From Haloglycomyces albus DSM 45210 (lineage in GTDB: Bacteria; Actinomycetota; Actinomycetes; Mycobacteriales; Micromonosporaceae), in NCBI RefSeq assembly GCF_000527155.1, contig NZ_AZUQ01000001.1, positions 1,795,615 to 1,859,614 on the forward strand: a stretch of 64,000 nucleotides of DNA. Direction: 5' to 3'. The position numbers and the translations under genes were made by a program. Of this stretch, positions 1 through 64,000 are shown piece by piece. Under the pieces are notes generated by a model. It was not told the DNA's origin. It did not search any database and was given only the letters and a program-made list of their open reading frames with translations. Each line of letters starts with the position of its first letter. The first letter of the stretch is position 1.

Positions 1-49
1 ACCGGGTTCGCTGTGCGGTGGCAATACGCGATCGTGGTCGCGGGCCGTT

Positions 50-904
50 TTACGGCAGGGCCCGCGAAATGGCCTCGCGCAACGACAGGCTCGGACGATG
101 GATCAGGTCGGTCAAATCGCTGGAGACGGAATCCAGATCTCCACGTGCGATACCGGCGTCGCGGTCGGATTTCATGGACGCTACTTCCAACGACAGGCCC
201 TGGTCCTGCAAGGCATCGGTGAGGGCCTCCGGATCGAGTTGTTCGAAGTTGACCGTCGTTCCGGACAGGCGCGTCAGCATTTCGGCGAATTCTTGATAAG
301 TGAAGGGTTCGTCGCCGGCAAGCTCGAAGGTCCGATCGATCCCGTGATCTTCGGTGAGAAGAACCGCCGCCGCCTCGGCGATATCGTTGCGGGAGGCCGC
401 CGCGATGCGCCCCTTGCCCGCCGCGCCCAGCATGGTGCCGGTCTTGAGGTAGTGCGGAATATAGTGCGTGTAATTCTCCAAATACCAGGTATGGCGCAGG
501 AAGAGGTGGGGGATGCGGTTTTCCTTGATCAGCTGTTCGGTACCGACGTGCTCGGTGGCCAGCGCCATCATATTCGTATCGGCGTTGAGGATCGACAGGT
601 ACAGCAGGAGACCGACACCCTCGTATTTGGCCGCTTCGACGACGTGTTCGGCCTCTATCAGGCGTTTGCCGATGTCGGGGGCGGGGACGAAGAGCAGTTT
701 CTCCACGCCTTTGATCGCGGCGTGAACGGTGGCCGCCTCGTTGTAGTCGACGCGACGAGTGGCGACGCCCTTGTCCGCGACGGCGGATTCGGAGTCGGGA
801 TCTTGCACCAGGGCGATGATGCGTTCGGCTGGAACCCCGCGTTCCAGTAGGTTGTCTATGGTCAACGACCCGATAGGACTGCTGGTCACCGTTACACCGA
901 TCAT
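50..904 (-). CDS. NmrA-like NAD(P)-binding reductase (SDR superfamily)
   Basis: 284 residues, the usual length for NmrA/QorB-type atypical short-chain reductases, which bind NAD(P)H and reduce quinones or sense redox state. The overall pattern fits: an N-terminal Rossmann strand, then 'LLFVPAPD', 'LLLYLSIL' and a substrate half with 'RHTWYLENYTHYIPHYLKTG'. The dinucleotide loop is abnormal: where relatives have TGATGxxG this one reads TVTSSPIG, so cofactor binding may be altered. It is monocistronic, with its stop near the left window edge. The family call is fairly safe; the substrate is unknown. Confidence 0.75.
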   Translation of the reverse strand: MIGVTVTSSPIGSLTIDNLLERGVPAERIIALVQDPDSESAVADKGVATRRVDYNEAATVHAAIKGVEKLLFVPAPDIGKRLIEAEHVVEAAKYEGVGLLLYLSILNADTNMMALATEHVGTEQLIKENRIPHLFLRHTWYLENYTHYIPHYLKTGTMLGAAGKGRIAAASRNDIAEAAAVLLTEDHGIDRTFELAGDEPFTYQEFAEMLTRLSGTTVNFEQLDPEALTDALQDQGLSLEVASMKSDRDAGIARGDLDSVSSDLTDLIHRPSLSLREAISRALP

Positions 905-1027
905 GACGACCCCTCTCAGAATGAAGCATGGTTACGGTCACGATCAAATCACAATCGGTCGCCGCTGTTGGCCTAAAAGTCGACTTCGGTCGGCATATGC
1001 GGCCGTATCGTCCATTTCGTCGACTAT

Positions 1028-1066
1028 GAAAAACAGGGTTGTGCCCCCGATGGAACACAACCCTGT
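1028..1066 (-). terminator. Rho-independent terminator after rdgB
   Basis: An 11-bp perfect stem (1033-1043 with 1056-1066) is followed, read leftward, by a run of five T. It lies just beyond the rdgB stop and would end the rph-rdgB transcript. Confidence 0.85.
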
Positions 1067-1087
1067 AATGAAAAATATTCTCAGTGT

Positions 1088-1687
1088 TTATCGCGCCAAC
1101 GCCTGCGCCAAGGCGACGAATGCCTTACCTCTATGGGAGATACGGTTTTTCTCCTCCGAGGAGAGCTCGGCGCTGGTGACGTTCTCCGACGCTTCGTCGG
1201 GGTAGAACAGCGGATCGTAGCCGAAGCCGTTCGTTCCCTTCGCCGCTCGGCCCAGGCGTCCGGTCATCTCTCCGAAGAAGACCTCTTCGCCCCCGTCGGG
1301 TCGGACCAAAGCGGCGGCGCATACGAATCGGGCACCGCGATGCTCGTCGGGAATATCCGACATCTGATCCAGAAGGAGCCGGTTGTTCGCTTCATCGTCT
1401 TTCTGGGAACCCGCCCAGCGGGCCGACAGCACACCCGGCATCCCGTTCAAGGCGTCGACCGCCAGTCCGGAATCGTCCGCCACGGTCACCAAACCCGAAT
1501 GCCGGGCTCCGTCGCGGGCTTTCAACAGTGCGTTTCCCGAGAAGGTCAATTCGGTCTCGGCCGTTTCGGGAAACGACTCCACGTCGTTCAGCCCGACCAA
1601 TTCGACCTGAGCGGCTTCGGCCGACAGGATGTCGCGCAGTTCGGCGAGTTTCCCCACATTACGCGTGGCAAGAAGGATTTTCACCAC
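1088..1687 (-). CDS. rdgB: RdgB/HAM1 non-canonical purine NTP pyrophosphatase
   Basis: Hydrolyses dITP, XTP and ITP to monophosphates, removing deaminated purines from the nucleotide pool. The 199 residues match the family length. Seen directly: the start 'LLATRNVGKLAELRDIL', 'VTVADDSGLAVDAL', 'PGVLSARWAG' and the C-terminal 'GFGYDPLFYPDE' with 'KNRISHRGKA', all signatures of HAM1 proteins. It lies 17 bp downstream of rph on the same strand, the pairing common in actinobacteria, so the two are probably co-transcribed. Confidence 0.97.
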   Translation of the reverse strand: MVKILLATRNVGKLAELRDILSAEAAQVELVGLNDVESFPETAETELTFSGNALLKARDGARHSGLVTVADDSGLAVDALNGMPGVLSARWAGSQKDDEANNRLLLDQMSDIPDEHRGARFVCAAALVRPDGGEEVFFGEMTGRLGRAAKGTNGFGYDPLFYPDEASENVTSAELSSEEKNRISHRGKAFVALAQALAR

Positions 1688-1704
1688 AGATTCCTTTTCG
1701 ATCC

Positions 1705-2490
1705 TTAGGAGAGAAGCGTGCGGGCCTGCTGCGAGGCCAGTTCCTTACAGCCCTTTTCCGCCAGGTCAAGAAGCTCGTTCAGCTGGGCCCGGGTATAGGT
1801 GGCGTCCTCACCGGTGCCCTGAACTTCGACGAACTCGCCCTGACCGGTGAGGACGACGTTCATGTCGACCTCGGCCTTGACGTCCTCCGCGTACGGCAGG
1901 TCCAGCAGGGCCTTGCCGTCCACGATCCCGACGCTGATGGCCGACACCGAATCGCGCAGAACCTTCTCGGGCTTACGGGCCAGTTTCTGGTCCTTCAGCC
2001 ACTGCACGGCGTCGTGCAATGCGACATAAGCGCCCGTGATGGAGGCCGTGCGAGTTCCGCCGTCGGCTTGGAGCACGTCACAGTCGAGGGTGATCGTGTT
2101 CTCCCCGAGGGCCTTGAAGTCGATGCAGGCGCGGAGCGAACGGCCGATGAGGCGAGAGATCTCGTGCGTACGTCCGCCGATCTTGCCGCGAATCGACTCC
2201 CGGTCGGAACGCGAATGCGTCGAACGCGGCAGCATGGCGTATTCGGCGGTGACCCAGCCTTCTCCGGAACCACGCCGCCAGCGCGGTACTCCGGGCTGCA
2301 CGGAGGCCGTGCAGAGCACGCGGGTGTTTCCGAACTCCACGAGCACCGATCCTTCGGGGTTCTGGGTCCAGGAACGGGTGAACGTCACCGGACGCAACTG
2401 GTCGGCGGCACGGCCGTCGGGGCGGGACACCTTGGCGGAAGCACCGGTCGAGGCGGTTGATTCTTGAGACGATGAAGAGCTGTTCAACAT
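1705..2490 (-). CDS. rph: Ribonuclease PH
   Basis: Phosphorolytic 3'-5' exoribonuclease that trims tRNA 3' ends. It shows the typical '[13 protein letters not shown]' start, '[18 protein letters not shown]', '[14 protein letters not shown]', '[13 protein letters not shown]' and '[20 protein letters not shown]'. The annotated ATG gives a Ser-rich tail of about 20 residues before the family start. A GTG at the Val before SRPDGR is an alternative, and the true start is unresolved. It is first in an operon with rdgB, and a tRNA gene is encoded divergently just upstream. Confidence 0.97.
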
Positions 2491-2590
2491 ACGATCCAGC
2501 GTAGAACAGGACGTGTACTACAGGCACACTGGCATCGACCTCTGCGAGATACGACTAGTGGCACATAGTAGAGTAGAGGCTGTTCCAAAC

Positions 2591-2672
2591 GCGCGAGTGG
2601 CGGAATTGGCAGACGCGCTAGATTTAGGTTCTAGTGTCTTAGGACGTGAGGGTTCAAGTCCCTCCTCGCGCA
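2591..2672 (+). tRNA. tRNA-Leu (anticodon UAG)
   Basis: The acceptor stem GCGCGAG (2591-2597) pairs with CTCGCGC (2665-2671), with discriminator A at 2672. The anticodon stem CTAGA/TCTAG encloses the loop TTTAGGT, giving anticodon UAG. There is a long variable arm, as in class II tRNAs, and the T arm contains GGTTCAAGTCC. The 3' CCA is not fully encoded (CC then G). Confidence 0.96.
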
Positions 2673-2682
2673 CCGATGTCTA

Positions 2683-2715
2683 CCCCACGGTCGCCGACCG
2701 TGGGGCTTCATTTTT
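2683..2715 (+). terminator. Terminator after tRNA-Leu
   Basis: A perfect 10-bp stem (2683-2692 with 2696-2705) with a 3-nt loop is followed by CTTCATTTTT. It sits 11 nt after the tRNA. Confidence 0.9.
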
Positions 2716-2822
2716 CTCCGCGTGCTCCAGTGCCCAGGCGGATCGTCCGGGGATGGGGCGATCGTCTTGGTAAAGACTTTGATAAGAGCGCGGCAGTCGT
2801 ATTCCGCCTTCATACGGATGGC

Positions 2823-4562
2823 TCAGTGACGGAGCGGTTCGTGGTAAGGCGCGAAATCCTCAAGGAAGTTTCTCTGGAAGCTTTTCCGCATCGCAAATTG
2901 TCGCAGTTGCTTATTATCGAGATTCATGACGTCGAGATGCTCTTCAATCACGATTAGTACCTGTTCAAGCATTGATTGAAGGTCGTGATCATCCCAGATG
3001 GCTGAGAGGTTCCGGTCAAACTCCTTCCGTGATTTCTTTCCAATTTGGAACGAATGTTGGTTGCCGAACAGAAGTTCCTTAACGCCGGACATGAGGTACC
3101 ACCGCAGTGGTCTGTATATGCTCTGGATCTTTTCGCGTTCCAGGAAGTAATCAATGCGATAGGCGATGCTGGCGGCAGCGAAGTGCAGGTGCGGAGAGAC
3201 ATTGAGATCGAATACTCGACTCCCATAATTCTCGAACTGCGCTTGCGCGCGTACGGCTGCGCGGGGCTTGCGGAGGAACGTGGCAACAAAGGCACGAGTC
3301 AGCCGGTTGGGTGTAAAGACGCGTGCGGAAGGTAGATCACGATAACGGCCATCCTTGCGCTCGTAGAAGATGTTCCGATCATTACTCTGATGCGACCGGA
3401 AGACCGCCTCGATGGCTTCGTGAACATCGGCGCGGGCAGCCACGTATTCCGGTGCCACGGCAGTTTGACTGTTGAGTCCGGAGATAATCTCGTCGATGTG
3501 GTAGACATTGTCGACCTCGGCCAGCGTGACACGGAGATATACATCGGACAGTTGACATCGTTCATGGTGGAGCACATGGCTGGTTTGGGAACCGTCGACA
3601 ATCTGCGGATACGTCAGGTCGAAGGCACCGCTTCCCTCGTTGACCGAGGTGGCGATAATAGTGACGCCACTGTTCAACACGGGGAATCGTTGCTTTTTGT
3701 CGGGATCGCGAAGCGTATCACGTATCTCCTGGTTGACGTCATTCTTGTAACCATAGAAGATCCGGACGTTCTCATCAAAGATCGATTCCCGGAGGCTTCC
3801 ATCGTCGCTGGACAATATGTCGGATACGAAGGTCTGCGCCGGAACGTAGGCGGTATACACTTTAGCGATACCGGGCATGGGCGGTAGTTTGGTGAATTCC
3901 CTGCCGACGATAGGCAAAGAGGCCGTCGATACGCGCTTCAAACGTTGATAGCCCCGCGACAGCGCTGCTCGACTCACGGTTTCCACCGACGCATCATAGT
4001 TCAGCGCGCCAAGGTCGTCCTCGAACGCTTTAGCGTCTCGGCGAATCTCCTCAGAAACCCGTTCGCCGGTGGTCGCGTAAGCGATCGTAACTTTAATCTG
4101 CCGCGACAGCCTCCGAGGATTGTCCCCGAGAAAGCTGAGTATCTGCTTGAGTGTCTTTAGCTTGGGGTGCGTATTCGCCGGTAGTTCACGGTGTGAATTG
4201 AAGAGGTTAAGGCACCGGGTGCGAAAATGGTTGAGTTGCTGGTCGCTGAAGCTGGGGGAGGTCTTCGCCTGAACCGCCACGATATGGAGAGAGATCTCCT
4301 TCCGGGATTCCACGGTCTTCAGCGCTTCCTCAAAATCTGAGAAAAGTTCCCCACCAACCAGAATAGCCACGGCGTCGCTACCATGATCACTACCGTCCCC
4401 GATAACAAACGCACTCGGATCGAACTCATCCAAGTAGAAGCGGGGAAGAACACTGGCGAACGCGAACGCCTCGAACCGCGCCGGTTCACTCCACGTCGAC
4501 AGCGACTCGTAACTGTCACAGAACTCAGCAAAATCAGGGCGAATGGTGGGATTCATGGCCAT
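2823..4562 (-). CDS. AIPR-family (abortive infection phage resistance) protein
   Basis: 579 residues. The AIPR core is clear at residues 264-330: 'ENVRIFYGYKNDVN', 'FPVLNSGVTIIA' and 'YPQIVDGSQT', followed by 'GLNSQTAV' near 365. The N-terminal part has a PD-(D/E)xK-like arrangement, D-H-G-S-D around residues 58-63 and 'VAVQAK' at 95-100, consistent with a nuclease fold; that reading is inference. AIPR proteins were first linked to phage resistance in Lactococcus. The start is set by AAGGAG 9 nt upstream of the ATG, 11 nt after the stop of the ATPase gene, so it is probably translationally coupled. It is the last gene of a three-gene operon and most likely the effector. Confidence 0.85.
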   Translation of the reverse strand: MAMNPTIRPDFAEFCDSYESLSTWSEPARFEAFAFASVLPRFYLDEFDPSAFVIGDGSDHGSDAVAILVGGELFSDFEEALKTVESRKEISLHIVAVQAKTSPSFSDQQLNHFRTRCLNLFNSHRELPANTHPKLKTLKQILSFLGDNPRRLSRQIKVTIAYATTGERVSEEIRRDAKAFEDDLGALNYDASVETVSRAALSRGYQRLKRVSTASLPIVGREFTKLPPMPGIAKVYTAYVPAQTFVSDILSSDDGSLRESIFDENVRIFYGYKNDVNQEIRDTLRDPDKKQRFPVLNSGVTIIATSVNEGSGAFDLTYPQIVDGSQTSHVLHHERCQLSDVYLRVTLAEVDNVYHIDEIISGLNSQTAVAPEYVAARADVHEAIEAVFRSHQSNDRNIFYERKDGRYRDLPSARVFTPNRLTRAFVATFLRKPRAAVRAQAQFENYGSRVFDLNVSPHLHFAAASIAYRIDYFLEREKIQSIYRPLRWYLMSGVKELLFGNQHSFQIGKKSRKEFDRNLSAIWDDHDLQSMLEQVLIVIEEHLDVMNLDNKQLRQFAMRKSFQRNFLEDFAPYHEPLRH

Positions 4563-4573
4563 GGACGGTCTCC

Positions 4574-7500
4574 TTAAGACTTGCTAGCGAGATCCAGAAC
4601 ATCATCATCGGAAGGAGCGCTGGGGGAATGCAGCGTCAAACACATACGACTGTGAAACGCCGAATTCGGCGCGTTTTCTCCCACGAGATAAAATTCCCCA
4701 CGACCGAGACCCTGGAAATTGAACTTTCGGGACGATATGCCCGCTGCAATCTCCTCGGCCCGTTTCACCTGAGTAGGCTGCACCAACCTGCCATAGACAT
4801 GGGTCATGCAGTTACCGATAATCTGATTGTCGATACCGCTGGGCGACTGCGTCGCAACCAACAACCCCAGACCGAACTTACGAGCCTGCGACGCTATTGT
4901 CCGAGTCGACTGCAAACTCGCCGTTGACTTTTGCGAGGGGGCGATGGTTTGCGCCTCGTCCAACACCAATAGAGCCTGAGGAGTCCCACTCGACGACGGA
5001 TTCTTCTTCACCCAGGAAAACAAAGCATTGTTCAAGCGATTAATGAACGTCTGTCGCGGCTCATCCCCCGGCAAGCCAGACAGATTCACCACCGATACAC
5101 GACTGCGCGCACCGTTCTCCGGCGTCAGCAGTTCCGAGACATCAGTAGTCCCATAGCCGCCACCGAAAAACCTGTCATTGACGCTAAGCGCCGTAAGCGT
5201 CTCCGCTATGTTGTCGGCGATCTTGAGGGAATCATCGAAAGACTCGGTAATGTTGCCTTCCCTGACGAAGGCAATGAAGTCCTCCATGCTTCCGCTGCCA
5301 CGACGCGCGAAACCCTCCAGACACTCGCGGAGCACCGCTTCTCCCTTGGTTTTGGTTCGCGGCGTGAAGTTCAACCTGGGAAGAAGAGTCTCACACGCAT
5401 TATCGATCGCGGTGGCGAAGTCATCGGGATCGTCCATGGCTGCCGCGAAATCCGGGAAAACGGGGAACGACAGCGGACGCCCCTTCACCTTGTTCGGCGT
5501 CCACACCACGACGTCGACGTCACTGGCGAAACTCTTCGCATTGTCTTCATCAACCGGAGTCCAACTGCCGGGCGTATCCTCCCGGCCACATTTGAGCAGC
5601 GACAAGTCGTTGTTCGGGTCGACAACCACCACCGAAATCCCCGACAACGCCGCCTGTTCAATGATGCGTTTGAGAAGAACCGTTTTACCCGAACCGGTAC
5701 CCGCAACAATGGCAACGTGTTCGCGAAGCTTCTCGGGGCGTACAAAGACGGATTCCTTCGCAACGTCCCCCAGCTCTATAGGCCGTTGCGGCGCATCGTC
5801 CGAATCAGAACGCTGCATCGGGAGGTGGACAGAAGCCTGTTCGTCTTCGGGGGTACGCGTAGCTGCGGAATCGACGGCGGAGGACGGATCGTCGGCAGAA
5901 TCGGGAGATGGTGCCGGAGAGCGGAGGAAACTCTCTGGAAGATTACTCAATGCGATATCGATTGTGTTCCCGGATTGTTGTGGCGCATCGTCATTGGGCT
6001 CTGGTTGCGATACGCCCTTGGACGGGGGGAGATATTTGGCGAACGAGAAGTCATCACACGGTCGGCGAGTCTGCAGCCAGGCGGTCAAGCCCTCGTCGTT
6101 TTCCTCCAGGAGGCGATATAGGGCGTACATCTTCGCACGTTCAAGCCGGTTGACCGCTACGACGTCGCCGATATCGGAGAACTCCGCGATCCGTTGCAGC
6201 GCACGCGACTTCAAACCCCGGTGACATTCCTCCGAGATAATCAAAATCGAGCGCTCGCCGGGACGAACGCTAGGACGTTGGTGGTGTGTGCGGAATTTGT
6301 TCAACTTGGCGGTGACACCTTGACCGGCGGTTGTCGCGGCCACTCGAACGTTCCAGCGGGATCCTTCAGAGTCGATTTCCTGCAGGAAGGCCGGTGCGTC
6401 CGCATTGTTGCCGATCCCGTAGGGCGACAGATCAAGATCCATTCGGTTGTTTTGCCGTCGCAGGCATTCCAGAATGGCTCGCGTGACGTTAGGCAGAAGT
6501 TGCTTTTCGCTGTCCTTGTTGAAGTAGACCTCATCGGGGTCGCATTGCTCGGTCAACTCCTCAAAACGGGTATCGAATGAGTTCGTTCCGTGCGGCGCAA
6601 GCTCGGATAGATCCTCGTCCGATATGGTCAGCGATCCTGATTCCGCTATGTTCCGTACGGCTCTTTCAATGCGTCCCAGGAATTTACGGAGACTGAAGTG
6701 GGGCGCTGCGGTGAAGAACGATTCCGGAAAGGGGTAGGTGTTGTAGGGAACGTCCACATCTCGATAGGCAGGCGCAAGTAGGGCTGCGGTGAGTTCTTTG
6801 GCGGCGTTGCTGTCGGGAATCCTGCCGAGTTGAATATGATCGGTGAAGCGTCCATCGGCGGCTTCTGAAGCGTGGGATTTCAACAGCTCCCAGGTGGAGA
6901 AGATACAGGACATCATGATCATGGACCGTTTCGACTTGTCGCGAAGGTCCATGAGACATTCGGTGATTTCGACAAGATGCTCTTTATCCGCCGGTTCAGC
7001 CGAACCGGATCCGATGCTGACGTTCCTGACCAGTTCGTCCGTCTGGTCGATCGCAATGATCGTTCCACCCGCATAGGAACATAGATTCAGAATGTCTGAA
7101 ACGATTTTTTCTGCGGTTGGCATGGAGGAAGTCGGTGGCCCCCATTGCCCTTCGGGGTCCAGCGGTCCTTCTCCACGCAAATATGATGCTCCGGCTTGAT
7201 TCATATAGGGGTCGCGGGAAGTATTGTGTAGGAGCGCTCGTATCGTTTCATTTCTCATACGGTAGAAATCGATATCCGAATCCGCTACAGCACGCAACAT
7301 CGCTTCAATGCCGTCGCGGTCAACGGAACTGCCTAGACGGTGACGATTGTCGTCATCAAGCTCGAATGCGTCGGCGATCTGTGTTATCAGGTGCTGGACT
7401 TGGCTTCCACCCCTGCTATGTGGTCGGCTCAGAGCGTCGTAGAACCCCGTGGCGACTTCGCTCCACGGATTCCCATTACGACTGAATTGCAATGGCACGA

Positions 7501-7765
7501 ACAACCCATCGTTTGATTGAACATGTCGACGGGTACGACGTAGCAGATGAGTCTTTCCCGATCCGGGCTCACCGATGAGCGGGAGGATATGGGGGCTGCG
7601 TTTGATATCGTTGGACAGTTTGCCAAATTCGTTGGTGATGATGTTGAACGCCGAGCCGTTGATGGACGGAACATCCACGCGGCCTGAATCCGACCACAGT
7701 TCCTCTGACGTCATCGCCGTGTCGAGGGATATGCTTTTCAATGCATTGATAACATCGTCAGACAT
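4574..7765 (-). CDS. Dual P-loop ATPase: STAND/ORC-like N half, HerA/FtsK-like C half
   Basis: 1063 residues with two ATPase cores. N half: Walker A 'GEPGSGKT' at 65-72 and Walker B 'TIIAIDQTDEL' near 235-245, in the style of AAA/STAND or KAP ATPases. A Pro/Asp/Ser-rich linker lies near 590-670. C half: Walker A 'VAGTGSGKTVLLKR' near 684, Walker B 'ALLVLDEAQTIAP' near 936, then 'ASQARKFGLGLLVATQSP', typical of HerA/VirB4/DUF87 DNA-pumping ATPases. HerA partners commonly assemble with nucleases in defence systems. Its start overlaps the upstream winged-helix gene by 8 nt. I do not recognise this exact fusion as a named system. Confidence 0.85.
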   Translation of the reverse strand: MSDDVINALKSISLDTAMTSEELWSDSGRVDVPSINGSAFNIITNEFGKLSNDIKRSPHILPLIGEPGSGKTHLLRRTRRHVQSNDGLFVPLQFSRNGNPWSEVATGFYDALSRPHSRGGSQVQHLITQIADAFELDDDNRHRLGSSVDRDGIEAMLRAVADSDIDFYRMRNETIRALLHNTSRDPYMNQAGASYLRGEGPLDPEGQWGPPTSSMPTAEKIVSDILNLCSYAGGTIIAIDQTDELVRNVSIGSGSAEPADKEHLVEITECLMDLRDKSKRSMIMMSCIFSTWELLKSHASEAADGRFTDHIQLGRIPDSNAAKELTAALLAPAYRDVDVPYNTYPFPESFFTAAPHFSLRKFLGRIERAVRNIAESGSLTISDEDLSELAPHGTNSFDTRFEELTEQCDPDEVYFNKDSEKQLLPNVTRAILECLRRQNNRMDLDLSPYGIGNNADAPAFLQEIDSEGSRWNVRVAATTAGQGVTAKLNKFRTHHQRPSVRPGERSILIISEECHRGLKSRALQRIAEFSDIGDVVAVNRLERAKMYALYRLLEENDEGLTAWLQTRRPCDDFSFAKYLPPSKGVSQPEPNDDAPQQSGNTIDIALSNLPESFLRSPAPSPDSADDPSSAVDSAATRTPEDEQASVHLPMQRSDSDDAPQRPIELGDVAKESVFVRPEKLREHVAIVAGTGSGKTVLLKRIIEQAALSGISVVVVDPNNDLSLLKCGREDTPGSWTPVDEDNAKSFASDVDVVVWTPNKVKGRPLSFPVFPDFAAAMDDPDDFATAIDNACETLLPRLNFTPRTKTKGEAVLRECLEGFARRGSGSMEDFIAFVREGNITESFDDSLKIADNIAETLTALSVNDRFFGGGYGTTDVSELLTPENGARSRVSVVNLSGLPGDEPRQTFINRLNNALFSWVKKNPSSSGTPQALLVLDEAQTIAPSQKSTASLQSTRTIASQARKFGLGLLVATQSPSGIDNQIIGNCMTHVYGRLVQPTQVKRAEEIAAGISSRKFNFQGLGRGEFYLVGENAPNSAFHSRMCLTLHSPSAPSDDDVLDLASKS

Positions 7766-8399
7766 TGCGGCCTTTCATAACGTAGTGCACCTTTGTTCCG
7801 CCCAAGAACCATCCTGCGTCGTGCTGTTCTGGTGTAACGCTCGCACGGTTTTCTTCAGGCGCTACTTGAACGATCCCGGCCTCAAACAATTCGGTGAGGA
7901 CGGCATCGATTTCGTCCTTGTCAATTGGTGCCAGTTCGGAGCGAAGTTCCTGGAGTGGAACCCAATCGCCATCGGCTGCGTCAAGGATGTTGACGACCTC
8001 GTCCGCTGCATCGGGCGTGGTATCGTCCTTTATGCGAGTCAGGACGACACCCGCGATCGAGCTTCCATTCGCGCGGTTAGCAGCGGCCAGAGTCTGAGTT
8101 ATGGCGTGTAGGACCCGAGCTGATCGACCAGTGAGGCTGCCTTTGGGAACAACATCGCCATTTAGGAGGTCATCGACAAGATCCCAACCCGGATCGGTCA
8201 GGGTGTAATACAGGGGATGTCCTTGTCCACCATCGATGAGAAGCTTCTTGGCGTCCTTGATTCGTTGGCGCTCCTGAGGTCGTGTTTTGAGGCCAAACCG
8301 TTCGACCAGCTCTTTATTGGGAACCTCATTGCCGTCGAGAGCGGCTACTCCAATGAGGAGGTTGTATTCGGGAATTGTGACATTAGTGAAGTCTGACAT
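7758..8399 (-). CDS. Predicted winged-helix protein, first gene of the AIPR/ATPase operon
   Basis: 213 residues from the ATG at 8399, preceded by GAAAG. An upstream in-frame ATG exists but lacks a ribosome site. Two segments look like winged-helix domains: residues 8-70 ('YNLLIGVAAL...LYYTLTDPGWDLVDDLL') and about 85-205, which includes 'DWVPLQELRSELAPIDKDEIDAVLTELFEAGIVQV'. No family is recognised with certainty. Its stop overlaps the ATPase start in ATGTCTGA, so the two are coupled. It could be a DNA-binding regulator of the operon or a sensor subunit. Confidence 0.7.
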   Translation of the reverse strand: MSDFTNVTIPEYNLLIGVAALDGNEVPNKELVERFGLKTRPQERQRIKDAKKLLIDGGQGHPLYYTLTDPGWDLVDDLLNGDVVPKGSLTGRSARVLHAITQTLAAANRANGSSIAGVVLTRIKDDTTPDAADEVVNILDAADGDWVPLQELRSELAPIDKDEIDAVLTELFEAGIVQVAPEENRASVTPEQHDAGWFLGGTKVHYVMKGRNV

Positions 8400-8453
8400 T
8401 AGATTTCTTTCACAGGGCAGGTAAAATACCGGTTCTCTCAAAAAGCTAGCAGT

Positions 8454-8491
8454 GCCTTGGAGAAAAGTAAACGGCTACTTGTCTCCAAGGC
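8454..8491. promoter_or_regulatory. Inverted repeat upstream of the defence operon
   Basis: A perfect 10-bp inverted repeat, GCCTTGGAGA (8454-8463) and TCTCCAAGGC (8482-8491), with an 18-nt AT-richer spacer. It lies 55-92 bp upstream of the first ATG of the leftward operon and is well placed as an operator. Confidence 0.55.
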
Positions 8492-8773
8492 GTACTTGAG
8501 TTCCGGTTACGTCGTGATACCGAATGCGGGGAGTGCTCAAATCGGTTTCGTGGCATTGCTCGCGCAAGTCGCGGTGAAATCGGCGGATCCGATGGCAATG
8601 GTCTATAACCATCAGCTCTAGTTTCATTCCGCTACTCATCGAGTCTGAGTGAGTACCGACTGGGCGCGACCATAATCCTCAACCGATTTCGGTATTAAGA
8701 ACCCCTGGAAGCCCTTCAGAACGCAGGTGGACTAAAATCGACTAATGCTTCAGTGGAACTGCAGGTCCTGAAG
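8492..8773 (+). other. Non-coding stretch with leader of CRISPR array 1
   Basis: No convincing gene is seen here. The last part (8754-8767) carries TGGAACTGCAGGTC, which matches the leader-end motif TGGAGGTGCAGGTC found just before arrays 2 and 3. This marks it as the leader side of array 1. Confidence 0.55.
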
Positions 8774-8924
8774 ATAGCCCCCGCCCACGCGGGGATAGCT
8801 CTATTTCTGGTGGCGACACGATCGATATCGACCGGTAGCCCCCCGCCCACGCGGGGATAGCTCTGATCGTCCCACCTGTATAGGAGCAGAGACGTAGTAG
8901 CCCCCGCCCACGCGGGGATAGCTC
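8774..8924 (+). CRISPR. CRISPR array 1 (type I-E repeats; 3 repeats, 2 spacers)
   Basis: Repeats lie at 8774-8801, 8835-8863 and 8897-8924, with spacers of 33 nt. The repeat is the 28-nt I-E type: TAGCCCCCGCC, a short loop, then GCGGGGATAGCTC. All three copies carry CCCAC in the loop, unlike the CCTAC or CCAAC of the other arrays. Repeat 1 starts with A instead of G. Repeat 2 has a sixth C and is 29 nt long. The array lies upstream of cas3 in the same orientation. Confidence 0.93.
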
Positions 8925-9157
8925 TAGTTGGTATGCCTGCACGCATTCTGCGAGGGTCGACATCTGGATGTGAATACAAATCTAAGGATGTCGGCTTTGA
9001 TGCTTGAGCACGGCAGATCCGGGACAGACCTATTTCCAACAACCCGCTGCTCTGGACGTCAGGCTTCCGACTGGGTTGTAGCAGTTCATTCTCGGAATTC
9101 CCGTTTCCTGCCAGGCGTGAGTTATGCATTGTCACACGTGGTCGATACAGTGCTGGT

Positions 9158-12010
9158 ATGGCAGCGAATATACCTGCAGGACACGACATTCGAGATAGCA
9201 ACGAAAACCCCTTCATTCGTGGGCTGGTCGGGGCGCTATGGGGTAAGTCGGCTAAAAAGGCTGGTGGCCGTACGAATCTGCTTATCGGGCACATGCTTGA
9301 TACCGCTGCTGTGGCGGAATTGATCTGGGACCAATACCTATCAAGGGGCCTGAGGCGACGGTTTGACCGTTTTGCTGGTGGACTGGGCCGAGGTCGGAGA
9401 TTGTTTGTGTGGTTGTGTGCGATTCATGATCTGGGTAAGGCAACGCCAGCGTTCCAGCATTGCAACGAGGTTGAGGCGCTTCGCCCCCGCGAGGCGGGGT
9501 TGACTTGGAACGAAACGCGCGTTGCGGCAAAGTTTTGGCGGCATGACCGTCTTGGGGCGGTGTTGCTACGGAACGAACTTAAACGCGTTTGGAGTCGCAG
9601 ACAACTGTCCTGGGTTTGGCCATTGGTGGCGGGACACCACGGTGAGTTTCCTACTGTGGGGAATCTTCCTACTCCAAGTGGATTCGGTGAGCATTTCGGC
9701 GTAGGTGACGGCTGGCGGGACGCGCAGCGCGGATTGCTGGAAATGGTGACTGAATCGGTCGGGTTTGCCAACCTTAAAGACGTCGAGCCGGTCGAGCGGC
9801 CCACTCGCGCTGATCAATTGGCGATTGCGGGATTTGTTGTCATGGCTGATTGGATCGCCAGCAACAGCACTGATTTTCCCGGTATTGACGAAATCGACTA
9901 CATAAGTCTCGAAGTTTCAAGGGAGAGAGCAGCACAGGCATGGCGACGGTGGCGACTACGCGGAGGATGGGCGAATCTTGCCGTGCCATCCTCAACGATC
10001 GACCTGATCGGCAAACGGTTCAACAACGTCGCGCGGGAAAGCCAATTCACGGTGGTGGAAGCTGCACATCAGATTGAATCACCGGGGATGCTGCTTGTCG
10101 AAGCCCCGATGGGGGAGGGCAAGACAAAAGCTGCCCTCGCTGCATCAGAAGTGTTGGCGGCACGCTTTGGATGTGACGGGGTCTTGCTGGCGATGCCGAC
10201 TCAAGCAACTTGCACACCAATGTTTGAGGAAGTGGTGAATTGGGTGTCGACCTTCGATCCGGAGTTGGTCGATGAGGTTCAGCTCCTGCATGGGAAGAGG
10301 CAGTTCAACCAGCTATGGAAGGAAATTTGGCATAACCGTCCTTCGGAGAACGATGTAGATGATTTCGGTTCGATCGCGGAGGACGAGGATTTCGGCTGTA
10401 GCGCTGGCTCACCATCCTCGGTTAAGGATGGTGAGTCGAGGCCGGAGTCGTGGTTTCACGGACATAAGCGAGGCCTTTTGACCGCGTTCGGTGTTGCCAC
10501 TATCGATCAGCTCTTGTTCGCAGCCACCCGTACTAAACATGTGATGCTGCGGTTTGCGGGGTTGGCTGGAAAAGTGGTTGTCATCGATGAAGTCCATGCC
10601 GCCGATATCTACATGAGCCAGTTTCTTTACGAGATACTGCGCTGGCTTGGTCAGGCTCGAGTTCCGGTGGTGTTGCTGTCGGCGACGTTGCCCCAACACC
10701 AACGGCAGGCCTTGTGTGATGCGTACGCAGAAGGAGCGACAGGCCGTACCGACTCGGTGCAGTTGCCAGAGAGTTTTGCCTATCCACGGGTGAGTTTGGT
10801 ATGGGGAGAGGGGAATGAGGCCCGAACCGATGTTAAAGCTGCTGATCCGTGGCGTGACGATTTCCAGGTTGCGGTTGAAGTCGTGGAGGATACGAGCGAT
10901 GACGGTGGCCCGGTCGTCGATCGGGTCAGGAGTGATCTGCGAGGTGGTGGGACCGCATTGGTCGTGGTGAACTCGGTTAAACGAGCTCAGAGGATCTACG
11001 AGACATTGCGAGACGGGTTCGAAGGTGACACGCTGTTGCTGCTTCACGGTCGTTTGGATGATGCCGACCGTGCTGAACGGACGGCCCAAAGTCTGAATGC
11101 TGCACAAGCTGATCCTGATCGTGACCCTACTAAGCGGCAGGTGATCGTTGCAACTCAGGTGGCTGAACAATCGTTCAACATTGATGCCGATCTCCTGATC
11201 ACGGATGTTGCACCAATTGACCTAATATTGCAAAGAATTGGTCGCCTGCACCGTCACCCGTCGACACCGCGACCAGATCGTCTGCGTGAGCCGAGAGTAA
11301 TTATCACAGGTTTGGCATGGACTGACACGGCACCCGACTTTCATTCTGCTTCCGAGGCCGTATACAGTTCGAATCTTCTGTTGCGTTCTGCGGCACTGAT
11401 TGCCGAAACCATCGCTGGTGGAGCGGTGCCGGCGTCGTGGCGGGTTCCGTCGTGCGTTCCGCAGTTGATATCCGACGGTTACAGTGATGCTTTTGTCTTC
11501 CCGGATAGTTGGTGTGAGGCAGCAGAAAAGGCAGAGATTGAATGGGAGGCAGACCAAGAACGGCGTGCGGAGACCGCGGCGTACTTTGTGCTGAGTGAAG
11601 AGGCTAAACGTGGGGCACCGTGTCTGGATGGATTGCACCATAAGCCGACGCACGCGTCTGAAGGTGAGCTGCATGCGGCAGTTCGCGATGGCCCTTCGAG
11701 CGTTGAGGTCGTCATGGTGCGGCGCAGTCCTGAAGGATATACGGCGATGAACGGAACTCGGCTGGGATCGAATGGGGAAGTCTCGAATGAGGCGCTCGAT
11801 GATTTGCTTGGTGGGGTTGTGCGGTTGCCGGCCAAGTTTACCGACGAAGCTGAGGCACAACTGACAACTCTTCCGGGATGGGAAGGGCATACATGGCTTG
11901 GTTGGAGCAAAGCACTTGTCCTCGACCAAAACGGCGAGGCCGACCTAGGCGGTCATCGATTGCGTTACGACTCCGAACTTGGCCTGCAAGAGGTCAGGGG
12001 CCGCTCCTAA
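9158..12010 (+). CDS. cas3: Cas3 HD nuclease-helicase, type I-E
   Basis: Target-degrading nuclease-helicase recruited by Cascade. 950 residues. HD domain: 'GHMLD' (His45), 'AIHDLGKATPAFQ' (His90-Asp91) and 'GHHGEFP' near 168. Superfamily 2 helicase: 'APMGEGKTK' near 316, 'VVIDEVHAADIYM' near 472, 'VVLLSATLP', 'ATQVAEQSFNIDADLLITD' and 'LILQRIGRLHRH'. All key residues are present. It is separated by 170 bp from the Cascade operon. The ATG at 9158 has only a weak ribosome site. An internal 11-bp perfect inverted repeat lies at 10408-10435, in the part of the helicase before the DEVH box. Confidence 0.96.
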   Translation: MAANIPAGHDIRDSNENPFIRGLVGALWGKSAKKAGGRTNLLIGHMLDTAAVAELIWDQYLSRGLRRRFDRFAGGLGRGRRLFVWLCAIHDLGKATPAFQHCNEVEALRPREAGLTWNETRVAAKFWRHDRLGAVLLRNELKRVWSRRQLSWVWPLVAGHHGEFPTVGNLPTPSGFGEHFGVGDGWRDAQRGLLEMVTESVGFANLKDVEPVERPTRADQLAIAGFVVMADWIASNSTDFPGIDEIDYISLEVSRERAAQAWRRWRLRGGWANLAVPSSTIDLIGKRFNNVARESQFTVVEAAHQIESPGMLLVEAPMGEGKTKAALAASEVLAARFGCDGVLLAMPTQATCTPMFEEVVNWVSTFDPELVDEVQLLHGKRQFNQLWKEIWHNRPSENDVDDFGSIAEDEDFGCSAGSPSSVKDGESRPESWFHGHKRGLLTAFGVATIDQLLFAATRTKHVMLRFAGLAGKVVVIDEVHAADIYMSQFLYEILRWLGQARVPVVLLSATLPQHQRQALCDAYAEGATGRTDSVQLPESFAYPRVSLVWGEGNEARTDVKAADPWRDDFQVAVEVVEDTSDDGGPVVDRVRSDLRGGGTALVVVNSVKRAQRIYETLRDGFEGDTLLLLHGRLDDADRAERTAQSLNAAQADPDRDPTKRQVIVATQVAEQSFNIDADLLITDVAPIDLILQRIGRLHRHPSTPRPDRLREPRVIITGLAWTDTAPDFHSASEAVYSSNLLLRSAALIAETIAGGAVPASWRVPSCVPQLISDGYSDAFVFPDSWCEAAEKAEIEWEADQERRAETAAYFVLSEEAKRGAPCLDGLHHKPTHASEGELHAAVRDGPSSVEVVMVRRSPEGYTAMNGTRLGSNGEVSNEALDDLLGGVVRLPAKFTDEAEAQLTTLPGWEGHTWLGWSKALVLDQNGEADLGGHRLRYDSELGLQEVRGRS

Positions 12011-12015
12011 GACAC

Positions 12016-12043
12016 GGCCCCTCCCCGCGTTGGCAGGGGCTAC
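12016..12043 (-). repeat. Solitary inverted CRISPR-like repeat downstream of cas3
   Basis: Read on the minus strand, 21 of 22 bases (12043 to 12022) match the array repeat of the CCAAC type; the last 6 positions diverge. It is the only repeat in the window in opposite orientation and has no partner at about 61-nt spacing. An outer stem GACACGG/CCGTGTC (12011-12017 with 12045-12051) encloses it, so on the plus strand it may also act as a hairpin ending the cas3 mRNA. Confidence 0.7.
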
Positions 12044-12102
12044 CCCGTGTCGATATACAAACTGGGAGTACCTCTGCGTGGGCAGAGTCGTTGCGACCAT
12101 AT

Positions 12103-12152
12103 CCGATTTATCGGAATTCCGACAACTATTCATCCGTTCGTACTATATATAA
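12103..12152 (+). promoter_or_regulatory. Probable promoter/operator of the Cascade operon
   Basis: Two adjoining palindromes, CCGATTTATCGG (12103-12114) and TCGGAATTCCGA (12111-12122), are followed by the AT-rich TACTATATATAAA (12141-12153), a good -10 region. The cas8e ATG is at 12181. This is the only AT-rich block in the cas region. Confidence 0.45.
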
Positions 12153-12180
12153 ACTGTTTGTCATGCGCTAAGTTGGAAAT

Positions 12181-13866
12181 ATGACGAACCGCGAGCCCCC
12201 AAGCGGCCCAACTGATTGCACGTATAATCTTCTTGATCGACCAGCATTGTCCGTTGCGTACGTCAGCGGATACACCGCAGAAGTGCCGATTCCTGAAGCG
12301 TTTCTAGCGGCTGATGAGTTGACGGACTTGGTTGTTCCTGTTCCGACGATGACCCCGGCTCTTTTCCGGCAAATCCTGCTGCCTATATTCTGGTCGGCTC
12401 TAGGTTTCCCCCGAGACACCGATGAATGGGCTGAACGATTTGAACAAGGTCGGTTGTCCGAAGTCGAGCGTCGCCGATTGATCGATTATTTCGAGAAGTA
12501 CCACGACCGGTTTGACCTCATGGACCCGCACCGCCCGTTCGGGCAGGCTCCAGGACTTTCATCACCGAGCGGTGAGAAGCCGACCAGTCTGCTTCTGAGC
12601 CATATTGCCACTGGCAACAACGTCCCGTTGTTTACGCCGTTCACCGACGATACCGGACCTGGCCTAACTCCGATGGAGGCGCTGGCCGCGATGGCTAACT
12701 GCCAATGTTGGGATACTGCAGCGTTGAAAAGTGGGGCTGTCGGCGATCCAGAGGTTACCGGCGGTACGACCAAAGGGAACCCGAAGGGGGTCCTTGGGGA
12801 ACTCGGTGTGGTGATGCCATTGGGGCGTACGCTATACGACACTCTGATGCTCAATACGCCGGTGCGATATCAGGGGCGGTCCGAAGACGATCGTCCGCAC
12901 TGGGAAGTCGACGAAGCGCCTGGTCCGGTATGGGCCAAACGAACGGCCAAGGGCCCGTTGGATTTGATGACCTGGCAGGGGCGGCGTATCCGACTTGTCA
13001 CCGAATCTATTTCTGGGGATCCAACGGCGACTGGAGTGGTGTGCACTGCAGGTGATCGGTTGAGTATAATACCCGAATGGGAACCGCACACTCTGTGGCA
13101 TCGGGCTAAGGGGACCAAGGATTCACCAGGAAGAATGGTGCCGAAACGTCACCAGTCGGGGAAAGCGGCTTGGCGAAGTCTTGATGCGCTGCTGGCGGTG
13201 CCCCGACCGTCGAATAGCAAGGACATTGCTACCTCTGACTTGCTGCAAGGTATTGCCGACTATTTGGCTGATGACGTTATCGCCGCTGATTACCCGCTTC
13301 GTGTAGCGGTATTCGGCTTGGAGTACGGCACGCAGTCCGCAGTGGTGGAGAACGCGATCACTGACGAAGTACCGATTCCGGTCGCGGCGCTGATGGAACA
13401 TGACAGTCCGGTTAAACAGTTTGTGCTAGACATGGCCGATCAGGCTGAGCGACTGCGTAAGGCAATCAACAACTATCAGAACAACCTCCGGAATGCCGCT
13501 GGTGGCAGTGCCCTGGATTGGGATAGAGGGGCACATGTGGGATCCGAACTAATCGCAGCACTGGACGGTCCGGCACGGCGTCTATTGGCCGAAATCCAAG
13601 CTGCCGGCCAGAACCAGGAACTGCTCAGGGCGGCAAAAGCCAATTGGGAATGCATCGCCTGGGATCAAACCGATAGATTGCGCAAGAGCCTGGCGTTTTC
13701 AATACCGCCGGAGGCCATTATCGACGCGTCCGGTGGAGACAACACTACTGTCCGAACCGTCAACCGCGCGAACCATTATCTGGTCGCAGCGATGTGCAAG
13801 GCTCTCCCAGAAGAACACGAACGCAGGAAACGTAACGCCGAACGAAATGAGACGAACGATGCCTGA
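12181..13866 (+). CDS. cas8e: Cas8e (Cse1/CasA), large subunit of type I-E Cascade
   Basis: Recognises the PAM, opens the target and docks Cas3. 561 residues. The typical Cse1 start 'YNLLDRPALSVAYVSG' is followed by 'FEKYHDRFDLMDPHRPFGQ' and 'LMTWQGRRIRLV' in the middle, with a helical C-terminal bundle. It is the first gene of the Cascade operon, and its stop overlaps the cse2 start in ATGCCTGA. Confidence 0.95.
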   Translation: MTNREPPSGPTDCTYNLLDRPALSVAYVSGYTAEVPIPEAFLAADELTDLVVPVPTMTPALFRQILLPIFWSALGFPRDTDEWAERFEQGRLSEVERRRLIDYFEKYHDRFDLMDPHRPFGQAPGLSSPSGEKPTSLLLSHIATGNNVPLFTPFTDDTGPGLTPMEALAAMANCQCWDTAALKSGAVGDPEVTGGTTKGNPKGVLGELGVVMPLGRTLYDTLMLNTPVRYQGRSEDDRPHWEVDEAPGPVWAKRTAKGPLDLMTWQGRRIRLVTESISGDPTATGVVCTAGDRLSIIPEWEPHTLWHRAKGTKDSPGRMVPKRHQSGKAAWRSLDALLAVPRPSNSKDIATSDLLQGIADYLADDVIAADYPLRVAVFGLEYGTQSAVVENAITDEVPIPVAALMEHDSPVKQFVLDMADQAERLRKAINNYQNNLRNAAGGSALDWDRGAHVGSELIAALDGPARRLLAEIQAAGQNQELLRAAKANWECIAWDQTDRLRKSLAFSIPPEAIIDASGGDNTTVRTVNRANHYLVAAMCKALPEEHERRKRNAERNETNDA

Positions 13867-14428
13867 ATCTAAGCGTGAATATCCGCCGAAGTTCTGGGAA
13901 GAGTTTGACCCAGGCGAGCCCTATGCTGGAGCCGATATCGCGCGGTTGCTACGCGGCCTCGGAGAACCGCCTGGTCGCAACGTCGATGTGATGATGCACT
14001 ACAGGGTCGCCATTCGGGACGCCACCTTTTACAGCGGTTGGCCGGACCGGAACCTGACGGCCGAACACAACACCTTGACGCTCTTCGCGCTCCACCAACA
14101 GTCTCAATCTAAATTGATGCATGTAAAAGGAATTGGGCTAGGGGAAGCGCTCCGTGCCCTGCGCGAGCATAGCGAAACCAGTGCCGATGCTCTCGATCGT
14201 AGGGTCAAGGCTCTGGTCGGAGCCGATGATGTTGAGGAGCTGTATGAACACCTTCGAAGCCTTGTTCCCCGACTGCGTGGAATCGGACAACGGCTCGACT
14301 ACACGAAGCTGTTTTTTGACTTTTGGCATTGGCACGACAACGACGACGAGCACCGTGGCAGGGTCCGCCTCGCGTGGGGTGCCCAATACAACAACCTGCG
14401 GCGCAAGAGCGACAACAATAAAGAATGA
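13859..14428 (+). CDS. cse2: Cse2 (CasB, Cas11e), small subunit of Cascade
   Basis: 189 residues from the ATG that overlaps the cas8e stop by 8 nt; a longer in-frame extension inside cas8e exists but is not needed. Features seen: 'WEEFDPGEPYAGADIARLLRGL', 'LFALHQQ', 'LDYTKLFFDFWHWHD' and 'RVRLAWGAQYN', which match the helical Cse2 family. It stabilises the crRNA and non-target strand in Cascade. Confidence 0.93.
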   Translation: MPESKREYPPKFWEEFDPGEPYAGADIARLLRGLGEPPGRNVDVMMHYRVAIRDATFYSGWPDRNLTAEHNTLTLFALHQQSQSKLMHVKGIGLGEALRALREHSETSADALDRRVKALVGADDVEELYEHLRSLVPRLRGIGQRLDYTKLFFDFWHWHDNDDEHRGRVRLAWGAQYNNLRRKSDNNKE

Positions 14429-14466
14429 TTGACGAAATCACCCCTAGATTCGAGAGGAAAAATTAA

Positions 14467-15603
14467 ATGTCTCAACGACTGTTTGCAGATGTATCCATCA
14501 TCCAATCCCTTCCACCGTCGAATGTCAACCGTGACGATTCCGGGAGTCCGAAACACGCCGAATTCGGAGGAGTCAAACGCGGCCGGATCGCTTCACAGAG
14601 CCAGAAACGACATGCTCGAATCCATTTCGCCTCACATCTTCCCGAACTCGACCGAGCCACTCGCACCAGCCGGATTCAACAGCTCCTAGACGAGCGTTTG
14701 GCTGAACATGCAGACGACGACACCGCGCGACGCCTCGCCGTTGCTGCGGTCGACTCGTTTGGGATTGATCGGAATAAAAATAACGACGAGAATCTGTCCT
14801 ACATGCTTTTTTGCGGGTATCGACAAGTTGACGCTATGGCCGACACGATTATCGGCGAGCTCGATGAACTGAGTGGGATGGAAAAGGCTGCACTTGACAA
14901 ACGCATGAAGAAGCTCAACCTGCTCGGCAGCCTTGAGTCAGGAAATCCGGCCGAGGTCGCACTGTTCGGACGGATGGTAGCCAACGTTACCGACCTAAAC
15001 GTCGATGCGGCCGTCCAAGTCGCCCATGCCGTTTCCACCCATCGTATCCACAATAAGTTCGATTACTTCACTGCCGTCGACGACGAAAATCGCGACAACT
15101 CCGGCGCCGCCATGATCGGAAACATCGAATTCAACTCTGCGACCTACTACCGCTATGCGACCGTTGGTATCCATCAGCTGCTGAACAACCTCGGTGACAA
15201 GGATCTAACCGCAATGACCGCCACCGAGTTCGTTCGCAGCTTCGCGCTGTCCTTGCCCACTGGTAACCAGAACGGATTTGCTCACCATACCCGTCCACAT
15301 GCTGTTGTTGTTGCGCTGCGATCCGACCAGCCAGTCAATCTAGTCAATGCGTTTGAAGACCCGCTTAAACCCCACAGTGAACGTGGTTTTGCCTCTCGAT
15401 CGGTCATACAGCTGGCCCAGGAAATGAAGCAAACAACAGATATTTGGGGTGAAGCGCCGGGTGCGGTTCTGGCAACCTACGCCACCGGAAAGGACGAAAC
15501 CATCGTGAGTGAACAGTTCGGGCCAAGCGTGCCGTTCCCTGAACTCACCGGGTCCTTGCACACCAAGATCGCCGAGTGGCTCGAGTCCGGGGACTTGAAA
15601 TGA
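14467..15603 (+). CDS. cas7e: Cas7e (Cse4/CasC), Cascade backbone
   Basis: 378 residues. The signature N terminus 'VSIIQSLPPSNVNRDDSGSP' and 'KRGRIASQSQKRHAR' is followed by 'AAVQVAHAVSTHRI', 'NIEFNSATYYRYAT' and 'SLPTGNQNGFAHHTRP'. It polymerises along the crRNA spacer. The start is supported by GAGAGG 9-14 nt upstream. The stop overlaps the cas5e start (ATGA at 15600). Confidence 0.96.
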   Translation: MSQRLFADVSIIQSLPPSNVNRDDSGSPKHAEFGGVKRGRIASQSQKRHARIHFASHLPELDRATRTSRIQQLLDERLAEHADDDTARRLAVAAVDSFGIDRNKNNDENLSYMLFCGYRQVDAMADTIIGELDELSGMEKAALDKRMKKLNLLGSLESGNPAEVALFGRMVANVTDLNVDAAVQVAHAVSTHRIHNKFDYFTAVDDENRDNSGAAMIGNIEFNSATYYRYATVGIHQLLNNLGDKDLTAMTATEFVRSFALSLPTGNQNGFAHHTRPHAVVVALRSDQPVNLVNAFEDPLKPHSERGFASRSVIQLAQEMKQTTDIWGEAPGAVLATYATGKDETIVSEQFGPSVPFPELTGSLHTKIAEWLESGDLK

Positions 15604-16406
15604 CGAAGCAGGATGCAAGCCTCTACATGTGCCTAGCCGGACCTCTGCAGGCTTGGGGAGGATCGAGCCAGTATTCGTGGCGCGAGACCCAAATGGAGCC
15701 CACAAAATCCGGGATCGTAGGACTTCTGGCCGCTGCGGAAGGGCGAACCCGTGATGCGGCCATAGACGACTTGACCGAACTGCGGATGGGCGTGAGGATC
15801 GACCATTCTGGTCGCCTCTTGCGTGATTTCCACACGGTTTCCGATTACCGAAGCCGACCTCTACCCTCAGCCAAAGTCAAAAAGAATGGCAAGCAGGAAC
15901 CCAAAACGGGGAAAGATAAACTCGCGCCACTCGTGACCCGTCGGTTTTACCTCCAAGATGCCGTTTTCGTTGTTGTCGTCACAGGAAAATCAGACACTAT
16001 CGAAGGTGTAGCACGCGGGTTGCAACGCCCGGCATTCCCGCTCGCGCTCGGCCGTCGCAGTTGTCCCCCTTCACGACCGATCTTTCTAGAAAAACAAATC
16101 GGAGAAGACACAAGCGACCTAAGGAAACTGCTGGCTGATGTGCCGTGGCAAGTGACTGCCCGTCGTCATCGAGAGAACGCCGGTTCCCAGGTGACATTGC
16201 CGATAACGTATGACGACCCCACCGGAGCGGAGACGCTTGGCGATGTGCCTGTCACGTTCAATCTCAAAACCCCAGGACAGCGTGCCTCCCGTAGGGTGCG
16301 ACGCGATGTTGTCACCGTAGCGACCGGCAACAAATCGTCAGCATCCGAATCACGTTCCAACCATGACCTGTTTTCCCTATTGGAAGAGTTATCATGCCAT
16401 TTCTGA
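15600..16406 (+). CDS. cas5e: Cas5e (CasD), Cascade 5'-handle subunit
   Basis: 268 residues. Starts 'LYMCLAGPLQAWGGSSQYSW' with 'TKSGIVGLLAAAEGR', both hallmarks of Cas5e, then 'FHTVSDYRSRPLP' and 'LALGRRSCPPSRPIF'. It caps the 5' handle of the crRNA. The ATG lies in the ATGA overlap with cas7e. It overlaps cas6e by 13 nt. Confidence 0.95.
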   Translation: MTKQDASLYMCLAGPLQAWGGSSQYSWRETQMEPTKSGIVGLLAAAEGRTRDAAIDDLTELRMGVRIDHSGRLLRDFHTVSDYRSRPLPSAKVKKNGKQEPKTGKDKLAPLVTRRFYLQDAVFVVVVTGKSDTIEGVARGLQRPAFPLALGRRSCPPSRPIFLEKQIGEDTSDLRKLLADVPWQVTARRHRENAGSQVTLPITYDDPTGAETLGDVPVTFNLKTPGQRASRRVRRDVVTVATGNKSSASESRSNHDLFSLLEELSCHF

Positions 16407-17182
16407 CGAAGATCCCCGTCAATCCGTATCGGACGGCATCGGTAAGACTGTTGGGCAATCCGCACCTCATCCACGGAGCAGTGTCCGCAGGCGTACCCGG
16501 CGACCCGAGGGCCGAAAGGCTACTGTGGCGGCTTGAAAAGGACGACTCCTACCGCCCCTCTATCATTGTGCTCACGTCGACGCGTCCCGACTACACGCAT
16601 ATGAGCGAAAAGTATGGGTGGCCCGAATCTGATCACGGTTTTCCAACTACGTACGATTACGACCGGCTTCTCTCACGGCTTGACGTCGGACAGCAATATC
16701 ATTTCCGGCTTACGGCGAGTCCCGTCCAAAACAAACGGCGTCCTGACAAACTCACAGAAGCTCAACAACGGCGTCAGGCTACATGGGATAAAGAGACGGG
16801 AACGGCCGCCGAACGCCGACTGCGCGGACACCGCGTACCTCACCGAACGGTAGCCCAGCAACGGAGATGGTTCATAGAGCGGGCGCGCGCACGTGGTTTC
16901 GAGATCCTTCCCTCCACTCAGTCAGATGCGGTTATCGATACCGGCGAACCAGTCTCAGATGAGGTCGACTATCAGGTGGCTGTTGTGGAACGTCGAGACG
17001 TACGTTTCCGAAAACGTGGTAATACCAATCCGATCACCTTTCCATCTGCGACATTCGAAGGGGCTCTACGTATTAGCGACCCCATCCTGTTCCGTCGAAC
17101 TCTTCTTGAAGGATTTGGCCCCTCCAAAGCCTACGGTCAAGGTCTACTTACCGTGGCCCCTTTGCAAGAAGGTGGCACTTAA
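16394..17182 (+). CDS. cas6e: Cas6e (Cse3/CasE), pre-crRNA endoribonuclease
   Basis: 262 residues. N-terminal 'NPHLIHGAVSAG' contains the His expected for catalysis (about residue 26). The C terminus has the Gly-rich RNA-binding loop 'GFGPSKAYGQGLL'. It cuts each repeat at the base of the CCCCGC/GCGGGG hairpin. It overlaps the end of cas5e. Two bases separate its stop from cas1. Confidence 0.95.
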   Translation: MPFLTKIPVNPYRTASVRLLGNPHLIHGAVSAGVPGDPRAERLLWRLEKDDSYRPSIIVLTSTRPDYTHMSEKYGWPESDHGFPTTYDYDRLLSRLDVGQQYHFRLTASPVQNKRRPDKLTEAQQRRQATWDKETGTAAERRLRGHRVPHRTVAQQRRWFIERARARGFEILPSTQSDAVIDTGEPVSDEVDYQVAVVERRDVRFRKRGNTNPITFPSATFEGALRISDPILFRRTLLEGFGPSKAYGQGLLTVAPLQEGGT

Positions 17183-17183
17183 T

Positions 17184-18176
17184 ATGGCCGAACCATGGTG
17201 GAAAGCCGGCCCACAGGATCTACACCGAATCGAAGACCGAATATCGAGTCTCTACGTCGAACGCTGTCATATCGACCGTGATGACAATGCGGTTGTACTA
17301 GTGAATAAGTACGAAACCGTTCACGTCCCGGCTGCCTATCTGGCAGTTCTCCTCATTGGTCCGGGAACTCGGATTACTCACGCAGCGGTCGCACTACTCG
17401 GAGATTCAGGAACGGCATTGTGTTGGGTTGGCGAGCGCGGTGTACGGATGTATGCCGCCGGACTCGGCTCTAGCAGAGGATCGAAACTCATTACGCGACA
17501 AGCGTGGCTCGTCACCAGGCCAAAGGAACGTGTCGAGGTCGCTCGTCAGATGTATGGAATGCGATTTCCTGATGAAGACCCAAGCGGACTGACCACAAAA
17601 CAGATGTTTGGCCGAGAAGGTACAAGAGTCCGTCGCCTATATACATGGCATGCCGAACGTACAGGTGTGCCGTGGACGAGTCGGCAATACGTGAAAGGCG
17701 ATGCGTTTGCCGCCGGTGACGATATCAATCGGCTTCTATCTGCGGCGAACTCCGCCCTATATGGAATTTGTCATGCAGTTATTACCGGGATCGGAGCGAG
17801 CCCGGCCCTCGGGTTCATTCATACCGGTTCAGCGGTTTCGTTTGTGCTTGATATCGCCGACTTGTATAAGGCCGATATCTCGATCCCTATTGCATTTGAC
17901 CTTGCCGCCCGAGGTTTGTGCTCTGAACGGGACGCCCGGGTCGCGGTACGAGATGCCGTTGTTGAGGAGCAGTTGTTGTCCAAGATCGTCTCTAATGTCA
18001 AAAGCTTGCTGTTGCAAGACTCTGAGGCGGAGAATGAGGATCGAAACGAGATTTGGGGCGACGGTGATCAGACCGTAGATGGTGGTCGCAATTGGGGTGA
18101 CTGGGATGTCTTCGACGAGTTCCATCTCGATATTCTGGGTCAAACAGGACATGCCGCTGAGGTAGGTGAGTCGTGA
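17184..18176 (+). CDS. cas1: Cas1e integrase
   Basis: 330 residues from the ATG 1 nt after the cas6e stop; the open frame extends upstream, but that part overlaps cas6e. Metal ligands are visible: Glu in 'FGREGTRVRRLY', His in 'GFIHTGSAVSF' and Asp in 'LDIADLYKADI'. It catalyses spacer integration with Cas2. About 35 C-terminal residues are Asp/Glu/Gly-rich and make it slightly longer than the E. coli protein (305). Confidence 0.96.
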   Translation: MAEPWWKAGPQDLHRIEDRISSLYVERCHIDRDDNAVVLVNKYETVHVPAAYLAVLLIGPGTRITHAAVALLGDSGTALCWVGERGVRMYAAGLGSSRGSKLITRQAWLVTRPKERVEVARQMYGMRFPDEDPSGLTTKQMFGREGTRVRRLYTWHAERTGVPWTSRQYVKGDAFAAGDDINRLLSAANSALYGICHAVITGIGASPALGFIHTGSAVSFVLDIADLYKADISIPIAFDLAARGLCSERDARVAVRDAVVEEQLLSKIVSNVKSLLLQDSEAENEDRNEIWGDGDQTVDGGRNWGDWDVFDEFHLDILGQTGHAAEVGES

Positions 18177-18463
18177 CGGTCATCGTACTCATCGCAGCGC
18201 CTCGAGGATTGCGCGGGCACGTGACAAGATGGCTTCTGGAAGTTGCAGCCGGAATTTTCGTCGGCACTGTTAGTAAGCGGGTGCGCGATTATATATGGGA
18301 AATTACCCGTGCGCGGATTGGTGATGGCCAAGCGGTCATGATTGAGCCGGCTGCGACTGAACAGGATTGTGCTTTTCGAACTGCGGGTCGCGAACGTTGG
18401 AAACCAACTGACTTCGACGGCTTGACACTGTTGGCCCGACCGAGAGATCCGCACGAGCCTTAG
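18173..18463 (+). CDS. cas2: Cas2e adaptation protein
   Basis: 96 residues. GTG start in a GTGA overlap with the cas1 stop. The type I-E Cas2 pattern is seen: 'PRGLRGHVTRWLLEVAAGIF', 'VGTVSKRVRDYIWE', 'GRERWKPTDFDGLTLL'. It bridges two Cas1 dimers during spacer capture. A second, truncated copy of its 3' half lies at 29.5 kb. Confidence 0.95.
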   Translation: MTVIVLIAAPRGLRGHVTRWLLEVAAGIFVGTVSKRVRDYIWEITRARIGDGQAVMIEPAATEQDCAFRTAGRERWKPTDFDGLTLLARPRDPHEP

Positions 18464-18559
18464 GGGCCAAGTGAAAAAGAGGCGGACGAAAACCGGTCAA
18501 AGTCGTGATGGAGGTGCAGGTCGTCGACTGTAGCCCCCGCCTACGCGGGGATAGCTCCC
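18309..18559 (+). repeat. Direct repeat, left copy (cas2 3' half + leader + first CRISPR repeat)
   Basis: 251 bp matching 29519-29769 with about 10 substitutions by eye (near 96 % identity) and no gaps seen. It covers the last half of cas2, the whole 66-bp leader and the first repeat of array 2. Weaker similarity continues some 35 bp further upstream. Confidence 0.93.
18464..18529 (+). promoter_or_regulatory. Leader of CRISPR array 2
   Basis: 66 bp between the cas2 stop and repeat 1. It is identical, apart from 2-3 bases, to the sequence before array 3. It ends with TGGAGGTGCAGGTC (18509-18522) seven bases before the repeat, a motif shared with all three arrays. It is short for a leader, so the array promoter may lie inside cas2. 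Confidence 0.7.
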
Positions 18560-18801
18560 GGCACGGCAAATCGGACCCAAGCGCGCAGACGTAGCCCCCG
18601 CCTACGCGGGGATAGCTCTCGGCACGACGGCGGGAATGTGGGAACTGTAGAGTAGCCCCCGCCTACGCGGGGATAGCTCCCACTACCCAACAGTGCGATG
18701 ACGACAATCCCCGTAGCCCCCGCCAACGCGGGGATAGCTCTACTCACGCCACCGGTTCGTACCGGGTAGACCGGTAGCCCCCGCCAACGCGGGGATAGCT
18801 C
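18530..18801 (+). CRISPR. CRISPR array 2 (type I-E; 5 repeats, 4 spacers)
   Basis: 28-nt repeats start at 18530, 18591, 18652, 18713 and 18774 with exact 61-nt periodicity and 33-nt spacers. The first three repeats have CCTAC in the loop and the last two CCAAC. The final repeat is intact rather than degenerate, unusual for a leader-distal end. It is followed within 25 bp by two strong hairpins. Confidence 0.97.
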
Positions 18802-18822
18802 AGGTCGCTCATTTTGTGGTGG

Positions 18823-18908
18823 GGTCCTGTCGGGGCTGCCCACCTACCAGAGCCCCGACAGGACCGGGGTTCTCTCTCCTACAGCGCCGGTTACCAGGAG
18901 AGAGAACC
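18823..18908. repeat. Two tandem perfect hairpins after array 2
   Basis: Hairpin 1: a 15-bp perfect stem, 18823-18837 with 18851-18865, 13-nt loop. Hairpin 2: a 13-bp perfect stem, 18868-18880 with 18896-18908, 15-nt loop. Neither has a T run on either strand, so simple terminators are not certain. The spacing between hairpins is only two bases. About 80 bp without a gene follow before the next coding end. Confidence 0.75.
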
Positions 18909-18990
18909 GGGAGTAAAGATCATGAATCCTCACGCGATGCACAGTGGCGGACGCGTTGACCCGGCGCGGGTTCGTTGGTTAGTGACGGGA

Positions 18991-19443
18991 TCATTTGGGG
19001 CGCCACCGGCGGCGTGGCCCCGGTACGACGCTCCCTCTCGGTGTTGTCCGATCAGGATCGAGGTGTGGCGACACGGCCGTATATAGCGTGTGGGCCAGTC
19101 GGTCGATCCAGGCGGTGTCAGTGACGGTGTGTTGGAACAGCCGGTCATCGTAGAGCACGATGGTCGGCCGGAGTGGGTTGGCGCAGTTGGCCAACACGTC
19201 CGGAGGCCGGTATTCCACCGTCACTCGGTCGTCCCGCAGTGTGTCCGACAGGCTCTGAAAACCACCAGCACCCGATTCGGACGTCGTACCGTCGACCGCT
19301 GCTTCCACGCCGCCACCGGAGTTGGTGGTAAGGAAGAGGAATACGTTTGAGGTCGACACGTCGAGGCGTCCGTGGAACCGGTAGGTCTCGTGGCGGATGG
19401 TGCCGAGGTTGAACGTCCCGATGGGGAGATAACGAACCGGCAT
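18991..19443 (-). CDS. Hypothetical protein, possible C-terminal continuation of the upstream long gene
   Basis: 150 residues from the ATG at 19443; a GTG two codons earlier is possible. The sequence looks like a genuine folded domain: 'RYLPIGTFNLGTIRHETYRF', 'TSNVFLFLTTNS', 'PTIVLYDDRLFQHTVT', 'IDRLAHTLYTAV'. It overlaps the last 300 nt of the long gene ending at 19145 in another frame on the same strand. Either the two are overlapping genes, or a frameshift separates parts of one protein. No family recognised. Confidence 0.55.
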   Translation of the reverse strand: MPVRYLPIGTFNLGTIRHETYRFHGRLDVSTSNVFLFLTTNSGGGVEAAVDGTTSESGAGGFQSLSDTLRDDRVTVEYRPPDVLANCANPLRPTIVLYDDRLFQHTVTDTAWIDRLAHTLYTAVSPHLDPDRTTPRGSVVPGPRRRWRPK

Positions 19444-20917
19444 ACGCACTCACCGCCCTCACCTGCTGTTCGGCCGCTTGGGTTTGCGCGTGGGCCTGGT
19501 CGTGTCCGTGGTGTTGTTCCCACGGTTGCAGGCTCCTCCGCCCATGCGTGTGCGCCCGTATCTGGGTCGGTGTCTGCACCCGTGTTTGTGGAGTCAGGAA
19601 CCCGTCGCGTTCGCTATATCTGTTCCATCGCGTGGGTGTGGGTGTGCGTTTGTGGAAGAGTTCCTCGATGGCGTGGGCGAGGCGGTCGCCGAGCTTGAAC
19701 GACTCCCGCCTGTCTCGTGGCAGGAGGCGTTGTTGTGCGGCCGTTTCGGTCCAGACGGGCCGGTCGCAGGCCCTCGCGTCCCATTGAATCGCCCCCAATA
19801 CCGTCGTTTCCCCGTCAGAGTTGATCGCGAGGATGGTGGCGGAGGTGAGCGAGGCTTGCCGCAACTCGACCCGATAATCTCGCCACCGGATTGCTGTGAG
19901 GACTTGTCCGTGGGTGGGATAGCCTCTTTTCTCCGGTGTTGTGGCTTCACCCAGGCGGTGCTGGATGGGGATTTCTTGGCGTTCGTATACCGACCGTCGC
20001 GGTCGGGAGACCCGTCGGTGGGCATATGGGCGCGAAAGTGACGTGTTCTGGTTGGTGGACTCGTGGTGGGCGGGCTGCCGGTAGGCAGGCTCAGCGCCGA
20101 CGGGCCCGTTGTAGGTGGACTGCTGGTGTCCCGAATTTTGGTAGGTGTCGGTGCGTTCGTGGTAGGTCGAACGTCGTTCGGTCGATGTTTGGCTGGTGGG
20201 CCATTGATTGGTGAGCGTTTGGTTCGCTTGACGCTGGTGGGCGTTCTCGTGGTGGGTTGAACGTTGCTCGGTGGGCCGGTTTCCGGTGGTGTCGTGGTGG
20301 GTGGACAGTTGGCGGGCCGGTTGTTCGGTAATGGCCTGGGCCGGCCGGGCACCCATCGACTCGCCCGATGCATGACCGCTCAGCGGTTGGTGGGTGTTGT
20401 GTTTGTGGTGGGTCGTGGACCGGTAGGCGCTGCTGAGGTAGGTGACGGGCTGCCCGGTCGTATTCCAATCTGCCGGTCGTCGAGTGCGACCGGACGGCGA
20501 CTCGACGCGATGGGAGATATACCGATTGTCGACCGTATGGCGGCCCACTGGTTGGGAGCTGCCCACGGTAGCCCCGGTCGTATTTGGTTCGCCCGATTCA
20601 TCGCTGGTGGTGTCGTGCCCGGCGGCGACGTCGAGTCGCGAATTGTGGTGGCGTCCCGGATCGTGGTGGTGGTTCGAGTCGGGATGACCTGTGGCCTGTT
20701 GCTGGGAGCCATGGCCCGGTGTTTCAAGAACAGTCGCACTCAAACGTGGTGAACTACTGGTACGTTTGTCGTCTCCCTGGGGTGCTGTGGTGACGGTGGT
20801 GAAGCCCGGTCGTATCTCCCATGCCTTCGAGCGGATGAGGATCATCGATACCGCCACCGGGTAGGCGATGAGTAGGACTTCGTAGACGGCGAACAGGTCG
20901 TGTGAGTTGATGTTCAT
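19145..20917 (-). CDS. Membrane-anchored His/Thr/Gln-rich low-complexity protein
   Basis: 590 residues. One N-terminal membrane segment (about residues 8-28, 'LFAVYEVLLIAYPVAVSMIL') is followed by about 300 residues rich in H, T, Q, S, N and R. That part contains imperfect repeats such as QRSTHHENAHQ, RRSTYHERTDTYQ and QQSTYNGP. A short globular stretch follows ('YRVELRQASLTSATILAI...TVLGAIQWDA', about 345-385). The last 100 residues are Arg/Pro-rich and look like an out-of-frame reading of the gene at 18991-19443, so the true C terminus is doubtful. The start overlaps the upstream stop (ATGA). Function unknown. Confidence 0.55.
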   Translation of the reverse strand: MNINSHDLFAVYEVLLIAYPVAVSMILIRSKAWEIRPGFTTVTTAPQGDDKRTSSSPRLSATVLETPGHGSQQQATGHPDSNHHHDPGRHHNSRLDVAAGHDTTSDESGEPNTTGATVGSSQPVGRHTVDNRYISHRVESPSGRTRRPADWNTTGQPVTYLSSAYRSTTHHKHNTHQPLSGHASGESMGARPAQAITEQPARQLSTHHDTTGNRPTEQRSTHHENAHQRQANQTLTNQWPTSQTSTERRSTYHERTDTYQNSGHQQSTYNGPVGAEPAYRQPAHHESTNQNTSLSRPYAHRRVSRPRRSVYERQEIPIQHRLGEATTPEKRGYPTHGQVLTAIRWRDYRVELRQASLTSATILAINSDGETTVLGAIQWDARACDRPVWTETAAQQRLLPRDRRESFKLGDRLAHAIEELFHKRTPTPTRWNRYSERDGFLTPQTRVQTPTQIRAHTHGRRSLQPWEQHHGHDQAHAQTQAAEQQVRAVSAYAGSLSPHRDVQPRHHPPRDLPVPRTPRRVDLKRIPLPYHQLRWRRGSSGRRYDVRIGCWWFSEPVGHTAGRPSDGGIPASGRVGQLRQPTPADHRALR

Positions 20918-21222
20918 TGCACCGCCTCCACGTCACAACCAGCCGGTTTGATCGATTCCCTGTCGTGATCGGTCGGTTGTGTCGGTTCAATATCGGGACA
21001 GACTCGAATCCGGTTGGCCTGTGTGGTGGCGGCGAGGTGCACGATCCAGGTTTGGATCTCGTCGGGAAGCGTCCAGTTGTTGTGTGGACGGATGTGTTGT
21101 CCGGTCGTGTGGACGAGTGCGGCGAGTTGGCCGTCAACGGTCACCCATAGGGTGGGGCGTCCGAAGCGTTGAATCATATCGACGCGGGAGCTCTCCCACG
21201 TCAAAGTGCCTATCAGTTCAGG
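20914..21222 (-). CDS. Hypothetical small protein, first structural gene of operon
   Basis: 102 residues ('MPELIGTLTWESSRVDMIQRF...TLWVTVDGQLAALVHTTG'). The start at 21222 is chosen because GGAG lies 9 nt upstream; an ATG six codons earlier is possible. The compact beta-rich sequence does not match a family I know. Its stop overlaps the start of the membrane-anchored protein (ATGA), so the two are coupled. The 299 bp upstream to 21521 hold no clear gene, only a low-complexity T-rich tract on the plus strand near 21450. Confidence 0.6.
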   Translation of the reverse strand, partial: PELIGTLTWESSRVDMIQRFGRPTLWVTVDGQLAALVHTTGQHIRPHNNWTLPDEIQTWIVHLAATTQANRIRVCPDIEPTQPTDHDRESIKPAGCDVEAVQ

Positions 21223-21521
21223 CATGTCGGTGATCTCCATTCTCCCCAGGTTTGGGGGATAGGTGAGAAACAAAGAAAACGGTCGAGGCGAACCGGCCCC
21301 ACCGATCACCGCCGAACCAGTCGAATCCCGTGTTCCAAGTTCCCGTTCCGTAGCGGAGTCACGAGCGCTGTATGTCCGCTCGTGGCCCTGTTGTGGGCAT
21401 GACGGGATAGCCGTGTGATCCCTGACGGGTTTAAACTCTGGCCCGTTTTTTGGACACGCGCCGATCGGGAATTAGCTGGTATTAGCGGTGAATGCGGTGA
21501 AGGTGCCGGTCAGGCGGCAAG

Positions 21522-21602
21522 TCAGTAATAGCTGACGCGCCCGGCGACACCGGCTCGTGACTGGAATTGAGCGTGCGAATGCACTACGATGAGTGAGAAC
21601 AC
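21522..21602 (-). CDS. Possible 26-residue small ORF/leader peptide
   Basis: A GTG at 21602 is preceded by a perfect AAGGAGGT with ideal spacing, giving MFSLIVVHSHAQFQSRAGVA and six more residues before TGA. It lies directly downstream of three hairpins in the leader and 300 nt upstream of the next gene. Its hydrophobic N terminus could be a small membrane peptide or a regulatory leader peptide. The evidence is the ribosome site only. Confidence 0.45.
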   Translation of the reverse strand: MFSLIVVHSHAQFQSRAGVAGRVSYY

Positions 21603-21633
21603 GAGACCTCCTTTCGGGGTTTTGTTGTTGGAG

Positions 21634-21733
21634 GCGACTCGCCAGTCACAAGTTGGTAGCTTTTCCTGGCGAGTCGCTGTCGTCGGCAAACTGGATGTTT
21701 GCCAAAGACCCCGGGCAATCATCGGGATTACCC
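21634..21733 (-). ncRNA. Structured leader RNA with three consecutive hairpins
   Basis: Read leftward: GGGTAAT/ATTGCCC (21733-21727 with 21719-21713), GGCAAAC/GTTTGCC (21703-21697 with 21691-21685) and a 12-bp perfect stem GCGACTCGCCAG/CTGGCGAGTCGC (21677-21666 with 21645-21634). A promoter-like TTGACT (21772-21767) followed 17 nt later by GACACT stands upstream, and the small ORF with a strong ribosome site follows. The arrangement suggests a cis-regulatory RNA. No known class is recognised. Confidence 0.5.
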
Positions 21734-21795
21734 AGCGTTGGTTAGTGTCGCGTATTGCTAACGCAAAGTCAACAAACACAAGCGCGTGTCGCGCA

Positions 21796-21834
21796 AACAA
21801 AAACCCGAGCCAGGTGTCACATACCCGACTCGGG
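21796..21834 (-). terminator. Terminator of the 22-23 kb leftward operon
   Basis: The stem CCCGAG/CTCGGG (21834-21829 with 21809-21804) is followed on the minus strand by GTTTTTGTTTG. It lies 40 bp after the stop of the 181-residue gene. Confidence 0.7.
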
Positions 21835-21873
21835 AGGTCGTGCGAACATGTACGCGCAGTGCGTTAGCGGCTG

Positions 21874-22419
21874 TTACAAGCGATTTGCCCAGTCTACCGC
21901 GTCTGATTTTGCCGTGCCTGACGTGGACAAGATCTCGTCCATGTTCTGTAGCGCTTCCTGGAGCGTCCCAATACCATCGGAAACCAGGCTGTTGCTGGAG
22001 CCATCCATAGCCTGCTCGATGATGGCAAGCGCTTCCTCTGCCTGACCGCGAGTGCCTTGAACTTGGGCGTCGCATTCGGTGCGGATGGAACCAATGATGC
22101 CGTGAACCGACGATTTTAGTTCAGAGATGGATCCGAATGGTCCGGCTGTTGCACTGTTGTTTGTTGTGCTGGAACTGAACCATGCTGTTGCGTAGTGTTT
22201 GCCGCCCTCGGCTGCCAATGCTCCAGCGGAGGCGCCCATTGCTACGCCCGCTGGTCCCATGGCTTTCAGGCCGCTGACTGCGCCAAGGATTGACCCGGCG
22301 GAGGTGAAGGCTGCTTTTGCTACGTCGCCTCCGGTGCGTGGGCGGGTTTCCTTTTCGACTTTCTTGAAGTCTCTCATGCGTTGGCCAGGTACTTTGCCGG
22401 ATCCGATGCGTTTGCTCAT
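21874..22419 (-). CDS. Hypothetical protein with Gly/Ala-rich hydrophobic centre
   Basis: 181 residues from the ATG at 22419, which overlaps the upstream stop (ATGA). The basic N terminus (MSKRIGSGKVPGQRMRDFKK) is followed by a small-residue hydrophobic stretch 'LGAVSGLKAMGPAGVAMGASAGALAAEGG', then a helical C terminus with heptad-like Leu/Ile ('ALAIIEQAM...LQEALQNMDEILS'). That C terminus resembles the helical hairpins encoded divergently at 23.2-23.7 kb. No family recognised. Confidence 0.65.
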   Translation of the reverse strand: MSKRIGSGKVPGQRMRDFKKVEKETRPRTGGDVAKAAFTSAGSILGAVSGLKAMGPAGVAMGASAGALAAEGGKHYATAWFSSSTTNNSATAGPFGSISELKSSVHGIIGSIRTECDAQVQGTRGQAEEALAIIEQAMDGSSNSLVSDGIGTLQEALQNMDEILSTSGTAKSDAVDWANRL

Positions 22420-23018
22420 TCGATTGGCTCCAGGAATCCGAAGTACATCGATACGAGTCCTAGCAATCCACCGAAGGTGGTCGTTGCTACGGATTCGGGG
22501 GTTTCGTTTGTGAATGCTTCTGCGATGAGTTCGCAGGCACGCCATGCTGATGCTTCGCGGTGAGAGAGGGCCCAGATGTCGCGTGTCCATCCGTCGATAT
22601 CGGCGTAATCACCAGAACCATCGGTGATTCTGTATTGTTCCGGCTGTTCTGGCGCGCTTCCTACGGCTGCGGCGGTGGGGATTACTGAGACTTGAGAGAG
22701 GAAGGCTGTGATTTCACTGGTGGTGGGTTCAAATTCCTTAAGGGCACCAAGCGTAATCAACTTGTCTATAACTTGGTCCAGATCATCCGCCTGGGAATCG
22801 TCGCTCTCGCGTTTTACCGCATCTTTGCAGGTATCACGAGTGACTTTGAGTTCATTATGAAGTGACGGTTCTGCGTGTGCTGCGTTCCAAGTTGACCATT
22901 CAATGGACGTAAGCTCTTCAATGCCATCGCCGATCATAAGGTCGAATGATTCGATCTCCTTCTTCTGATTGAGGATCGGTCCTAGTGATTTTCCGATGGG
23001 GGCGATGATTTTTGCCAT
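22416..23018 (-). CDS. Hypothetical acidic protein
   Basis: 200 residues. The ATG has GGAGA nine bases upstream. The N-terminal half is acidic and helical ('IGDGIEELTSIEWSTWNAAH', 'QADDLDQVIDKLITLGAL'). The C terminus 'TTTFGGLLGLVSMYFGFLEP' is hydrophobic and might insert in a membrane. It is coupled to the 181-residue gene downstream. Divergent from the coiled-coil genes starting at 23188. Unrecognised. Confidence 0.65.
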   Translation of the reverse strand: MAKIIAPIGKSLGPILNQKKEIESFDLMIGDGIEELTSIEWSTWNAAHAEPSLHNELKVTRDTCKDAVKRESDDSQADDLDQVIDKLITLGALKEFEPTTSEITAFLSQVSVIPTAAAVGSAPEQPEQYRITDGSGDYADIDGWTRDIWALSHREASAWRACELIAEAFTNETPESVATTTFGGLLGLVSMYFGFLEPIE

Positions 23019-23030
23019 CTTGACGGTCTC

Positions 23031-23102
23031 CTAGATCGTGTCTTTGCACTGCTCGATGATGGTTACCACCTGTTCAATTACAGCATTTGGGTTGGGAGGC
23101 AT
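23031..23102 (-). CDS. Possible 23-residue small ORF ahead of the 200-residue gene
   Basis: ATG to TAG encodes MPPNPNAVIEQVVTIIEQCK plus three residues, a plausible amphipathic helix. Its stop codon abuts the ribosome site of the next gene. The upstream ribosome site (AGGT) is weak. Support is limited to composition and position. Confidence 0.3.
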   Translation of the reverse strand: MPPNPNAVIEQVVTIIEQCKDTI

Positions 23103-23187
23103 TACCTGTCGTAACTGCAGTGGGGTGCATCGATTACGATCGACTACAGACCGATTAACGCATCCACTTTCTGGAGGTAACTGAAGT

Positions 23188-23439
23188 ATGTCGCTTGATG
23201 AAGTACAAGGTCAGATCCTGTCCGACATGCAAGCTGTCGAAGAGCTCGAAGCGAAACTCAACGAAACCAAAAACTCCATCAGTGAAGTAGCCGGACAACT
23301 CGAAGCTCTCAACTCAGGAAACGCCGGATCCGTCCGCAACGCCGAAGCCACCTACGACACTCTCCTTTCCACCGCCGCCGCACTGAAACAACAAGCGGAA
23401 GAGGCCTCCACTCATATCTCTGCTGCTCAAAACAACTAG
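23188..23439 (+). CDS. Small coiled-coil protein
   Basis: 83 residues, almost entirely predicted alpha-helical with hydrophobic heptads ('MQAVEELEAKLNETKNSISE', 'LLSTAAALKQQAEEASTHIS'). No Trp and no WxG motif, although size and helical-hairpin design recall small secreted actinobacterial proteins. Strong ribosome site TGGAGGT 10 nt upstream. Paralogous to the N-terminal 80 residues of the next gene, sharing Q-L-x-x-L-x-x-I-x-x-V and Y-x-x-L-L-x-x-A-A-x-L. Confidence 0.75.
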   Translation: MSLDEVQGQILSDMQAVEELEAKLNETKNSISEVAGQLEALNSGNAGSVRNAEATYDTLLSTAAALKQQAEEASTHISAAQNN

Positions 23440-23453
23440 GGCCAGGCGTATCC

Positions 23454-24143
23454 ATGGGTTTGGAAGAGGCTAATAGTCACAACCAATCCGACCAGCAAGC
23501 GGTCCATGAACTCACCACACAGCTACAAGGCACCCTCTCTACTATCGAAGACGTCCGGACCACCCTGGAATCACTGGGAGTCGGAGGCGACGCACACCTG
23601 ACCGGTGAGGCTGCCGATCGGTACAACGACCTACTATCCATAGCCGCAGAGCTGAGCCAGCAGCTTGAAGAAGCCGGAAGTCAACTCCAAGAGGCAATGG
23701 AACCACCGGGTAGCGGCACCAATGCCAGTACTGGAGGTGGAAACAGTGGCGATGTTCCCTTCACCGTGACCGTACAGAGCGAAGGCGACCCTCAGATATT
23801 CAACGAACCTGGACCATTTCAGAAAGAAAGCCACAACGCCGACGCTGACTCCGGCAAAAGTAAGATGCGTCGAACGATGCGAAACATGGTACGTAACGTT
23901 GGGGACCTAAAGAAGGCCGTTAACGATCACGGTACTTCTATGGAATCGACTGTCAAACACAATCCAACAACAGGCGAACGAGGCACCCTTGTGGATACGA
24001 CACCGGCACCCCAGAATCCGTCAACCGTTCAACCGCCGTTGAATGCATTCAACCCCGTTGACGCGACAGTGCACCTTGTTATTCTTGGAATCGGAGTTGT
24101 AGAAGCAGCCTCACGAGCGAGGAAGAAGGATTCTGACTCATGA
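23454..24143 (+). CDS. Coiled-coil protein with basic linker and hydrophobic tail
   Basis: 229 residues. N-terminal 80 residues repeat the helical hairpin of the preceding gene, followed by a Gly/Ser/Asn-rich linker, a basic segment 'KSKMRRTMRNMVRNVGDLKK', 'VKHNPTTGERGTLVDTTPAP' and a C-terminal hydrophobic helix 'ATVHLVILGIGVVEAA'. The design suggests a surface- or membrane-associated protein whose N domain pairs with the 83-residue partner. It overlaps the next gene by ATGA. Function unknown. Confidence 0.7.
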   Translation: MGLEEANSHNQSDQQAVHELTTQLQGTLSTIEDVRTTLESLGVGGDAHLTGEAADRYNDLLSIAAELSQQLEEAGSQLQEAMEPPGSGTNASTGGGNSGDVPFTVTVQSEGDPQIFNEPGPFQKESHNADADSGKSKMRRTMRNMVRNVGDLKKAVNDHGTSMESTVKHNPTTGERGTLVDTTPAPQNPSTVQPPLNAFNPVDATVHLVILGIGVVEAASRARKKDSDS

Positions 24144-24589
24144 CAGATCAACTGCACTATAGGAAGACAGTCGAGGCTGTTGCCACTAAAGACGTTAATA
24201 AGTTCAAACAGCTTCTAGAGTCATTGCCGGAAGACCAGGCACAGAAGTATATGACGTACCTGGCTGCGCTTTTTGCTGCCTTCCTTGAGGAGTACTTCAA
24301 AGATGGTATTAGCCGTGATGCCATCGCCGGTCTTGTCAACAAGCTGAGGTATGAATATCGGGAAGCCACCGAACCGAAATTCAACGCCCTCACCGCTGAA
24401 GGAGTCATACGAGGATCAGCGGGAGAACCACACCTTATGGACGATATTCCCACCAATGACGTCGTCCACGTCCAGATGATGGTCATCGCTGCCCTGGCAA
24501 CAGAAGGAACCACGACCAGACCTGATCTATACAGATTTCTGAATGAAGCCGATGCGATAATGGCTGAATGGGATACGCCAGAGGAATAA
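24140..24589 (+). CDS. Hypothetical helical protein, family member 1
   Basis: 149 residues, mostly helical and acidic. Motifs shared with the next gene: 'L..LF..FLE...KDGISRDAI', 'RYEYREA..PKFNALTAEGVIRG', then an aspartate turn and 'QMMVIAALA'. It begins MTDQLHYRKTV, similar to the remnant at 25113. Tandem small paralogs behind a coiled-coil gene are reminiscent of immunity-gene duplication in polymorphic toxin loci, but no toxin domain is seen. Confidence 0.7.
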   Translation: MTDQLHYRKTVEAVATKDVNKFKQLLESLPEDQAQKYMTYLAALFAAFLEEYFKDGISRDAIAGLVNKLRYEYREATEPKFNALTAEGVIRGSAGEPHLMDDIPTNDVVHVQMMVIAALATEGTTTRPDLYRFLNEADAIMAEWDTPEE

Positions 24590-24663
24590 GACACTGCCCC
24601 ACCTTGCCCGTCATTTCCCAGCCAGCATAGGAAATTTACTGACATACAGAAGGACGGGCGACG

Positions 24664-25110
24664 GTGGAAAATAACGACTACTTTATGAAGACCATGAAGG
24701 CTCACACTCTCGGGCGTACCGAATCAGTTGAATTGATCCAAGGGCTCCCGAACGATGGCGATTGGGGACTATTTACTCTGTCGACCTTTTCGGTGCTGCT
24801 TGAAAAAGCCCTGGACGACGACACCAGCCAATCCGCAGTTAAGCAATTTGTTGAACGAGTTCGATATGCATATCGAAGGGCTGACCCACCCTTCAATGGC
24901 TTGATCCTCGAAGGACTCATTCGCGGTCTTCTGGGCGAAGAAGCTTTCCTTGATGAGATCACGCCCGAACAACAATACGAAGCTCAGATGTTGACCATCC
25001 GCTATGTCGCAGAGACCGATGAGCATGTGAAGGCGCATATTGACACGTACTTGACCGACGCCGCTACGCTGGCTGATCAATGGAGCGAGGAAACCAGTGA
25101 AGGGTGCTGA
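24664..25110 (+). CDS. Hypothetical helical protein, family member 2
   Basis: 148 residues from a GTG with AAGGA upstream. Paralog of the gene before it: 'FSVLLEKALDDDTSQSAVKQ', 'RVRYAYRRADPPFNGLILEG', 'LIRGLLGEEAFLDEITPEQQ', 'QMLTIRYVA'. It carries the segment MKAHTLGRTESVELIQ near its N terminus, echoed by the broken copy at 25211. No known domain. Confidence 0.7.
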   Translation: MENNDYFMKTMKAHTLGRTESVELIQGLPNDGDWGLFTLSTFSVLLEKALDDDTSQSAVKQFVERVRYAYRRADPPFNGLILEGLIRGLLGEEAFLDEITPEQQYEAQMLTIRYVAETDEHVKAHIDTYLTDAATLADQWSEETSEGC

Positions 25111-25112
25111 TC

Positions 25113-25261
25113 GTGGTAGATGATGCGCACTATCGCAAAGGAATCACCAAGAAGTATCTTCGTTGGTGCGATTCCGTCAACGGCGCGTTGGCAGATTCTA
25201 GTGGGTGTGAATGAACCCTATTCCTGAGAAGGCAGCGCTACACGCTCATACTCTGGGATAA
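25113..25261 (+). pseudogene. Decayed third and fourth copies of the tandem family
   Basis: A GTG frame (25113-25214) encodes MVDDAHYRKGITKKYLRWCD and 13 more residues. Its start resembles the N terminus of family member 1 (HYRK), but it stops early. In a 4-nt overlap, ATG at 25211 opens MNPIPEKAALHAHTLG then TAA. AHTLG matches member 2, and the DNA beyond the stop (to about 25275) still resembles its continuation. Both look like truncated paralogs. Confidence 0.6.
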
Positions 25262-25389
25262 TGGTCAATCCGTCGCGTTGCGCTGTCGCGGTAATCAGTA
25301 TTGACCTTGAGCTCGTTTTCTGTAGCTCGCTGTTTCAGCAGAGAATCTCTGGTGTCAGTGCGATGCATGTCGCGAAGTACGCATCCGAA

Positions 25390-27471
25390 CTAATGCGTCG
25401 CGGTGATGCCGTTAGGGTTTGAGGCGGTTTTCAACGGCATCACCAAGGACATGGGTTGGGACGTAGATTGTGGTAAGCGATTGGTGGACATAGGGCATCG
25501 CTCCGGATCGATTCCAAACTCGCGTTCTACCCAATGTTTGCCTTCGGCGGCGATACCTTCGAGAAGGTGTAGCGCATGGTTAAATCCGGAGACGTCGAGG
25601 TTGATGGTGGGAGCTTCGTCGGGAGATTCCGTTGTATCGCTACTGACTTCCGGATCTCTGACGCTGATATCGATCTCCGGACCATTCGACAGTATCAACT
25701 TGAGAGTGAATGCGGCGCTGGAGCTTTCGGTTACCTTGGCGGAGGCGACGGCATCGAAGCGGTAGTTGTTTCTCGTCTGCCCGGAGAATTCACCGGTTCG
25801 AAAGTTCAGGGTTGAGCTGATCTCGCGCACACCGTCTCTGGTGATTAGGAAGAGTCGGAGGTCGTAGCGACTGTACCGCCACTGCCCACCGGGAACCTTA
25901 CGTCTCTGGCGACTGCGAGCCGGTGCTTGAATGACAGCATAAGCGAGGACGTCATGCCACGAAAGGTGGTAGTGTTCCAGGGCATTGTCCAAGAGCGCGG
26001 TCTTATCGCAGTACAGCCAGGTTTCCATTTCACCTTCGGTGGGACGGGTCGCCACGAGTTTGGCTTTCCAACGCTTGAACTCCACAACCCTGGCATGGAA
26101 TTCTTCTTCCATATCTGCGCTCTCGTCGCGAACTCGCCGAAGCTCAGTGTTTTGGTGCAGCCACAACCGCACCGCCATCGGAACGGCCACTATAGCCGCT
26201 ATGAGGGCGATCGATCCGATAAACGGAGATTCCGGAAGTGCTGTTGTCACGATGGGAACGACGGACGCCAGTACCATTGCGCCACACAGTATTGTGCGTG
26301 CCACCATCGCAACTGGAAGACGGTAACGGACTCGGTAGCGAGGTAGACGGCCTTGCCGCCATTGCTTTCTGACATCGCGTGCGAGGAAGGCAATCAGCCA
26401 ATTCACCCGTTCTGCGAGAACGCGTTGTTCCCGATACATCAAGGTGATCTCGGATCGCAAGCTGTTGCGAATCCCTGAGGTCGCCATCAACCAGTTTTCG
26501 ACCTCTACGCCGTTGGGCCGATATTTGCTGAAATAGAATGTGAAATTGCGGTGGACGGCTGAGGCGAATCCACTGCCTCGCGGTCCTGAATCGTCGGCGA
26601 TTGGGCGGTAACGTTCAGCCTCGGTTTTGAGGCGGTGGGCCCGGAAGTGCCAGTCTGCGAGACTACGACATCCAACTGCGGAGAAAACGACGGCTGCCAG
26701 GTAGGCCGCGATCGCCGTTATGTTTCCCGCGATCGCTACCGACCATCCCAGGTATCCCAGGGACAGAACGGACAACGTGGCAGTGGTGAAGAGGCGGAAT
26801 CGATCGGCTGAGTGGAACGACGGCGGACGGGGTACCTGCTGGCGCGGTGGAATGGGATCGGGATGAAAATACGCCCAGATCCGCGCAAGTCTGTCATTGC
26901 CGAACCGTTCCACTCTGGAACGATCTCTGGTTTCCTTCCAGAGCTTGTCTCTAATACCGCCTGACAAGATCAGTCCCAAATCACGATCGATCTTGGCGCG
27001 GATATCAGGAGGCAGTATCAGGATCTTCTTCTCGGTCTCATCAGCAATGCCTTCCGCGTTAGCCAAGTGCGACAGGAGATCTCCGACCGCTTCCAATGCC
27101 TGTTGGTACACATCCTGCGGATCGGCAGCAGCGTCGTTGCATAGGATATCGAGGCGATCTCGTTCGCCATTCGATAGGTCCCGGTACGACCGTTTGCTCA
27201 GTATCGCCAATATCCAATGGAACCGAACTTCCGGATTGTTCAAGCCGTCTGCTACTGCCCCTGCGATCGCTTCTTCGGCTTTGAAAGGAACTCCATGGTT
27301 CAAGTATCTGACCCCGACGTTGTATTTCACCGATGGAGGTGAATCTTCATAGTAGACGTATATATCGGAGTCATGGATCTCGTCCGCTTGGATTCCGACA
27401 TGGGAACCAGCGGCGGCGAAATTGGAGGTGCCGGCGGAATACGGCGGTTCGTTGGAGAATTCGTCACTCAT
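25390..27471 (-). CDS. Four-TM membrane protein with N-terminal VGxQA motif, partner of nucleosidase
   Basis: 693 residues. N-terminal motif 'HVGIQADEIHDSDIYVYY' (24-41) is followed by a helical region (60-200). Two membrane helices lie near 228-268 ('LFTTATLSVLSLGYLGWSVA', 'NITAIAAYLAAVVFSAVG') and two near 388-440. A cytoplasmic linker follows, then a C-terminal beta-rich domain ('WRYSRYDLRLFLITRDGVRE', 'NNYRFDAVASAKVTESSSAA'). The C domain resembles a bacterial PH-like or lipid-binding fold only in a general way. Its start overlaps the nucleosidase stop by 4 nt. The shared motif with that enzyme suggests a two-part conflict system in which this is the membrane component. Confidence 0.75.
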   Translation of the reverse strand: MSDEFSNEPPYSAGTSNFAAAGSHVGIQADEIHDSDIYVYYEDSPPSVKYNVGVRYLNHGVPFKAEEAIAGAVADGLNNPEVRFHWILAILSKRSYRDLSNGERDRLDILCNDAAADPQDVYQQALEAVGDLLSHLANAEGIADETEKKILILPPDIRAKIDRDLGLILSGGIRDKLWKETRDRSRVERFGNDRLARIWAYFHPDPIPPRQQVPRPPSFHSADRFRLFTTATLSVLSLGYLGWSVAIAGNITAIAAYLAAVVFSAVGCRSLADWHFRAHRLKTEAERYRPIADDSGPRGSGFASAVHRNFTFYFSKYRPNGVEVENWLMATSGIRNSLRSEITLMYREQRVLAERVNWLIAFLARDVRKQWRQGRLPRYRVRYRLPVAMVARTILCGAMVLASVVPIVTTALPESPFIGSIALIAAIVAVPMAVRLWLHQNTELRRVRDESADMEEEFHARVVEFKRWKAKLVATRPTEGEMETWLYCDKTALLDNALEHYHLSWHDVLAYAVIQAPARSRQRRKVPGGQWRYSRYDLRLFLITRDGVREISSTLNFRTGEFSGQTRNNYRFDAVASAKVTESSSAAFTLKLILSNGPEIDISVRDPEVSSDTTESPDEAPTINLDVSGFNHALHLLEGIAAEGKHWVEREFGIDPERCPMSTNRLPQSTSQPMSLVMPLKTASNPNGITATH

Positions 27472-28625
27472 GACAGACCGTTCACCGCCGTGATCACTAG
27501 GGCGATATTGGCGGCGACGTTTGTCGTCTCGCCTGCGAGACCCCGGAGCTTCTTGAGCGCCAATACCGATTTCTTCTTATCGCCAGCACTTGGATTATCC
27601 AAACCGGATGCGGCAGTATCGATCTCGTTCATTGCTTCGCGGTAGACATCGTCATCGATCTCGCCGTTGGCGTAGTTGTTGTCGAGGTGCGTACGCAGCT
27701 TGTCGACGGCGGTCCGGGCATCGGTTTCAGTGGAACCGATCGACGGTGAATTGACCTGGACGGTACTTCCCGTTATGTTGGCGGCCTGAACTCCGACCGT
27801 ACCGTGAGCCACGTTGGAAACGTGTGGGCTGTGGATGGTCGCAGGGGACGAATCGGATTTACGTGATCTCATGGGTTGGTCCTTTACTTCGTGCATGTAT
27901 TCCTGGGCGAGTTGAACGGCGAACATCGCGGCGTGCTCGGCGGCCCGAGGTTGCCACTCGACGTCTCCGTCGCTGCCTTTCGTTCCGTCGGCTTTATCGC
28001 TGATTCCGCGTACGACGGCGATGTCGACGCTGTTGAGATGAGCGGCCTGAGCGACGCCCGCAGACTCCATCTCGATGGCGGTCGCGTCGTTGTAGTGGCG
28101 GCGAATCCATTGCGCTTCTCGGGAGACACGGGAGTTCTGTACAACCTCCCCAGCCGCGATCGGGGCCGATACCGCTGTAGGCGTTGGGGTCTCTGGTGGC
28201 AGGCGTTCGGTCCAGATGCCGGAGCGGATGATCTCGTTGGCGATCTGATCGATCAAATGCGGTGCTTCCCAAACACGCGGGCGGGCCTTGAGACCGTCGT
28301 CTTCGCTGGTGCCACCGTGATAGGCGTATACGCGGGACGCCACCACAACGTCGCCGAGTCCGGGGGAATCCCACAAGGCACCGGCGACACCGACGAAAAA
28401 CACGGCCCGAGGAGCGAATTCGGTAACGGCCCGCTCGGCGAGAATTGCAGCCGGTTGATTTCCGGCACCGGTGCGCACGAGGGCGATCCGACAGTCGGAA
28501 TCGGCCAGGTATCCAATGTCGAATCCCGTTCCGGCGTCGTGACGATACCTTTCGGGTTCCTTTATGTATTGCCGGACCGCCTCGAATTCGCAGTTCAAGG
28601 CTGTAAGGACCACAATGTCCACCAT
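27468..28625 (-). CDS. Purine nucleosidase/phosphorylase-like effector with C-terminal VGxQA domain
   Basis: 385 residues. Residues 1-245 are a PNP_UDP_1 (MTA/SAH nucleosidase-like) domain: 'VVLTALNCEFEAVR' (catalytic Glu region), 'VFFVGVAGALWDSPGLGDVV', 'AIEMESAGVA' (185-192, ribose-binding Glu) and 'VVRGISDKADG' (Asp210, acid). The C-terminal 140 residues hold 'TVGVQAANITGSTVQVN' (276-292) and a helical tail ending in a hydrophobic segment. Nucleosidase domains of this kind occur as effectors in NTP-dependent bacterial conflict systems. The ribosome site GGAGAG lies at the end of the upstream Nudix gene, so the three form one operon. Confidence 0.88.
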   Translation of the reverse strand: MVDIVVLTALNCEFEAVRQYIKEPERYRHDAGTGFDIGYLADSDCRIALVRTGAGNQPAAILAERAVTEFAPRAVFFVGVAGALWDSPGLGDVVVASRVYAYHGGTSEDDGLKARPRVWEAPHLIDQIANEIIRSGIWTERLPPETPTPTAVSAPIAAGEVVQNSRVSREAQWIRRHYNDATAIEMESAGVAQAAHLNSVDIAVVRGISDKADGTKGSDGDVEWQPRAAEHAAMFAVQLAQEYMHEVKDQPMRSRKSDSSPATIHSPHVSNVAHGTVGVQAANITGSTVQVNSPSIGSTETDARTAVDKLRTHLDNNYANGEIDDDVYREAMNEIDTAASGLDNPSAGDKKKSVLALKKLRGLAGETTNVAANIALVITAVNGLS

Positions 28626-28627
28626 CG

Positions 28628-29359
28628 TTACTCTCCTAGGTCGTCGGTGGTGTCGGGACGGGACAGAGGCGGGTGCAGGACCGTTGCCGGTCCGGCTCGA
28701 AACACCCGCGCCGGGCGACCCCGTTGCGGGCGGAGGCTCGTCCCGGTGGCTTCGATGAATCCGGGAGTGCGCTGGACTTTGCGGTAGAAGTTGCGCATGT
28801 CGAGGCGAACGCCCCAGACGGCTTCGTAGACGCGTTGCAGATCGGCGATAGTGAACGTGTCATCGCAGAAAGCCGTGGCGAGCGGCGTGTGTTCCAGTTT
28901 TATGCGGGCCTGTTCGACGGCGTCGGTGAGGATCTGGCGATGGTCGAAGGCCAGTTCGACTTTGTGGGAGAGAACGTCGTCGACGGGTATCCAGGCGGCT
29001 GCGGCGGCGTCGGTTCCAGCGGACGGTTCGGGTAGGCCCGGTGCGATGGTCAGGTAGGCGACCGATAGGACTCGACCTCTGGGGTCGCGGTCGGGTTTGC
29101 CGTAAGCGCCGAGTTGTTCGATGTGCAGTTTTGAACCGTCGAGGTCGGCTTCTTCTTGCAGTTCGCGTAGGGCGGCGTCGTAAACATCCTCTTTGGAGTT
29201 GTTGAGAAATCCGCCGGGGAGGGCGTGTTGTCCCTGAAAGGGTTCGATTCCGCGTTCCACGAGCAGTACGTGGAAGGTTGAGGCGCGCAGAGTGAGAATG
29301 ACGAGGTCGACGGCTACGAGTACGGCGGGTGGTGTCCATGGTTGTTCGTTGTCGGACAA
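28628..29359 (-). CDS. NrtR-like Nudix/winged-helix regulator
   Basis: 243 residues. Nudix domain with box 'GGFLNNSKEDVYDAALRELQ' then 'EEADL': the Gly-Glu spacing is one residue long and the final Gly is Asp, as often seen in non-catalytic NrtR sensors. The C terminus matches the NrtR winged helix: 'FTIADLQRVYEAVWGVRLDM', 'RNFYRKVQ', 'RGRPARVFR'. NrtR proteins bind ADP-ribose and control NAD genes. The start is TTG with AAGGAG 5-10 nt upstream. It heads the nucleosidase operon and has a fitting palindrome just ahead. Confidence 0.87.
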   Translation of the reverse strand: MSDNEQPWTPPAVLVAVDLVILTLRASTFHVLLVERGIEPFQGQHALPGGFLNNSKEDVYDAALRELQEEADLDGSKLHIEQLGAYGKPDRDPRGRVLSVAYLTIAPGLPEPSAGTDAAAAAWIPVDDVLSHKVELAFDHRQILTDAVEQARIKLEHTPLATAFCDDTFTIADLQRVYEAVWGVRLDMRNFYRKVQRTPGFIEATGTSLRPQRGRPARVFRAGPATVLHPPLSRPDTTDDLGE

Positions 29360-29371
29360 GAAAATCTCCTT

Positions 29372-29392
29372 TTACTGTCAATATGACAATAA
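29372..29392. promoter_or_regulatory. 21-bp palindrome, likely operator of the NrtR-like regulator
   Basis: TTAcTGTCA-ATA-TGACAaTAA: 8 of 9 positions in each arm are complementary. It lies 13 bp before the TTG start codon, around the expected promoter. Length and symmetry fit NrtR operators, suggesting autoregulation of the nudix-nucleosidase-membrane operon. Confidence 0.7.
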
Positions 29393-29493
29393 GTGTAGGG
29401 TGAGGATTAAGCCGAATGCAACCCCCTCAATGCCCTTGGATCGATTCCGTCCAGTCGTCGGTGGTTGTTGAGCGGTGTGGGTAATAGGCGAAT

Positions 29494-29718
29494 GTGCGAC
29501 AATATGTGGGAACTATCCGTGCGCGGATTGGTGATGGCCAAGCGGTCATGATCGAGTCGGCTGCGACTGAACAGGATTGCGCTTTTCGAACTGCGGGTCG
29601 CGAACGTTGGAAACCAACTGACTTTGACGGCTTGATGCTGTTGGCCCGACCGAGAGATCCTCACGAGCCTTGGAGGCCAAGTGAAAAAGAGGCGGACGAA
29701 AACCGGCCAAAGTCGTGA
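29494..29718 (+). pseudogene. cas2: Truncated cas2 copy that has lost its stop codon
   Basis: The frame is homologous to cas2 from about residue 42 onward ('RARIGDGQAVMIESAATEQD', 'RERWKPTDFDGLMLLARPRD'). The cas2 stop TAG has become TGG, so reading continues through the leader for 19 more residues. The N-terminal half is missing. Part of a 251-bp duplication. Confidence 0.9.
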
Positions 29719-29769
29719 TGGAGGTGCAGGTCGTCGACTGTAGCCCCCGCCTACGCGGGGATAGCTCCC
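29519..29769 (+). repeat. Direct repeat, right copy (cas2 3' half + leader + first CRISPR repeat)
   Basis: Matches 18309-18559 with about 10 substitutions, several of them synonymous in cas2. Together the two copies bracket about 11 kb that has no other link to CRISPR. Confidence 0.93.
29670..29739 (+). promoter_or_regulatory. Leader of CRISPR array 3
   Basis: Nearly identical to the array 2 leader, including TGGAGGTGCAGGTC at 29719-29732. Array 3 could therefore still be transcribed and acquire spacers. Confidence 0.7.
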
Positions 29770-30134
29770 GTTGTCCGGATCGAGAGTGGAGAGCAGGGCA
29801 GTAGCCCCCGCCTACGCGGGGATAGCTCGCCGCCGAAATCGCGCGAAAGCGACAGGCGGCCGTAGCCCCCGCCAACGCGGGGATAGCTCTGGCGCGGTGG
29901 TGTCCGTGATGATTGGTTGTCGTGTAGCCCCCGCCAACGCGGGGATAGCTCTTCGCCGAGATGGTTAGCCAACTCCTACCTGGAGTAGCCCCCGCCTACG
30001 CGGGGATAGCTCCTCCCTCGTCAGACGGCCTGGACAGTGTGGACCGTAGCCCTCGCCAACGCGGGGATAGCTCCGAGACGATGTGGGTACAGTGGTGCGT
30101 CCACGCGTAGCCCCCGCCAACGCGGGGTTAGGTC
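29740..30134 (+). CRISPR. CRISPR array 3 (type I-E; 7 repeats, 6 spacers)
   Basis: Repeats start at 29740, 29801, 29862, 29924, 29985, 30046 and 30107. Spacers are 33 nt, except the third at 34 nt. Loop variants run CCTAC, CCTAC, CCAAC, CCAAC, CCTAC, CCAAC, CCAAC. Repeat 6 has one C to T change. The last repeat has a degenerate end (GGGGTTAGGTC instead of GGGGATAGCTC), which marks the leader-distal end. No spacer is shared with arrays 1 or 2 by eye. Confidence 0.97.
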
Positions 30135-30245
30135 GTCGATCGAGCGATGCCTCCGGCTGTCGTTCCTTCTGGCCTACTCACCGGATTCCAACCCTGACGA
30201 CCCGGTAGGAAACGTGTCAAGAACCAAGGCGTCGCGCTCCCTACC

Positions 30246-30473
30246 TTGCGTATGGCATCGGAGTCGTCGCAGGCACTGATCCCCATCACGGCGGGAATGA
30301 TGTCATGGAATGCTTTGGCCGCTTTTGGAATCGGTGCGGGGATATCAACATTCGGGGCGGGAATGGAACTCGCCGTGTTCGTATTCGTGGTCTGCGGTGC
30401 GGCGACGATCCTCGTGCTGGTCAATGCGCGTCGTCCGGCCCTGAGGTCGCTACAGGCCAGGGTCGACGGTTGA
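30246..30473 (+). pseudogene. Possible C-terminal remnant of a membrane transporter
   Basis: 75 residues with two hydrophobic segments ('AAFGIGAGISTFGAGMELAV', 'FVFVVCGAATILVLVNA') and a basic tail. The frame is open from 30198 and the TTG start has no ribosome site. It resembles the last two helices of an MFS-type transporter, so it is more likely a fragment cut at the edge of the CRISPR island than an intact gene. Confidence 0.35.
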
Positions 30474-30504
30474 GGGATTGGGACTTAATGATGCGGCGGA
30501 TAGC

Positions 30505-30538
30505 GGTGTGGGGAGCTCTACGAACGCGTCCCCACACC
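30505..30538 (-). terminator. Hairpin after the peroxiredoxin gene
   Basis: Perfect 10-bp stem GGTGTGGGGA (30505-30514) and TCCCCACACC (30529-30538), 7 bp beyond the bcp stop. No T run, so it may be a weak or factor-assisted terminator. Confidence 0.6.
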
Positions 30539-30545
30539 GAAAAGA

Positions 30546-31019
30546 CTATTCCGCCAGGTCCAACTTCTTCAGGACGCGACCGACGTGGCCGGTGGCTCGC
30601 ACGTTGTAGAGCGCCTGCTCGATCCGACCTTCCTCGTCGATCACGAAGGTGGACCGGATGACTCCCTTGACGAGCTTGCCGTAGTTCTTCTTCTCTCCGA
30701 AAGCTCCGTACGACTCCAGAACGGTCTTGTCCGGGTCGGACAGCAGCGGGAAGTTGAGCCCGTCGCGTTCGACAAACTGTGTTAGCTTCTCCGGCGTATC
30801 GGGCGATATCCCGAGGACAACGTATCCAGCGTCCTTGAGGGTCTGGAAGCTGTCTCGGAAGTCGCAGGCTTCTTTCGTACACCCCGGCGTCATGGCCCGG
30901 GGATACGCGAACAGTACTACCTTGTGGCCGCGCAGACTCGACAAGGAGAACTCCTCGCCGGTGTCGGAGGGGAGGGTGAAGTCTGGTGCGGTATCTCCTG
31001 GTTCAAGTTTCACAGTCAC
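30546..31019 (-). CDS. bcp: Thioredoxin-dependent peroxiredoxin, Bcp/PrxQ family
   Basis: Reduces hydroperoxides using a peroxidatic Cys. 'LEPGDTAPDFTLPSDTGEEF', 'VLFAYPRAMTPGCTKEACDF' (peroxidatic Cys and the second Cys five residues on), 'VLGISPDTPEKLTQFVERDG' and 'FPLLSDPDKTVLESYGAFGE'. The start is set at the GTG of VTVKLEPGD because family members begin there; a TTG ten codons upstream is the alternative. 157 residues. Confidence 0.95.
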   Translation of the reverse strand: MTVKLEPGDTAPDFTLPSDTGEEFSLSSLRGHKVVLFAYPRAMTPGCTKEACDFRDSFQTLKDAGYVVLGISPDTPEKLTQFVERDGLNFPLLSDPDKTVLESYGAFGEKKNYGKLVKGVIRSTFVIDEEGRIEQALYNVRATGHVGRVLKKLDLAE

Positions 31020-31173
31020 GGGATTCAGAATACTCGTCCTTCCTGACAAACATCTGAAAGTCCCCGGTTCGTAATGGAGTTAAAACACCACACCGCATTC
31101 GCCTACTTCGGCTGTCACGGCGACAGTGGCGATAGGCCTGCTTACAGTGCTCTCGGACCTCCTCGAACGGGTT

Positions 31174-31203
31174 TTCGTCACGCGTTTATAAGCGTGACGA
31201 AAG
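31174..31203. promoter_or_regulatory. 11-bp inverted repeat in the bcp / DUF418 divergent region
   Basis: TTTCGTCACGC (31174-31184) and its exact complement (31193-31203) with an 8-nt loop, 70 bp before the DUF418 start. Could be an operator or a 5' UTR hairpin. Confidence 0.45.
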
Positions 31204-31272
31204 GTAGAAGTCCTCGAATAACCCTGGATACGTTTGCCTCACAAGCGAAAACACCTGGCAAGAGGAGGAACG

Positions 31273-32472
31273 ATGACCGCGCAGACAGGATCGGTCGCTC
31301 CATTCATTCCCCACCGACCGACGGAAACACCGAGGCACCTGGCACCTGACCTGGCCAGGGGCTTCATGCTGCTACTGATCATCATCGCTTATTCGGGCGT
31401 GTACCTCACCGCCGACGATATCGGCGGATACGGGCAAGCCTTCGGCGGTTCCGTGGCCGATCAGGCCGCTTCGGCAGCATCCGCCCTATTGCTGGAGAAC
31501 CGAGCGTTCCCCCTGTTCGGGGTTCTATTCGGCATTGGGATCGTCATGATGATCGACGCGCAGAAGCACAAAGGAATGTCACCATCGCAGTCCCGACGCC
31601 TGTTGCGCCGACGCAGTCTCTGGCTCTTGGCCTTCGGAGCGCTCCACGCCTTGCTCGTCTATCCGGGCGAGGTGCTGGCCGCTTATGGCGTCGCGGGACT
31701 GGTACTGGGATGGCTCTTCTTCCGCTCCAATAAAGCTCTCACGATTGCCCTGTGGATAACCGGCGCCTATTACGCCCTCATCGTCGGCGTGGGATCGATC
31801 GTCGCCGGAATCGCGATGGACGCCTCCGGCGAGCAGGAACACGGATTCGGAGAAATCGGGGGATACCTGACGGCAGAAGACTGGATAGGCCGCGCCGTCG
31901 GTATGGTTGCCGCACCGGCAGTGAACACCCTGCTCTTTCCCATGTTCATCTTCGTACTTCTGGGAATGTGGCTCGGCAGGAGGGGCTATGTGCAAAATCC
32001 CGACGCACATCTGCCGGAACTGAAACGCCTCGCCTTCACCGGGATTTCGATATCTCTGGCAGGCGCTCTTCCACTCACGCTCGCCGGATTGGACGTTATC
32101 GCGGTGTCGGGCGGGCAGTTCGTCATGCTGTTCGGTCTCCAGATCCTGACCGGTATTGCGGCTGGAGTGGGCTATACTGCTCTCTTTGCCCTCATCGCAC
32201 GACGGTTGCAGCGGAAACCCGGGCCCATGACCAATGCCCTGGCAGCTGCGGGCCAGCGGTCCATGTCCGTATACCTCTTCTGCTCGGTGTGCCTGGCTCT
32301 CGTACTTCACACCGACCTGATCGGGCTCGGCGACCATCTCCACAGGGCGAGCGGAATGGCAGTGGCCCTGGGCGTCTGGACGATCGGCGTGGCGCTCGCG
32401 GTGCTGCTGGCGCGGAGTGGGAAGCCCGGACCGGCCGACGCGCTGTTGCGGCGCTTGGTTCGGACCAAATAG
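31273..32472 (+). CDS. DUF418 / YeiB-like integral membrane protein
   Basis: 400 residues from the ATG preceded by GAGGAGG. Typical DUF418 architecture: 'APDLARGFMLLLIIIAYSGV' at the N terminus, about ten membrane helices, 'ENRAFPLFGVLFGIGIVMMI', 'RRRSLWLLAFGALHALLVYP' and 'AAGQRSMSVYLFCSVCLALV'. Proposed role: transport or acyltransferase-like membrane enzyme; not established for the family. Monocistronic. Confidence 0.88.
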   Translation: MTAQTGSVAPFIPHRPTETPRHLAPDLARGFMLLLIIIAYSGVYLTADDIGGYGQAFGGSVADQAASAASALLLENRAFPLFGVLFGIGIVMMIDAQKHKGMSPSQSRRLLRRRSLWLLAFGALHALLVYPGEVLAAYGVAGLVLGWLFFRSNKALTIALWITGAYYALIVGVGSIVAGIAMDASGEQEHGFGEIGGYLTAEDWIGRAVGMVAAPAVNTLLFPMFIFVLLGMWLGRRGYVQNPDAHLPELKRLAFTGISISLAGALPLTLAGLDVIAVSGGQFVMLFGLQILTGIAAGVGYTALFALIARRLQRKPGPMTNALAAAGQRSMSVYLFCSVCLALVLHTDLIGLGDHLHRASGMAVALGVWTIGVALAVLLARSGKPGPADALLRRLVRTK

Positions 32473-32524
32473 CAATGCAGTCCTCGGTATCAGATGTCGG
32501 TCATCTCACCCCTTGGTAGTGCGG

Positions 32525-32565
32525 TTGACAGCATACGATCGGCTATTGCAATATACTTGCAATAG
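32525..32565 (+). promoter_or_regulatory. Promoter with perfect Nur box for the nickel ECF transporter
   Basis: TTGCAA-TATAC-TTGCAA (32546-32562) is exactly the TTGCAA-N5-TTGCAA box of the streptomycete nickel regulator Nur, within a longer palindrome (32543-32565). A -35-like TTGACA (32525-32530) lies 18-21 nt upstream of the -10-like AATATA/TATACT, which the box covers. Binding would block transcription when nickel is sufficient. Confidence 0.8.
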
Positions 32566-32589
32566 CTCGATAGCGAGTTGTGTTTCCAC

Positions 32590-32671
32590 GACTGTTCGAG
32601 GCGTAGACGTTTCTCGAAATAGTGTGTGTGACTGGGTGCCAAGCCTGGTTGCGTCCAGGCCTCGAACAGTC
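32590..32671 (+). ncRNA. Structured 5' UTR of the nickel/cobalt transporter operon
   Basis: A perfect 13-bp long-range stem (32590-32602 with 32659-32671) encloses 56 nt that include the hairpin GCCTGG/CCAGGC (32643-32648 with 32655-32660). It lies between the Nur-box promoter and the first ATG, ending 32 nt before it. It resembles neither the cobalamin nor the NiCo riboswitch consensus as far as I can judge. Candidate new leader RNA. Confidence 0.5.
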
Positions 32672-32703
32672 ACATGACGACTCCCCGGTCGAAAGGCTTG
32701 CCT

Positions 32704-33411
32704 ATGGAACTCGCTCTCCATATACCGAATGGAATCATCAACATTCCCACCTCGGCGATCTTCGGCGTCATTGCCCTGATCGCGGTGGGATTCTCTCTGT
32801 ACAAAGCCCGTCAAGACCTGGATCAACGGCTCGTACCCATGGCCGGATTGGCCTGTGCGTTCATTTTCGCCGCCCAGATGATCATGTTCCCCATTGCGGC
32901 CGGAGTCGCCGGCCATCTCCTGGGCGGCGCCTTGGCGCTCGTCCTGCTGGGGCCGTGGCTGGCGATCGTATGCGTCACCGTCGTACTGGTCATCCAGGGG
33001 CTCATGTTCGCCGACGGCGGTTTGACCGCTCTGGGGCTTAACATTACGAACATCGCCGTACTGACGGCACTCAGCGCCGCGCTCGTGGTAGCGGTGGGCC
33101 TCAAGATCCTTCCGCGCACGAAAGTGGGAGTCACCGTTTCGGTCTTCCTCGCCGGTTTCGTGAGCGTCTTGGTATCCGTCCTAGGGTTCCTCGTTCAATT
33201 CGCCATGGGCGGTGAACCGCTCGGGCAAAGCTTCTCGGCTTTGACCGGAGCCATGCTCGGCAGCCACGTACTGATTGGAATCGGTGAAGGCCTCATCAGT
33301 GCCTTCGTCGTGATCACCGTCGCCGCCACCCGCCCGGACCTGGTGTGGGCCTTGAAAGGCCGGCAGCTCAACACGGACGACGCCAAGGAGAGGACACCCC
33401 AAAATGCGTAG
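32704..33411 (+). CDS. nikM: ECF-type nickel/cobalt transporter substrate-binding membrane subunit (CbiM/NikM)
   Basis: 235 residues, about seven membrane helices. 'HIPNGIINIPTSAIFG', 'LDQRLVPMAGLACAFIFAAQ', 'GHLLGGALALVLLGPWLAI', 'ADGGLTALGLNITNIAVL' and 'IGIGEGLISAFVV' are CbiM/NikM signatures. The conserved His usually at position 2 is here residue 6 (MELALH), so the N-terminal metal site must differ or the N terminus be processed. The Nur box upstream favours nickel. Ribosome site GAAAGG. It overlaps the next gene by 8 nt. Confidence 0.92.
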   Translation: MELALHIPNGIINIPTSAIFGVIALIAVGFSLYKARQDLDQRLVPMAGLACAFIFAAQMIMFPIAAGVAGHLLGGALALVLLGPWLAIVCVTVVLVIQGLMFADGGLTALGLNITNIAVLTALSAALVVAVGLKILPRTKVGVTVSVFLAGFVSVLVSVLGFLVQFAMGGEPLGQSFSALTGAMLGSHVLIGIGEGLISAFVVITVAATRPDLVWALKGRQLNTDDAKERTPQNA

Positions 33412-33745
33412 TACCACGAAATTCATCCTCGGTGGCCTACTCGCCACTCTGCTGGTCGCCGGAGTGGTCACCCTGTTTTCCTCACCGAACCCGGACGGCT
33501 TGGAAGCCTCGATCGACGACGGCTGTGAGTACGCCGACGAAGAGGTCGTGTCAGGCGAATGCATCGCACAGCAGGCCGGGGAGCATGAAATCGGCGGACC
33601 GTTCGCCGACTATGACGTCAGCTTCCTGAGTGGAGAGAACCTGTCGGTGTCCGTATCGGGGATCGTCGGGGTCATCGTGACGATGCTGCTGGCGACCGGA
33701 CTGTTCTGGCTGTTGGCACGGCGTAGTCCTGCGGAGAAGCAATAA
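33404..33745 (+). CDS. nikN: NikN/CbiN-like PDGLE-domain subunit
   Basis: 113 residues. N-terminal membrane helix, then 'SSPNPDGLEASID', which is the PDGLE signature, an acidic extracellular segment with two Cys, 'EIGGPFADYDVSFLSG' and a second membrane helix. This small subunit is needed for metal loading of NikM. Start ATG overlaps the nikM stop. Confidence 0.88.
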   Translation: MRSTTKFILGGLLATLLVAGVVTLFSSPNPDGLEASIDDGCEYADEEVVSGECIAQQAGEHEIGGPFADYDVSFLSGENLSVSVSGIVGVIVTMLLATGLFWLLARRSPAEKQ

Positions 33746-33748
33746 TCC

Positions 33749-34513
33749 ATGAGTGGAGCGCATGCCGAGGTGCTTTATGTACCTCGGTCCACTCCGGCTC
33801 ACCACCTGCCGCCACAGGCCAAGATCATGGCCTTGGCGGCTTTTACCGTTCTCGTGGTAGTCACTCCGCGTACCGAGGTTCTCGCCTTCGGGTCCTATGC
33901 CGTCATACTGCTGGCGTGCATGGGCCTTGCGCGGATCAGCCCGATACGAATCCTCAAACGCTCGGTGGTGGAGCTGCCCTTCCTCCTGCTGGCGGTGGCG
34001 TTTCCCTTCCTCATGTCCGGCCCGACAGTGGAGCTGTGGGGCCTGGCGGTGTCAGAAGCGGGCCTGTGGGCGGGATTCAATCTCGCCGCCAAGGCCACGC
34101 TCGGAGTATGGGCGGCACTGCTCTTTTCGGCCACGACTCCGATCGCCGATATCCTCGCGGGCCTGTCACGCTTGAAACTCCCCGATTTGATGGTGGAGAT
34201 AGCGGCGTTTGCGGTGCGTTACGGCCATTTGACGTGGGCGGAAGTGACCGCCCAGAATCGAGCCCGTCTGGCGCGCGGTTACAATCCGCGTTTCCTTTGG
34301 CAGGCCGCCGCCATCGCCCGTGGTCTGGGAACGATCTTCGTCCGTAGTTTCGAACGCGGCGAGCGCGTCTGGATGGCCATGACCGCTCGCGGCTATACCG
34401 GGCGTTTGCCTCTGGACGTGCGGCCTCGGCCGTGCGGGGTGTCGGAGTGGGCGGTGGCGTCGACTCCGGTGGTGGCGGCTGCGGCCGTGCTGGCGGCGGT
34501 GTTGGTGTGGTAG
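33749..34513 (+). CDS. nikQ: ECF transporter T component (CbiQ/NikQ)
   Basis: 254 residues. Membrane helices plus the coupling-helix motifs 'ARLARGYNPRF' and 'ERGERVWMAMTARGYTG', the Ala-Arg-Gly boxes that contact the ATPase. 'STPAHHLPPQAKIMALAAFT' is a typical N terminus. It lies 3 bp after nikN. Confidence 0.93.
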   Translation: MSGAHAEVLYVPRSTPAHHLPPQAKIMALAAFTVLVVVTPRTEVLAFGSYAVILLACMGLARISPIRILKRSVVELPFLLLAVAFPFLMSGPTVELWGLAVSEAGLWAGFNLAAKATLGVWAALLFSATTPIADILAGLSRLKLPDLMVEIAAFAVRYGHLTWAEVTAQNRARLARGYNPRFLWQAAAIARGLGTIFVRSFERGERVWMAMTARGYTGRLPLDVRPRPCGVSEWAVASTPVVAAAAVLAAVLVW

Positions 34514-34550
34514 CGGAACCGAAGTTGGAACGAATCGATGTGAAGGAGTT

Positions 34551-35303
34551 GTGGTGGCGGCGGTTGACGTGAGGGATGTCGGATATCGCTATCCGGACGG
34601 GCATGAGGTGTTGCGGGACGTGTCGCTCTCGGTGCGGGAGGGTGAGCGGGTCGCGGTGTTGGGGCCCAATGGGGCCGGGAAGACCACTCTGATGTTGCTG
34701 TTGGCCGGTCTTCTGCAGCCGACGACCGGGACGGCGTCGGTGGCGGGCACGGTTCTTGATCCCAAAACGGTGCGTGAGGTTCGCCGGAGGATCGGTATTG
34801 TGTTTCAGATTCCCGACGATCAGTTGTTCATGCCGACCGTGGCGGCGGATGTCGCCTTTGGTCTCGCTAATTACGGCGTTACGGGCGAGGATCTGGACAG
34901 GCGTGTTGCGGAGGCCTTGGCGGACGTGGGGTTGAGTGACGTGGCCGAGCGGGCTCCGCATCACCTGTCGGTGGGGCAGCAGCGTCGTGCCGCGTTGGCG
35001 GGGATTCTGGCGATGCGTCCTGATTGTGTGGTGTTGGACGAGCCGTCGGCGAATCTGGATCCGGCCGCCCGGCGGCAGTTGGTCGATGTGGTGCGGCGGG
35101 AAGTGTCGACCTTGATTCTGGTGACGCATGATTTGCCGTACGCCCTGCAGATGTGTTCGCGGGCGGTGATTTTGGACGATGGTCGGGTGGCCGCTGAAGG
35201 GCCGGTCGCCGAAATCCTGGCCGATGGGGCGCTTTTGGAGAAGCATTCCTTGGAGTTGCCCTTTGGGTTTTCCCTGCGGGCGGCTCTGGCGGAATTGGCG
35301 TGA
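34551..35303 (+). CDS. nikO: ECF transporter ATPase (CbiO/NikO)
   Basis: 250 residues. Walker A 'LGPNGAGKTTLM', Q loop 'FQIPDDQLFMPTVAADVAFG' (typical of ECF ATPases), signature 'LSVGQQRRAALAGILAM' (Val for Gly), Walker B 'CVVLDEPSANLD' and His switch 'LVTHDLPYA'. GTG start, AAGGAG upstream. Single ATPase gene, so it would function as a homodimer. Confidence 0.94.
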   Translation: MVAAVDVRDVGYRYPDGHEVLRDVSLSVREGERVAVLGPNGAGKTTLMLLLAGLLQPTTGTASVAGTVLDPKTVREVRRRIGIVFQIPDDQLFMPTVAADVAFGLANYGVTGEDLDRRVAEALADVGLSDVAERAPHHLSVGQQRRAALAGILAMRPDCVVLDEPSANLDPAARRQLVDVVRREVSTLILVTHDLPYALQMCSRAVILDDGRVAAEGPVAEILADGALLEKHSLELPFGFSLRAALAELA

Positions 35304-35331
35304 GGAAGCCGCCCGTGACAGCGACTTCCTC
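35302..35331 (+). terminator. Weak hairpin between nikO and the DsbA-like gene
   Basis: GAGGAAG (35302-35308) pairs with CTTCCTC (35325-35331) just at the nikO stop and 11 bp from the convergent gene end. No T run. Confidence 0.35.
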
Positions 35332-35342
35332 CTTGGACGGGT

Positions 35343-36095
35343 CTATTTCGCCGATTCGATGTCGGATTCGATCTGGGCGATCAACGCTTCGGAGTCGGCC
35401 ATTTCTTCGCTGCTGACCTTCTCTCCGTTGATGAACAGCGTCGGGGTTCCGCTGATGTCGTCACGGTCGAGGGCGCTGTCGTTGGATTCGTCGATCCAGC
35501 CGACGTATTTTTCGTCGTTGACGCCGTCTTCGAATTCCGAACCGAAGTCGTAGTCTTCGGCGATGGTGATGAGTTGGGAGTTGGTGAGGGTTTTACCGGA
35601 GCCTTCTTCGGGTTGGTTGTGGAAGACGTCCTGTGCGTACTCCAGGAATTGGATGTCGTCTCCGGTTTCGAGGGCGTTGATGACGGCGTTGCCGGCTCGG
35701 CTGGAGAATTCGCTGTTTTGATTGCTGTCGAGGAAGTTGAGGATGTGGTAGTTGAGGGTCACGTCCTCGTTCTCTACCCATTCGATGAGTTTCTCGCCGT
35801 ATTCGCTTTCGAACTGCTTGCAGACCGGGCATTGGAAGTCGACGTAGAGGTCGAGGGTCACCGGTCCGTCGCCGAGAACGAGTCCGTAGTCGTCGGTGGT
35901 CGACGTTTCCGGGTTGACCACTTCGCGGTTTTCGTCGTCGCCGCTGTTGAGATAAATCCCGAGTCCGATGAGACCGCCGATGAGGACGATGGCGATGGTG
36001 ACGACGGTGCTGAACAGTATTGTCTTGCGTCGCTTTTCGGCGGCCTGCTGTTGTTGCATCGCGGCAACGGCCTGCCTACGGGAATTAGTGCTCAT
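35343..36095 (-). CDS. Membrane-anchored DsbA/thioredoxin-fold protein (CPVC)
   Basis: 250 residues from the ATG at 36095 with AAGGA upstream; a longer frame is open but unsupported. Cytoplasmic Gln-rich N terminus, one membrane helix ('TILFSTVVTIAIVLIGGLIG'), then an extracytoplasmic thioredoxin-4 domain with 'GPVTLDLYVDFQCPVCKQFE' and 'ISGTPTLFINGEKV' (cis-Pro). Likely an extracytoplasmic thiol oxidoreductase. Confidence 0.9.
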   Translation of the reverse strand: MSTNSRRQAVAAMQQQQAAEKRRKTILFSTVVTIAIVLIGGLIGLGIYLNSGDDENREVVNPETSTTDDYGLVLGDGPVTLDLYVDFQCPVCKQFESEYGEKLIEWVENEDVTLNYHILNFLDSNQNSEFSSRAGNAVINALETGDDIQFLEYAQDVFHNQPEEGSGKTLTNSQLITIAEDYDFGSEFEDGVNDEKYVGWIDESNDSALDRDDISGTPTLFINGEKVSSEEMADSEALIAQIESDIESAK

Positions 36096-36284
36096 GAATG
36101 GGTTCCTTATCGGGTCGGATAGTAACGTCGATGCGTTGTGCGGTGATCTCCGGGTTCGTGACCACCGCACCGATCCTCTTGTTGCGTTAATCGGCACAAC
36201 GAGGTAAACGAGTATTAGACGCGGCCGCCTCGTGAGCCGTTCCTGATGGTGACTGAGGCAATAGGTGCTGTGGTGGTGCGGTGA

Positions 36285-37142
36285 CTACCAGGTTCCGAAG
36301 GCGTGTCGTGAGTTCTGATCCAGTTGGAAACAGAGTTTGGACAGGTCTTTATTGAGGAAGTGTGCGATGTGGCGCACGGTGTAGGCGGTGAGGGCCGGTT
36401 CGTTGCGGTGACCGCGCACGGGCATCGGGGCCATGAACGGAGCGTCGGTTTCGACCAGCATGAGTTCCGCCGGCACGTATGTCAGGGCCTTACGTAGCTC
36501 TCCGGCGTTTTTGAAGGTGACGTTTCCGGCGAAGCTCATGTGGAAACCGCGTTTGGCGCATTCTTCGGCGAAGGTGTAGTCGCCGGAAAAGCAGTGGAAG
36601 ATCACCCGGTCGGGTGCTCCTTCGTCGTCGAGGATCGCCAGGCAGTCGTCGTGGGCCTCACGGTCGTGGATGACGAGGGTTTTATTGTGCCGCTTGGCCA
36701 TTTCGATATGGGCTCGGAAGGACATGCGCTGTAGGTAGCGCCCCTCGGGGCCGGTGCGAAAGTAGTCGAGTCCCGTTTCTCCCAGCGCGGCGACGCGGTC
36801 GCGGTAGGCGAGTTGGTCGATGTCGTTGAGCGCCTGGTAGACGTCGTTCATGATGGGCGCGTCATTGGGGTGCAGTGCCGCGGCGGCCAGAACTCGGCGA
36901 TCATGGTCGGCGAGGTCGGCGGCCCACCGCGAGGATTCGACGTCCGTACCGACCTGCACGATGTGTTCGACTCCCGCTGTCGCGGCCTCGTCGATCCAGG
37001 AGGTGATCTGTGGTGAGGTCGGTTCCGCGATGACGGCCGCATCCGCCGGAAAACCCGCGTCGACGAGGTCGACGTGGGTGTGCGTGTCTACGACGGGGAC
37101 CGGTAGGGCTTCGGGACGTGGCGCTGGATCTGTTTTAAACAC
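36285..37142 (-). CDS. tatD: TatD-family metal-dependent DNase
   Basis: 285 residues. Metal ligands: 'VVDTHTHVDL' (HxH), 'ALGETGLDYF' (Glu), 'LVIHDREAHDD' (His), 'IFHCFSGDYTFAEECAKRGF' (His) and 'LVETDAPFMAP' (Asp). 3'-5' exonuclease/DNase family; the cellular role in actinobacteria is not fixed. GTG start immediately after GAAGG, so the exact start is uncertain. It probably follows metG in one transcript. Confidence 0.92.
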   Translation of the reverse strand: MFKTDPAPRPEALPVPVVDTHTHVDLVDAGFPADAAVIAEPTSPQITSWIDEAATAGVEHIVQVGTDVESSRWAADLADHDRRVLAAAALHPNDAPIMNDVYQALNDIDQLAYRDRVAALGETGLDYFRTGPEGRYLQRMSFRAHIEMAKRHNKTLVIHDREAHDDCLAILDDEGAPDRVIFHCFSGDYTFAEECAKRGFHMSFAGNVTFKNAGELRKALTYVPAELMLVETDAPFMAPMPVRGHRNEPALTAYTVRHIAHFLNKDLSKLCFQLDQNSRHAFGTW

Positions 37143-37196
37143 CCTTCAAATGTGCCACGCCCACCGGCCAAGGACGCGAAATCCTCCAAACGTGTG

Positions 37197-37223
37197 TGGC
37201 CGCCGGAACCATTCCGACGGCCA
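37197..37223 (-). terminator. Hairpin between metG and tatD
   Basis: TGGCCG-c-CGGAA pairs with TTCCG-a-CGGCCA around a 3-nt loop. Lies 16 bp past the metG stop. No T run; may be partial. Confidence 0.45.
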
Positions 37224-37238
37224 CGGTCACGGATTCGA

Positions 37239-39029
37239 TTAGTTATTGAGCCGCTCCAGCTCCTCGTCGACGATGGAGGCGTCGAGTTTGGAGAAGATCG
37301 GCGTCGGTTTGGACAGCTGAGTGCCGACCTTAACGGGAACCGACTCCCAGGCGGGAGCGTCGTGGTAGTCGCCCGTGAGAATCGGGTAGGTTCCCGAGAC
37401 CGCTCCGCCCTCGTCGAGGTCTTCCACCTCGTCGATGTACGGCATGGGGGCGAAGTTGCCCTGGCCGCCCAGCAGTTCGTGCACCTTCTGCGAGGAATGC
37501 GGGAGGAACGGAGCGAGAACGGTCTTCAGGTCGCTCACCGCCTGCAGAACCGTATGCAGCACCGTGGCCTGACGCTTGGGATCGTCCTTGAGCTTCCACG
37601 GTGTGGTGTCGGCCAGGTACTTGTTCGCGGCCGCGACGGCCTTCATAGCCTCGGACGTGGCCGCGCGAATCCGGTTGGAGCCGATCAACTCGCCGACGGT
37701 CTCGAAGGCCTTCGCGGTGGTGTCGAGCAGTTCGCGGTCCACGTCCTCCAGCTCCGTCGGCTCCGGGATGGCGCCGAAGTTCTTCGCCGCCATGGCGATG
37801 GACCGGTTGACCAGATTGCCCCATCCGGCCACGAGTTCGTCATTGTTGCGCCGCAGGAACTCTGACCAGGTGAAGTCCGTGTCCTGATTTTCCGGCCCGG
37901 CGGCGCAGATGTAGTAGCGCAGGGCGTCGGCGGAGTAGCGTTCCAGGAAGTCGCGCACGTAGATGACGATACGACGCGAGGAGGAGAACTGCCGCCCTTC
38001 CATGGTGAGGAACTCACTGGACACCACTTCGGTGGGGAGGTTCAACTTCCCGAGTTCACCGGGTTGTCCGCCCTTGGCACCGTCGCCGTTGTGGCCGAGG
38101 AGCATGGCCGGCCAGATTTCGGAGTGGAAGACGATGTTGTCCTTACCCATGAAGTAATACGAGATCGCTTCCGGGTCGTGCCACCATTTCTTCCAGGCTT
38201 CGGGATCGCCGGAGCGCCGTGCCCATTCGATCGAGGCGCTCAGGTAACCGATCACGGCGTCGAACCAGACGTACAGGCGCTTGTCGCCTCGGTCTTTCCA
38301 CCCGTCGAGCGGGATCGGCACACCCCAGTCGAGGTCGCGCGAGATCGCACGCGGCTGCAGGTCTTCCAGCAGGTTCTTGGTGAAGCGAACGACGTTGGGA
38401 CGCCAGCCCGTTCGCGTGTCCAGCCAGTCGTTCAGCGCGTCGGCGAAGGCCGGCAGGTCGAGGAAGAAATGGTTTTCCTCGACGAACTTGGGGGCCTCGC
38501 CGTTGATGCGGGAACGCGGGTCGATCAGGTCGGTGGGATCGAGTTGACGACCGCAGTCGTCGCACTGGTCGCCGCGCGCCGAATCGAAACCACAGTGGGG
38601 ACAGGTGCCCTCGATGTAACGGTCGGGCAGCGTCCGGCCGGTCGACGGGCTGATGGCCCCCTGGGTGGTCTTTTCCAAGATGTAGCCGTTGTCGTACAGC
38701 CCGGTGAACAGGCGCTGCACCGTCGCGTAGTGATTGCCGGTGGTGGTGCGGGTGAACAGGTCGTAGGACAGGCCCAGACGGCGCAGGTCCTCGACGATGA
38801 TCCGGTTGTATTTGGCGGCGGCCTCCTCGGGAGACAGGCCCTCCTCGTCGGCCTGCACCAGAATCGGTGTGCCGTGCTCGTCGGTACCGGAGACCATGAG
38901 TACGTCGTGACCGCGCATTCGCATGTAACGGGAGAATACGTCCGCGGGAACCCCGAAACCGGCAACATGCCCGATATGGCGTGGACCATTGGCGTACGGC
39001 CAAGCCAGCGCAGTCAATACGTGTGTCAT
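37239..39029 (-). CDS. metG: Methionyl-tRNA synthetase
   Basis: 596 residues from the ATG at 39029 with AGGA upstream; the upstream extension lacks conserved sequence. HIGH motif '[20 protein letters not shown]', zinc knuckle '[18 protein letters not shown]', '[20 protein letters not shown]' and the KMSKS-equivalent '[16 protein letters not shown]', in which Lys-Met is replaced by Gln-Phe. The anticodon-binding domain is at the C terminus. Essential charging enzyme. Confidence 0.97.
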
Positions 39030-39208
39030 GCAATTAATCCTATAGGTTCGACGCAGGTGCTCCAACTCGCCTGCCGTGGTCAGTCAGATATTGAGAGCGG
39101 TTCCATCGCCGTCACCGGTGCCCCTCTGTCGGCAGAACTACACTTACGAGGACGAGCGAGTTCGTGTTTTGGAACGATTTCGTGCCCGAATAATGATCAA
39201 ATACCATT

Positions 39209-39904
39209 ATGTCGGAAACGCCGCAAACGCCACATACCGAATTCTCCTGGAATCCGGGACCGGACGCGCCCAAAGTACCCGGTGCGCGACCCCCGCACGG
39301 TAGTCAGGACGAGGCCGTCGCCGCCATTACCTCGATTTGGGACAAACCAAGGAAAGACGACGACCGGACCCGCTCCCGGTCGATCCTCGGCGTCCCCGAA
39401 CGGCGGCAACATCGGCGTCCGACCTGGACTCTGCCGGGAATCGTGGTGTTGGCCTGTGTCATGGCGTTCTTCGCCTGGGTGGCGGCACCCGCGACGATGC
39501 TGGCGTTGGGTTGGGGAGAGACGCAGCAGGTCGAAGTGACGACCTGCGCGGGCGGCTTCGCTCCGCAATGCAGCGGAATGGTGGTGGATTCGGATGCCTC
39601 GGTCCAGCCGTGGGAGGAGACATCGGTCGATCTGATTGGAGACGTGAGCGCCGCCGACGTAGGGCAAACGCGAGAGGCGGAGGTCGTCAACGACACCGTC
39701 TATATCGGTGACGATCTCGGCCTGTGGTTGCGAGCGCTCATTCCGCTGGGATTCTACGTCATCACAACCATGGTGTTCGTTTATGTAAGCGGTGCCGGAC
39801 GTCTCTACAGTGGGAAGCGGGCGGCGCGCTTGGCGTGCGTGACGTTTGCCGGGGCGTTGTGGCTTGGCTTTGTCGGCGTTGGAGCGGTGTCGCTGTTTAT
39901 CTAA
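39209..39904 (+). CDS. Hypothetical membrane protein with extracytoplasmic Cys pair
   Basis: 231 residues. Pro-rich cytoplasmic N terminus with 'PRKDDDRTRSRSILGVPERR', a membrane helix 'GIVVLACVMAFFAWVAAPAT', an extracytoplasmic part with two Cys ('VTTCAGGFAPQCSG') and two further helices. Divergent from metG, no clear ribosome site. Family not recognised. Confidence 0.7.
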   Translation: MSETPQTPHTEFSWNPGPDAPKVPGARPPHGSQDEAVAAITSIWDKPRKDDDRTRSRSILGVPERRQHRRPTWTLPGIVVLACVMAFFAWVAAPATMLALGWGETQQVEVTTCAGGFAPQCSGMVVDSDASVQPWEETSVDLIGDVSAADVGQTREAEVVNDTVYIGDDLGLWLRALIPLGFYVITTMVFVYVSGAGRLYSGKRAARLACVTFAGALWLGFVGVGAVSLFI

Positions 39905-40154
39905 AGGAGCGGGAGAAAAGCGTCCCCATCGCCACGTGGTGAGTTTCGCATTCATAGGCGACTTTAAGAATGTCAGGTTCGCCGTGCGGTAGGATGGAAA
40001 ATTCGCAGACACCCCGGCCCGAGGGAACGGCCGATGGACGAGGCCCGTCCGTTCGGGGTTGTTTCTGGTGGCGTGCCCACGGTACACACTCCTAGGATAC
40101 GGTTGCCCGCCGCCCTTGGGGAGTCAACGTAGCGAATCGTAGGGACAGTGAGTT

Positions 40155-42281
40155 TTGAACGCAACGACATCTTGGTTTGGACCCCTTGACCGAAAGCAAC
40201 GGCGTGCGCTTTTTGCGATCGGGCCGACCTCCGTTCTGGCCGGAATCATTGTCGCCCTGTTGATGGCGCCGCTGACCGTGGCGGTGGGAGGTGCCGCGAA
40301 GGTGGGTTCCGAGACCATTATGGATCTTCCCGCCGATCTCGTGCTTCCGGCCGCTCCGAAGGCGTCGGTGCTGTACGCGGCGGATGGTGAGACCCCCATC
40401 GCTACGTTCGGCGATCAGTATCGTGTCGATCTGACCGCCGAGGAGATTCCGGAAACGGTTCGTGACGCCGTTGTGGCGGTGGAGGACGAACGGTTTTTCG
40501 AACACAACGGTGTCGATCCGCGTGGGGTGATGCGCGCGGCGGTCACCAATATGGGCTCCGGTGAGGCGTCCGAAGGTGCCTCCACGATCACGATGCAGTA
40601 TGTGCGCCAGGTCCTCGCCTATACGGCCGCCTCTCCCGATGAGGTCGCGGCGGCCACCGAGGTCACTCCGGATCGTAAGGTAAAGGAAATGGGCTACGCG
40701 CTCGCCTTGGAGAAGGAGATGACCAAGGAGGAGATTCTTACCGGTTATCTCAACACGGTGTACTTCGGGCACGGCGCGTACGGTATCGGGGCCGCGGCGC
40801 GGACGTATTTCAATAAGACGACCGACGAGTTGACTCGGGACGAGGCCGCGCTATTGGCGGGTCTGGTGAAGAACCCGAATCTGTACGACCCGATTTCCGG
40901 TTCCACGGAAGCGGCGACCAAACGCCGCAATCACGTCCTGGAACGGGAATTGGCCAACGACTTCATCTCGCAGTCCGAATACACGTCCTATACTCTCCGC
41001 GACATCGAGCTCGATCCGCATGAGGACGACGGCGATCAGGGCGGGGCCATCGATTCCGAGTACGGGTTCTTCGTCGACTATTTTGAAAGATGGTGGTCGC
41101 AGCAGGAAGACTTCGGAGCCTCTCCCGAGCAGCGTCGGGCCCGTCTCGACCGAGGCGGATACGAGATCATTTCGACCCTTGATCTGGACATGCAGGAGGC
41201 CGCCGAGGAGGCCATTGAAGAGAACATCGCGACCGGTGAGTCCTTCGCGCTCGGGTCGGCGGCGGTCGAACCGGGTACCGGAGCGATTCAGACCATGGCC
41301 ATCAATCGCAACTATTCGCTCGACATCTCCGACAACGGGGACAACACCGGCGGCCCGGGCAAGGGGACGTACCCCAATACGACCAATCCGCTCTTGAGCG
41401 GCAACAGTGACGCCTCCGGTTTCCAGGCGGGTTCGTCGTTCAAACTGTTCACTCAAATCGCGGCGCTGGAACAGGGATACACCCTCGACACCTCGATTTA
41501 CTCGCCGTTTCGCTATCCCACCGGATACGCGGTCGGAGATGACGGACCGGCCAGTTGCGGCGGATTCTGGTGCCCCAAGAACGCCGTGTCCTCAATGCAT
41601 GGAACGTTCAATATGTGGAGCGCCTTCGGACAGTCGATCAACACCTATTACGTGCAGCTGATCGAGCGTATCGGTGCGGAGAAGGTCGTTGACGTGGCCA
41701 GCCGCATGGGAATCAAATTCCGGGCGGCCAAGGACCGTTCCCTGGCCGACGACCCCGGTGGCTGGGGGCAGTTCACGCTGGGCGTTTCCGACACCACTGC
41801 GGTGGATCTGGCCTCGTCGTATGCGGTACTGGCGGCCGACGGCATGTACTGCAGTCCCATGCCCGCCACTGAAATCACCACCGGGAAAGGCGACACTACC
41901 GTCGTTGAACCCGAATGTCGTCGAGCCTTGGACACCGAAATCTCCCGTGCCGCCCTCGACGCGGCTCGCTGTACGACCGGATACGGAGCCGTCACCGGTA
42001 AATGCGGTGGAGGCGGGACGGCCTCCGATATGGCCAGACAGGTCGGCGGGCCGGTGGCCGGTAAGACCGGTACGTCCGACGAAGACCGCACCAGCTGGTT
42101 CGCCGGGTTCACCCCCAACACCGCGGTATCCACCTTCACCGGTGATCCCGACCAGCCCAACCGGACCATTCCCCGAAAATGGCGCGGTGCCTCGGTCGAC
42201 GTTTCCACGCAGGTGTTGCGAGAGAGCTGGGACAACAACCCGGAGGGATCCTTTACTCCACCCGAAAGTCATATCCGCTGA
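40155..42281 (+). CDS. Class A penicillin-binding protein (transglycosylase/transpeptidase)
   Basis: 708 residues. One N-terminal membrane helix. GT51 domain: 'AVVAVEDERFFEHNGVDPRG', 'GASTITMQYVRQ', 'RKVKEMGYALALEKEMTKEE', 'LNTVYFGHGAYGIGAAARTY'. Transpeptidase motifs: SSFK in 'FQAGSSFKLF', SIN in 'FGQSINTYYV' and KTGT in 'GPVAGKTGTSDEDRTSWF'. Builds and cross-links peptidoglycan outside the membrane. TTG start; the C-terminal tail is short. Confidence 0.95.
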   Translation: MNATTSWFGPLDRKQRRALFAIGPTSVLAGIIVALLMAPLTVAVGGAAKVGSETIMDLPADLVLPAAPKASVLYAADGETPIATFGDQYRVDLTAEEIPETVRDAVVAVEDERFFEHNGVDPRGVMRAAVTNMGSGEASEGASTITMQYVRQVLAYTAASPDEVAAATEVTPDRKVKEMGYALALEKEMTKEEILTGYLNTVYFGHGAYGIGAAARTYFNKTTDELTRDEAALLAGLVKNPNLYDPISGSTEAATKRRNHVLERELANDFISQSEYTSYTLRDIELDPHEDDGDQGGAIDSEYGFFVDYFERWWSQQEDFGASPEQRRARLDRGGYEIISTLDLDMQEAAEEAIEENIATGESFALGSAAVEPGTGAIQTMAINRNYSLDISDNGDNTGGPGKGTYPNTTNPLLSGNSDASGFQAGSSFKLFTQIAALEQGYTLDTSIYSPFRYPTGYAVGDDGPASCGGFWCPKNAVSSMHGTFNMWSAFGQSINTYYVQLIERIGAEKVVDVASRMGIKFRAAKDRSLADDPGGWGQFTLGVSDTTAVDLASSYAVLAADGMYCSPMPATEITTGKGDTTVVEPECRRALDTEISRAALDAARCTTGYGAVTGKCGGGGTASDMARQVGGPVAGKTGTSDEDRTSWFAGFTPNTAVSTFTGDPDQPNRTIPRKWRGASVDVSTQVLRESWDNNPEGSFTPPESHIR

Positions 42282-42297
42282 CGGTGATCGTCGGAGA

Positions 42298-42324
42298 GTG
42301 CCCACGCGTGAGGTGGGCACTCGT
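42298..42324. terminator. Bidirectional hairpin between PBP and hmgA
   Basis: 10-bp stem GAGTGCCCAC (42298-42307) and GTGGGCACTC (42315-42324), 7-nt loop, lying between convergent gene ends. Confidence 0.7.
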
Positions 42325-42329
42325 ACGGT

Positions 42330-43517
42330 CTATTCCGATTCGCCGTACTTCCACGTCCAGGCGTAACCGGTGTCCTCACAGTCGAAGGCCGCTCCGCACA
42401 GCTCCAAAGGTCGGAAGGTATCGATCATGACGGCGAGCTCGTCAAAGGACTCCGCTCCGATCGCGCGCTCGGGGGCACCGGGCTGCGGTCCGTGGGTGAA
42501 CCCGGAGGGATGCACTGAAATCGAACCCTGTTCGATTCCGGAACCCTTGCGGGCCTCGTAATCGCCTCCGGTATAGAACATGACCTCGTCGGAATCCACA
42601 TTGTGGTGGTTGTAGGGAACCGGAATGGAATCCGGGTGATAGTCCACTTTTCGCGGCACGAAGGAACAGATGACGAAATTCGGTCCCTGGAACGTCTGAT
42701 GCACCGGCGGCGGTTGATGAATGCGACCGGTGATCGGTTCGAAATCGTGAATGGAAAACACCCACGGATACAGACAACCGTCCCAACCGACGACGTCGAA
42801 AGGATGCTTGTCATAAGTGAAACGAGTCCACAGTGTTTGCGAACCGCGCCCCTTGTGCTGCACGTAAACGTCGACGTTGTCGCCCTCGAGTTGCAGGGGA
42901 GAGGTGGGTGCGCGCAGATCACGTTCGCAATATGGGGAATGCTCCAGGAATTGACCCCGTACCGATAGATACCGTTTTGGGGGAGTAATGTGCCCGGTCG
43001 ACTCCACCACGAGCGTACGCAGGGGGTCGTCCCCGGTGGGAATGACGCGGTAAATCGTGGCCATGGGGATGATCAGATAATCCCCACCGCTGATATCGAT
43101 TTCCCCAAAGGACGTTTGCACCGTCGCGGAACCTGATTCCACATAAATGCATTCGTCCCCGAGCGAATTGCGATACAGCGGACTCGTCACAGTCGCGTTC
43201 GCATAGGAAATCCGACAGTCTGCATTGGAGAGAAGAGGTTGTCGCCCGAAAATCGCGTCGTTTCCGGTGCCGTTCAATTTGTGCGTACGCAGATGTCGCG
43301 GTTTCAAGGGATGATTGGGACTGGGGGCGCCGTCATCGGGATTGACCACTTCGCTCGAACTGATGGCAGTGGGACGATAACGGTGGTAGAGGAGAGACGA
43401 ATCGGAAGAGAATCCTTCCTGTCCCATGAGTTCTTCGTGGTAGAGCGTGCCGTCGGGTTGGCGGAACTGAGTGTGACGCTTGGGGGGAATCTCCCCGACT
43501 TGCTGGTAGAAAGGCAT
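42330..43517 (-). CDS. hmgA: Homogentisate 1,2-dioxygenase
   Basis: 395 residues from the ATG with GAGGAG upstream; the open frame extends 61 codons further without conserved sequence. Cupin enzyme opening the ring of homogentisate to maleylacetoacetate. Seen: 'PFYQQVGEIPPKRHTQFRQP', 'HHNVDSDEVMFYTGGDYEAR', 'ISVHPSGFTHGPQPGA' with iron-ligand His and Glu. Part of the tyrosine catabolic cluster but divergent from its other genes. Confidence 0.94.
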   Translation of the reverse strand: MPFYQQVGEIPPKRHTQFRQPDGTLYHEELMGQEGFSSDSSLLYHRYRPTAISSSEVVNPDDGAPSPNHPLKPRHLRTHKLNGTGNDAIFGRQPLLSNADCRISYANATVTSPLYRNSLGDECIYVESGSATVQTSFGEIDISGGDYLIIPMATIYRVIPTGDDPLRTLVVESTGHITPPKRYLSVRGQFLEHSPYCERDLRAPTSPLQLEGDNVDVYVQHKGRGSQTLWTRFTYDKHPFDVVGWDGCLYPWVFSIHDFEPITGRIHQPPPVHQTFQGPNFVICSFVPRKVDYHPDSIPVPYNHHNVDSDEVMFYTGGDYEARKGSGIEQGSISVHPSGFTHGPQPGAPERAIGAESFDELAVMIDTFRPLELCGAAFDCEDTGYAWTWKYGESE

Positions 43518-43786
43518 CGTTGACTCCTCGTGCGTTGTGAACGGCCGATTGCGTCGGCCCTGGGACGAAGCGGGATGGACGCTTCTTTCGGGGCCTCTCG
43601 TCACTCGATCGGAGTGGGATCGTGCCCATGAGTGGGCCCCTCCCTTCAGTTTGAGACTAACCCAACATCCCCCGCTCGCAAAAAGCCGGTTATGATGCAC
43701 GCCCGTTCACCAGGTACCGCGCCGATGTACGGCGCGAGCTGCCACGGAAATAGACACCGTGAACGTCCTTGCGTATGCTCAGTCAC

Positions 43787-44578
43787 ATGGCTTCACTGAT
43801 ACCGAGAGTTTTCCAAGGTCTGGTGGACGATGCCGCAGTATTCCCCCCGGGGAACGCTGACCTGGCCGATGCGCTGGTCAATCACCGCAATTATCGCAAC
43901 AGTTGGTATGCCGATCTGGTCGGTCCGCTGCTGGTTCCCGCCAGCCGGCTCAGCGACGTTCCCGCGCTCAGCGATCACCCGCCCGCCGTCGGGGTGGTCG
44001 TCGACGTCGATCCGGCGGCGGTGGTCCTGCCTAAAGGACTCATCGTGACGCACTTCGAAATGAAGACCCCCACCACCGACGTGATCGCCCGCCTGGGGGC
44101 TGAAGGCGGATGCCTCCCCGGATTCAGCCAACCGGTATTCGCCGAATTGCCGTTCGAGGAACGGCTCCCCGAGCTGCTTGACGCCGTCGCGAAAGCCGAC
44201 CTCACGCCCAAATTCCGCACCGGAGGACTGGAGGAATCGTTCTTTCCCAGCCCGGAAGTCCTAGGCGAGGCCCTCTGGGGATGCCTGCGGCGCGGACTGG
44301 GATTCAAGCTCACCGCCGGACTGCATCGGGCCGTGCGCCACACCGACCCGGAGACGGGATTCGTTCATCACGGTTTCCTCAACGTACTGTCCGCGAGCCG
44401 TGCGAACAGTCAACGCGAACTCATCGACCTGCTGAAACTGAGGGACCCGGAGGAACTCACCGAGGCCGTTACACTTCACATGAGCCAGGCTCGTCAACAC
44501 TGGGTCGCCTTCGGCTCGTGTTCGATCCAAGAGCCCCTGGACGATCTCATGGCAATGTCGCTAGTGGAGGAAAAATAA
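43787..44578 (+). CDS. Conserved protein of unknown function in the homogentisate cluster
   Basis: 263 residues; upstream ATG and TTG codons would add 4-6 residues and none has a good ribosome site. 'FQGLVDDAAVFPPGNADLAD', 'NSWYADLVGPLLVPASRL', 'GFKLTAGLHRAVRHTDPETG', 'HHGFLNVL'. No domain recognised. It sits between hmgA and fahA, 3 bp from fahA, exactly where other organisms encode maleylacetoacetate isomerase, which is otherwise missing here. Confidence 0.8.
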   Translation: MASLIPRVFQGLVDDAAVFPPGNADLADALVNHRNYRNSWYADLVGPLLVPASRLSDVPALSDHPPAVGVVVDVDPAAVVLPKGLIVTHFEMKTPTTDVIARLGAEGGCLPGFSQPVFAELPFEERLPELLDAVAKADLTPKFRTGGLEESFFPSPEVLGEALWGCLRRGLGFKLTAGLHRAVRHTDPETGFVHHGFLNVLSASRANSQRELIDLLKLRDPEELTEAVTLHMSQARQHWVAFGSCSIQEPLDDLMAMSLVEEK

Positions 44579-44581
44579 AAC

Positions 44582-45799
44582 ATGGTTCTACGCACTTGGG
44601 TACCCGACGCTGAATCCAGCGGTTTTGGAATTCACCACCTACCGTATGGAGCGTTCGTCGGTCCCACCGGTCAACCTGCACGGCTCGGAGTGCGCATCGG
44701 CGAATACGTCCTCGACCTGCATGCGCTCGCCGACCGGCTATCCGATTCCCAGGCGGAGGTGGCCACGGCCCTGCGGGCCTCGAATCTGAACCCGTTCTTC
44801 GAGCTGGGCCCCGAAGCCTGGAACGCGGTGCGGGAGCGAATCCAAACGTTCCTGAGCGAGGAATCGAATGCGCAGACGGCGGCTCTCATTCCCCTGAACG
44901 AGATCGACATGCGCGCCCCGTTCGAGACGGCCGATTACGTCGATTTTTATGCCTCGGAACATCATGCGACGAACGTGGGAAAGATGTTTCGCCCCGACGG
45001 CGATCCCTTGATGCCCAACTGGAAACACCTGCCGGTCGGTTATCACGGACGTTCGGGAACCGTGGTTCCCTCCGGAACCGACGTGAAACGCCCCAACGGT
45101 CAGCGCCGTACCCCGGACGGCGGGATCGAATTCGGCCCCAGCAAGCGTCTGGACATCGAAGCGGAAATGGGATTCGTGGTCGGCCGTCCCAGCCGACTGG
45201 GCACTGCGGTCGGGGTCGACGACTTCACCGAGCACGTATTCGGAATGACGCTGGTCAACGACTGGTCGGCCCGCGATATTCAAGCGTGGGAATACCAACC
45301 TCTGGGGCCGTTCCTCGGGAAATCCTTCCTCACCTCGTACTCCGCCTGGATCACTCCGCTGGCGGCCCTGAGCGAAGCTCGGACCGAGGCACCACAACAG
45401 GACTTCGAGCCCCTGCCGTACCTGCGGGAGAAGGACCGGTTCGCCTACGACGTCTCCCTGTCGGTGCGGCTCAACGATACGACGATCGCGCACCCGAATT
45501 TCGACGCGATGTACTGGACTCCGGCGCAGCAACTGGCACATATGACCGTCAACGGCGCCAGCCTGCGGGCGGGCGACTTCTTCGCCTCGGGTACGATCTC
45601 CGGGCCAAACCAGGAGCAGCGCGGTTGCCTGCTGGAACTGACCTGGGCGGGGAAGGAACCGGTGAACCTCGCCGACGGTTCGACCCGGACATTCCTGGAA
45701 GACGGCGACACCGTGACCATTGCGGCCGAAGCGCCCGGCCCCGAGGGCAGCACCTTGACGCTGGGGGAGGTCACCGGCACCGTCACCCCTGCCGACTAG
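44582..45799 (+). CDS. fahA: Fumarylacetoacetase
   Basis: 405 residues. Cleaves fumarylacetoacetate to fumarate and acetoacetate. N domain 'FGIHHLPYGAFVGPTGQPAR'. Catalytic domain: 'DYVDFYASEHHATNVGKMFR', 'LPVGYHGRSGTVVPSGTDVK', 'EAEMGFVVGRPSRLG', 'LVNDWSARDIQAWEYQPLGP'. It carries the Asp/Glu metal ligands and catalytic His of the family. Coupled to the unknown gene upstream. Confidence 0.96.
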   Translation: MVLRTWVPDAESSGFGIHHLPYGAFVGPTGQPARLGVRIGEYVLDLHALADRLSDSQAEVATALRASNLNPFFELGPEAWNAVRERIQTFLSEESNAQTAALIPLNEIDMRAPFETADYVDFYASEHHATNVGKMFRPDGDPLMPNWKHLPVGYHGRSGTVVPSGTDVKRPNGQRRTPDGGIEFGPSKRLDIEAEMGFVVGRPSRLGTAVGVDDFTEHVFGMTLVNDWSARDIQAWEYQPLGPFLGKSFLTSYSAWITPLAALSEARTEAPQQDFEPLPYLREKDRFAYDVSLSVRLNDTTIAHPNFDAMYWTPAQQLAHMTVNGASLRAGDFFASGTISGPNQEQRGCLLELTWAGKEPVNLADGSTRTFLEDGDTVTIAAEAPGPEGSTLTLGEVTGTVTPAD

Positions 45800-45829
45800 G
45801 GGTCGCATCGTAGCGACGAGACGAATTGA

Positions 45830-47773
<1,944 letters not shown>

Positions 47774-47803
47774 AACCACGCCAGGCGGTGCCGGGAAGAA
47801 GCG

Positions 47804-48901
47804 CTACGCGCGATCGGCACCGCTGAGAGCGGGTTTACCGGCCCGCCACCGTTTCAGGGCCGTCGACCTGGCCTCGCGAGCCGCGCGTCGGCCCGCGCGG
47901 TTCGCCCCCACAGTGGACGCCGACGGGCCGTACCCCACGAGGTGTACGCGCTCGTCGGCGGCCGCCACAGTCCCGTTCATCCGGATTCCCCCGCGAGATG
48001 AACGCAGATTCAGGTCATGAAGATGATCGAGATTCGGGCGGAAACCGGTCGCCCAGAGTATGACGTCGACGTCCAGCTCACGCCCGTCGGGCCACTCGAC
48101 ACCGGTGGAGTTGATTCGACGGAACATCTCCCGACGATCCAATACCCCTGAATCCAGTGCCGCACGAACCTCGTCGGTCAGCGGAATACCGGTCGCCGAC
48201 ACCACCGGCTGCGGTGGCAGACCAGCGCGAACGCGGCGTTCCACCTCGTTGACGGCGGCTAGAGCGCGCTCGCGAGTGAAGGCACCGTCCAGCCAGCGCG
48301 GCTGTGAACGAGTCACCCAGGTGACTTCGGCGGCGTAGCGGTGGATCTCCATGACGTGTTGCACCGCCGAGATGCCGCCCCCGACGACGAGGATCTTTTG
48401 TCCGGTGAACTCGTCGGGTCCCCGATACTGGGCGGTGTGCAGGTGCCGACCGCGAAAGTCGCCGAAGCCGGGGTAGTAGGGCCAAAAGGGCCGCTCCCAG
48501 GTGCCGGTGGCATTGATGATCGCGCCGCTACGCCAGCGTCCGACGTCGGTATCGATCTCAAGCAGTCCGTCCGGCAGGCCGCGGACGGATCGAACCGACA
48601 CCGGTCGCCGCACTCGAAGCTCGAATTCCTCCTCGTAACGGCGAAAGTAGTCGGATATGACGCCCGCGACCGGGGTGTCGACGTCGACGTCGGGCACGTC
48701 CAGTCCGGGAAGCTTGAAAATGCCGTTGACGGTACGGAAGGTCAGAGTCGGCCAGCGAAACTGCCAGGCACCACCGGCATGGGGTGCGTGGTCGAGTACG
48801 ACGAAGTCGTCGGGAGCGGTCAGGCCTGCGCGACGCAGGTAATAGGCCGCTCCGAGCCCTGCCTGTCCCGCCCCGATGACGGTCACGTTCACGTCCGCAT
48901 T
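47804..48901 (-). CDS. FAD-dependent oxidoreductase (flavoprotein monooxygenase type)
   Basis: 365 residues with GTG start at 48901. FAD-binding 'VTVIGAGQAGLGAAYYLRRA' at the N terminus, 'FVVLDHAPHAGGAWQFRW', a second dinucleotide site 'ILVVGGGISAVQHVMEIHRY' and C-terminal 'VDVILWATGFRPNLDHL'. Architecture of CzcO/YpdA-like flavin monooxygenases. Substrate unknown. Confidence 0.88.
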   Translation of the reverse strand, partial: NADVNVTVIGAGQAGLGAAYYLRRAGLTAPDDFVVLDHAPHAGGAWQFRWPTLTFRTVNGIFKLPGLDVPDVDVDTPVAGVISDYFRRYEEEFELRVRRPVSVRSVRGLPDGLLEIDTDVGRWRSGAIINATGTWERPFWPYYPGFGDFRGRHLHTAQYRGPDEFTGQKILVVGGGISAVQHVMEIHRYAAEVTWVTRSQPRWLDGAFTRERALAAVNEVERRVRAGLPPQPVVSATGIPLTDEVRAALDSGVLDRREMFRRINSTGVEWPDGRELDVDVILWATGFRPNLDHLHDLNLRSSRGGIRMNGTVAAADERVHLVGYGPSASTVGANRAGRRAAREARSTALKRWRAGKPALSGADRA

Positions 48902-48932
48902 CACATGGTCTGTAACAGACGTGAACGCCGAT

Positions 48933-49862
48933 CTATTTCGTGGCCGGTTCCTCAACGCCGAGAAGGTAAGGGGCGTCACCGACCGGGATGCGGTGGTAGA
49001 ACCGCACCGCCAGATCGACGAGATCCCCCGGACGTTCCAGGTGGATCAGGTGGTCGGATTCCTTGATCTGGACGAACTGCGCGGACGGGCAGGTTTGCGC
49101 CAGACTGCGGCACAGATGCGGCGGAGTGAAAGTGTCGTGTTCACCCACTCCGAACAGTATCGGAGCCTGCGGGCCGACGGTGGTGTCGATCAGGTTCGGC
49201 TCCAGGAGGCGGCGGGTATTGGCGACGAACTTGTCGATTTCCGCGTCTTCGATCGCCACGAGCCGTCCCCACAGAATTCGCCGAATCACATTGAGCATCT
49301 TCACCGTGACCCCTTCCTTGCGAGTGGTCAACCACTGCAGGGACATGGCGGCGAACTCCTCTTTACGTCCCGCCAGGGCATGCTCGATGCCTTCGTAAAC
49401 CGCAGGCCGGATGTCGTCGGGAATCGCGGGCATGGTGCCGATGAGGACCATGCGTTCGAGAAGGTCGGGGCGCAGTTGCCCGAGGCGGTAGCCGATGGCG
49501 GTTCCGTAGGACCCGGCCAAGACGTTGATTCGGGTCAGACCGTAGTCGTCCAGCAGTCGAATCAACGCGTGAGTGAGAAAGTCGATGTCGTATTCCGGAG
49601 GGAGAAGATCCCCGGCACCCCAGCCGGGCAAGTCCACCGCCAGGACATCGGCATGCATGAGCAGGCCCTTTTCGATCCTTCCCCAATCCTCTTTACGCTG
49701 AAACGCACCGCCGATCAGGACGACGGGAAAAAGAGTGGGTTCGGACGATCCGGTGTTGTCTGGGGAGTTGCAACCGTAAGGGGAGAAACGGCTCTCGTAG
49801 CGGAAACCCTCGTAGTGGTGTTCCTTGACAGTCGTAGTATTGATGCGAGTCGCCGTAAGCAC
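48933..49862 (-). CDS. Alpha/beta hydrolase
   Basis: 309 residues assuming the GTG at 49862, which follows GAAAGGG; an open frame extends further without support. Oxyanion strand 'PVVLIGGAFQRKEDWG', nucleophile elbow 'VLAGSYGTAIGYRLGQLRPD', acid Asp in 'FGVGEHDTFTPPHL' and His in 'IKESDHLIHLERP'. Substrate not predictable. Downstream of, and possibly co-transcribed with, nothing clear. Confidence 0.85.
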   Translation of the reverse strand: MLTATRINTTTVKEHHYEGFRYESRFSPYGCNSPDNTGSSEPTLFPVVLIGGAFQRKEDWGRIEKGLLMHADVLAVDLPGWGAGDLLPPEYDIDFLTHALIRLLDDYGLTRINVLAGSYGTAIGYRLGQLRPDLLERMVLIGTMPAIPDDIRPAVYEGIEHALAGRKEEFAAMSLQWLTTRKEGVTVKMLNVIRRILWGRLVAIEDAEIDKFVANTRRLLEPNLIDTTVGPQAPILFGVGEHDTFTPPHLCRSLAQTCPSAQFVQIKESDHLIHLERPGDLVDLAVRFYHRIPVGDAPYLLGVEEPATK

Positions 49863-49944
49863 GTAATTGCTGCCCTTTCTAGAACGATGGCGCGTCCGAT
49901 CACCATAGAACGTGCAGGGCAGCCAACACGTGAAGCGAACTTTT

Positions 49945-49967
49945 AATCGGGGCGTGTCGCCCCGATT
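49945..49967. terminator. Hairpin after the ABC exporter genes
   Basis: Perfect 10-bp stem AATCGGGGCG (49945-49954) with CGCCCCGATT (49958-49967), 3-nt loop, 33 bp beyond the ABC stop. Flanking T tract is on the plus side only. Confidence 0.55.
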
Positions 49968-49999
49968 GATCCTCGGAATCGCCCGTACGAGTGAGTACG

Positions 50000-51808
50000 T
50001 CACCTTTCGTTCTTCCACGCGCGCCACAGGTGCGCGTACTGACCGTCGTGATTGACCAGCTGTTGATGCGTGCCCAACTCGGCAATCCGTCCCTCGGAGA
50101 CGACCGCGATCTGATCGGCGGTGCGAGCCGCGTCAAGCTGGTGCGCGATCGCCAATACCGTACGGCCCTCCAAGGCCCGGGACAAGGCCCGTTCGACCCC
50201 ACCGGCGTTTTCGGGAGCGATGCCGGCGGTGGCCTCGTCCAGGATCACCACCGGTGGGTCGGCGACGATCACTCGCGCCAACGCCAACTGTTGTGCTTCG
50301 GCGGGGTCAAGTTGATTCCCACCGTCTCCCAGCACGGTGTCCAGCCCCTCCGGCAGTGAATCCACCCAGGTGGCTCCCACCGATTCCAGGGCCGCCTTCA
50401 CTTCCGAATCGTGGGCCTCCGGTCGTGCTAGACGCACGTTGTCACGCACCGAGGAATTGAATACGTAGTGCTCCTGGGTGATGAGGATGATCGAGCGACG
50501 GAGCAACTCCGTTTCCACCTGCGAGGCCTCCGCGCCCCCAATGGTCACCGAACCCGAACGCGGACAGTCGATGCCGGCCAGCAGGCGTGCCAGCGTGGAT
50601 TTTCCGGAACCGGACGGACCCACGATCGCCAAGCGTCGTCCCGTGGCCGGAATGAGATTGACGTCCTTAAGCACGTCCGGACCGTCGCCGTATCCGAAGG
50701 TGACGTGGCGAAACTCGATGTCATGGCCGTGAGGAACCGCCGATTTACGGGGCGGCTCCAATGCCGCGACCCCCTCGACGCGCGCCACCGCCGCCGCGCC
50801 CTGCTGGAAGTCCACCAGGCTGAACAGCACCCGATACAAGGGGCCGTCGAGTCGCAGGGCCAACATCGCCACCGCCGAGATCGCCCCGACCGATATGCCG
50901 CCCCAACCCAAGTACCACAGTCCTCCGGCCAGCGTCACCAGCACAATCGGTACGGTCAACGTCAAATCGGCCGCCGGCAGGAAGAAAGCGAACAGACGTC
51001 GAATCCGATAGAGAAGACGTTGATGCCCGGCCGCCTCGGTCTCCACCGCGTCCTCGCGCCGACGATGCAGACGATAGTTCTCCACCGTCCGCGAACCGTC
51101 CACCGTCGCTCCCAGATTGTCGGCGATCTCGCTCATGGCCGCTCGTTCGGCGACGAAGAGCCCCTGAGAACGGCGCCAATAGATCCGAGACGTGACTACC
51201 AAGGGCACGATCACGATTGCCACCCCCAGACCGAGCACGGGCTGGACGATCAGCGCCGCCACCGCGAGAACGGCGATTTCCAACGCACCCGACAGCAGAT
51301 CCGGACCGTTGGTGTGAAACAGCCGAGTCGCGGCCGCGATATCGGCGGACGTGCGGGTAGCCAGATCCCCGCGTCCCGCCGCCTCCACCGTTCCCAGATC
51401 CAACTCGAGGACACGGGCGGTGAACCGCTCCCGCAACATCGCCGCCGCCTGTTCACCGAAACGCCGTCCCAACAAGGCGCCCGACCGCACGAAGACCCCG
51501 GCGGTCACCAGCGCCAGCACCAAAGCCGCACAGGTCCAGTTGATGCGGGTCACACTCCATCCGGCCGCCAAACCGTCGATGAGAGAGCCCAAGAGGACGG
51601 GTATCAATGCCGTAGCGGCGAAACCGACGGTAAAACACAGGAGAAAACCGGTGACCAGAGCCTTATGCGCGCTCGCGACTTCTCGCAGAGTCCGCAGAAT
51701 CCGTCGACCGTCCGCCACCGGCAACCGGCCGGCACGGTGCTGGAGATCGGAATCGGTGGGGGCGTCCTCCAGAGCGCCGCGGGATTGCGTCTTACTTGTC
51801 GTCGGCAT
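50000..51808 (-). CDS. ABC exporter half, catalytic NBD with degenerate signature
   Basis: 602 residues from the ATG that has TGGAG seven bases upstream. Six-helix membrane domain, then an ATPase domain with intact Walker A 'AIVGPSGSGKSTLARLLAG' and Walker B 'PPVVILDEATAGI'. The signature that should be LSGGQ reads LDPAEAQQLAL. It overlaps the partner gene by 17 nt. The pair sits behind an iron box, so an iron- or siderophore-related role is likely. Confidence 0.9.
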   Translation of the reverse strand: MPTTSKTQSRGALEDAPTDSDLQHRAGRLPVADGRRILRTLREVASAHKALVTGFLLCFTVGFAATALIPVLLGSLIDGLAAGWSVTRINWTCAALVLALVTAGVFVRSGALLGRRFGEQAAAMLRERFTARVLELDLGTVEAAGRGDLATRTSADIAAATRLFHTNGPDLLSGALEIAVLAVAALIVQPVLGLGVAIVIVPLVVTSRIYWRRSQGLFVAERAAMSEIADNLGATVDGSRTVENYRLHRRREDAVETEAAGHQRLLYRIRRLFAFFLPAADLTLTVPIVLVTLAGGLWYLGWGGISVGAISAVAMLALRLDGPLYRVLFSLVDFQQGAAAVARVEGVAALEPPRKSAVPHGHDIEFRHVTFGYGDGPDVLKDVNLIPATGRRLAIVGPSGSGKSTLARLLAGIDCPRSGSVTIGGAEASQVETELLRRSIILITQEHYVFNSSVRDNVRLARPEAHDSEVKAALESVGATWVDSLPEGLDTVLGDGGNQLDPAEAQQLALARVIVADPPVVILDEATAGIAPENAGGVERALSRALEGRTVLAIAHQLDAARTADQIAVVSEGRIAELGTHQQLVNHDGQYAHLWRAWKNER

Positions 51809-53390
51809 GGTCGTCTCCATTGTCGTCGAGGTCGATGACGTGGTCGGCCAGCCCCGTCCACAGTCGCGAAGCGGTCAACACCACCGTCGTACGTCCCGAA
51901 CGGAGGTCGGCGACACGTTCGGCGATGACGGCCTCGGTCGCGGCGTCCACCGCCGAGGTCGGTTCGACCGCGATGAGCACGTCGGAATCGTCCGCCAGAG
52001 CTCGTGCCAGGTTCAGGCGTTGGCGCTGGCCTCCGGAAAGATTGCGTCCACCGTTCTGCACGAGGCCGTCGGGGCCTCCCAAGGAGTTGCCGACGTCGCC
52101 GGCCGCGGCTTGCCACAAGGCCGTATCGACGTCTGCGGCAGGCACGTCCAGCGTGTGTTGCAGCGTGGTGGGGAACAGGTAGTCGTCGTCCAGGAGGTTG
52201 ACGCGTCGACGCAGCTCCTCTTCGTCCACCTCCGAAATGCGGGTGTCACCCCACCGCGCCGCGGACGAATCGAAACCCGTCAGGCGGCGTGCCACGCCGC
52301 GAGCCGACGGGCGATGATTGGCGACGATGACGGTCAAGCCGCCCGCTGGGACGGTTACTCCGCTGTCGGGGTCGTACAGATCCCCGCCGGACGTCGATAC
52401 GGTACCGGGGTGACGTTGGGCCGGAATCGAAAAGAACCGGGCCAGTTTGCCGGCTGCCACCCACGTGGTCACGAAGGCATGGAAGTTGCCGATGAGGTTG
52501 CGGGAATACATGACCAGGACGGTGGTGTAACCGGTGACGGCCACCAATTGGCCGACGGTGATGTCGCCGGCGGCGGCCCGGTTGGCCCCCAACCAGATGA
52601 TGGTCACGACCAGGCCGAGGGGGAGAATCTCGCCGAAGGTCTTGACCCAGGAATCGTGTCGCGCCACGTGGTAACCGGCGTCCAGGACGCGCTGTGAATG
52701 CCCTCGGTAGTGGTCGTAGAACTGTCGTTCCCCACCGAGTCCTCGCAGGATGCGGAGACCACCGGCGATGTCGCTCGCCTGCGTGGTGAGATCGGCCGTG
52801 GCGTCACGATATTGGTCTTGTTTGGCGTGCAGTTTATTGAGGACGGGACCGGCGATGACTCCGGTCAGAATGGAACCGAGCAGTGTCACCACGCCCAGCA
52901 CCGGGTCGATCCACCACACCATGACCGAACCGAGCCCGAACGCCGCTATGTTCATGACGAAGAAGCCCAGGTGCATGCTGCTACTGGCCACGTGAAAGGT
53001 GTCGTCGGTGGCCAGATTGGTCATGTCGCCGGAGGTGGTGCGCCCGTTGACGTTCGTTCCCACGGCGCTGAGGTGGCGGCCCAGGCCGGTGGCGATGCGG
53101 TAACGATGGCGGATTTCGGCTTTGAATATCAGCTGAAAGGCGAAGATGAAAACCACCGCGTAAGCGATCCCGGCAAGAAGAATGAAGCCGACCCAACCGA
53201 ACAATGCGGTGGTGGAGCCGGACGGCAGCGCCTCATCGATGATCTTCGACAGTCCCCAAGGGACGAACATCCAGCTGGCGCCGGACAGGCAATATCCGAT
53301 GGTGCCGATGATCAGCCGAAATGTTTCATTGCGGAGCAGCCAGCCGATTTGTTTGCTGCGGGTGTCGGGGGAATAAGACTCGATTGCCAC
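51792..53390 (-). CDS. ABC exporter half with lost Walker A and intact signature
   Basis: 532 residues, GTG start. Six-helix membrane domain ('GYCLSGASWMFVPWGLSKII', 'DMTNLATDDTFHVASSSMHL'). In the ATPase domain the Walker A region reads LTVIVANHRPSARGVARRL with no GxGK(S/T), and Walker B is 'DVLIAVEPTSAVDAATEAVI'; the signature 'LSGGQRQRLNLARAL' is perfect. No ribosome site is visible, so the mRNA may be nearly leaderless. Forms a heterodimer with the next gene. Confidence 0.9.
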   Translation of the reverse strand: MAIESYSPDTRSKQIGWLLRNETFRLIIGTIGYCLSGASWMFVPWGLSKIIDEALPSGSTTALFGWVGFILLAGIAYAVVFIFAFQLIFKAEIRHRYRIATGLGRHLSAVGTNVNGRTTSGDMTNLATDDTFHVASSSMHLGFFVMNIAAFGLGSVMVWWIDPVLGVVTLLGSILTGVIAGPVLNKLHAKQDQYRDATADLTTQASDIAGGLRILRGLGGERQFYDHYRGHSQRVLDAGYHVARHDSWVKTFGEILPLGLVVTIIWLGANRAAAGDITVGQLVAVTGYTTVLVMYSRNLIGNFHAFVTTWVAAGKLARFFSIPAQRHPGTVSTSGGDLYDPDSGVTVPAGGLTVIVANHRPSARGVARRLTGFDSSAARWGDTRISEVDEEELRRRVNLLDDDYLFPTTLQHTLDVPAADVDTALWQAAAGDVGNSLGGPDGLVQNGGRNLSGGQRQRLNLARALADDSDVLIAVEPTSAVDAATEAVIAERVADLRSGRTTVVLTASRLWTGLADHVIDLDDNGDDHADDK

Positions 53391-53396
53391 GGCTAA

Positions 53397-53415
53397 TGAG
53401 GTTAGGCTAATCGCG
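53397..53415. promoter_or_regulatory. IdeR/DmdR1-type iron box
   Basis: AGGTTAGGCTAA (53399-53410) equals the core of the actinobacterial iron-box consensus TTAGGTTAGGCTAACCTAA; about 14 of 19 positions match. It ends 7 bp before the start codon of the ABC gene. Predicts repression by iron-loaded IdeR/DmdR1. Confidence 0.75.
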
Positions 53416-53613
53416 CAGAATTGTCGACGATTTTTCCGTCGGCGGTATCAAAGGCCACTGGAAGAACATGACGTGGTTCAACACACCGCCACCCAGCTTG
53501 AAACGTGCCAGATTGATAGCGTAATGTCTGATTCATACGGAATGACTGCTTACTTCAACATTCCGATGACCTCGGGGAAACTAGTGCCCAAGAGACTTTT
53601 TTCAGGGGGATAG

Positions 53614-53650
53614 ATTGGCCGGCGGGGAAACCCGTCGGCCAATTCTTTGT
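53614..53650 (+). terminator. Rightward terminator with GAAA tetraloop in the abc-sahH gap
   Basis: 13-bp stem with one G-U pair (53614-53626 with 53631-53643) capped by GAAA and followed by TTCTTT. No protein gene lies upstream on this strand, so a small RNA is suspected. A TTGATA...TACGGA pair with 17-nt spacing (near 53513-53541) could be its promoter. Confidence 0.55.
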
Positions 53651-53702
53651 GTACTTCCTTATGCGGCCGAACCGGGTGTGAGGCCGATGCTTTGAGGACA
53701 TA

Positions 53703-53793
53703 AAAAATGTGCCGGAGGCCACCCCAGACCTCCGGCACTCCCCCCGGTTTGGTTTATCCGCTAGTCACGAAACATCTCGTCGTGACCTTGCGT
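53703..53793 (-). ncRNA. Candidate small RNA, leftward, between abc and sahH
   Basis: Minus-strand promoter-like TTGACA (53828-53823) and TAATCT (53806-53801), 16 nt apart. The predicted RNA has a hairpin GTCACGA/TCGTGAC (53786-53764), a G-rich single-stranded stretch and a perfect 10-bp terminator stem (53738-53729 with 53718-53709) followed by TTTTTT. The terminator is strong, and no minus-strand protein gene precedes it. A 62-residue frame starting inside the terminator looks non-coding. Confidence 0.55.
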
Positions 53794-53939
53794 GCTTATA
53801 AGATTACTCCATGATTTGACTCTGTCAAGTCGGTAGCCCCAAAAAGTCCTAAAAACTTGTAGTGGAACGAATCACTATAACGCGCCGGTTCGTTGACCAC
53901 CTACCAAGCGGCTGTTTCGTCACGCCGTACCATTTCCAC

Positions 53940-55400
53940 ATGGGCAAAACTCTCCAGGCGAACGACTTCAAAGTAGCCGACCTCAGCCTCGCCGATTTCG
54001 GCCGTCACGAGATTCGATTGGCCGAAAACGAAATGCCGGGCCTGATGTCCGTGCGCGAACGATACGCCGACAGTCGGCCGTTGGCGGGCGCTCGCATCAC
54101 CGGCTCTCTCCACATGACGATTCAGACCGCCGTGCTCATCGAGACGCTCACCGTGCTCGGGGCGCAAGTGCGCTGGGCCTCCTGCAATATCTACTCCACT
54201 CAGGACCACGCCGCTGCTGCCGTGGTCGTCGGTGACGGTACCCCCGACGATCCTCAGGGAGTCCCCGTCTTCGCATGGAAGGGCGAGACCCTGGAAGAGT
54301 ACTGGCAGTGCACGGCCAATGCCTTCGACTGGGGTGAACTGGAACCGAACCTCATCCTGGACGACGGTGGCGACGCCACCATGCTGGTCGTCAAGGCCGC
54401 CGAGTTCGAGTCCAAGGGCGAGACGCCTAAGCCCGCCGACGGTGAAAGCGACGAAGAGCAGGTTTTCCTCGGCCTCATTGCCGATTCGCTGCGGGACGAC
54501 GATACCCGCTACAGCCGTAAACTGTCATCCCTCCAGGGCGTGACGGAGGAAACGACGACCGGGGTACACCGCCTGTACGAGATGGAACGCGCCGGTACGC
54601 TTCCGTTTCCCGCCATCAATGTCAACGACGCGGTGACCAAGTCGAAGTTCGACAACAAGTACGGTTGCCGCCACTCGTTGCCCGACGGGATCAACCGCGC
54701 CACCGACGTACTCATCGGCGGTAAGACGGTGGTGGTCTGCGGCTACGGCGACGTCGGCAAAGGCTGTGCCGAGGCCATGCGCGGCCAGGGCGCGCGCGTC
54801 ATCGTCACCGAGATCGATCCGATTTGCGCCCTACAGGCGGCCATGGACGGATTCCAGGTTCTGACCTTGGACGACGTCGTCTCCGACGCCGACATCTTCG
54901 TCACCGCGACCGGCAATCGCGACATCATCACCGTCGACCACATGCGCCGCATGAAACATCAGGCGATCATCGGCAACATCGGCCACTTCGACAATGAAAT
55001 CGACATGGCCGGTCTGACCGCCGAACCCGGAATCACCAAATTGAACGTCAAGCCACAGGTCGACGAGTGGCGTTTCTCTCCGAGCGAGTCCGGGACCGGT
55101 CACTCGATTCTGGTTCTGTCCGAAGGGCGACTGTTGAACCTTGGCAACGCCACCGGCCACCCGAGCTTCGTCATGAGCAATTCCTTCACCAACCAGGTTT
55201 TGGCGCAGATTGAACTGCACACGAAGCTGGAGGACTACCCGGTCGGGGTGTACACCTTGCCCAAACACTTGGACGAGGAAGTGGCACGGCTGCACCTGGA
55301 CGCGCTGGGAGTCAAACTCACGACCATGACGCGGACCCAGGCCGACTACATCGGTGTGAGCGTGGACGGCCCCTATAAGAGCGAACACTACCGCTACTGA
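53940..55400 (+). CDS. sahH: S-adenosyl-L-homocysteine hydrolase
   Basis: 486 residues from the ATG at 53940; the open frame begins 26 codons earlier without conserved sequence. Hydrolyses SAH to adenosine and homocysteine in the methyl cycle. '[20 protein letters not shown]', '[15 protein letters not shown]', '[20 protein letters not shown]', NAD site '[20 protein letters not shown]', C-terminal '[19 protein letters not shown]'. No SAH riboswitch consensus was found upstream. Confidence 0.97.
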
Positions 55401-55409
55401 TCGTCCAGA

Positions 55410-55453
55410 CGTGAAGGCGGGGCCCCCGGACGTCCGGGGGCCCCGCCTTCACG
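55410..55453. terminator. Bidirectional terminator between sahH and moeZ
   Basis: A perfect 44-bp palindrome (22 bp per arm, GC-rich core GGGGCCCCCGGAC), lying between convergent stops 9 and 10 bp away. Confidence 0.9.
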
Positions 55454-55463
55454 TTGTTCGGGC

Positions 55464-56642
55464 TTAGTACGACGGTAGGGAAGGGTCGACCTGGTTGATC
55501 CAGGCGGTAATTCCACCCTGGACGTGGACGGCGTTTTCCAGGCCGGCGGCCTTGGCCGCCGCCAGCGCCTCAGCGGAGCGGACCCCGCCCTTGCAGTAGA
55601 AGACCGCCTGCTTCTCGGCGGGCAGCTGATCAAGTGCGGCACCAGAAATAATGTCGCCCTTGGGAATCAGCCGTGCGCCCTCGATGCGGACGATGTCCCA
55701 CTCGGCCGGTTCACGTACGTCGATGATGTCGATGTTGCGTCCTTCCTTGATCCAGTCGTTCAATTCGGACGCGGTGATGGTGGAGTTCTCCACGGCTTGT
55801 GATGCCTCCTCGGTGACGGTTCCGCAGAAGTCGTCGTAATCGATCAGTTCTTTAATGGTGGCGTTGGGCCCGCAAATTTCGCAGTTCGGATCCTTGCGGA
55901 CCTTGATCTTGCGGTATTCCATTTCCAGGCCGTCATAGACCATCAGGGAGCCTACCAGGGGCTCGCCGATTCCGGTGATGATCTTAATGGCTTCGTTGAC
56001 CTGAATCGAACCGATCGAGGCGCACAGCACGCCGAGCACACCGCCCTCGGCGCAGGAGGGGACCATTCCCGGAGGCGGCGGTTCGGGGTACAGGCAGCGG
56101 TAGCAGGGTCCCTGTTCGGACCAGAAGACGCTCGCCTGGCCGTCGAAACGGAAGATCGACCCCCACACGTACGGCTTGTTGAGCAGAACGGCGGCATCGT
56201 TGACCATGTATCGGGTGGCGAAGTTGTCGGTCCCGTCAATGATGAGATCGTAGTCGGCGAAGATCTCCATGACGTTGTCATTGTCGAGAGCCCGCTTATG
56301 CAGGACCACGTTGACGTTGGGGTTGATTTCCTTGATGGTCGAGGCGGCGGATTCGGCCTTGGGACGGTCCACGTCGCTCTGTCCGTGGATGATTTGACGT
56401 TGCAGGTTACTTTCGTCCACCGTGTCGAAATCGACGATTCCGAGGGTGCCGACGCCCGCGGCGGCCAAGTACATCAGGGCGGGGGAGCCCAGTCCGCCCG
56501 CACCCACACAGAGGACACGTGCGGATTTGAGACGACGTTGTCCGTCCATACCCACGTCGGGGATGATGAGGTGTCGGGAATAGCGCTGGATTTCGTCCAC
56601 GCTGAGTTCAGCGGTTGGTTCTACTAGTGGCGGCAAACTCAT
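55464..56642 (-). CDS. moeZ: MoeZ: ThiF/MoeB adenylyltransferase fused to rhodanese
   Basis: 392 residues. E1-like domain: 'RYSRHLIIPDVGMDGQRRLK', 'VLCVGAGGLGSPALMYLAAA', zinc pairs in 'GPCYRCLYPEPPP' and 'PNCEICG'. C-terminal rhodanese with active loop 'FYCKGGVRSAEAL'. Activates sulfur-carrier proteins (molybdopterin, thiocarboxylate cysteine synthesis) by adenylation and sulfur transfer. Confidence 0.96.
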   Translation of the reverse strand: MSLPPLVEPTAELSVDEIQRYSRHLIIPDVGMDGQRRLKSARVLCVGAGGLGSPALMYLAAAGVGTLGIVDFDTVDESNLQRQIIHGQSDVDRPKAESAASTIKEINPNVNVVLHKRALDNDNVMEIFADYDLIIDGTDNFATRYMVNDAAVLLNKPYVWGSIFRFDGQASVFWSEQGPCYRCLYPEPPPPGMVPSCAEGGVLGVLCASIGSIQVNEAIKIITGIGEPLVGSLMVYDGLEMEYRKIKVRKDPNCEICGPNATIKELIDYDDFCGTVTEEASQAVENSTITASELNDWIKEGRNIDIIDVREPAEWDIVRIEGARLIPKGDIISGAALDQLPAEKQAVFYCKGGVRSAEALAAAKAAGLENAVHVQGGITAWINQVDPSLPSY

Positions 56643-56729
56643 ACTTCGATAATGCCGTACCAGGATGTGGATATTCCACAGGTGGCGCCCAGGTGACGTT
56701 TTCGGTACCCTCAGACGGAATAATTCGAG

Positions 56730-57593
56730 CTAATCGTCGTACGAATCCGCCGGTAGCCGTGGTCCGCCGTACTCGCCCGGCGGACCGCTGAGGTATTCCT
56801 CACCGTTTGGATAGGGCCAGGCGTTTTCCTCGCAGCCGCCCAATTGATACGTCTGTTGCGCCATGACAGGTGACGGGGTGTCGTCTTCCCCGCATACTTC
56901 GTGTCCGTAGCCGAGACGGTGCCCGACCTCGTGATTGATGACGTACTTGCGGTACGACTCGAGGTCGGTCTCCCAGTGTTCGACGGCGTTCAGCCACCGC
57001 GCGGCGTTGATGACCACGGCGTCTCCGTTACGGCACGACACCGACACGTCCTGGGACTCGCACAGAACACTGCGTTGGTGCGGGCTGACCAGGTAGAGAG
57101 TGAAATCGGCCTGGTCGTCCTCGCCGACCAGCTCGAAGGAGACGTCGCCCGCGATCCACGAGCGTTCGTCGCTGAGCGTGTTGACCGCCGTTTCGGTGAA
57201 CTCGTCGAGGTCGAGTTCCGTTCCCTCTTCGACGGCGATGTTGAAACGATAGTGGTTCGAGCCCTCGCCCCACGTCTGACCGGTGCCTTCGGTGTAGCGG
57301 AACGTACCGTCGCCTTCGTAATAGAGCGGAGTCGGCTCGGGAGTCTCCTCGGGGTCCGGCTCGTCGACTTCCACGGGATCGGGTTCCGACGAGGTGTCGG
57401 CCTCCAGTTCGGTTTTCGCCGTCTCGTCCAGCGAGGTGGATTCCTGGTCGTCCGACAGTTCTCCGTAGGCGATGGCACCGCCGACGAAAGTGCACACGGT
57501 GACCACAAGAGCCGTCAACCCCGCACGTGACGTCCGCTCCGCACGGCGTTTACCTTTGCCCTTGCGGTGATTGCCGCTCGAAGGTTGGGCCAT
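56730..57593 (-). CDS. DUF3152 secreted zincin-like protein
   Basis: 287 residues. Basic N terminus, one membrane anchor ('AGLTALVVTVCTFVGGAIAY'), an acidic Pro/Glu linker, then the DUF3152 domain. It contains 'YVINHEVGHRLGYGHEVCG', an HExxHxxGxxH-type metalloprotease motif, and 'DVSVSCRNGDAVVINAARWL' with paired Cys. Probably an extracytoplasmic metalloprotease; substrate unknown. Confidence 0.9.
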   Translation of the reverse strand: MAQPSSGNHRKGKGKRRAERTSRAGLTALVVTVCTFVGGAIAYGELSDDQESTSLDETAKTELEADTSSEPDPVEVDEPDPEETPEPTPLYYEGDGTFRYTEGTGQTWGEGSNHYRFNIAVEEGTELDLDEFTETAVNTLSDERSWIAGDVSFELVGEDDQADFTLYLVSPHQRSVLCESQDVSVSCRNGDAVVINAARWLNAVEHWETDLESYRKYVINHEVGHRLGYGHEVCGEDDTPSPVMAQQTYQLGGCEENAWPYPNGEEYLSGPPGEYGGPRLPADSYDD

Positions 57594-57606
57594 ATTCCTA
57601 CCTTAC

Positions 57607-58614
57607 TCACCGGGAACTCGCTTTTTCGCCACTGCCCGTTCTCGTCGTCTCCGTTTCAGGGGAGAGGTGTCGGGGCGGCTCCAAGAGTGGCACTATCGCC
57701 CGTGCCACCACGTCCGGGGCCTCGATTTGAGCGACGTGCCCGACATCGGACAGGATGAGCAGTCGGCCGTCCCGAAATGCGCGCGCCGTCCGAGGAGCTT
57801 GGCGCACATCGATAATACGGTCTTTGTTCCCCCAAATTACCAAAGTGGGAACGGTGATTACCTCCGCCAAGCGCCACAGGGTGGCGGCTTTGGGGACGAG
57901 CGTCTGAAAGAACACTCCCATGAGGCTGCGGAAGGAATGAATATAGGCGGCGGTGGTCCAGGGAGTCATCTGTCGCCATCGTGCTTCCGCGACCGCCTCC
58001 TGGAACCGTTGCGCATGCATGCGGTCCGGACGGGCCCAGGTCGACTCCACGATCTCGCGCACGATCTGATCGGGAGAACGACTGCGGAACACCTTACCGG
58101 CCATGATCTCCAGCCCCGGCAGGGCCAACATGGGGACGATGTGCGACTGTCGCGATCGGTTGGGATTGCGAAAGGGCATCGCCGGTGAAATCAACGTCAA
58201 CGTCCGCACCAGGCGCGGCCGAGTCGCGGCCAGGTACACGGCTACCGCACCGCCCAGGGAATTGCCGATCAAATGCACCGGGCCCCGTCCGGACCTGACG
58301 ATCCAACCGGCCACGATATCGGCGAAATGTTGAATCGACGCCGAAGTACTGGGAGCCGAGTGTCCGAACCCGGGAAGATCGATCGCATCGATCGACAGGT
58401 CATCGGAGAGACGATCCGCCAGATCGGTCCAGTTCTGCGATGACCCGCCGAGTCCGTGAATACACACCGCCGGTTCGGCGTCGGCGGAGGTGGCGGGCGT
58501 ACGGCGTACGAAGACCCGCACACCCGCCACAGTGTATTCACGCCCCGGCCATGGTGGATGGGGGCGGCCCGGTTGTCGGATTCGGTCCTTTCCTACCCAC
58601 TGTGCCCTGCGCAT
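57607..58614 (-). CDS. Alpha/beta hydrolase
   Basis: 335 residues. 'PAVCIHGLGGSSQNWTDLAD', 'IDLPGFGHSAPS', nucleophile elbow 'HLIGNSLGGAVAVYLA', acid Asp in 'VIWGNKDRIIDVRQAP', His in 'LSDVGHVAQIEAPDVV': a complete triad. Four bases from the next gene, so co-transcribed with it. Substrate unknown. Confidence 0.92.
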   Translation of the reverse strand: MRRAQWVGKDRIRQPGRPHPPWPGREYTVAGVRVFVRRTPATSADAEPAVCIHGLGGSSQNWTDLADRLSDDLSIDAIDLPGFGHSAPSTSASIQHFADIVAGWIVRSGRGPVHLIGNSLGGAVAVYLAATRPRLVRTLTLISPAMPFRNPNRSRQSHIVPMLALPGLEIMAGKVFRSRSPDQIVREIVESTWARPDRMHAQRFQEAVAEARWRQMTPWTTAAYIHSFRSLMGVFFQTLVPKAATLWRLAEVITVPTLVIWGNKDRIIDVRQAPRTARAFRDGRLLILSDVGHVAQIEAPDVVARAIVPLLEPPRHLSPETETTRTGSGEKASSR

Positions 58615-58618
58615 GGTC

Positions 58619-60145
58619 CTAGTGTGTCATTTTTTGCGTCAGTGCGCCTACGGCCGCGAAAACCACCGCACGCATCTGCTCGCCGTCGACGACGTGTGCG
58701 CCCGCCAAGCGACGCGGTCCATCGGAGTCCATCCACAAGAGGGTGACCACCGCCGTCTGAACCGGTGCCGTATCGAGCAGGGAGACGTGTTCGATTTCCA
58801 CACGGGCTCCGTCCGGAACCAACCAGGGCCGCAAGGCCTCCAAGGAAGCGGTCGCACAGGCCCGCTGCACGTGCCAATCGGACGCCGCGGCGGTCGCGCG
58901 CCCCCGAGCCTCCTCCGCGCCGACATTGAAGTCCACCAGGACCTCGGCGGTCAGTTCCTCGGAATCGACCGTCAAACGATTGAGCCCGATGGACAAAACC
59001 TCGTTCGGTTCCTCCGGCAGCGACAATGCGGGTGGCAGCGCCTCTTTCACCGGAACGGTGGGAATCGCACGTCCTCGGCCCACAAACGTCGCCTCCGTGT
59101 CCGCATCGGAGTCCGGCCGCGTCACCACCGACGGCTCCGAATCACTGCGATGCTGTGCTTGCGGTATCGACGGCTCCGACCGTTGCGACAGGTCTTCCGC
59201 GCCACGACGCGGTCTACTGGGTTCGGCGGGTGCGACCGGCTCTTCGGGAACCGGCGGCACTGAAGACACCGGTTCGGGAGCCGGGCTCACGTCGTCGTCC
59301 GACACCGGCTGAGCGGAATCGACCGGCTCGGAGACCTGTTCGGGCTCCCGTTCGTCGGCCGCCTCCGAATCGTCGGCCTCCGGCGGTTCCATCTGCTCGG
59401 CCACGACCGCCGAAACCTGGTCTTGAATCTCCGCGGGGTCCACGCCCTCCTCCAAATCCAGCCGCAGGCTGGGCGAACCGTCCCGCGCGGTCACGTAATA
59501 CGCGTCGCGTACGCCGACCACCTCGCGCACCCGCGAGAGCAGGGCCTCGCGTTCCTCGTACTCCTCATCGGTGGTATGCGGCGGTGTCGGATGTGCCGGA
59601 GGCGGTTCCGGCGGTGGGGGAACGGTGTTGACCTCGGGCGACGGGGTTGGGGCCGGAGGGGCGGGCGTCTGTGAGGCGAGCGGCTCTCCCGAACGCGAGG
59701 CGGGACGGGGACGACGGCTCGGGGCCGGTGTCGGCGATTCCGCGGCAGGACCCGGCACTTCCGGAGTGACAGGGGCGGGACCGGCGAACTCGGCTTCCCC
59801 GGCCGGAGTCGGCCCTGGAGGAGACATCGACTCCGGAGCGGTCGTCTCCTGGTGCCCTTCATACCGTCGCGGCATCTGTGGACCGCGCGCCCGGGGAGAC
59901 GGCTGTGGAGTGGCCGCCACGTCTCCGTACTCCGGAACAGGTGGTGCCTCGGGGGTATCGGTCCCCGCCTGCTCCCGGTGCGCCGCGGCCTCGCCTACCT
60001 CGTCGGCACGCTCGTTCGGCCCCGGTTCGGGGCGGCGGCGCTCGGCGAAGCGATAGCTTTCCGGTGGCTCCTGGCGTGGTATGGGTTCACTGGTTTCTTC
60101 AGGCGGACGCGGGGGACGGGCCGCCTGGTTGTGTTCGTAGGTCAC
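58619..60145 (-). CDS. Pro/Glu-rich protein with C-terminal conserved domain
   Basis: 508 residues from GTG at 60145 with AAGGAG upstream. Residues 1-200 are Pro/Glu/Arg-rich and disordered. A small domain 'LLSRVREVVGVRDAYYVTAR' lies near 205-260. A second acidic linker precedes a C-terminal alpha/beta domain 'VLSIGLNRLTVDSEELTAEV...ALRPWLVPDGARVEIEHVSL' (about 385-508). Similar C domains occur in uncharacterised actinobacterial proteins. Function unknown. Upstream of the hydrolase in the same operon. Confidence 0.8.
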   Translation of the reverse strand: MTYEHNQAARPPRPPEETSEPIPRQEPPESYRFAERRRPEPGPNERADEVGEAAAHREQAGTDTPEAPPVPEYGDVAATPQPSPRARGPQMPRRYEGHQETTAPESMSPPGPTPAGEAEFAGPAPVTPEVPGPAAESPTPAPSRRPRPASRSGEPLASQTPAPPAPTPSPEVNTVPPPPEPPPAHPTPPHTTDEEYEEREALLSRVREVVGVRDAYYVTARDGSPSLRLDLEEGVDPAEIQDQVSAVVAEQMEPPEADDSEAADEREPEQVSEPVDSAQPVSDDDVSPAPEPVSSVPPVPEEPVAPAEPSRPRRGAEDLSQRSEPSIPQAQHRSDSEPSVVTRPDSDADTEATFVGRGRAIPTVPVKEALPPALSLPEEPNEVLSIGLNRLTVDSEELTAEVLVDFNVGAEEARGRATAAASDWHVQRACATASLEALRPWLVPDGARVEIEHVSLLDTAPVQTAVVTLLWMDSDGPRRLAGAHVVDGEQMRAVVFAAVGALTQKMTH

Positions 60146-60440
60146 GGTTACTCCTTCTGACTTCCTTGGGAACGGTACCCTGCCATCGCTAGCGAAGGCC
60201 ATCCGAAAACCGTTGGCTGGAGATGGAACACGATTCGGCTAACTTCTGCAACCTCGACTGATCGACATCCGGTCGCCTGCCGGCCTGCCGTATCGCCGTG
60301 ATGGACGGAGATACCCTGCGGCGGCGTGGTGGACAATGTCCGATACGGCCCAGTTTATTGGTTCGGTCGGACACGAAACAACCACCGCTAACGGTGAGTG
60401 TGTTGCGCGGTAACGTCTGTGGGGAAAGGAAAGGTGCGTG

Positions 60441-60728
60441 ATGGCAAAGATCGTTCTGGATCTACACGATATTTATAACAAAGGTCGTGAAATCGACAAA
60501 GCCCTACACGAGGTTGTCCAAGAAGCGATCGACAAGCGTATCGACACCGTCGAGATTATTCCCGGCAAGGGTTCGGGGCAGCTGAAGAAGAAGGTCCTGC
60601 GGTTCCTGGATCGGAAGGACATCAAGGCGCTCTATCATCGAGTCGACAAGGACTCCAAGAACTTCGGTCGCCTCTTTGTCTACTTTAAACATAAGCGGGC
60701 GCAAGGGCGGCGCGGTAAGAAACGCTAG
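60441..60728 (+). CDS. Smr-domain protein
   Basis: 95 residues from ATG (a GTG one codon earlier is possible); ribosome site GGAAAGG. 'VLDLHDIYNKGREIDKALHE' carries the LDLHG-like motif and 'VEIIPGKGSGQLKKKVLRFL' the GxGxG-type turn of Smr nucleases. Stand-alone Smr proteins bind or nick branched DNA or cleave RNA. Basic C-terminal tail. Confidence 0.9.
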   Translation: MAKIVLDLHDIYNKGREIDKALHEVVQEAIDKRIDTVEIIPGKGSGQLKKKVLRFLDRKDIKALYHRVDKDSKNFGRLFVYFKHKRAQGRRGKKR

Positions 60729-60802
60729 AGCGTCCCGCGCTCGCAACCTCGCGCCCGCGTGCCAGGGCGAAGGTTCACCCAGGATGGTGAACGCGATGAG
60801 AA

Positions 60803-61990
60803 TTATTCGGACAAGGAGCCCGTGTGAGCGGTCACCACTCCGTTTTTGACGACCAGATCGGGCTGCGGGTGGGTCATGACGGCCTCCGGGGCGTTGCGCG
60901 CCTGGACGACCAGCAGGTCCGCACGCGATCCTTCGGCCAGTCCATAGTCCGGCAGTCCGAGGATGTGCGCGCCGCCGTAGGTGGCCGCCTCCAATGCCAG
61001 CTCGATGTCGGGGTCCTTGCTGAAACCGGAATTGCGAGCGAACCACAGGGTCCGCTCCAACATCTCCCCGGTCCCATAGGGCGACCAGAGGTCGCGCACG
61101 CCGTCATTGCCGATTCCCATGGCGACGCCGGCGGCGTCCAAATCGCGGAGAGGCAGCACCTTCCGGGGTGCCACGGAGGTGACGTTGATGCGGTTCTCCG
61201 CCAGATCGTCGATGAGCCGTTGCCGCGTCGCCGGGTCGGCGTCGAAGAGGGCGAACGCGTGGCTGACGGTCACTTTGCCCTGCATGGACAGGGCCTTGGT
61301 GCGTTCGATGATCAGGTCGAATTCGTAGACACCGAGGTTGTCCCCGTCGTGGAGGTGAATATCGAGACCGATGCCGTACCGTTCCGCCAGCTCGAAGATG
61401 TGATCGAGATGCCCGACCGCGTCGCCGTCGAATCCCCCGGGATCGATGCCACCGACGAGCTCCACTCCGGCCTCAACGGCCTCACGCATGTAATCGAGAG
61501 TGCCGGGGCTGGTCAACAGCCCGGTTTGGGGGAAGGCCACCAACTCGACGTCGATGCGGCCCCGCAGACGGTCGACGGCCTCGCGCACGGCGTGGACGGC
61601 GTTGATCCCCAGATCCGGATCGATGTCGATGTGGCTGCGAGCGTGGGTCGTGCCGTGCACGACCATGTTCGTCAACAGGGCTTCGATGTAGTCGGGATGG
61701 GGTACACCGTATTTGCCGCGCTCCACCCGGCCGTATTCGATGGCCGCCGCCAAACCGGGACCGGCCGTGCGAGGGACCCAGGGGCCGCTGAACAGGGTCT
61801 TGTCCACGTGGGCGTGGGCGTCGACGAGTCCGGGAAGGACGAGCGCTCCCTGGAGGTCGTACTCGGAGGCGTCGGCTCCGACCTGCGATCGGCCGTGCTG
61901 CAGAATACGACCGTCACGAATCGTCATGTCGGTTGGCTCTGGAATGCCCCACAAACGCGCATTGCGAAGTACGAGATCGGACATGTTCAT
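60803..61990 (-). CDS. Cytosine-deaminase-like amidohydrolase
   Basis: 395 residues. Metal ligands 'GLVDAHAHVDKTLFSG' (HxH), 'DIHLHDGDNLG', 'VTVSHAFAL' and Asp in 'GIGNDGVRDLWSPYGTGEML'. 'ARSHIDIDPDLGINAVHAVR' is typical of the CodA/atzC-like branch. Probably deaminates a cytosine- or creatinine-like ring compound. Divergent from a GntR regulator with twin operators in between. Confidence 0.87.
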   Translation of the reverse strand: MNMSDLVLRNARLWGIPEPTDMTIRDGRILQHGRSQVGADASEYDLQGALVLPGLVDAHAHVDKTLFSGPWVPRTAGPGLAAAIEYGRVERGKYGVPHPDYIEALLTNMVVHGTTHARSHIDIDPDLGINAVHAVREAVDRLRGRIDVELVAFPQTGLLTSPGTLDYMREAVEAGVELVGGIDPGGFDGDAVGHLDHIFELAERYGIGLDIHLHDGDNLGVYEFDLIIERTKALSMQGKVTVSHAFALFDADPATRQRLIDDLAENRINVTSVAPRKVLPLRDLDAAGVAMGIGNDGVRDLWSPYGTGEMLERTLWFARNSGFSKDPDIELALEAATYGGAHILGLPDYGLAEGSRADLLVVQARNAPEAVMTHPQPDLVVKNGVVTAHTGSLSE

Positions 61991-62001
61991 CCCCCTTTAG
62001 T

Positions 62002-62037
62002 TAATGGTATACCACTAAAAATAATGGTATACCATTA
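62002..62037. promoter_or_regulatory. Twin operators for the GntR/FCD repressor
   Basis: Two copies of TGGTATACCA, the first in TAATGGTATACCACTA (62002-62017), the second in the perfect palindrome TAATGGTATACCATTA (62022-62037). Centres are 20 bp apart, two helical turns, allowing cooperative binding. They lie in the 90-bp gap between divergent genes. Confidence 0.85.
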
Positions 62038-62080
62038 ATGGACTGTCAAATGAGGCGTGCATCGGACACGAGGTGAAGTC

Positions 62081-62749
62081 ATGACCAGTAGACGCTCCAC
62101 GGCCGTGGAGGAGATCACAGGACGTATTATGCGGCTGGAATACCGCCCCGGGCAGCGTCTTGTGGAGAGAGATCTTGCCGCCGACCTGGGGCTATCGCGA
62201 GTGCCCGTGAGAGAGGCACTGCATCGCCTGGAAGTCGACGGCCTGGTCATCAGCGTTCCACGTCAGGGCACCATAGTGAGCACTTGGAGTCGGACTGATA
62301 TTACCGACCTGTTCGAGATTCGCGCCGCCTTGGAACCCATGGCGGCGGAGTTCGCCGCGCACAGGCGTACCGACGTTCAGTTGCGTCGGCTGGAGGAGAC
62401 CACTCGCCTGAAGCCTGAATCCGGAGTCGTAGAACAGACCGAGTACAACGCCGAGTTCCATCGTCGCTTGGTCGAAGCGGCCAATAGTCCGCAGCTGCGG
62501 GACGCGATGCGTCCGATGTACGCGCGGATGCGGTGGCTTTTTCATCTCACCCGGGAGCGCGGTCCGCTGCATCAGGGTACCGAGCATGTCCGCATTGCCG
62601 CGGCGATACGTGACGGCGACGCGGACCGGGCGCGGCGGTTGACCGCACAGCACGTCCTCGACGGATTGCGTCCGACCTTGGCGGCCCTGGCGGACTGGGG
62701 TGAGGAGCGCGCCGATCCGGTCGCCGCTACGAAATCGCGTCGCAGGTGA
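62081..62749 (+). CDS. GntR-family (FCD) transcriptional regulator
   Basis: 222 residues from ATG with GAGGTGA upstream. Winged helix 'QRLVERDLAADLGLSRVPVR' with 'EALHRLEVDGLVISVPRQGT', then an FCD helical ligand domain ('DLFEIRAALEPMAAEFAAHR', 'EYNAEFHRRLVEAANSPQL', 'EHVRIAAAIRDGDADRARRL') with the metal-binding Asp/His pattern. Likely represses the amidohydrolase and itself. Confidence 0.93.
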   Translation: MTSRRSTAVEEITGRIMRLEYRPGQRLVERDLAADLGLSRVPVREALHRLEVDGLVISVPRQGTIVSTWSRTDITDLFEIRAALEPMAAEFAAHRRTDVQLRRLEETTRLKPESGVVEQTEYNAEFHRRLVEAANSPQLRDAMRPMYARMRWLFHLTRERGPLHQGTEHVRIAAAIRDGDADRARRLTAQHVLDGLRPTLAALADWGEERADPVAATKSRRR

Positions 62750-62776
62750 CACCGTCGGGCGCCGGTCCATTGCCGG

Positions 62777-63589
62777 TCATTTCCCGATACGAGCCCGGTC
62801 GTGGGCGTTGAATTCGTGTAAGAGCAGCACGTCGCGATCGTGGAAAGTGGTCTGTAGCAGGGCGTCCACAGCGGCGTCGTAGTGTTCGGTGCCCGATTCG
62901 GGGATGGAGGCCATGCCCGAGAACACGGCGTCGTCTTCCAACTCCACGAGAAGCAGGGCCACGTCCTCGTAGTCGTCCTCGGTGCAGTCGCCGCCGTCGT
63001 CCCAGCTGATGGTGGTGGTGGCCAGCGCGGCGGGATAGCCGTCGACGCGGGAATACGTGACGTCGATCGGGGAGTACTGCGGATTAACCGTGCAGGCGAA
63101 GGGGTTGCCGTGGGTCCAGGTTTCAAGGGCCGTATCCGCGGCTTCTTCGATGTCTGCGATATCGGCGTCCAGACTGAATTGGGAGAACTGGCCGACCGAA
63201 AAGTAGGAGATCCAGTTTCCGGTGTGTTGGACGCGAACCGAGTGAGAGTCGGTGGAGAATTCATCGGTCGCCCCCGGCCCGCGGTCATTGGTCCAAGGGC
63301 CCTTGGGGCGCGGGGTGAGGGCTCCGATGCTGGCCACGCCGAGGTGGTCGTCGGGGATCTCGAAATCACCGAGGCCGGGCTCGACGTCTTCGGTGCAGCC
63401 CTCTGCGTCCAGGCAGTTGTCGGCGCGATGGTCGTCGGGGCTCGGTTCCGAGGTGGTACAGGCGGCAAGAAAAGCGGTGGCGAGCAGGGCCGCCACTACG
63501 GTGGCCCGTTTCCCGCTTCGTTCGGGCAGGGGGAGGTTCCCGCTCGGCTTCGTTTGCGCGGAGGGTGAGTGGCGGGAGCGAACAAACAT
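62777..63589 (-). CDS. Hypothetical lipoprotein
   Basis: 270 residues. Signal peptide with lipobox 'VVAALLATAFLAACTTSE' (Cys about residue 44). The mature part is acidic with Cys pairs ('NCLDAEGCTED', 'FACTVNP...GGDCTEDD'). Middle 'VRVQHTGNWISYFSVGQFSQ' is repeated in style by actinobacterial lipoproteins of unknown function. Cell-surface located. Confidence 0.8.
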   Translation of the reverse strand: MFVRSRHSPSAQTKPSGNLPLPERSGKRATVVAALLATAFLAACTTSEPSPDDHRADNCLDAEGCTEDVEPGLGDFEIPDDHLGVASIGALTPRPKGPWTNDRGPGATDEFSTDSHSVRVQHTGNWISYFSVGQFSQFSLDADIADIEEAADTALETWTHGNPFACTVNPQYSPIDVTYSRVDGYPAALATTTISWDDGGDCTEDDYEDVALLLVELEDDAVFSGMASIPESGTEHYDAAVDALLQTTFHDRDVLLLHEFNAHDRARIGK

Positions 63590-63827
63590 GACTCCATCGT
63601 AATGAGAGCCGTCATCGTATCGGTAGTGGTGGGGAGGATTGTGTTTGTTTGGAGATTTCCTGCCTTTTCACGGCGGGGAAATACAGGTGTGAGGGCCTAT
63701 GAAGTCACCGAAACGGGAGACGCTCGGCGCCATTGACACGGATCGGGCAATACGGGGAGAAACGGTCCAGGACTGCTCAATGCAATGAGGTCGTGCCTAT
63801 CTGTCGGACCATCCGCTGCGTGTACTG
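63590..63827. other. Gene-free stretch
   Basis: No convincing coding region, RNA or repeat seen. It separates the lipoprotein start from the terminator of the partial gene. Confidence 0.5.
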
Positions 63828-63870
63828 ATTGGGCCCGGGACCAAAGCGTGGTCCCGGGCCCAATTTCAGC
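63828..63870 (-). terminator. Strong terminator downstream of the partial right-edge gene
   Basis: Perfect 15-bp stem (63828-63842 with 63850-63864), 7-nt loop. It lies 22 bp past the stop of the leftward partial gene; TTTC also follows on the plus strand, so it may work both ways. Confidence 0.8.
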
Positions 63871-63885
63871 GCTTTTCAGCTGGGA

Positions 63886-64000
63886 TTACGAGCCTGCGGA
63901 TGTTTTCGGGCGGTCATCGTCAGCATCGGGGTCCCAACAGGGGACCTCTCCCGCGCCGTCGATGGAATCGCGTGTGAACACCGGGTCTTTCCCGTCCTTC
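63886..64000 (-). CDS. Partial gene at the window edge (C terminus only)
   Basis: Leftward frame running in from the right edge and ending in TAA at 63886: 'KDGKDPVFTRDSIDGAGEVP' then CWDPDADDDRPKTSAGS. Composition is typical of the organism's acidic proteins. Too short to identify. Confidence 0.6.
   Translation of the reverse strand, partial: KDGKDPVFTRDSIDGAGEVPCWDPDADDDRPKTSAGS

Follow-up and report, generated by a model that had tools for sequence, protein, structure and literature searches.

A 21-bp palindrome at an NrtR-like gene of Haloglycomyces albus as the very probable switch of a nucleosidase and membrane protein cassette

What does a 21-bp palindrome beside an NrtR-like gene control in Haloglycomyces albus DSM 45210, and does it link a defence operon to NAD metabolism, as a sequence-only reading of this locus had proposed? 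We addressed this question in a stretch of 64,000 nucleotides (hereafter, the window; contig NZ_AZUQ01000001.1, positions 1,795,615 to 1,859,614), whose relevant features are collected in Table 1. The palindrome is very probably a switch for the cassette's own repressor, a nucleosidase and a membrane protein together, and the cassette looks like a mobile bacterial immune system, not like a part of ordinary NAD metabolism. To the explanation as a whole—an operator, a dedicated NrtR autorepressor, its release by a ligand and a conflict system composed of a nucleosidase and a membrane protein—we would give a probability of roughly 0.7.

Table 1. Operator, genes and protein parts of the cassette, in window coordinates.
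Feature	Position	Strand	Basis
Operator, 21 bp, TTACTGTCAATATGACAATAA	29372..29392	.	Sequence; conserved at 23/23 cassette loci; unique in genome
AGGAG ribosome-binding sequence of nrtR	29366..29370	-	Read from sequence
nrtR-like regulator gene, 243 aa, Nudix + NrtR winged helix, TTG start	28628..29359	-	PF00293, PF21906; structure relatives
Nucleosidase gene, 385 aa	27468..28625	-	PF01048, model, Foldseek, PADLOC
VGxQA-type tag motif in nucleosidase	27741..27815	-	Alignments
Membrane protein gene, 693 aa, no family; start overlaps nucleosidase stop	25390..27471	-	AlphaFold2 model, mean pLDDT 80.1
VGxQA-type tag motif, membrane protein N-terminus	27352..27423	-	Alignments
Tentative TPR-like helical domain, residues 46-202	26866..27336	-	Model; best Z 9.3 (a level helical repeats can reach by chance), rmsd 3.2, 127 aligned
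First transmembrane hairpin, residues 221-287	26611..26811	-	Model + hydropathy
Second transmembrane hairpin running into long helix, residues 387-475	26047..26313	-	Model + hydropathy
Tentative PH-like beta domain + C-terminal helices, residues 508-652	25516..25950	-	Model; Z 7.7, rmsd 3.8, 105 aligned (Foldseek E not significant)

The palindrome, TTACTGTCAATATGACAATAA, is laid out as TTACTGTCA-ATA-TGACAATAA. Eight of its nine arm pairs are complementary, the fourth being a C/A mismatch, and the earlier description of a near-perfect palindrome is exact in both sequence and coordinates. The near end of the site stands at -13 of the TTG start of the nrtR-like gene, just upstream of the AGGAG ribosome-binding sequence. 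The proposed overlap with the promoter is presumed from that position; no sigma-70 consensus promoter was recognised. A riboswitch or other RNA element was rejected as a reading, since positions 28000-31000 gave no Rfam match at gathering score. Symmetry by itself is weak evidence, because an equally good 21-mer palindrome arose in 42 of 2000 dinucleotide shuffles of the 240 bp upstream of nrtR. The palindrome occurs once in the window, and the genome-wide search for further copies that the sequence-only reading had called for returned it as the sole site with zero or one mismatch to TTWNTGTCANNNTGACANWAA in the 3.54-Mb genome. The next-best site there, with two mismatches, lies within a coding frame whose translation resembles, by eye, a BioA-type aminotransferase. 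At up to three mismatches there are 17 sites versus 12 for a reversed control pattern, which is therefore about background.

Unlike symmetry, conservation indicates that the palindrome is a real operator. At 23 cassette loci, we searched the 240-bp stretch in front of nrtR for TTNNTGTCNNNNNGACANNAA, which has 12 fixed positions, the nrtR starts of the related loci being extrapolated from the alignment with the window protein. Besides the window, these loci came from Saccharomonospora piscinae, Amycolatopsis dendrobii and the best 20 further genomes among the matches listed for 394 genomes of the class; two loci without the cassette (L004 and L005) stand outside the operator counts and the alignment. 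All 23 carry TTnnTGTCnnnnnGACAnnAA with zero to two mismatches, starting at -29 to -36 of nrtR, and the palindromic operator at the nrtR promoter that marks the NrtR family is thus predicted by the scan at every one of them. All 12 fixed positions are matched in 15 loci, 11 in seven and 10 in one. At least 11 positions are reached by 22/23 loci versus 0.04% of 4600 shuffles, and at least 10 by 0.59% of the shuffles. A plasmid-borne copy on pLBRS, which was not used in deriving the motif, also has an 11-of-12 site at -39 of the annotated nrtR start. When whole genomes were searched, the exact 12-position motif was found in 14 of 21 cassette genomes (our own and 13 others), one site each and always the cassette's own; in the remaining seven, the cassette site carries one or two deviating bases and so escapes the exact pattern. 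Each cassette locus has one operator site; at several outgroup loci there are two, spaced about 34 bp apart.

The genes downstream of this site very probably form an operon, with nrtR and the nucleosidase gene 2 bp apart and the nucleosidase and membrane protein genes overlapping by 4 bp. The order nrtR, MTAN-like nucleosidase, membrane protein was found in the window and in 22/22 of the closest NrtR loci fetched. In the stretches fetched, no match to the membrane protein was found at L004, L005 or 20 more distant NrtR loci, which were chosen by hand, not at random, among the matches listed in the class genomes and serve here as an outgroup. A profile search returned the membrane protein in 24 of the 394 class genomes, namely our own, the 20 with the best NrtR matches, and three more (G017, G122 and G207) in which it again lies beside an NrtR gene and a nucleosidase, as divergent variants of the cassette. 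It was found in two of 296 genomes of the phylum, both of the same class, and, among 72,556 plasmid records, on a single one, the Streptomyces sp. M54 plasmid pLBRS, where a NUDIX protein, an MTA/SAH nucleosidase and a hypothetical protein follow each other in this order. None of 50,697 phage records contained it.

A recurring neighbour gene beyond the three was rejected: by the coordinates shown, all families present in five or more loci lie inside the cassette. Among families seen in at least three loci, the flanks hold one in 4/23 loci, represented in the window by frame 34551-35303 (an ABC ATPase by eye), and one in 3/23. In the window neighbourhood, a selection of proteins was scanned for domains, the cassette genes and eight further frames among them; PADLOC recognised none of the eight. 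Window frames 24140-24589 and 24664-25110 are similar in length and look by eye, have no clear family match and are possibly paralogues. Some loci show variations of the cassette itself. In the divergent cassette of G017, nrtR is separated from the nucleosidase gene by an extra Nudix domain (L107 3936-4355; PF00293 E 1.2e-19). At L055 (6757-7125), a weak extra copy of the nucleosidase C-terminus (30% identity, E 2e-4) lies between the nucleosidase and the membrane protein and is perhaps a separate adaptor. At L056 (2049-4103), nrtR and the nucleosidase share one open frame without a stop; the two genes are either fused or only look so on account of the N-containing stretch in this row.

The regulator is indeed NrtR-like, as the sequence-only reading had it. 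Its N-terminal part matches PF00293 (NUDIX; E 1.4e-16, 61.1 bits, cut-off 21.1) and is followed by a match to PF21906 (NrtR_WHD; E 6.6e-14, 52.2 bits, cut-off 27), that is, a Nudix domain fused to the NrtR winged helix, which is the architecture of the family. Against the NCBIfam equivalog NF050029 it scores 106.9 bits, under the cut-off of 400. Its relatives of solved structure include 3gz5/3gz6, which we take to be NrtR of Shewanella oneidensis, and the arabinose regulator AraR (5bs6). Both a protein search and PF21906 returned a single NrtR in the genome of H. albus; the PF21906 profile search covered 12 genomes.

The Nudix box of this protein (PGGFLNNSKEDVYDAALRELQEEADL) had been called altered, and it is so in part: one residue is inserted between PGG and the first Glu and a Gly is replaced by Asp, while the RELxEE part is intact. 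We aligned 40 NrtRs, comprising 23 from cassettes and 17 from the 20 outgroup loci (L061, which has a stop codon, L060 and L076 were left out). The extra residue is present in 23/23 cassette proteins and absent from 17/17 outgroup rows, including L068, whose 'G-x6-E' pattern label results from counting from the earlier of two glycines. Sixteen of the 23 cassette NrtRs have lost the final Gly of the box, and none of the 23 conforms to the active hydrolase box GX5EX7REUXEEXGU. Since RELxEE is kept in 22/23, these proteins may nevertheless be active hydrolases and may act as enzymes, not as sensors alone. As for the ligand, BtAraR holds arabinose through Arg34, Arg86 and His131 (PMC4666351). These positions map to R36, R91 and H140 of the window NrtR and are invariant in 40/40 aligned NrtRs, from which we infer a working site for a pentose-bearing ligand, ADP-ribose being one candidate. 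The earlier statement that NrtR proteins respond to ADP-ribose applies to some relatives, while others respond to NAD or L-arabinose (PMC4666351); with ligands varying in this way, belonging to the family is not sufficient ground for assuming ADP-ribose.

The cassette NrtRs form one clade (support 100/98), and their half-site, TGTCA, differs from the CGTC, GGTC and AGTC half-sites of other actinomycete NrtR paralogues. Six genomes (G038, G071, G123, G206, G338 and G347) have a second NrtR paralogue with a different predicted half-site. Across the 40 aligned NrtRs, the residue after NF in the NF-x-RK helix pairs with the base before GTC: Tyr, Ser or Ala with T (24/24, two cassette sites having C in one half), His with C (6/6 rows having a site; two His rows have none) and Arg with A or G (8/8), in rows that are related, not independent, and with sites picked by a scan that ignored this base. 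Against such a code, the divergent cassettes L108 and L109 combine a recognition-helix His with a half-site T. In all three divergent variants, the sites found lie after nrtR and before the nucleosidase gene instead of preceding nrtR. If it holds, the predicted code (Tyr-T, His-C, Arg-purine) would separate coexisting NrtR paralogues. Given the distinct half-site, the exact motif occurring at most once per genome searched and then at the cassette, and the lack of a tie to NAD genes described below, the cassette NrtR would be a local, insulated autoregulator of a probable conflict system.

The surroundings of the outgroup NrtRs are varied, as judged from a selection of neighbour genes scanned for domains. 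At least three of the 20 loci (L064, L077, L079) have an ADP-ribosylglycohydrolase gene beside the paralogue, and at L076 the NrtR adjoins a nicotinate phosphoribosyltransferase gene. Eight (L060, L061, L062, L065, L070, L073, L074 and L075) share a recurring neighbour gene family, which is SPFH/Band_7 in the one representative scanned, with a CGTC operator in the six examined. At L068, L071 and L072, NrtR is accompanied by a divergent operon that encodes a 575-594-aa protein with hydrophobic segments, a nucleosidase (matching PADLOC PDC-M60C at L072) and a protein of 217-242 aa that has a hydrophobic stretch at its N-terminus. L066 and L069 have a nucleosidase 38-40% identical to that of the window near NrtR. 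L063 is the one outgroup locus with a T-type (TGTCA) operator; just downstream of its NrtR, a 1388-aa frame (2791-6957) gives a weak N-terminal nucleosidase match (E 2e-5).

The second gene of the cassette encodes a nucleosidase of the PNP/MTAN type. It consists of an MTAN-type PNP_UDP_1 domain (Pfam residues 4-238; PF01048 E 1.6e-28, 100.1 bits), a low-confidence linker with a tag motif (252-300) and a C-terminal helical part (303-382). Its model (mean pLDDT 77.6) has the MTAN fold, with Foldseek E 2e-19 and TMt of 0.82-0.84 in the ten best rows. The nucleosidases at the 22 other loci are 42-55% identical to that of the window, and E13, E187 and D210 (window numbering) are invariant in 23/23. 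We take these residues to be Glu12, Glu174 and Asp197 of E. coli MTAN and to play the same roles; mutants of Glu12 and Asp197 are named among the structural matches of the model. Both the fold and the catalytic Glu, Glu and Asp of the family are therefore present. PADLOC matches the protein to its PN-superfamily effector (E 7.2e-20) and to PDC-M60C (E 8.2e-13). The proposal of a defence operon is in this respect supported by the nucleosidase and not by the membrane protein, for which the Pfam, NCBIfam and PADLOC models gave no family match.

The membrane proteins of the 22 loci are 29-41% identical to that of the window. The TPR, PH and SLATT assignments, which come from the model and profile comparisons, are tentative: SLATT models matched one of 23 membrane proteins at E 0.038, and the window member gave no match. 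Relatives of solved structure found by sequence were rejected (the best, at E 0.013, is apparently a designed protein), as were viral structural relatives, of which there were none at E 0.001 or less. In most rows, a tag like N-T-A-x5-VGxQAG-x-V-HG appears both in the nucleosidase linker and at the N-terminus of the membrane protein. Because both proteins carry it, we infer that they assemble.

Taken together, these features induce us to propose the following scenario. An NrtR dimer would bind TTnnTGTCA-n3-TGACAnnAA, close to the ribosome-binding site of nrtR on its upstream side. Acting as a repressor rather than an activator, it would keep expression of the co-transcribed nrtR, nucleosidase and membrane protein genes low. 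A small ligand that contains a pentose or ribosyl moiety might then bind the Nudix domain and release the repressor. The nucleosidase would in turn split a nucleotide or nucleoside at its N-glycosidic bond, and the membrane protein, presumably tied to it through the shared tag, would act at the membrane. In this way, the two proteins may constitute an accessory conflict system of the abortive type. The indirect signs that bear on an antiphage role are the patchy presence of the cassette, its plasmid-borne copy and the PADLOC effector match. Points that count against the scenario are the displaced sites of the three divergent variants, the seven genomes that lack the exact motif, the want of a recognisable sigma-70 promoter, the eight neighbouring frames passed over by PADLOC and the absence of the membrane protein from the phage records.

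The alternative that fares best is the one from which the question arose, namely, that other defences cleave NAD and the ADP-ribose so formed frees NrtR from its operator, which would switch the cassette on. It is in keeping with reports that ADP-ribose releases NrtR relatives (PMC6800001 and PMC4666351) and with the prediction, in PMC9503650, that Nudix-type repressors are ADP-ribose sensors in ARG conflict systems; the ADP-ribosylglycohydrolase genes beside paralogue NrtRs point the same way. Against it, the ligands vary within the family, and TIR_2 and SIR2_2 profiles gave no hits in the own genome, leaving the proposed trigger, NAD cleavage by other defences, with no source among these two families. 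Nor was the idea of an operator linking the cassette to NAD metabolism supported at the DNA level. No NrtR-like palindrome (at least nine of the ten fixed positions of TTNNNGTCNNNNNGACNNNAA) was found in the 12 kb around nadA, the one NAD gene whose surroundings were read, the others being covered by genome-wide pattern searches. Control of NAD biosynthesis or salvage genes, a property of NrtR regulators of NAD metabolism, was likewise not found, the single exact site being that of the cassette in all 14 genomes that have one. A restriction of the site to NAD genes, the outcome that the sequence-only reading had named as adverse to it, was not seen either. We therefore rejected a shared NAD regulon, with one NrtR in the genome, no site in the nadA region and the exact motif only at the cassette. 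Overall, a link to NAD is not supported at the DNA level and possible at the level of the ligand, and we regard the NAD-responsive circuit as conceivable, if unlikely.

A somewhat less probable alternative is product feedback, in which ribosyl phosphate freed by the nucleosidase would itself be the ligand that releases NrtR, making the response self-amplifying. That this NrtR clade is always accompanied by a nucleosidase (in the window, 22/22 fetched loci and the three divergent variants) agrees with such a circuit; the conserved pentose-holding positions and the nucleosidases near other NrtR paralogues (L066, L068, L069, L071 and L072, and weakly L063) point in this direction as well. L067, of the same paralogue group, speaks against it, having no nucleosidase match in the stretch fetched, and the shared ligand class is itself conjectural. 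It is tempting to go one step further and to imagine a mobile actinomycete immune cassette whose Nudix-type repressor senses the ribosyl product of its own nucleosidase and which amplifies itself until the membrane partner stops the cell, though we find this version more doubtful still. If it were true, nucleotide cleavage by the cassette, by an invader or by another defence enzyme would release the repressor. On this view, the alterations of the Nudix box and half-site would identify a regulator that has passed from NAD homeostasis to the sensing of damage and no longer interferes with its paralogues.

It is improbable that the cassette is a housekeeping one, that is, a methionine-cycle MTA/SAH nucleosidase with a transcriptional regulator and no role in conflict. 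The best NCBIfam model for the nucleosidase is indeed MTA/SAH nucleosidase (E 5.9e-24), though at 84.9 bits it stays below the curated cut-off of 169. Patchy presence in 24/394 genomes, a copy on a plasmid, a fixed membrane protein partner with a shared tag and the PADLOC effector match all argue for a conflict system instead.

We can dismiss as highly improbable the notion that the inverted repeat arose by chance or belongs to some other factor, such as one acting on the CRISPR leader-like stretch that begins near 29482, since shuffles do reach equal palindromy, as noted above, but the motif recurs in the same place at 23/23 loci and on the plasmid, which rules out chance, and no CRISPR-like array was found at the 22 other loci, the three variants or the plasmid. 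The same search, which used looser matching, detected the three arrays of the window as a positive control, and a CRISPR association was accordingly rejected as a part of the cassette. In the window, the nearest array (29482-30150), which has seven repeats and a leader-like stretch, starts about 90 bp past the operator and is oriented away from nrtR; its repeat is identical to that beside cas1e, and the leader and array are 80% identical to 18271-18801. A third short array, at about 8774-8932, has three copies of the same repeat.

With the preferred reading of a locally acting autorepressor in place, what had been a one-off palindrome becomes a testable regulon, composed of a three-gene cassette with at most one exact operator per genome searched. 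The general idea is already in print, in the form of the Nudix repressors predicted for ARG systems (PMC9503650). We found no account of the nucleosidase-membrane cassette or its operator in the open-access literature searched. Should the cassette prove to be an immune system, it would offer a handle on how nucleotide or NAD damage switches on bacterial immune operons. The label 'NrtR' on an actinomycete gene, moreover, is not to be equated with 'NAD regulator'.

Finally, we would like to compare the cassette with known systems. Detocs, an ATP nucleosidase effector, reportedly cleaves ATP and dATP on phage infection. With immune effectors of the PNP superfamily (CBASS-type PN and Detocs), the window nucleosidase shares the PNP/MTAN fold and the PADLOC match given above; for Detocs-type ATP nucleosidases, the likeness is the general PN-superfamily match only. 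Unlike these systems, the cassette has no cyclase, kinase or receiver partner. Closer in composition are the predicted pairs of a PNPase and a 2TM SLATT protein in GAP1-type conflict systems (PMC7159879), in which a base-releasing nucleotide enzyme also stands next to a membrane protein. The cassette membrane protein is larger than 2TM SLATT, with a putative helical repeat, two hairpins and a possible PH-like part and no convincing SLATT match, and the cassette lacks a GTPase gene. ARG conflict systems, described in PMC9503650 as predicted counter-invader operons under a Nudix or WYL repressor, with actinobacteria among the hosts, resemble the cassette in placing a predicted conflict operon under a Nudix-HTH repressor; they use an ADP-ribosylglycohydrolase, while the cassette has a nucleosidase and a membrane partner with two transmembrane hairpins. 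With the NrtR family proper (S. oneidensis NrtR, MsNrtR and BtAraR), the cassette NrtR has in common the Nudix domain and NrtR winged helix, an autoregulatory palindrome of about 21-23 bp at nrtR and the conserved pentose-holding Arg, Arg and His. It differs in its half-site, TGTCA, against GTTTTCGA-N7-TCGAAAAC for MsNrtR of M. smegmatis (PMC6800001), in the one-residue insertion in the Nudix box of 23/23 proteins and in that no NAD or sugar target was found for it. The operator is ordinary in kind for an NrtR, and what it controls is new.
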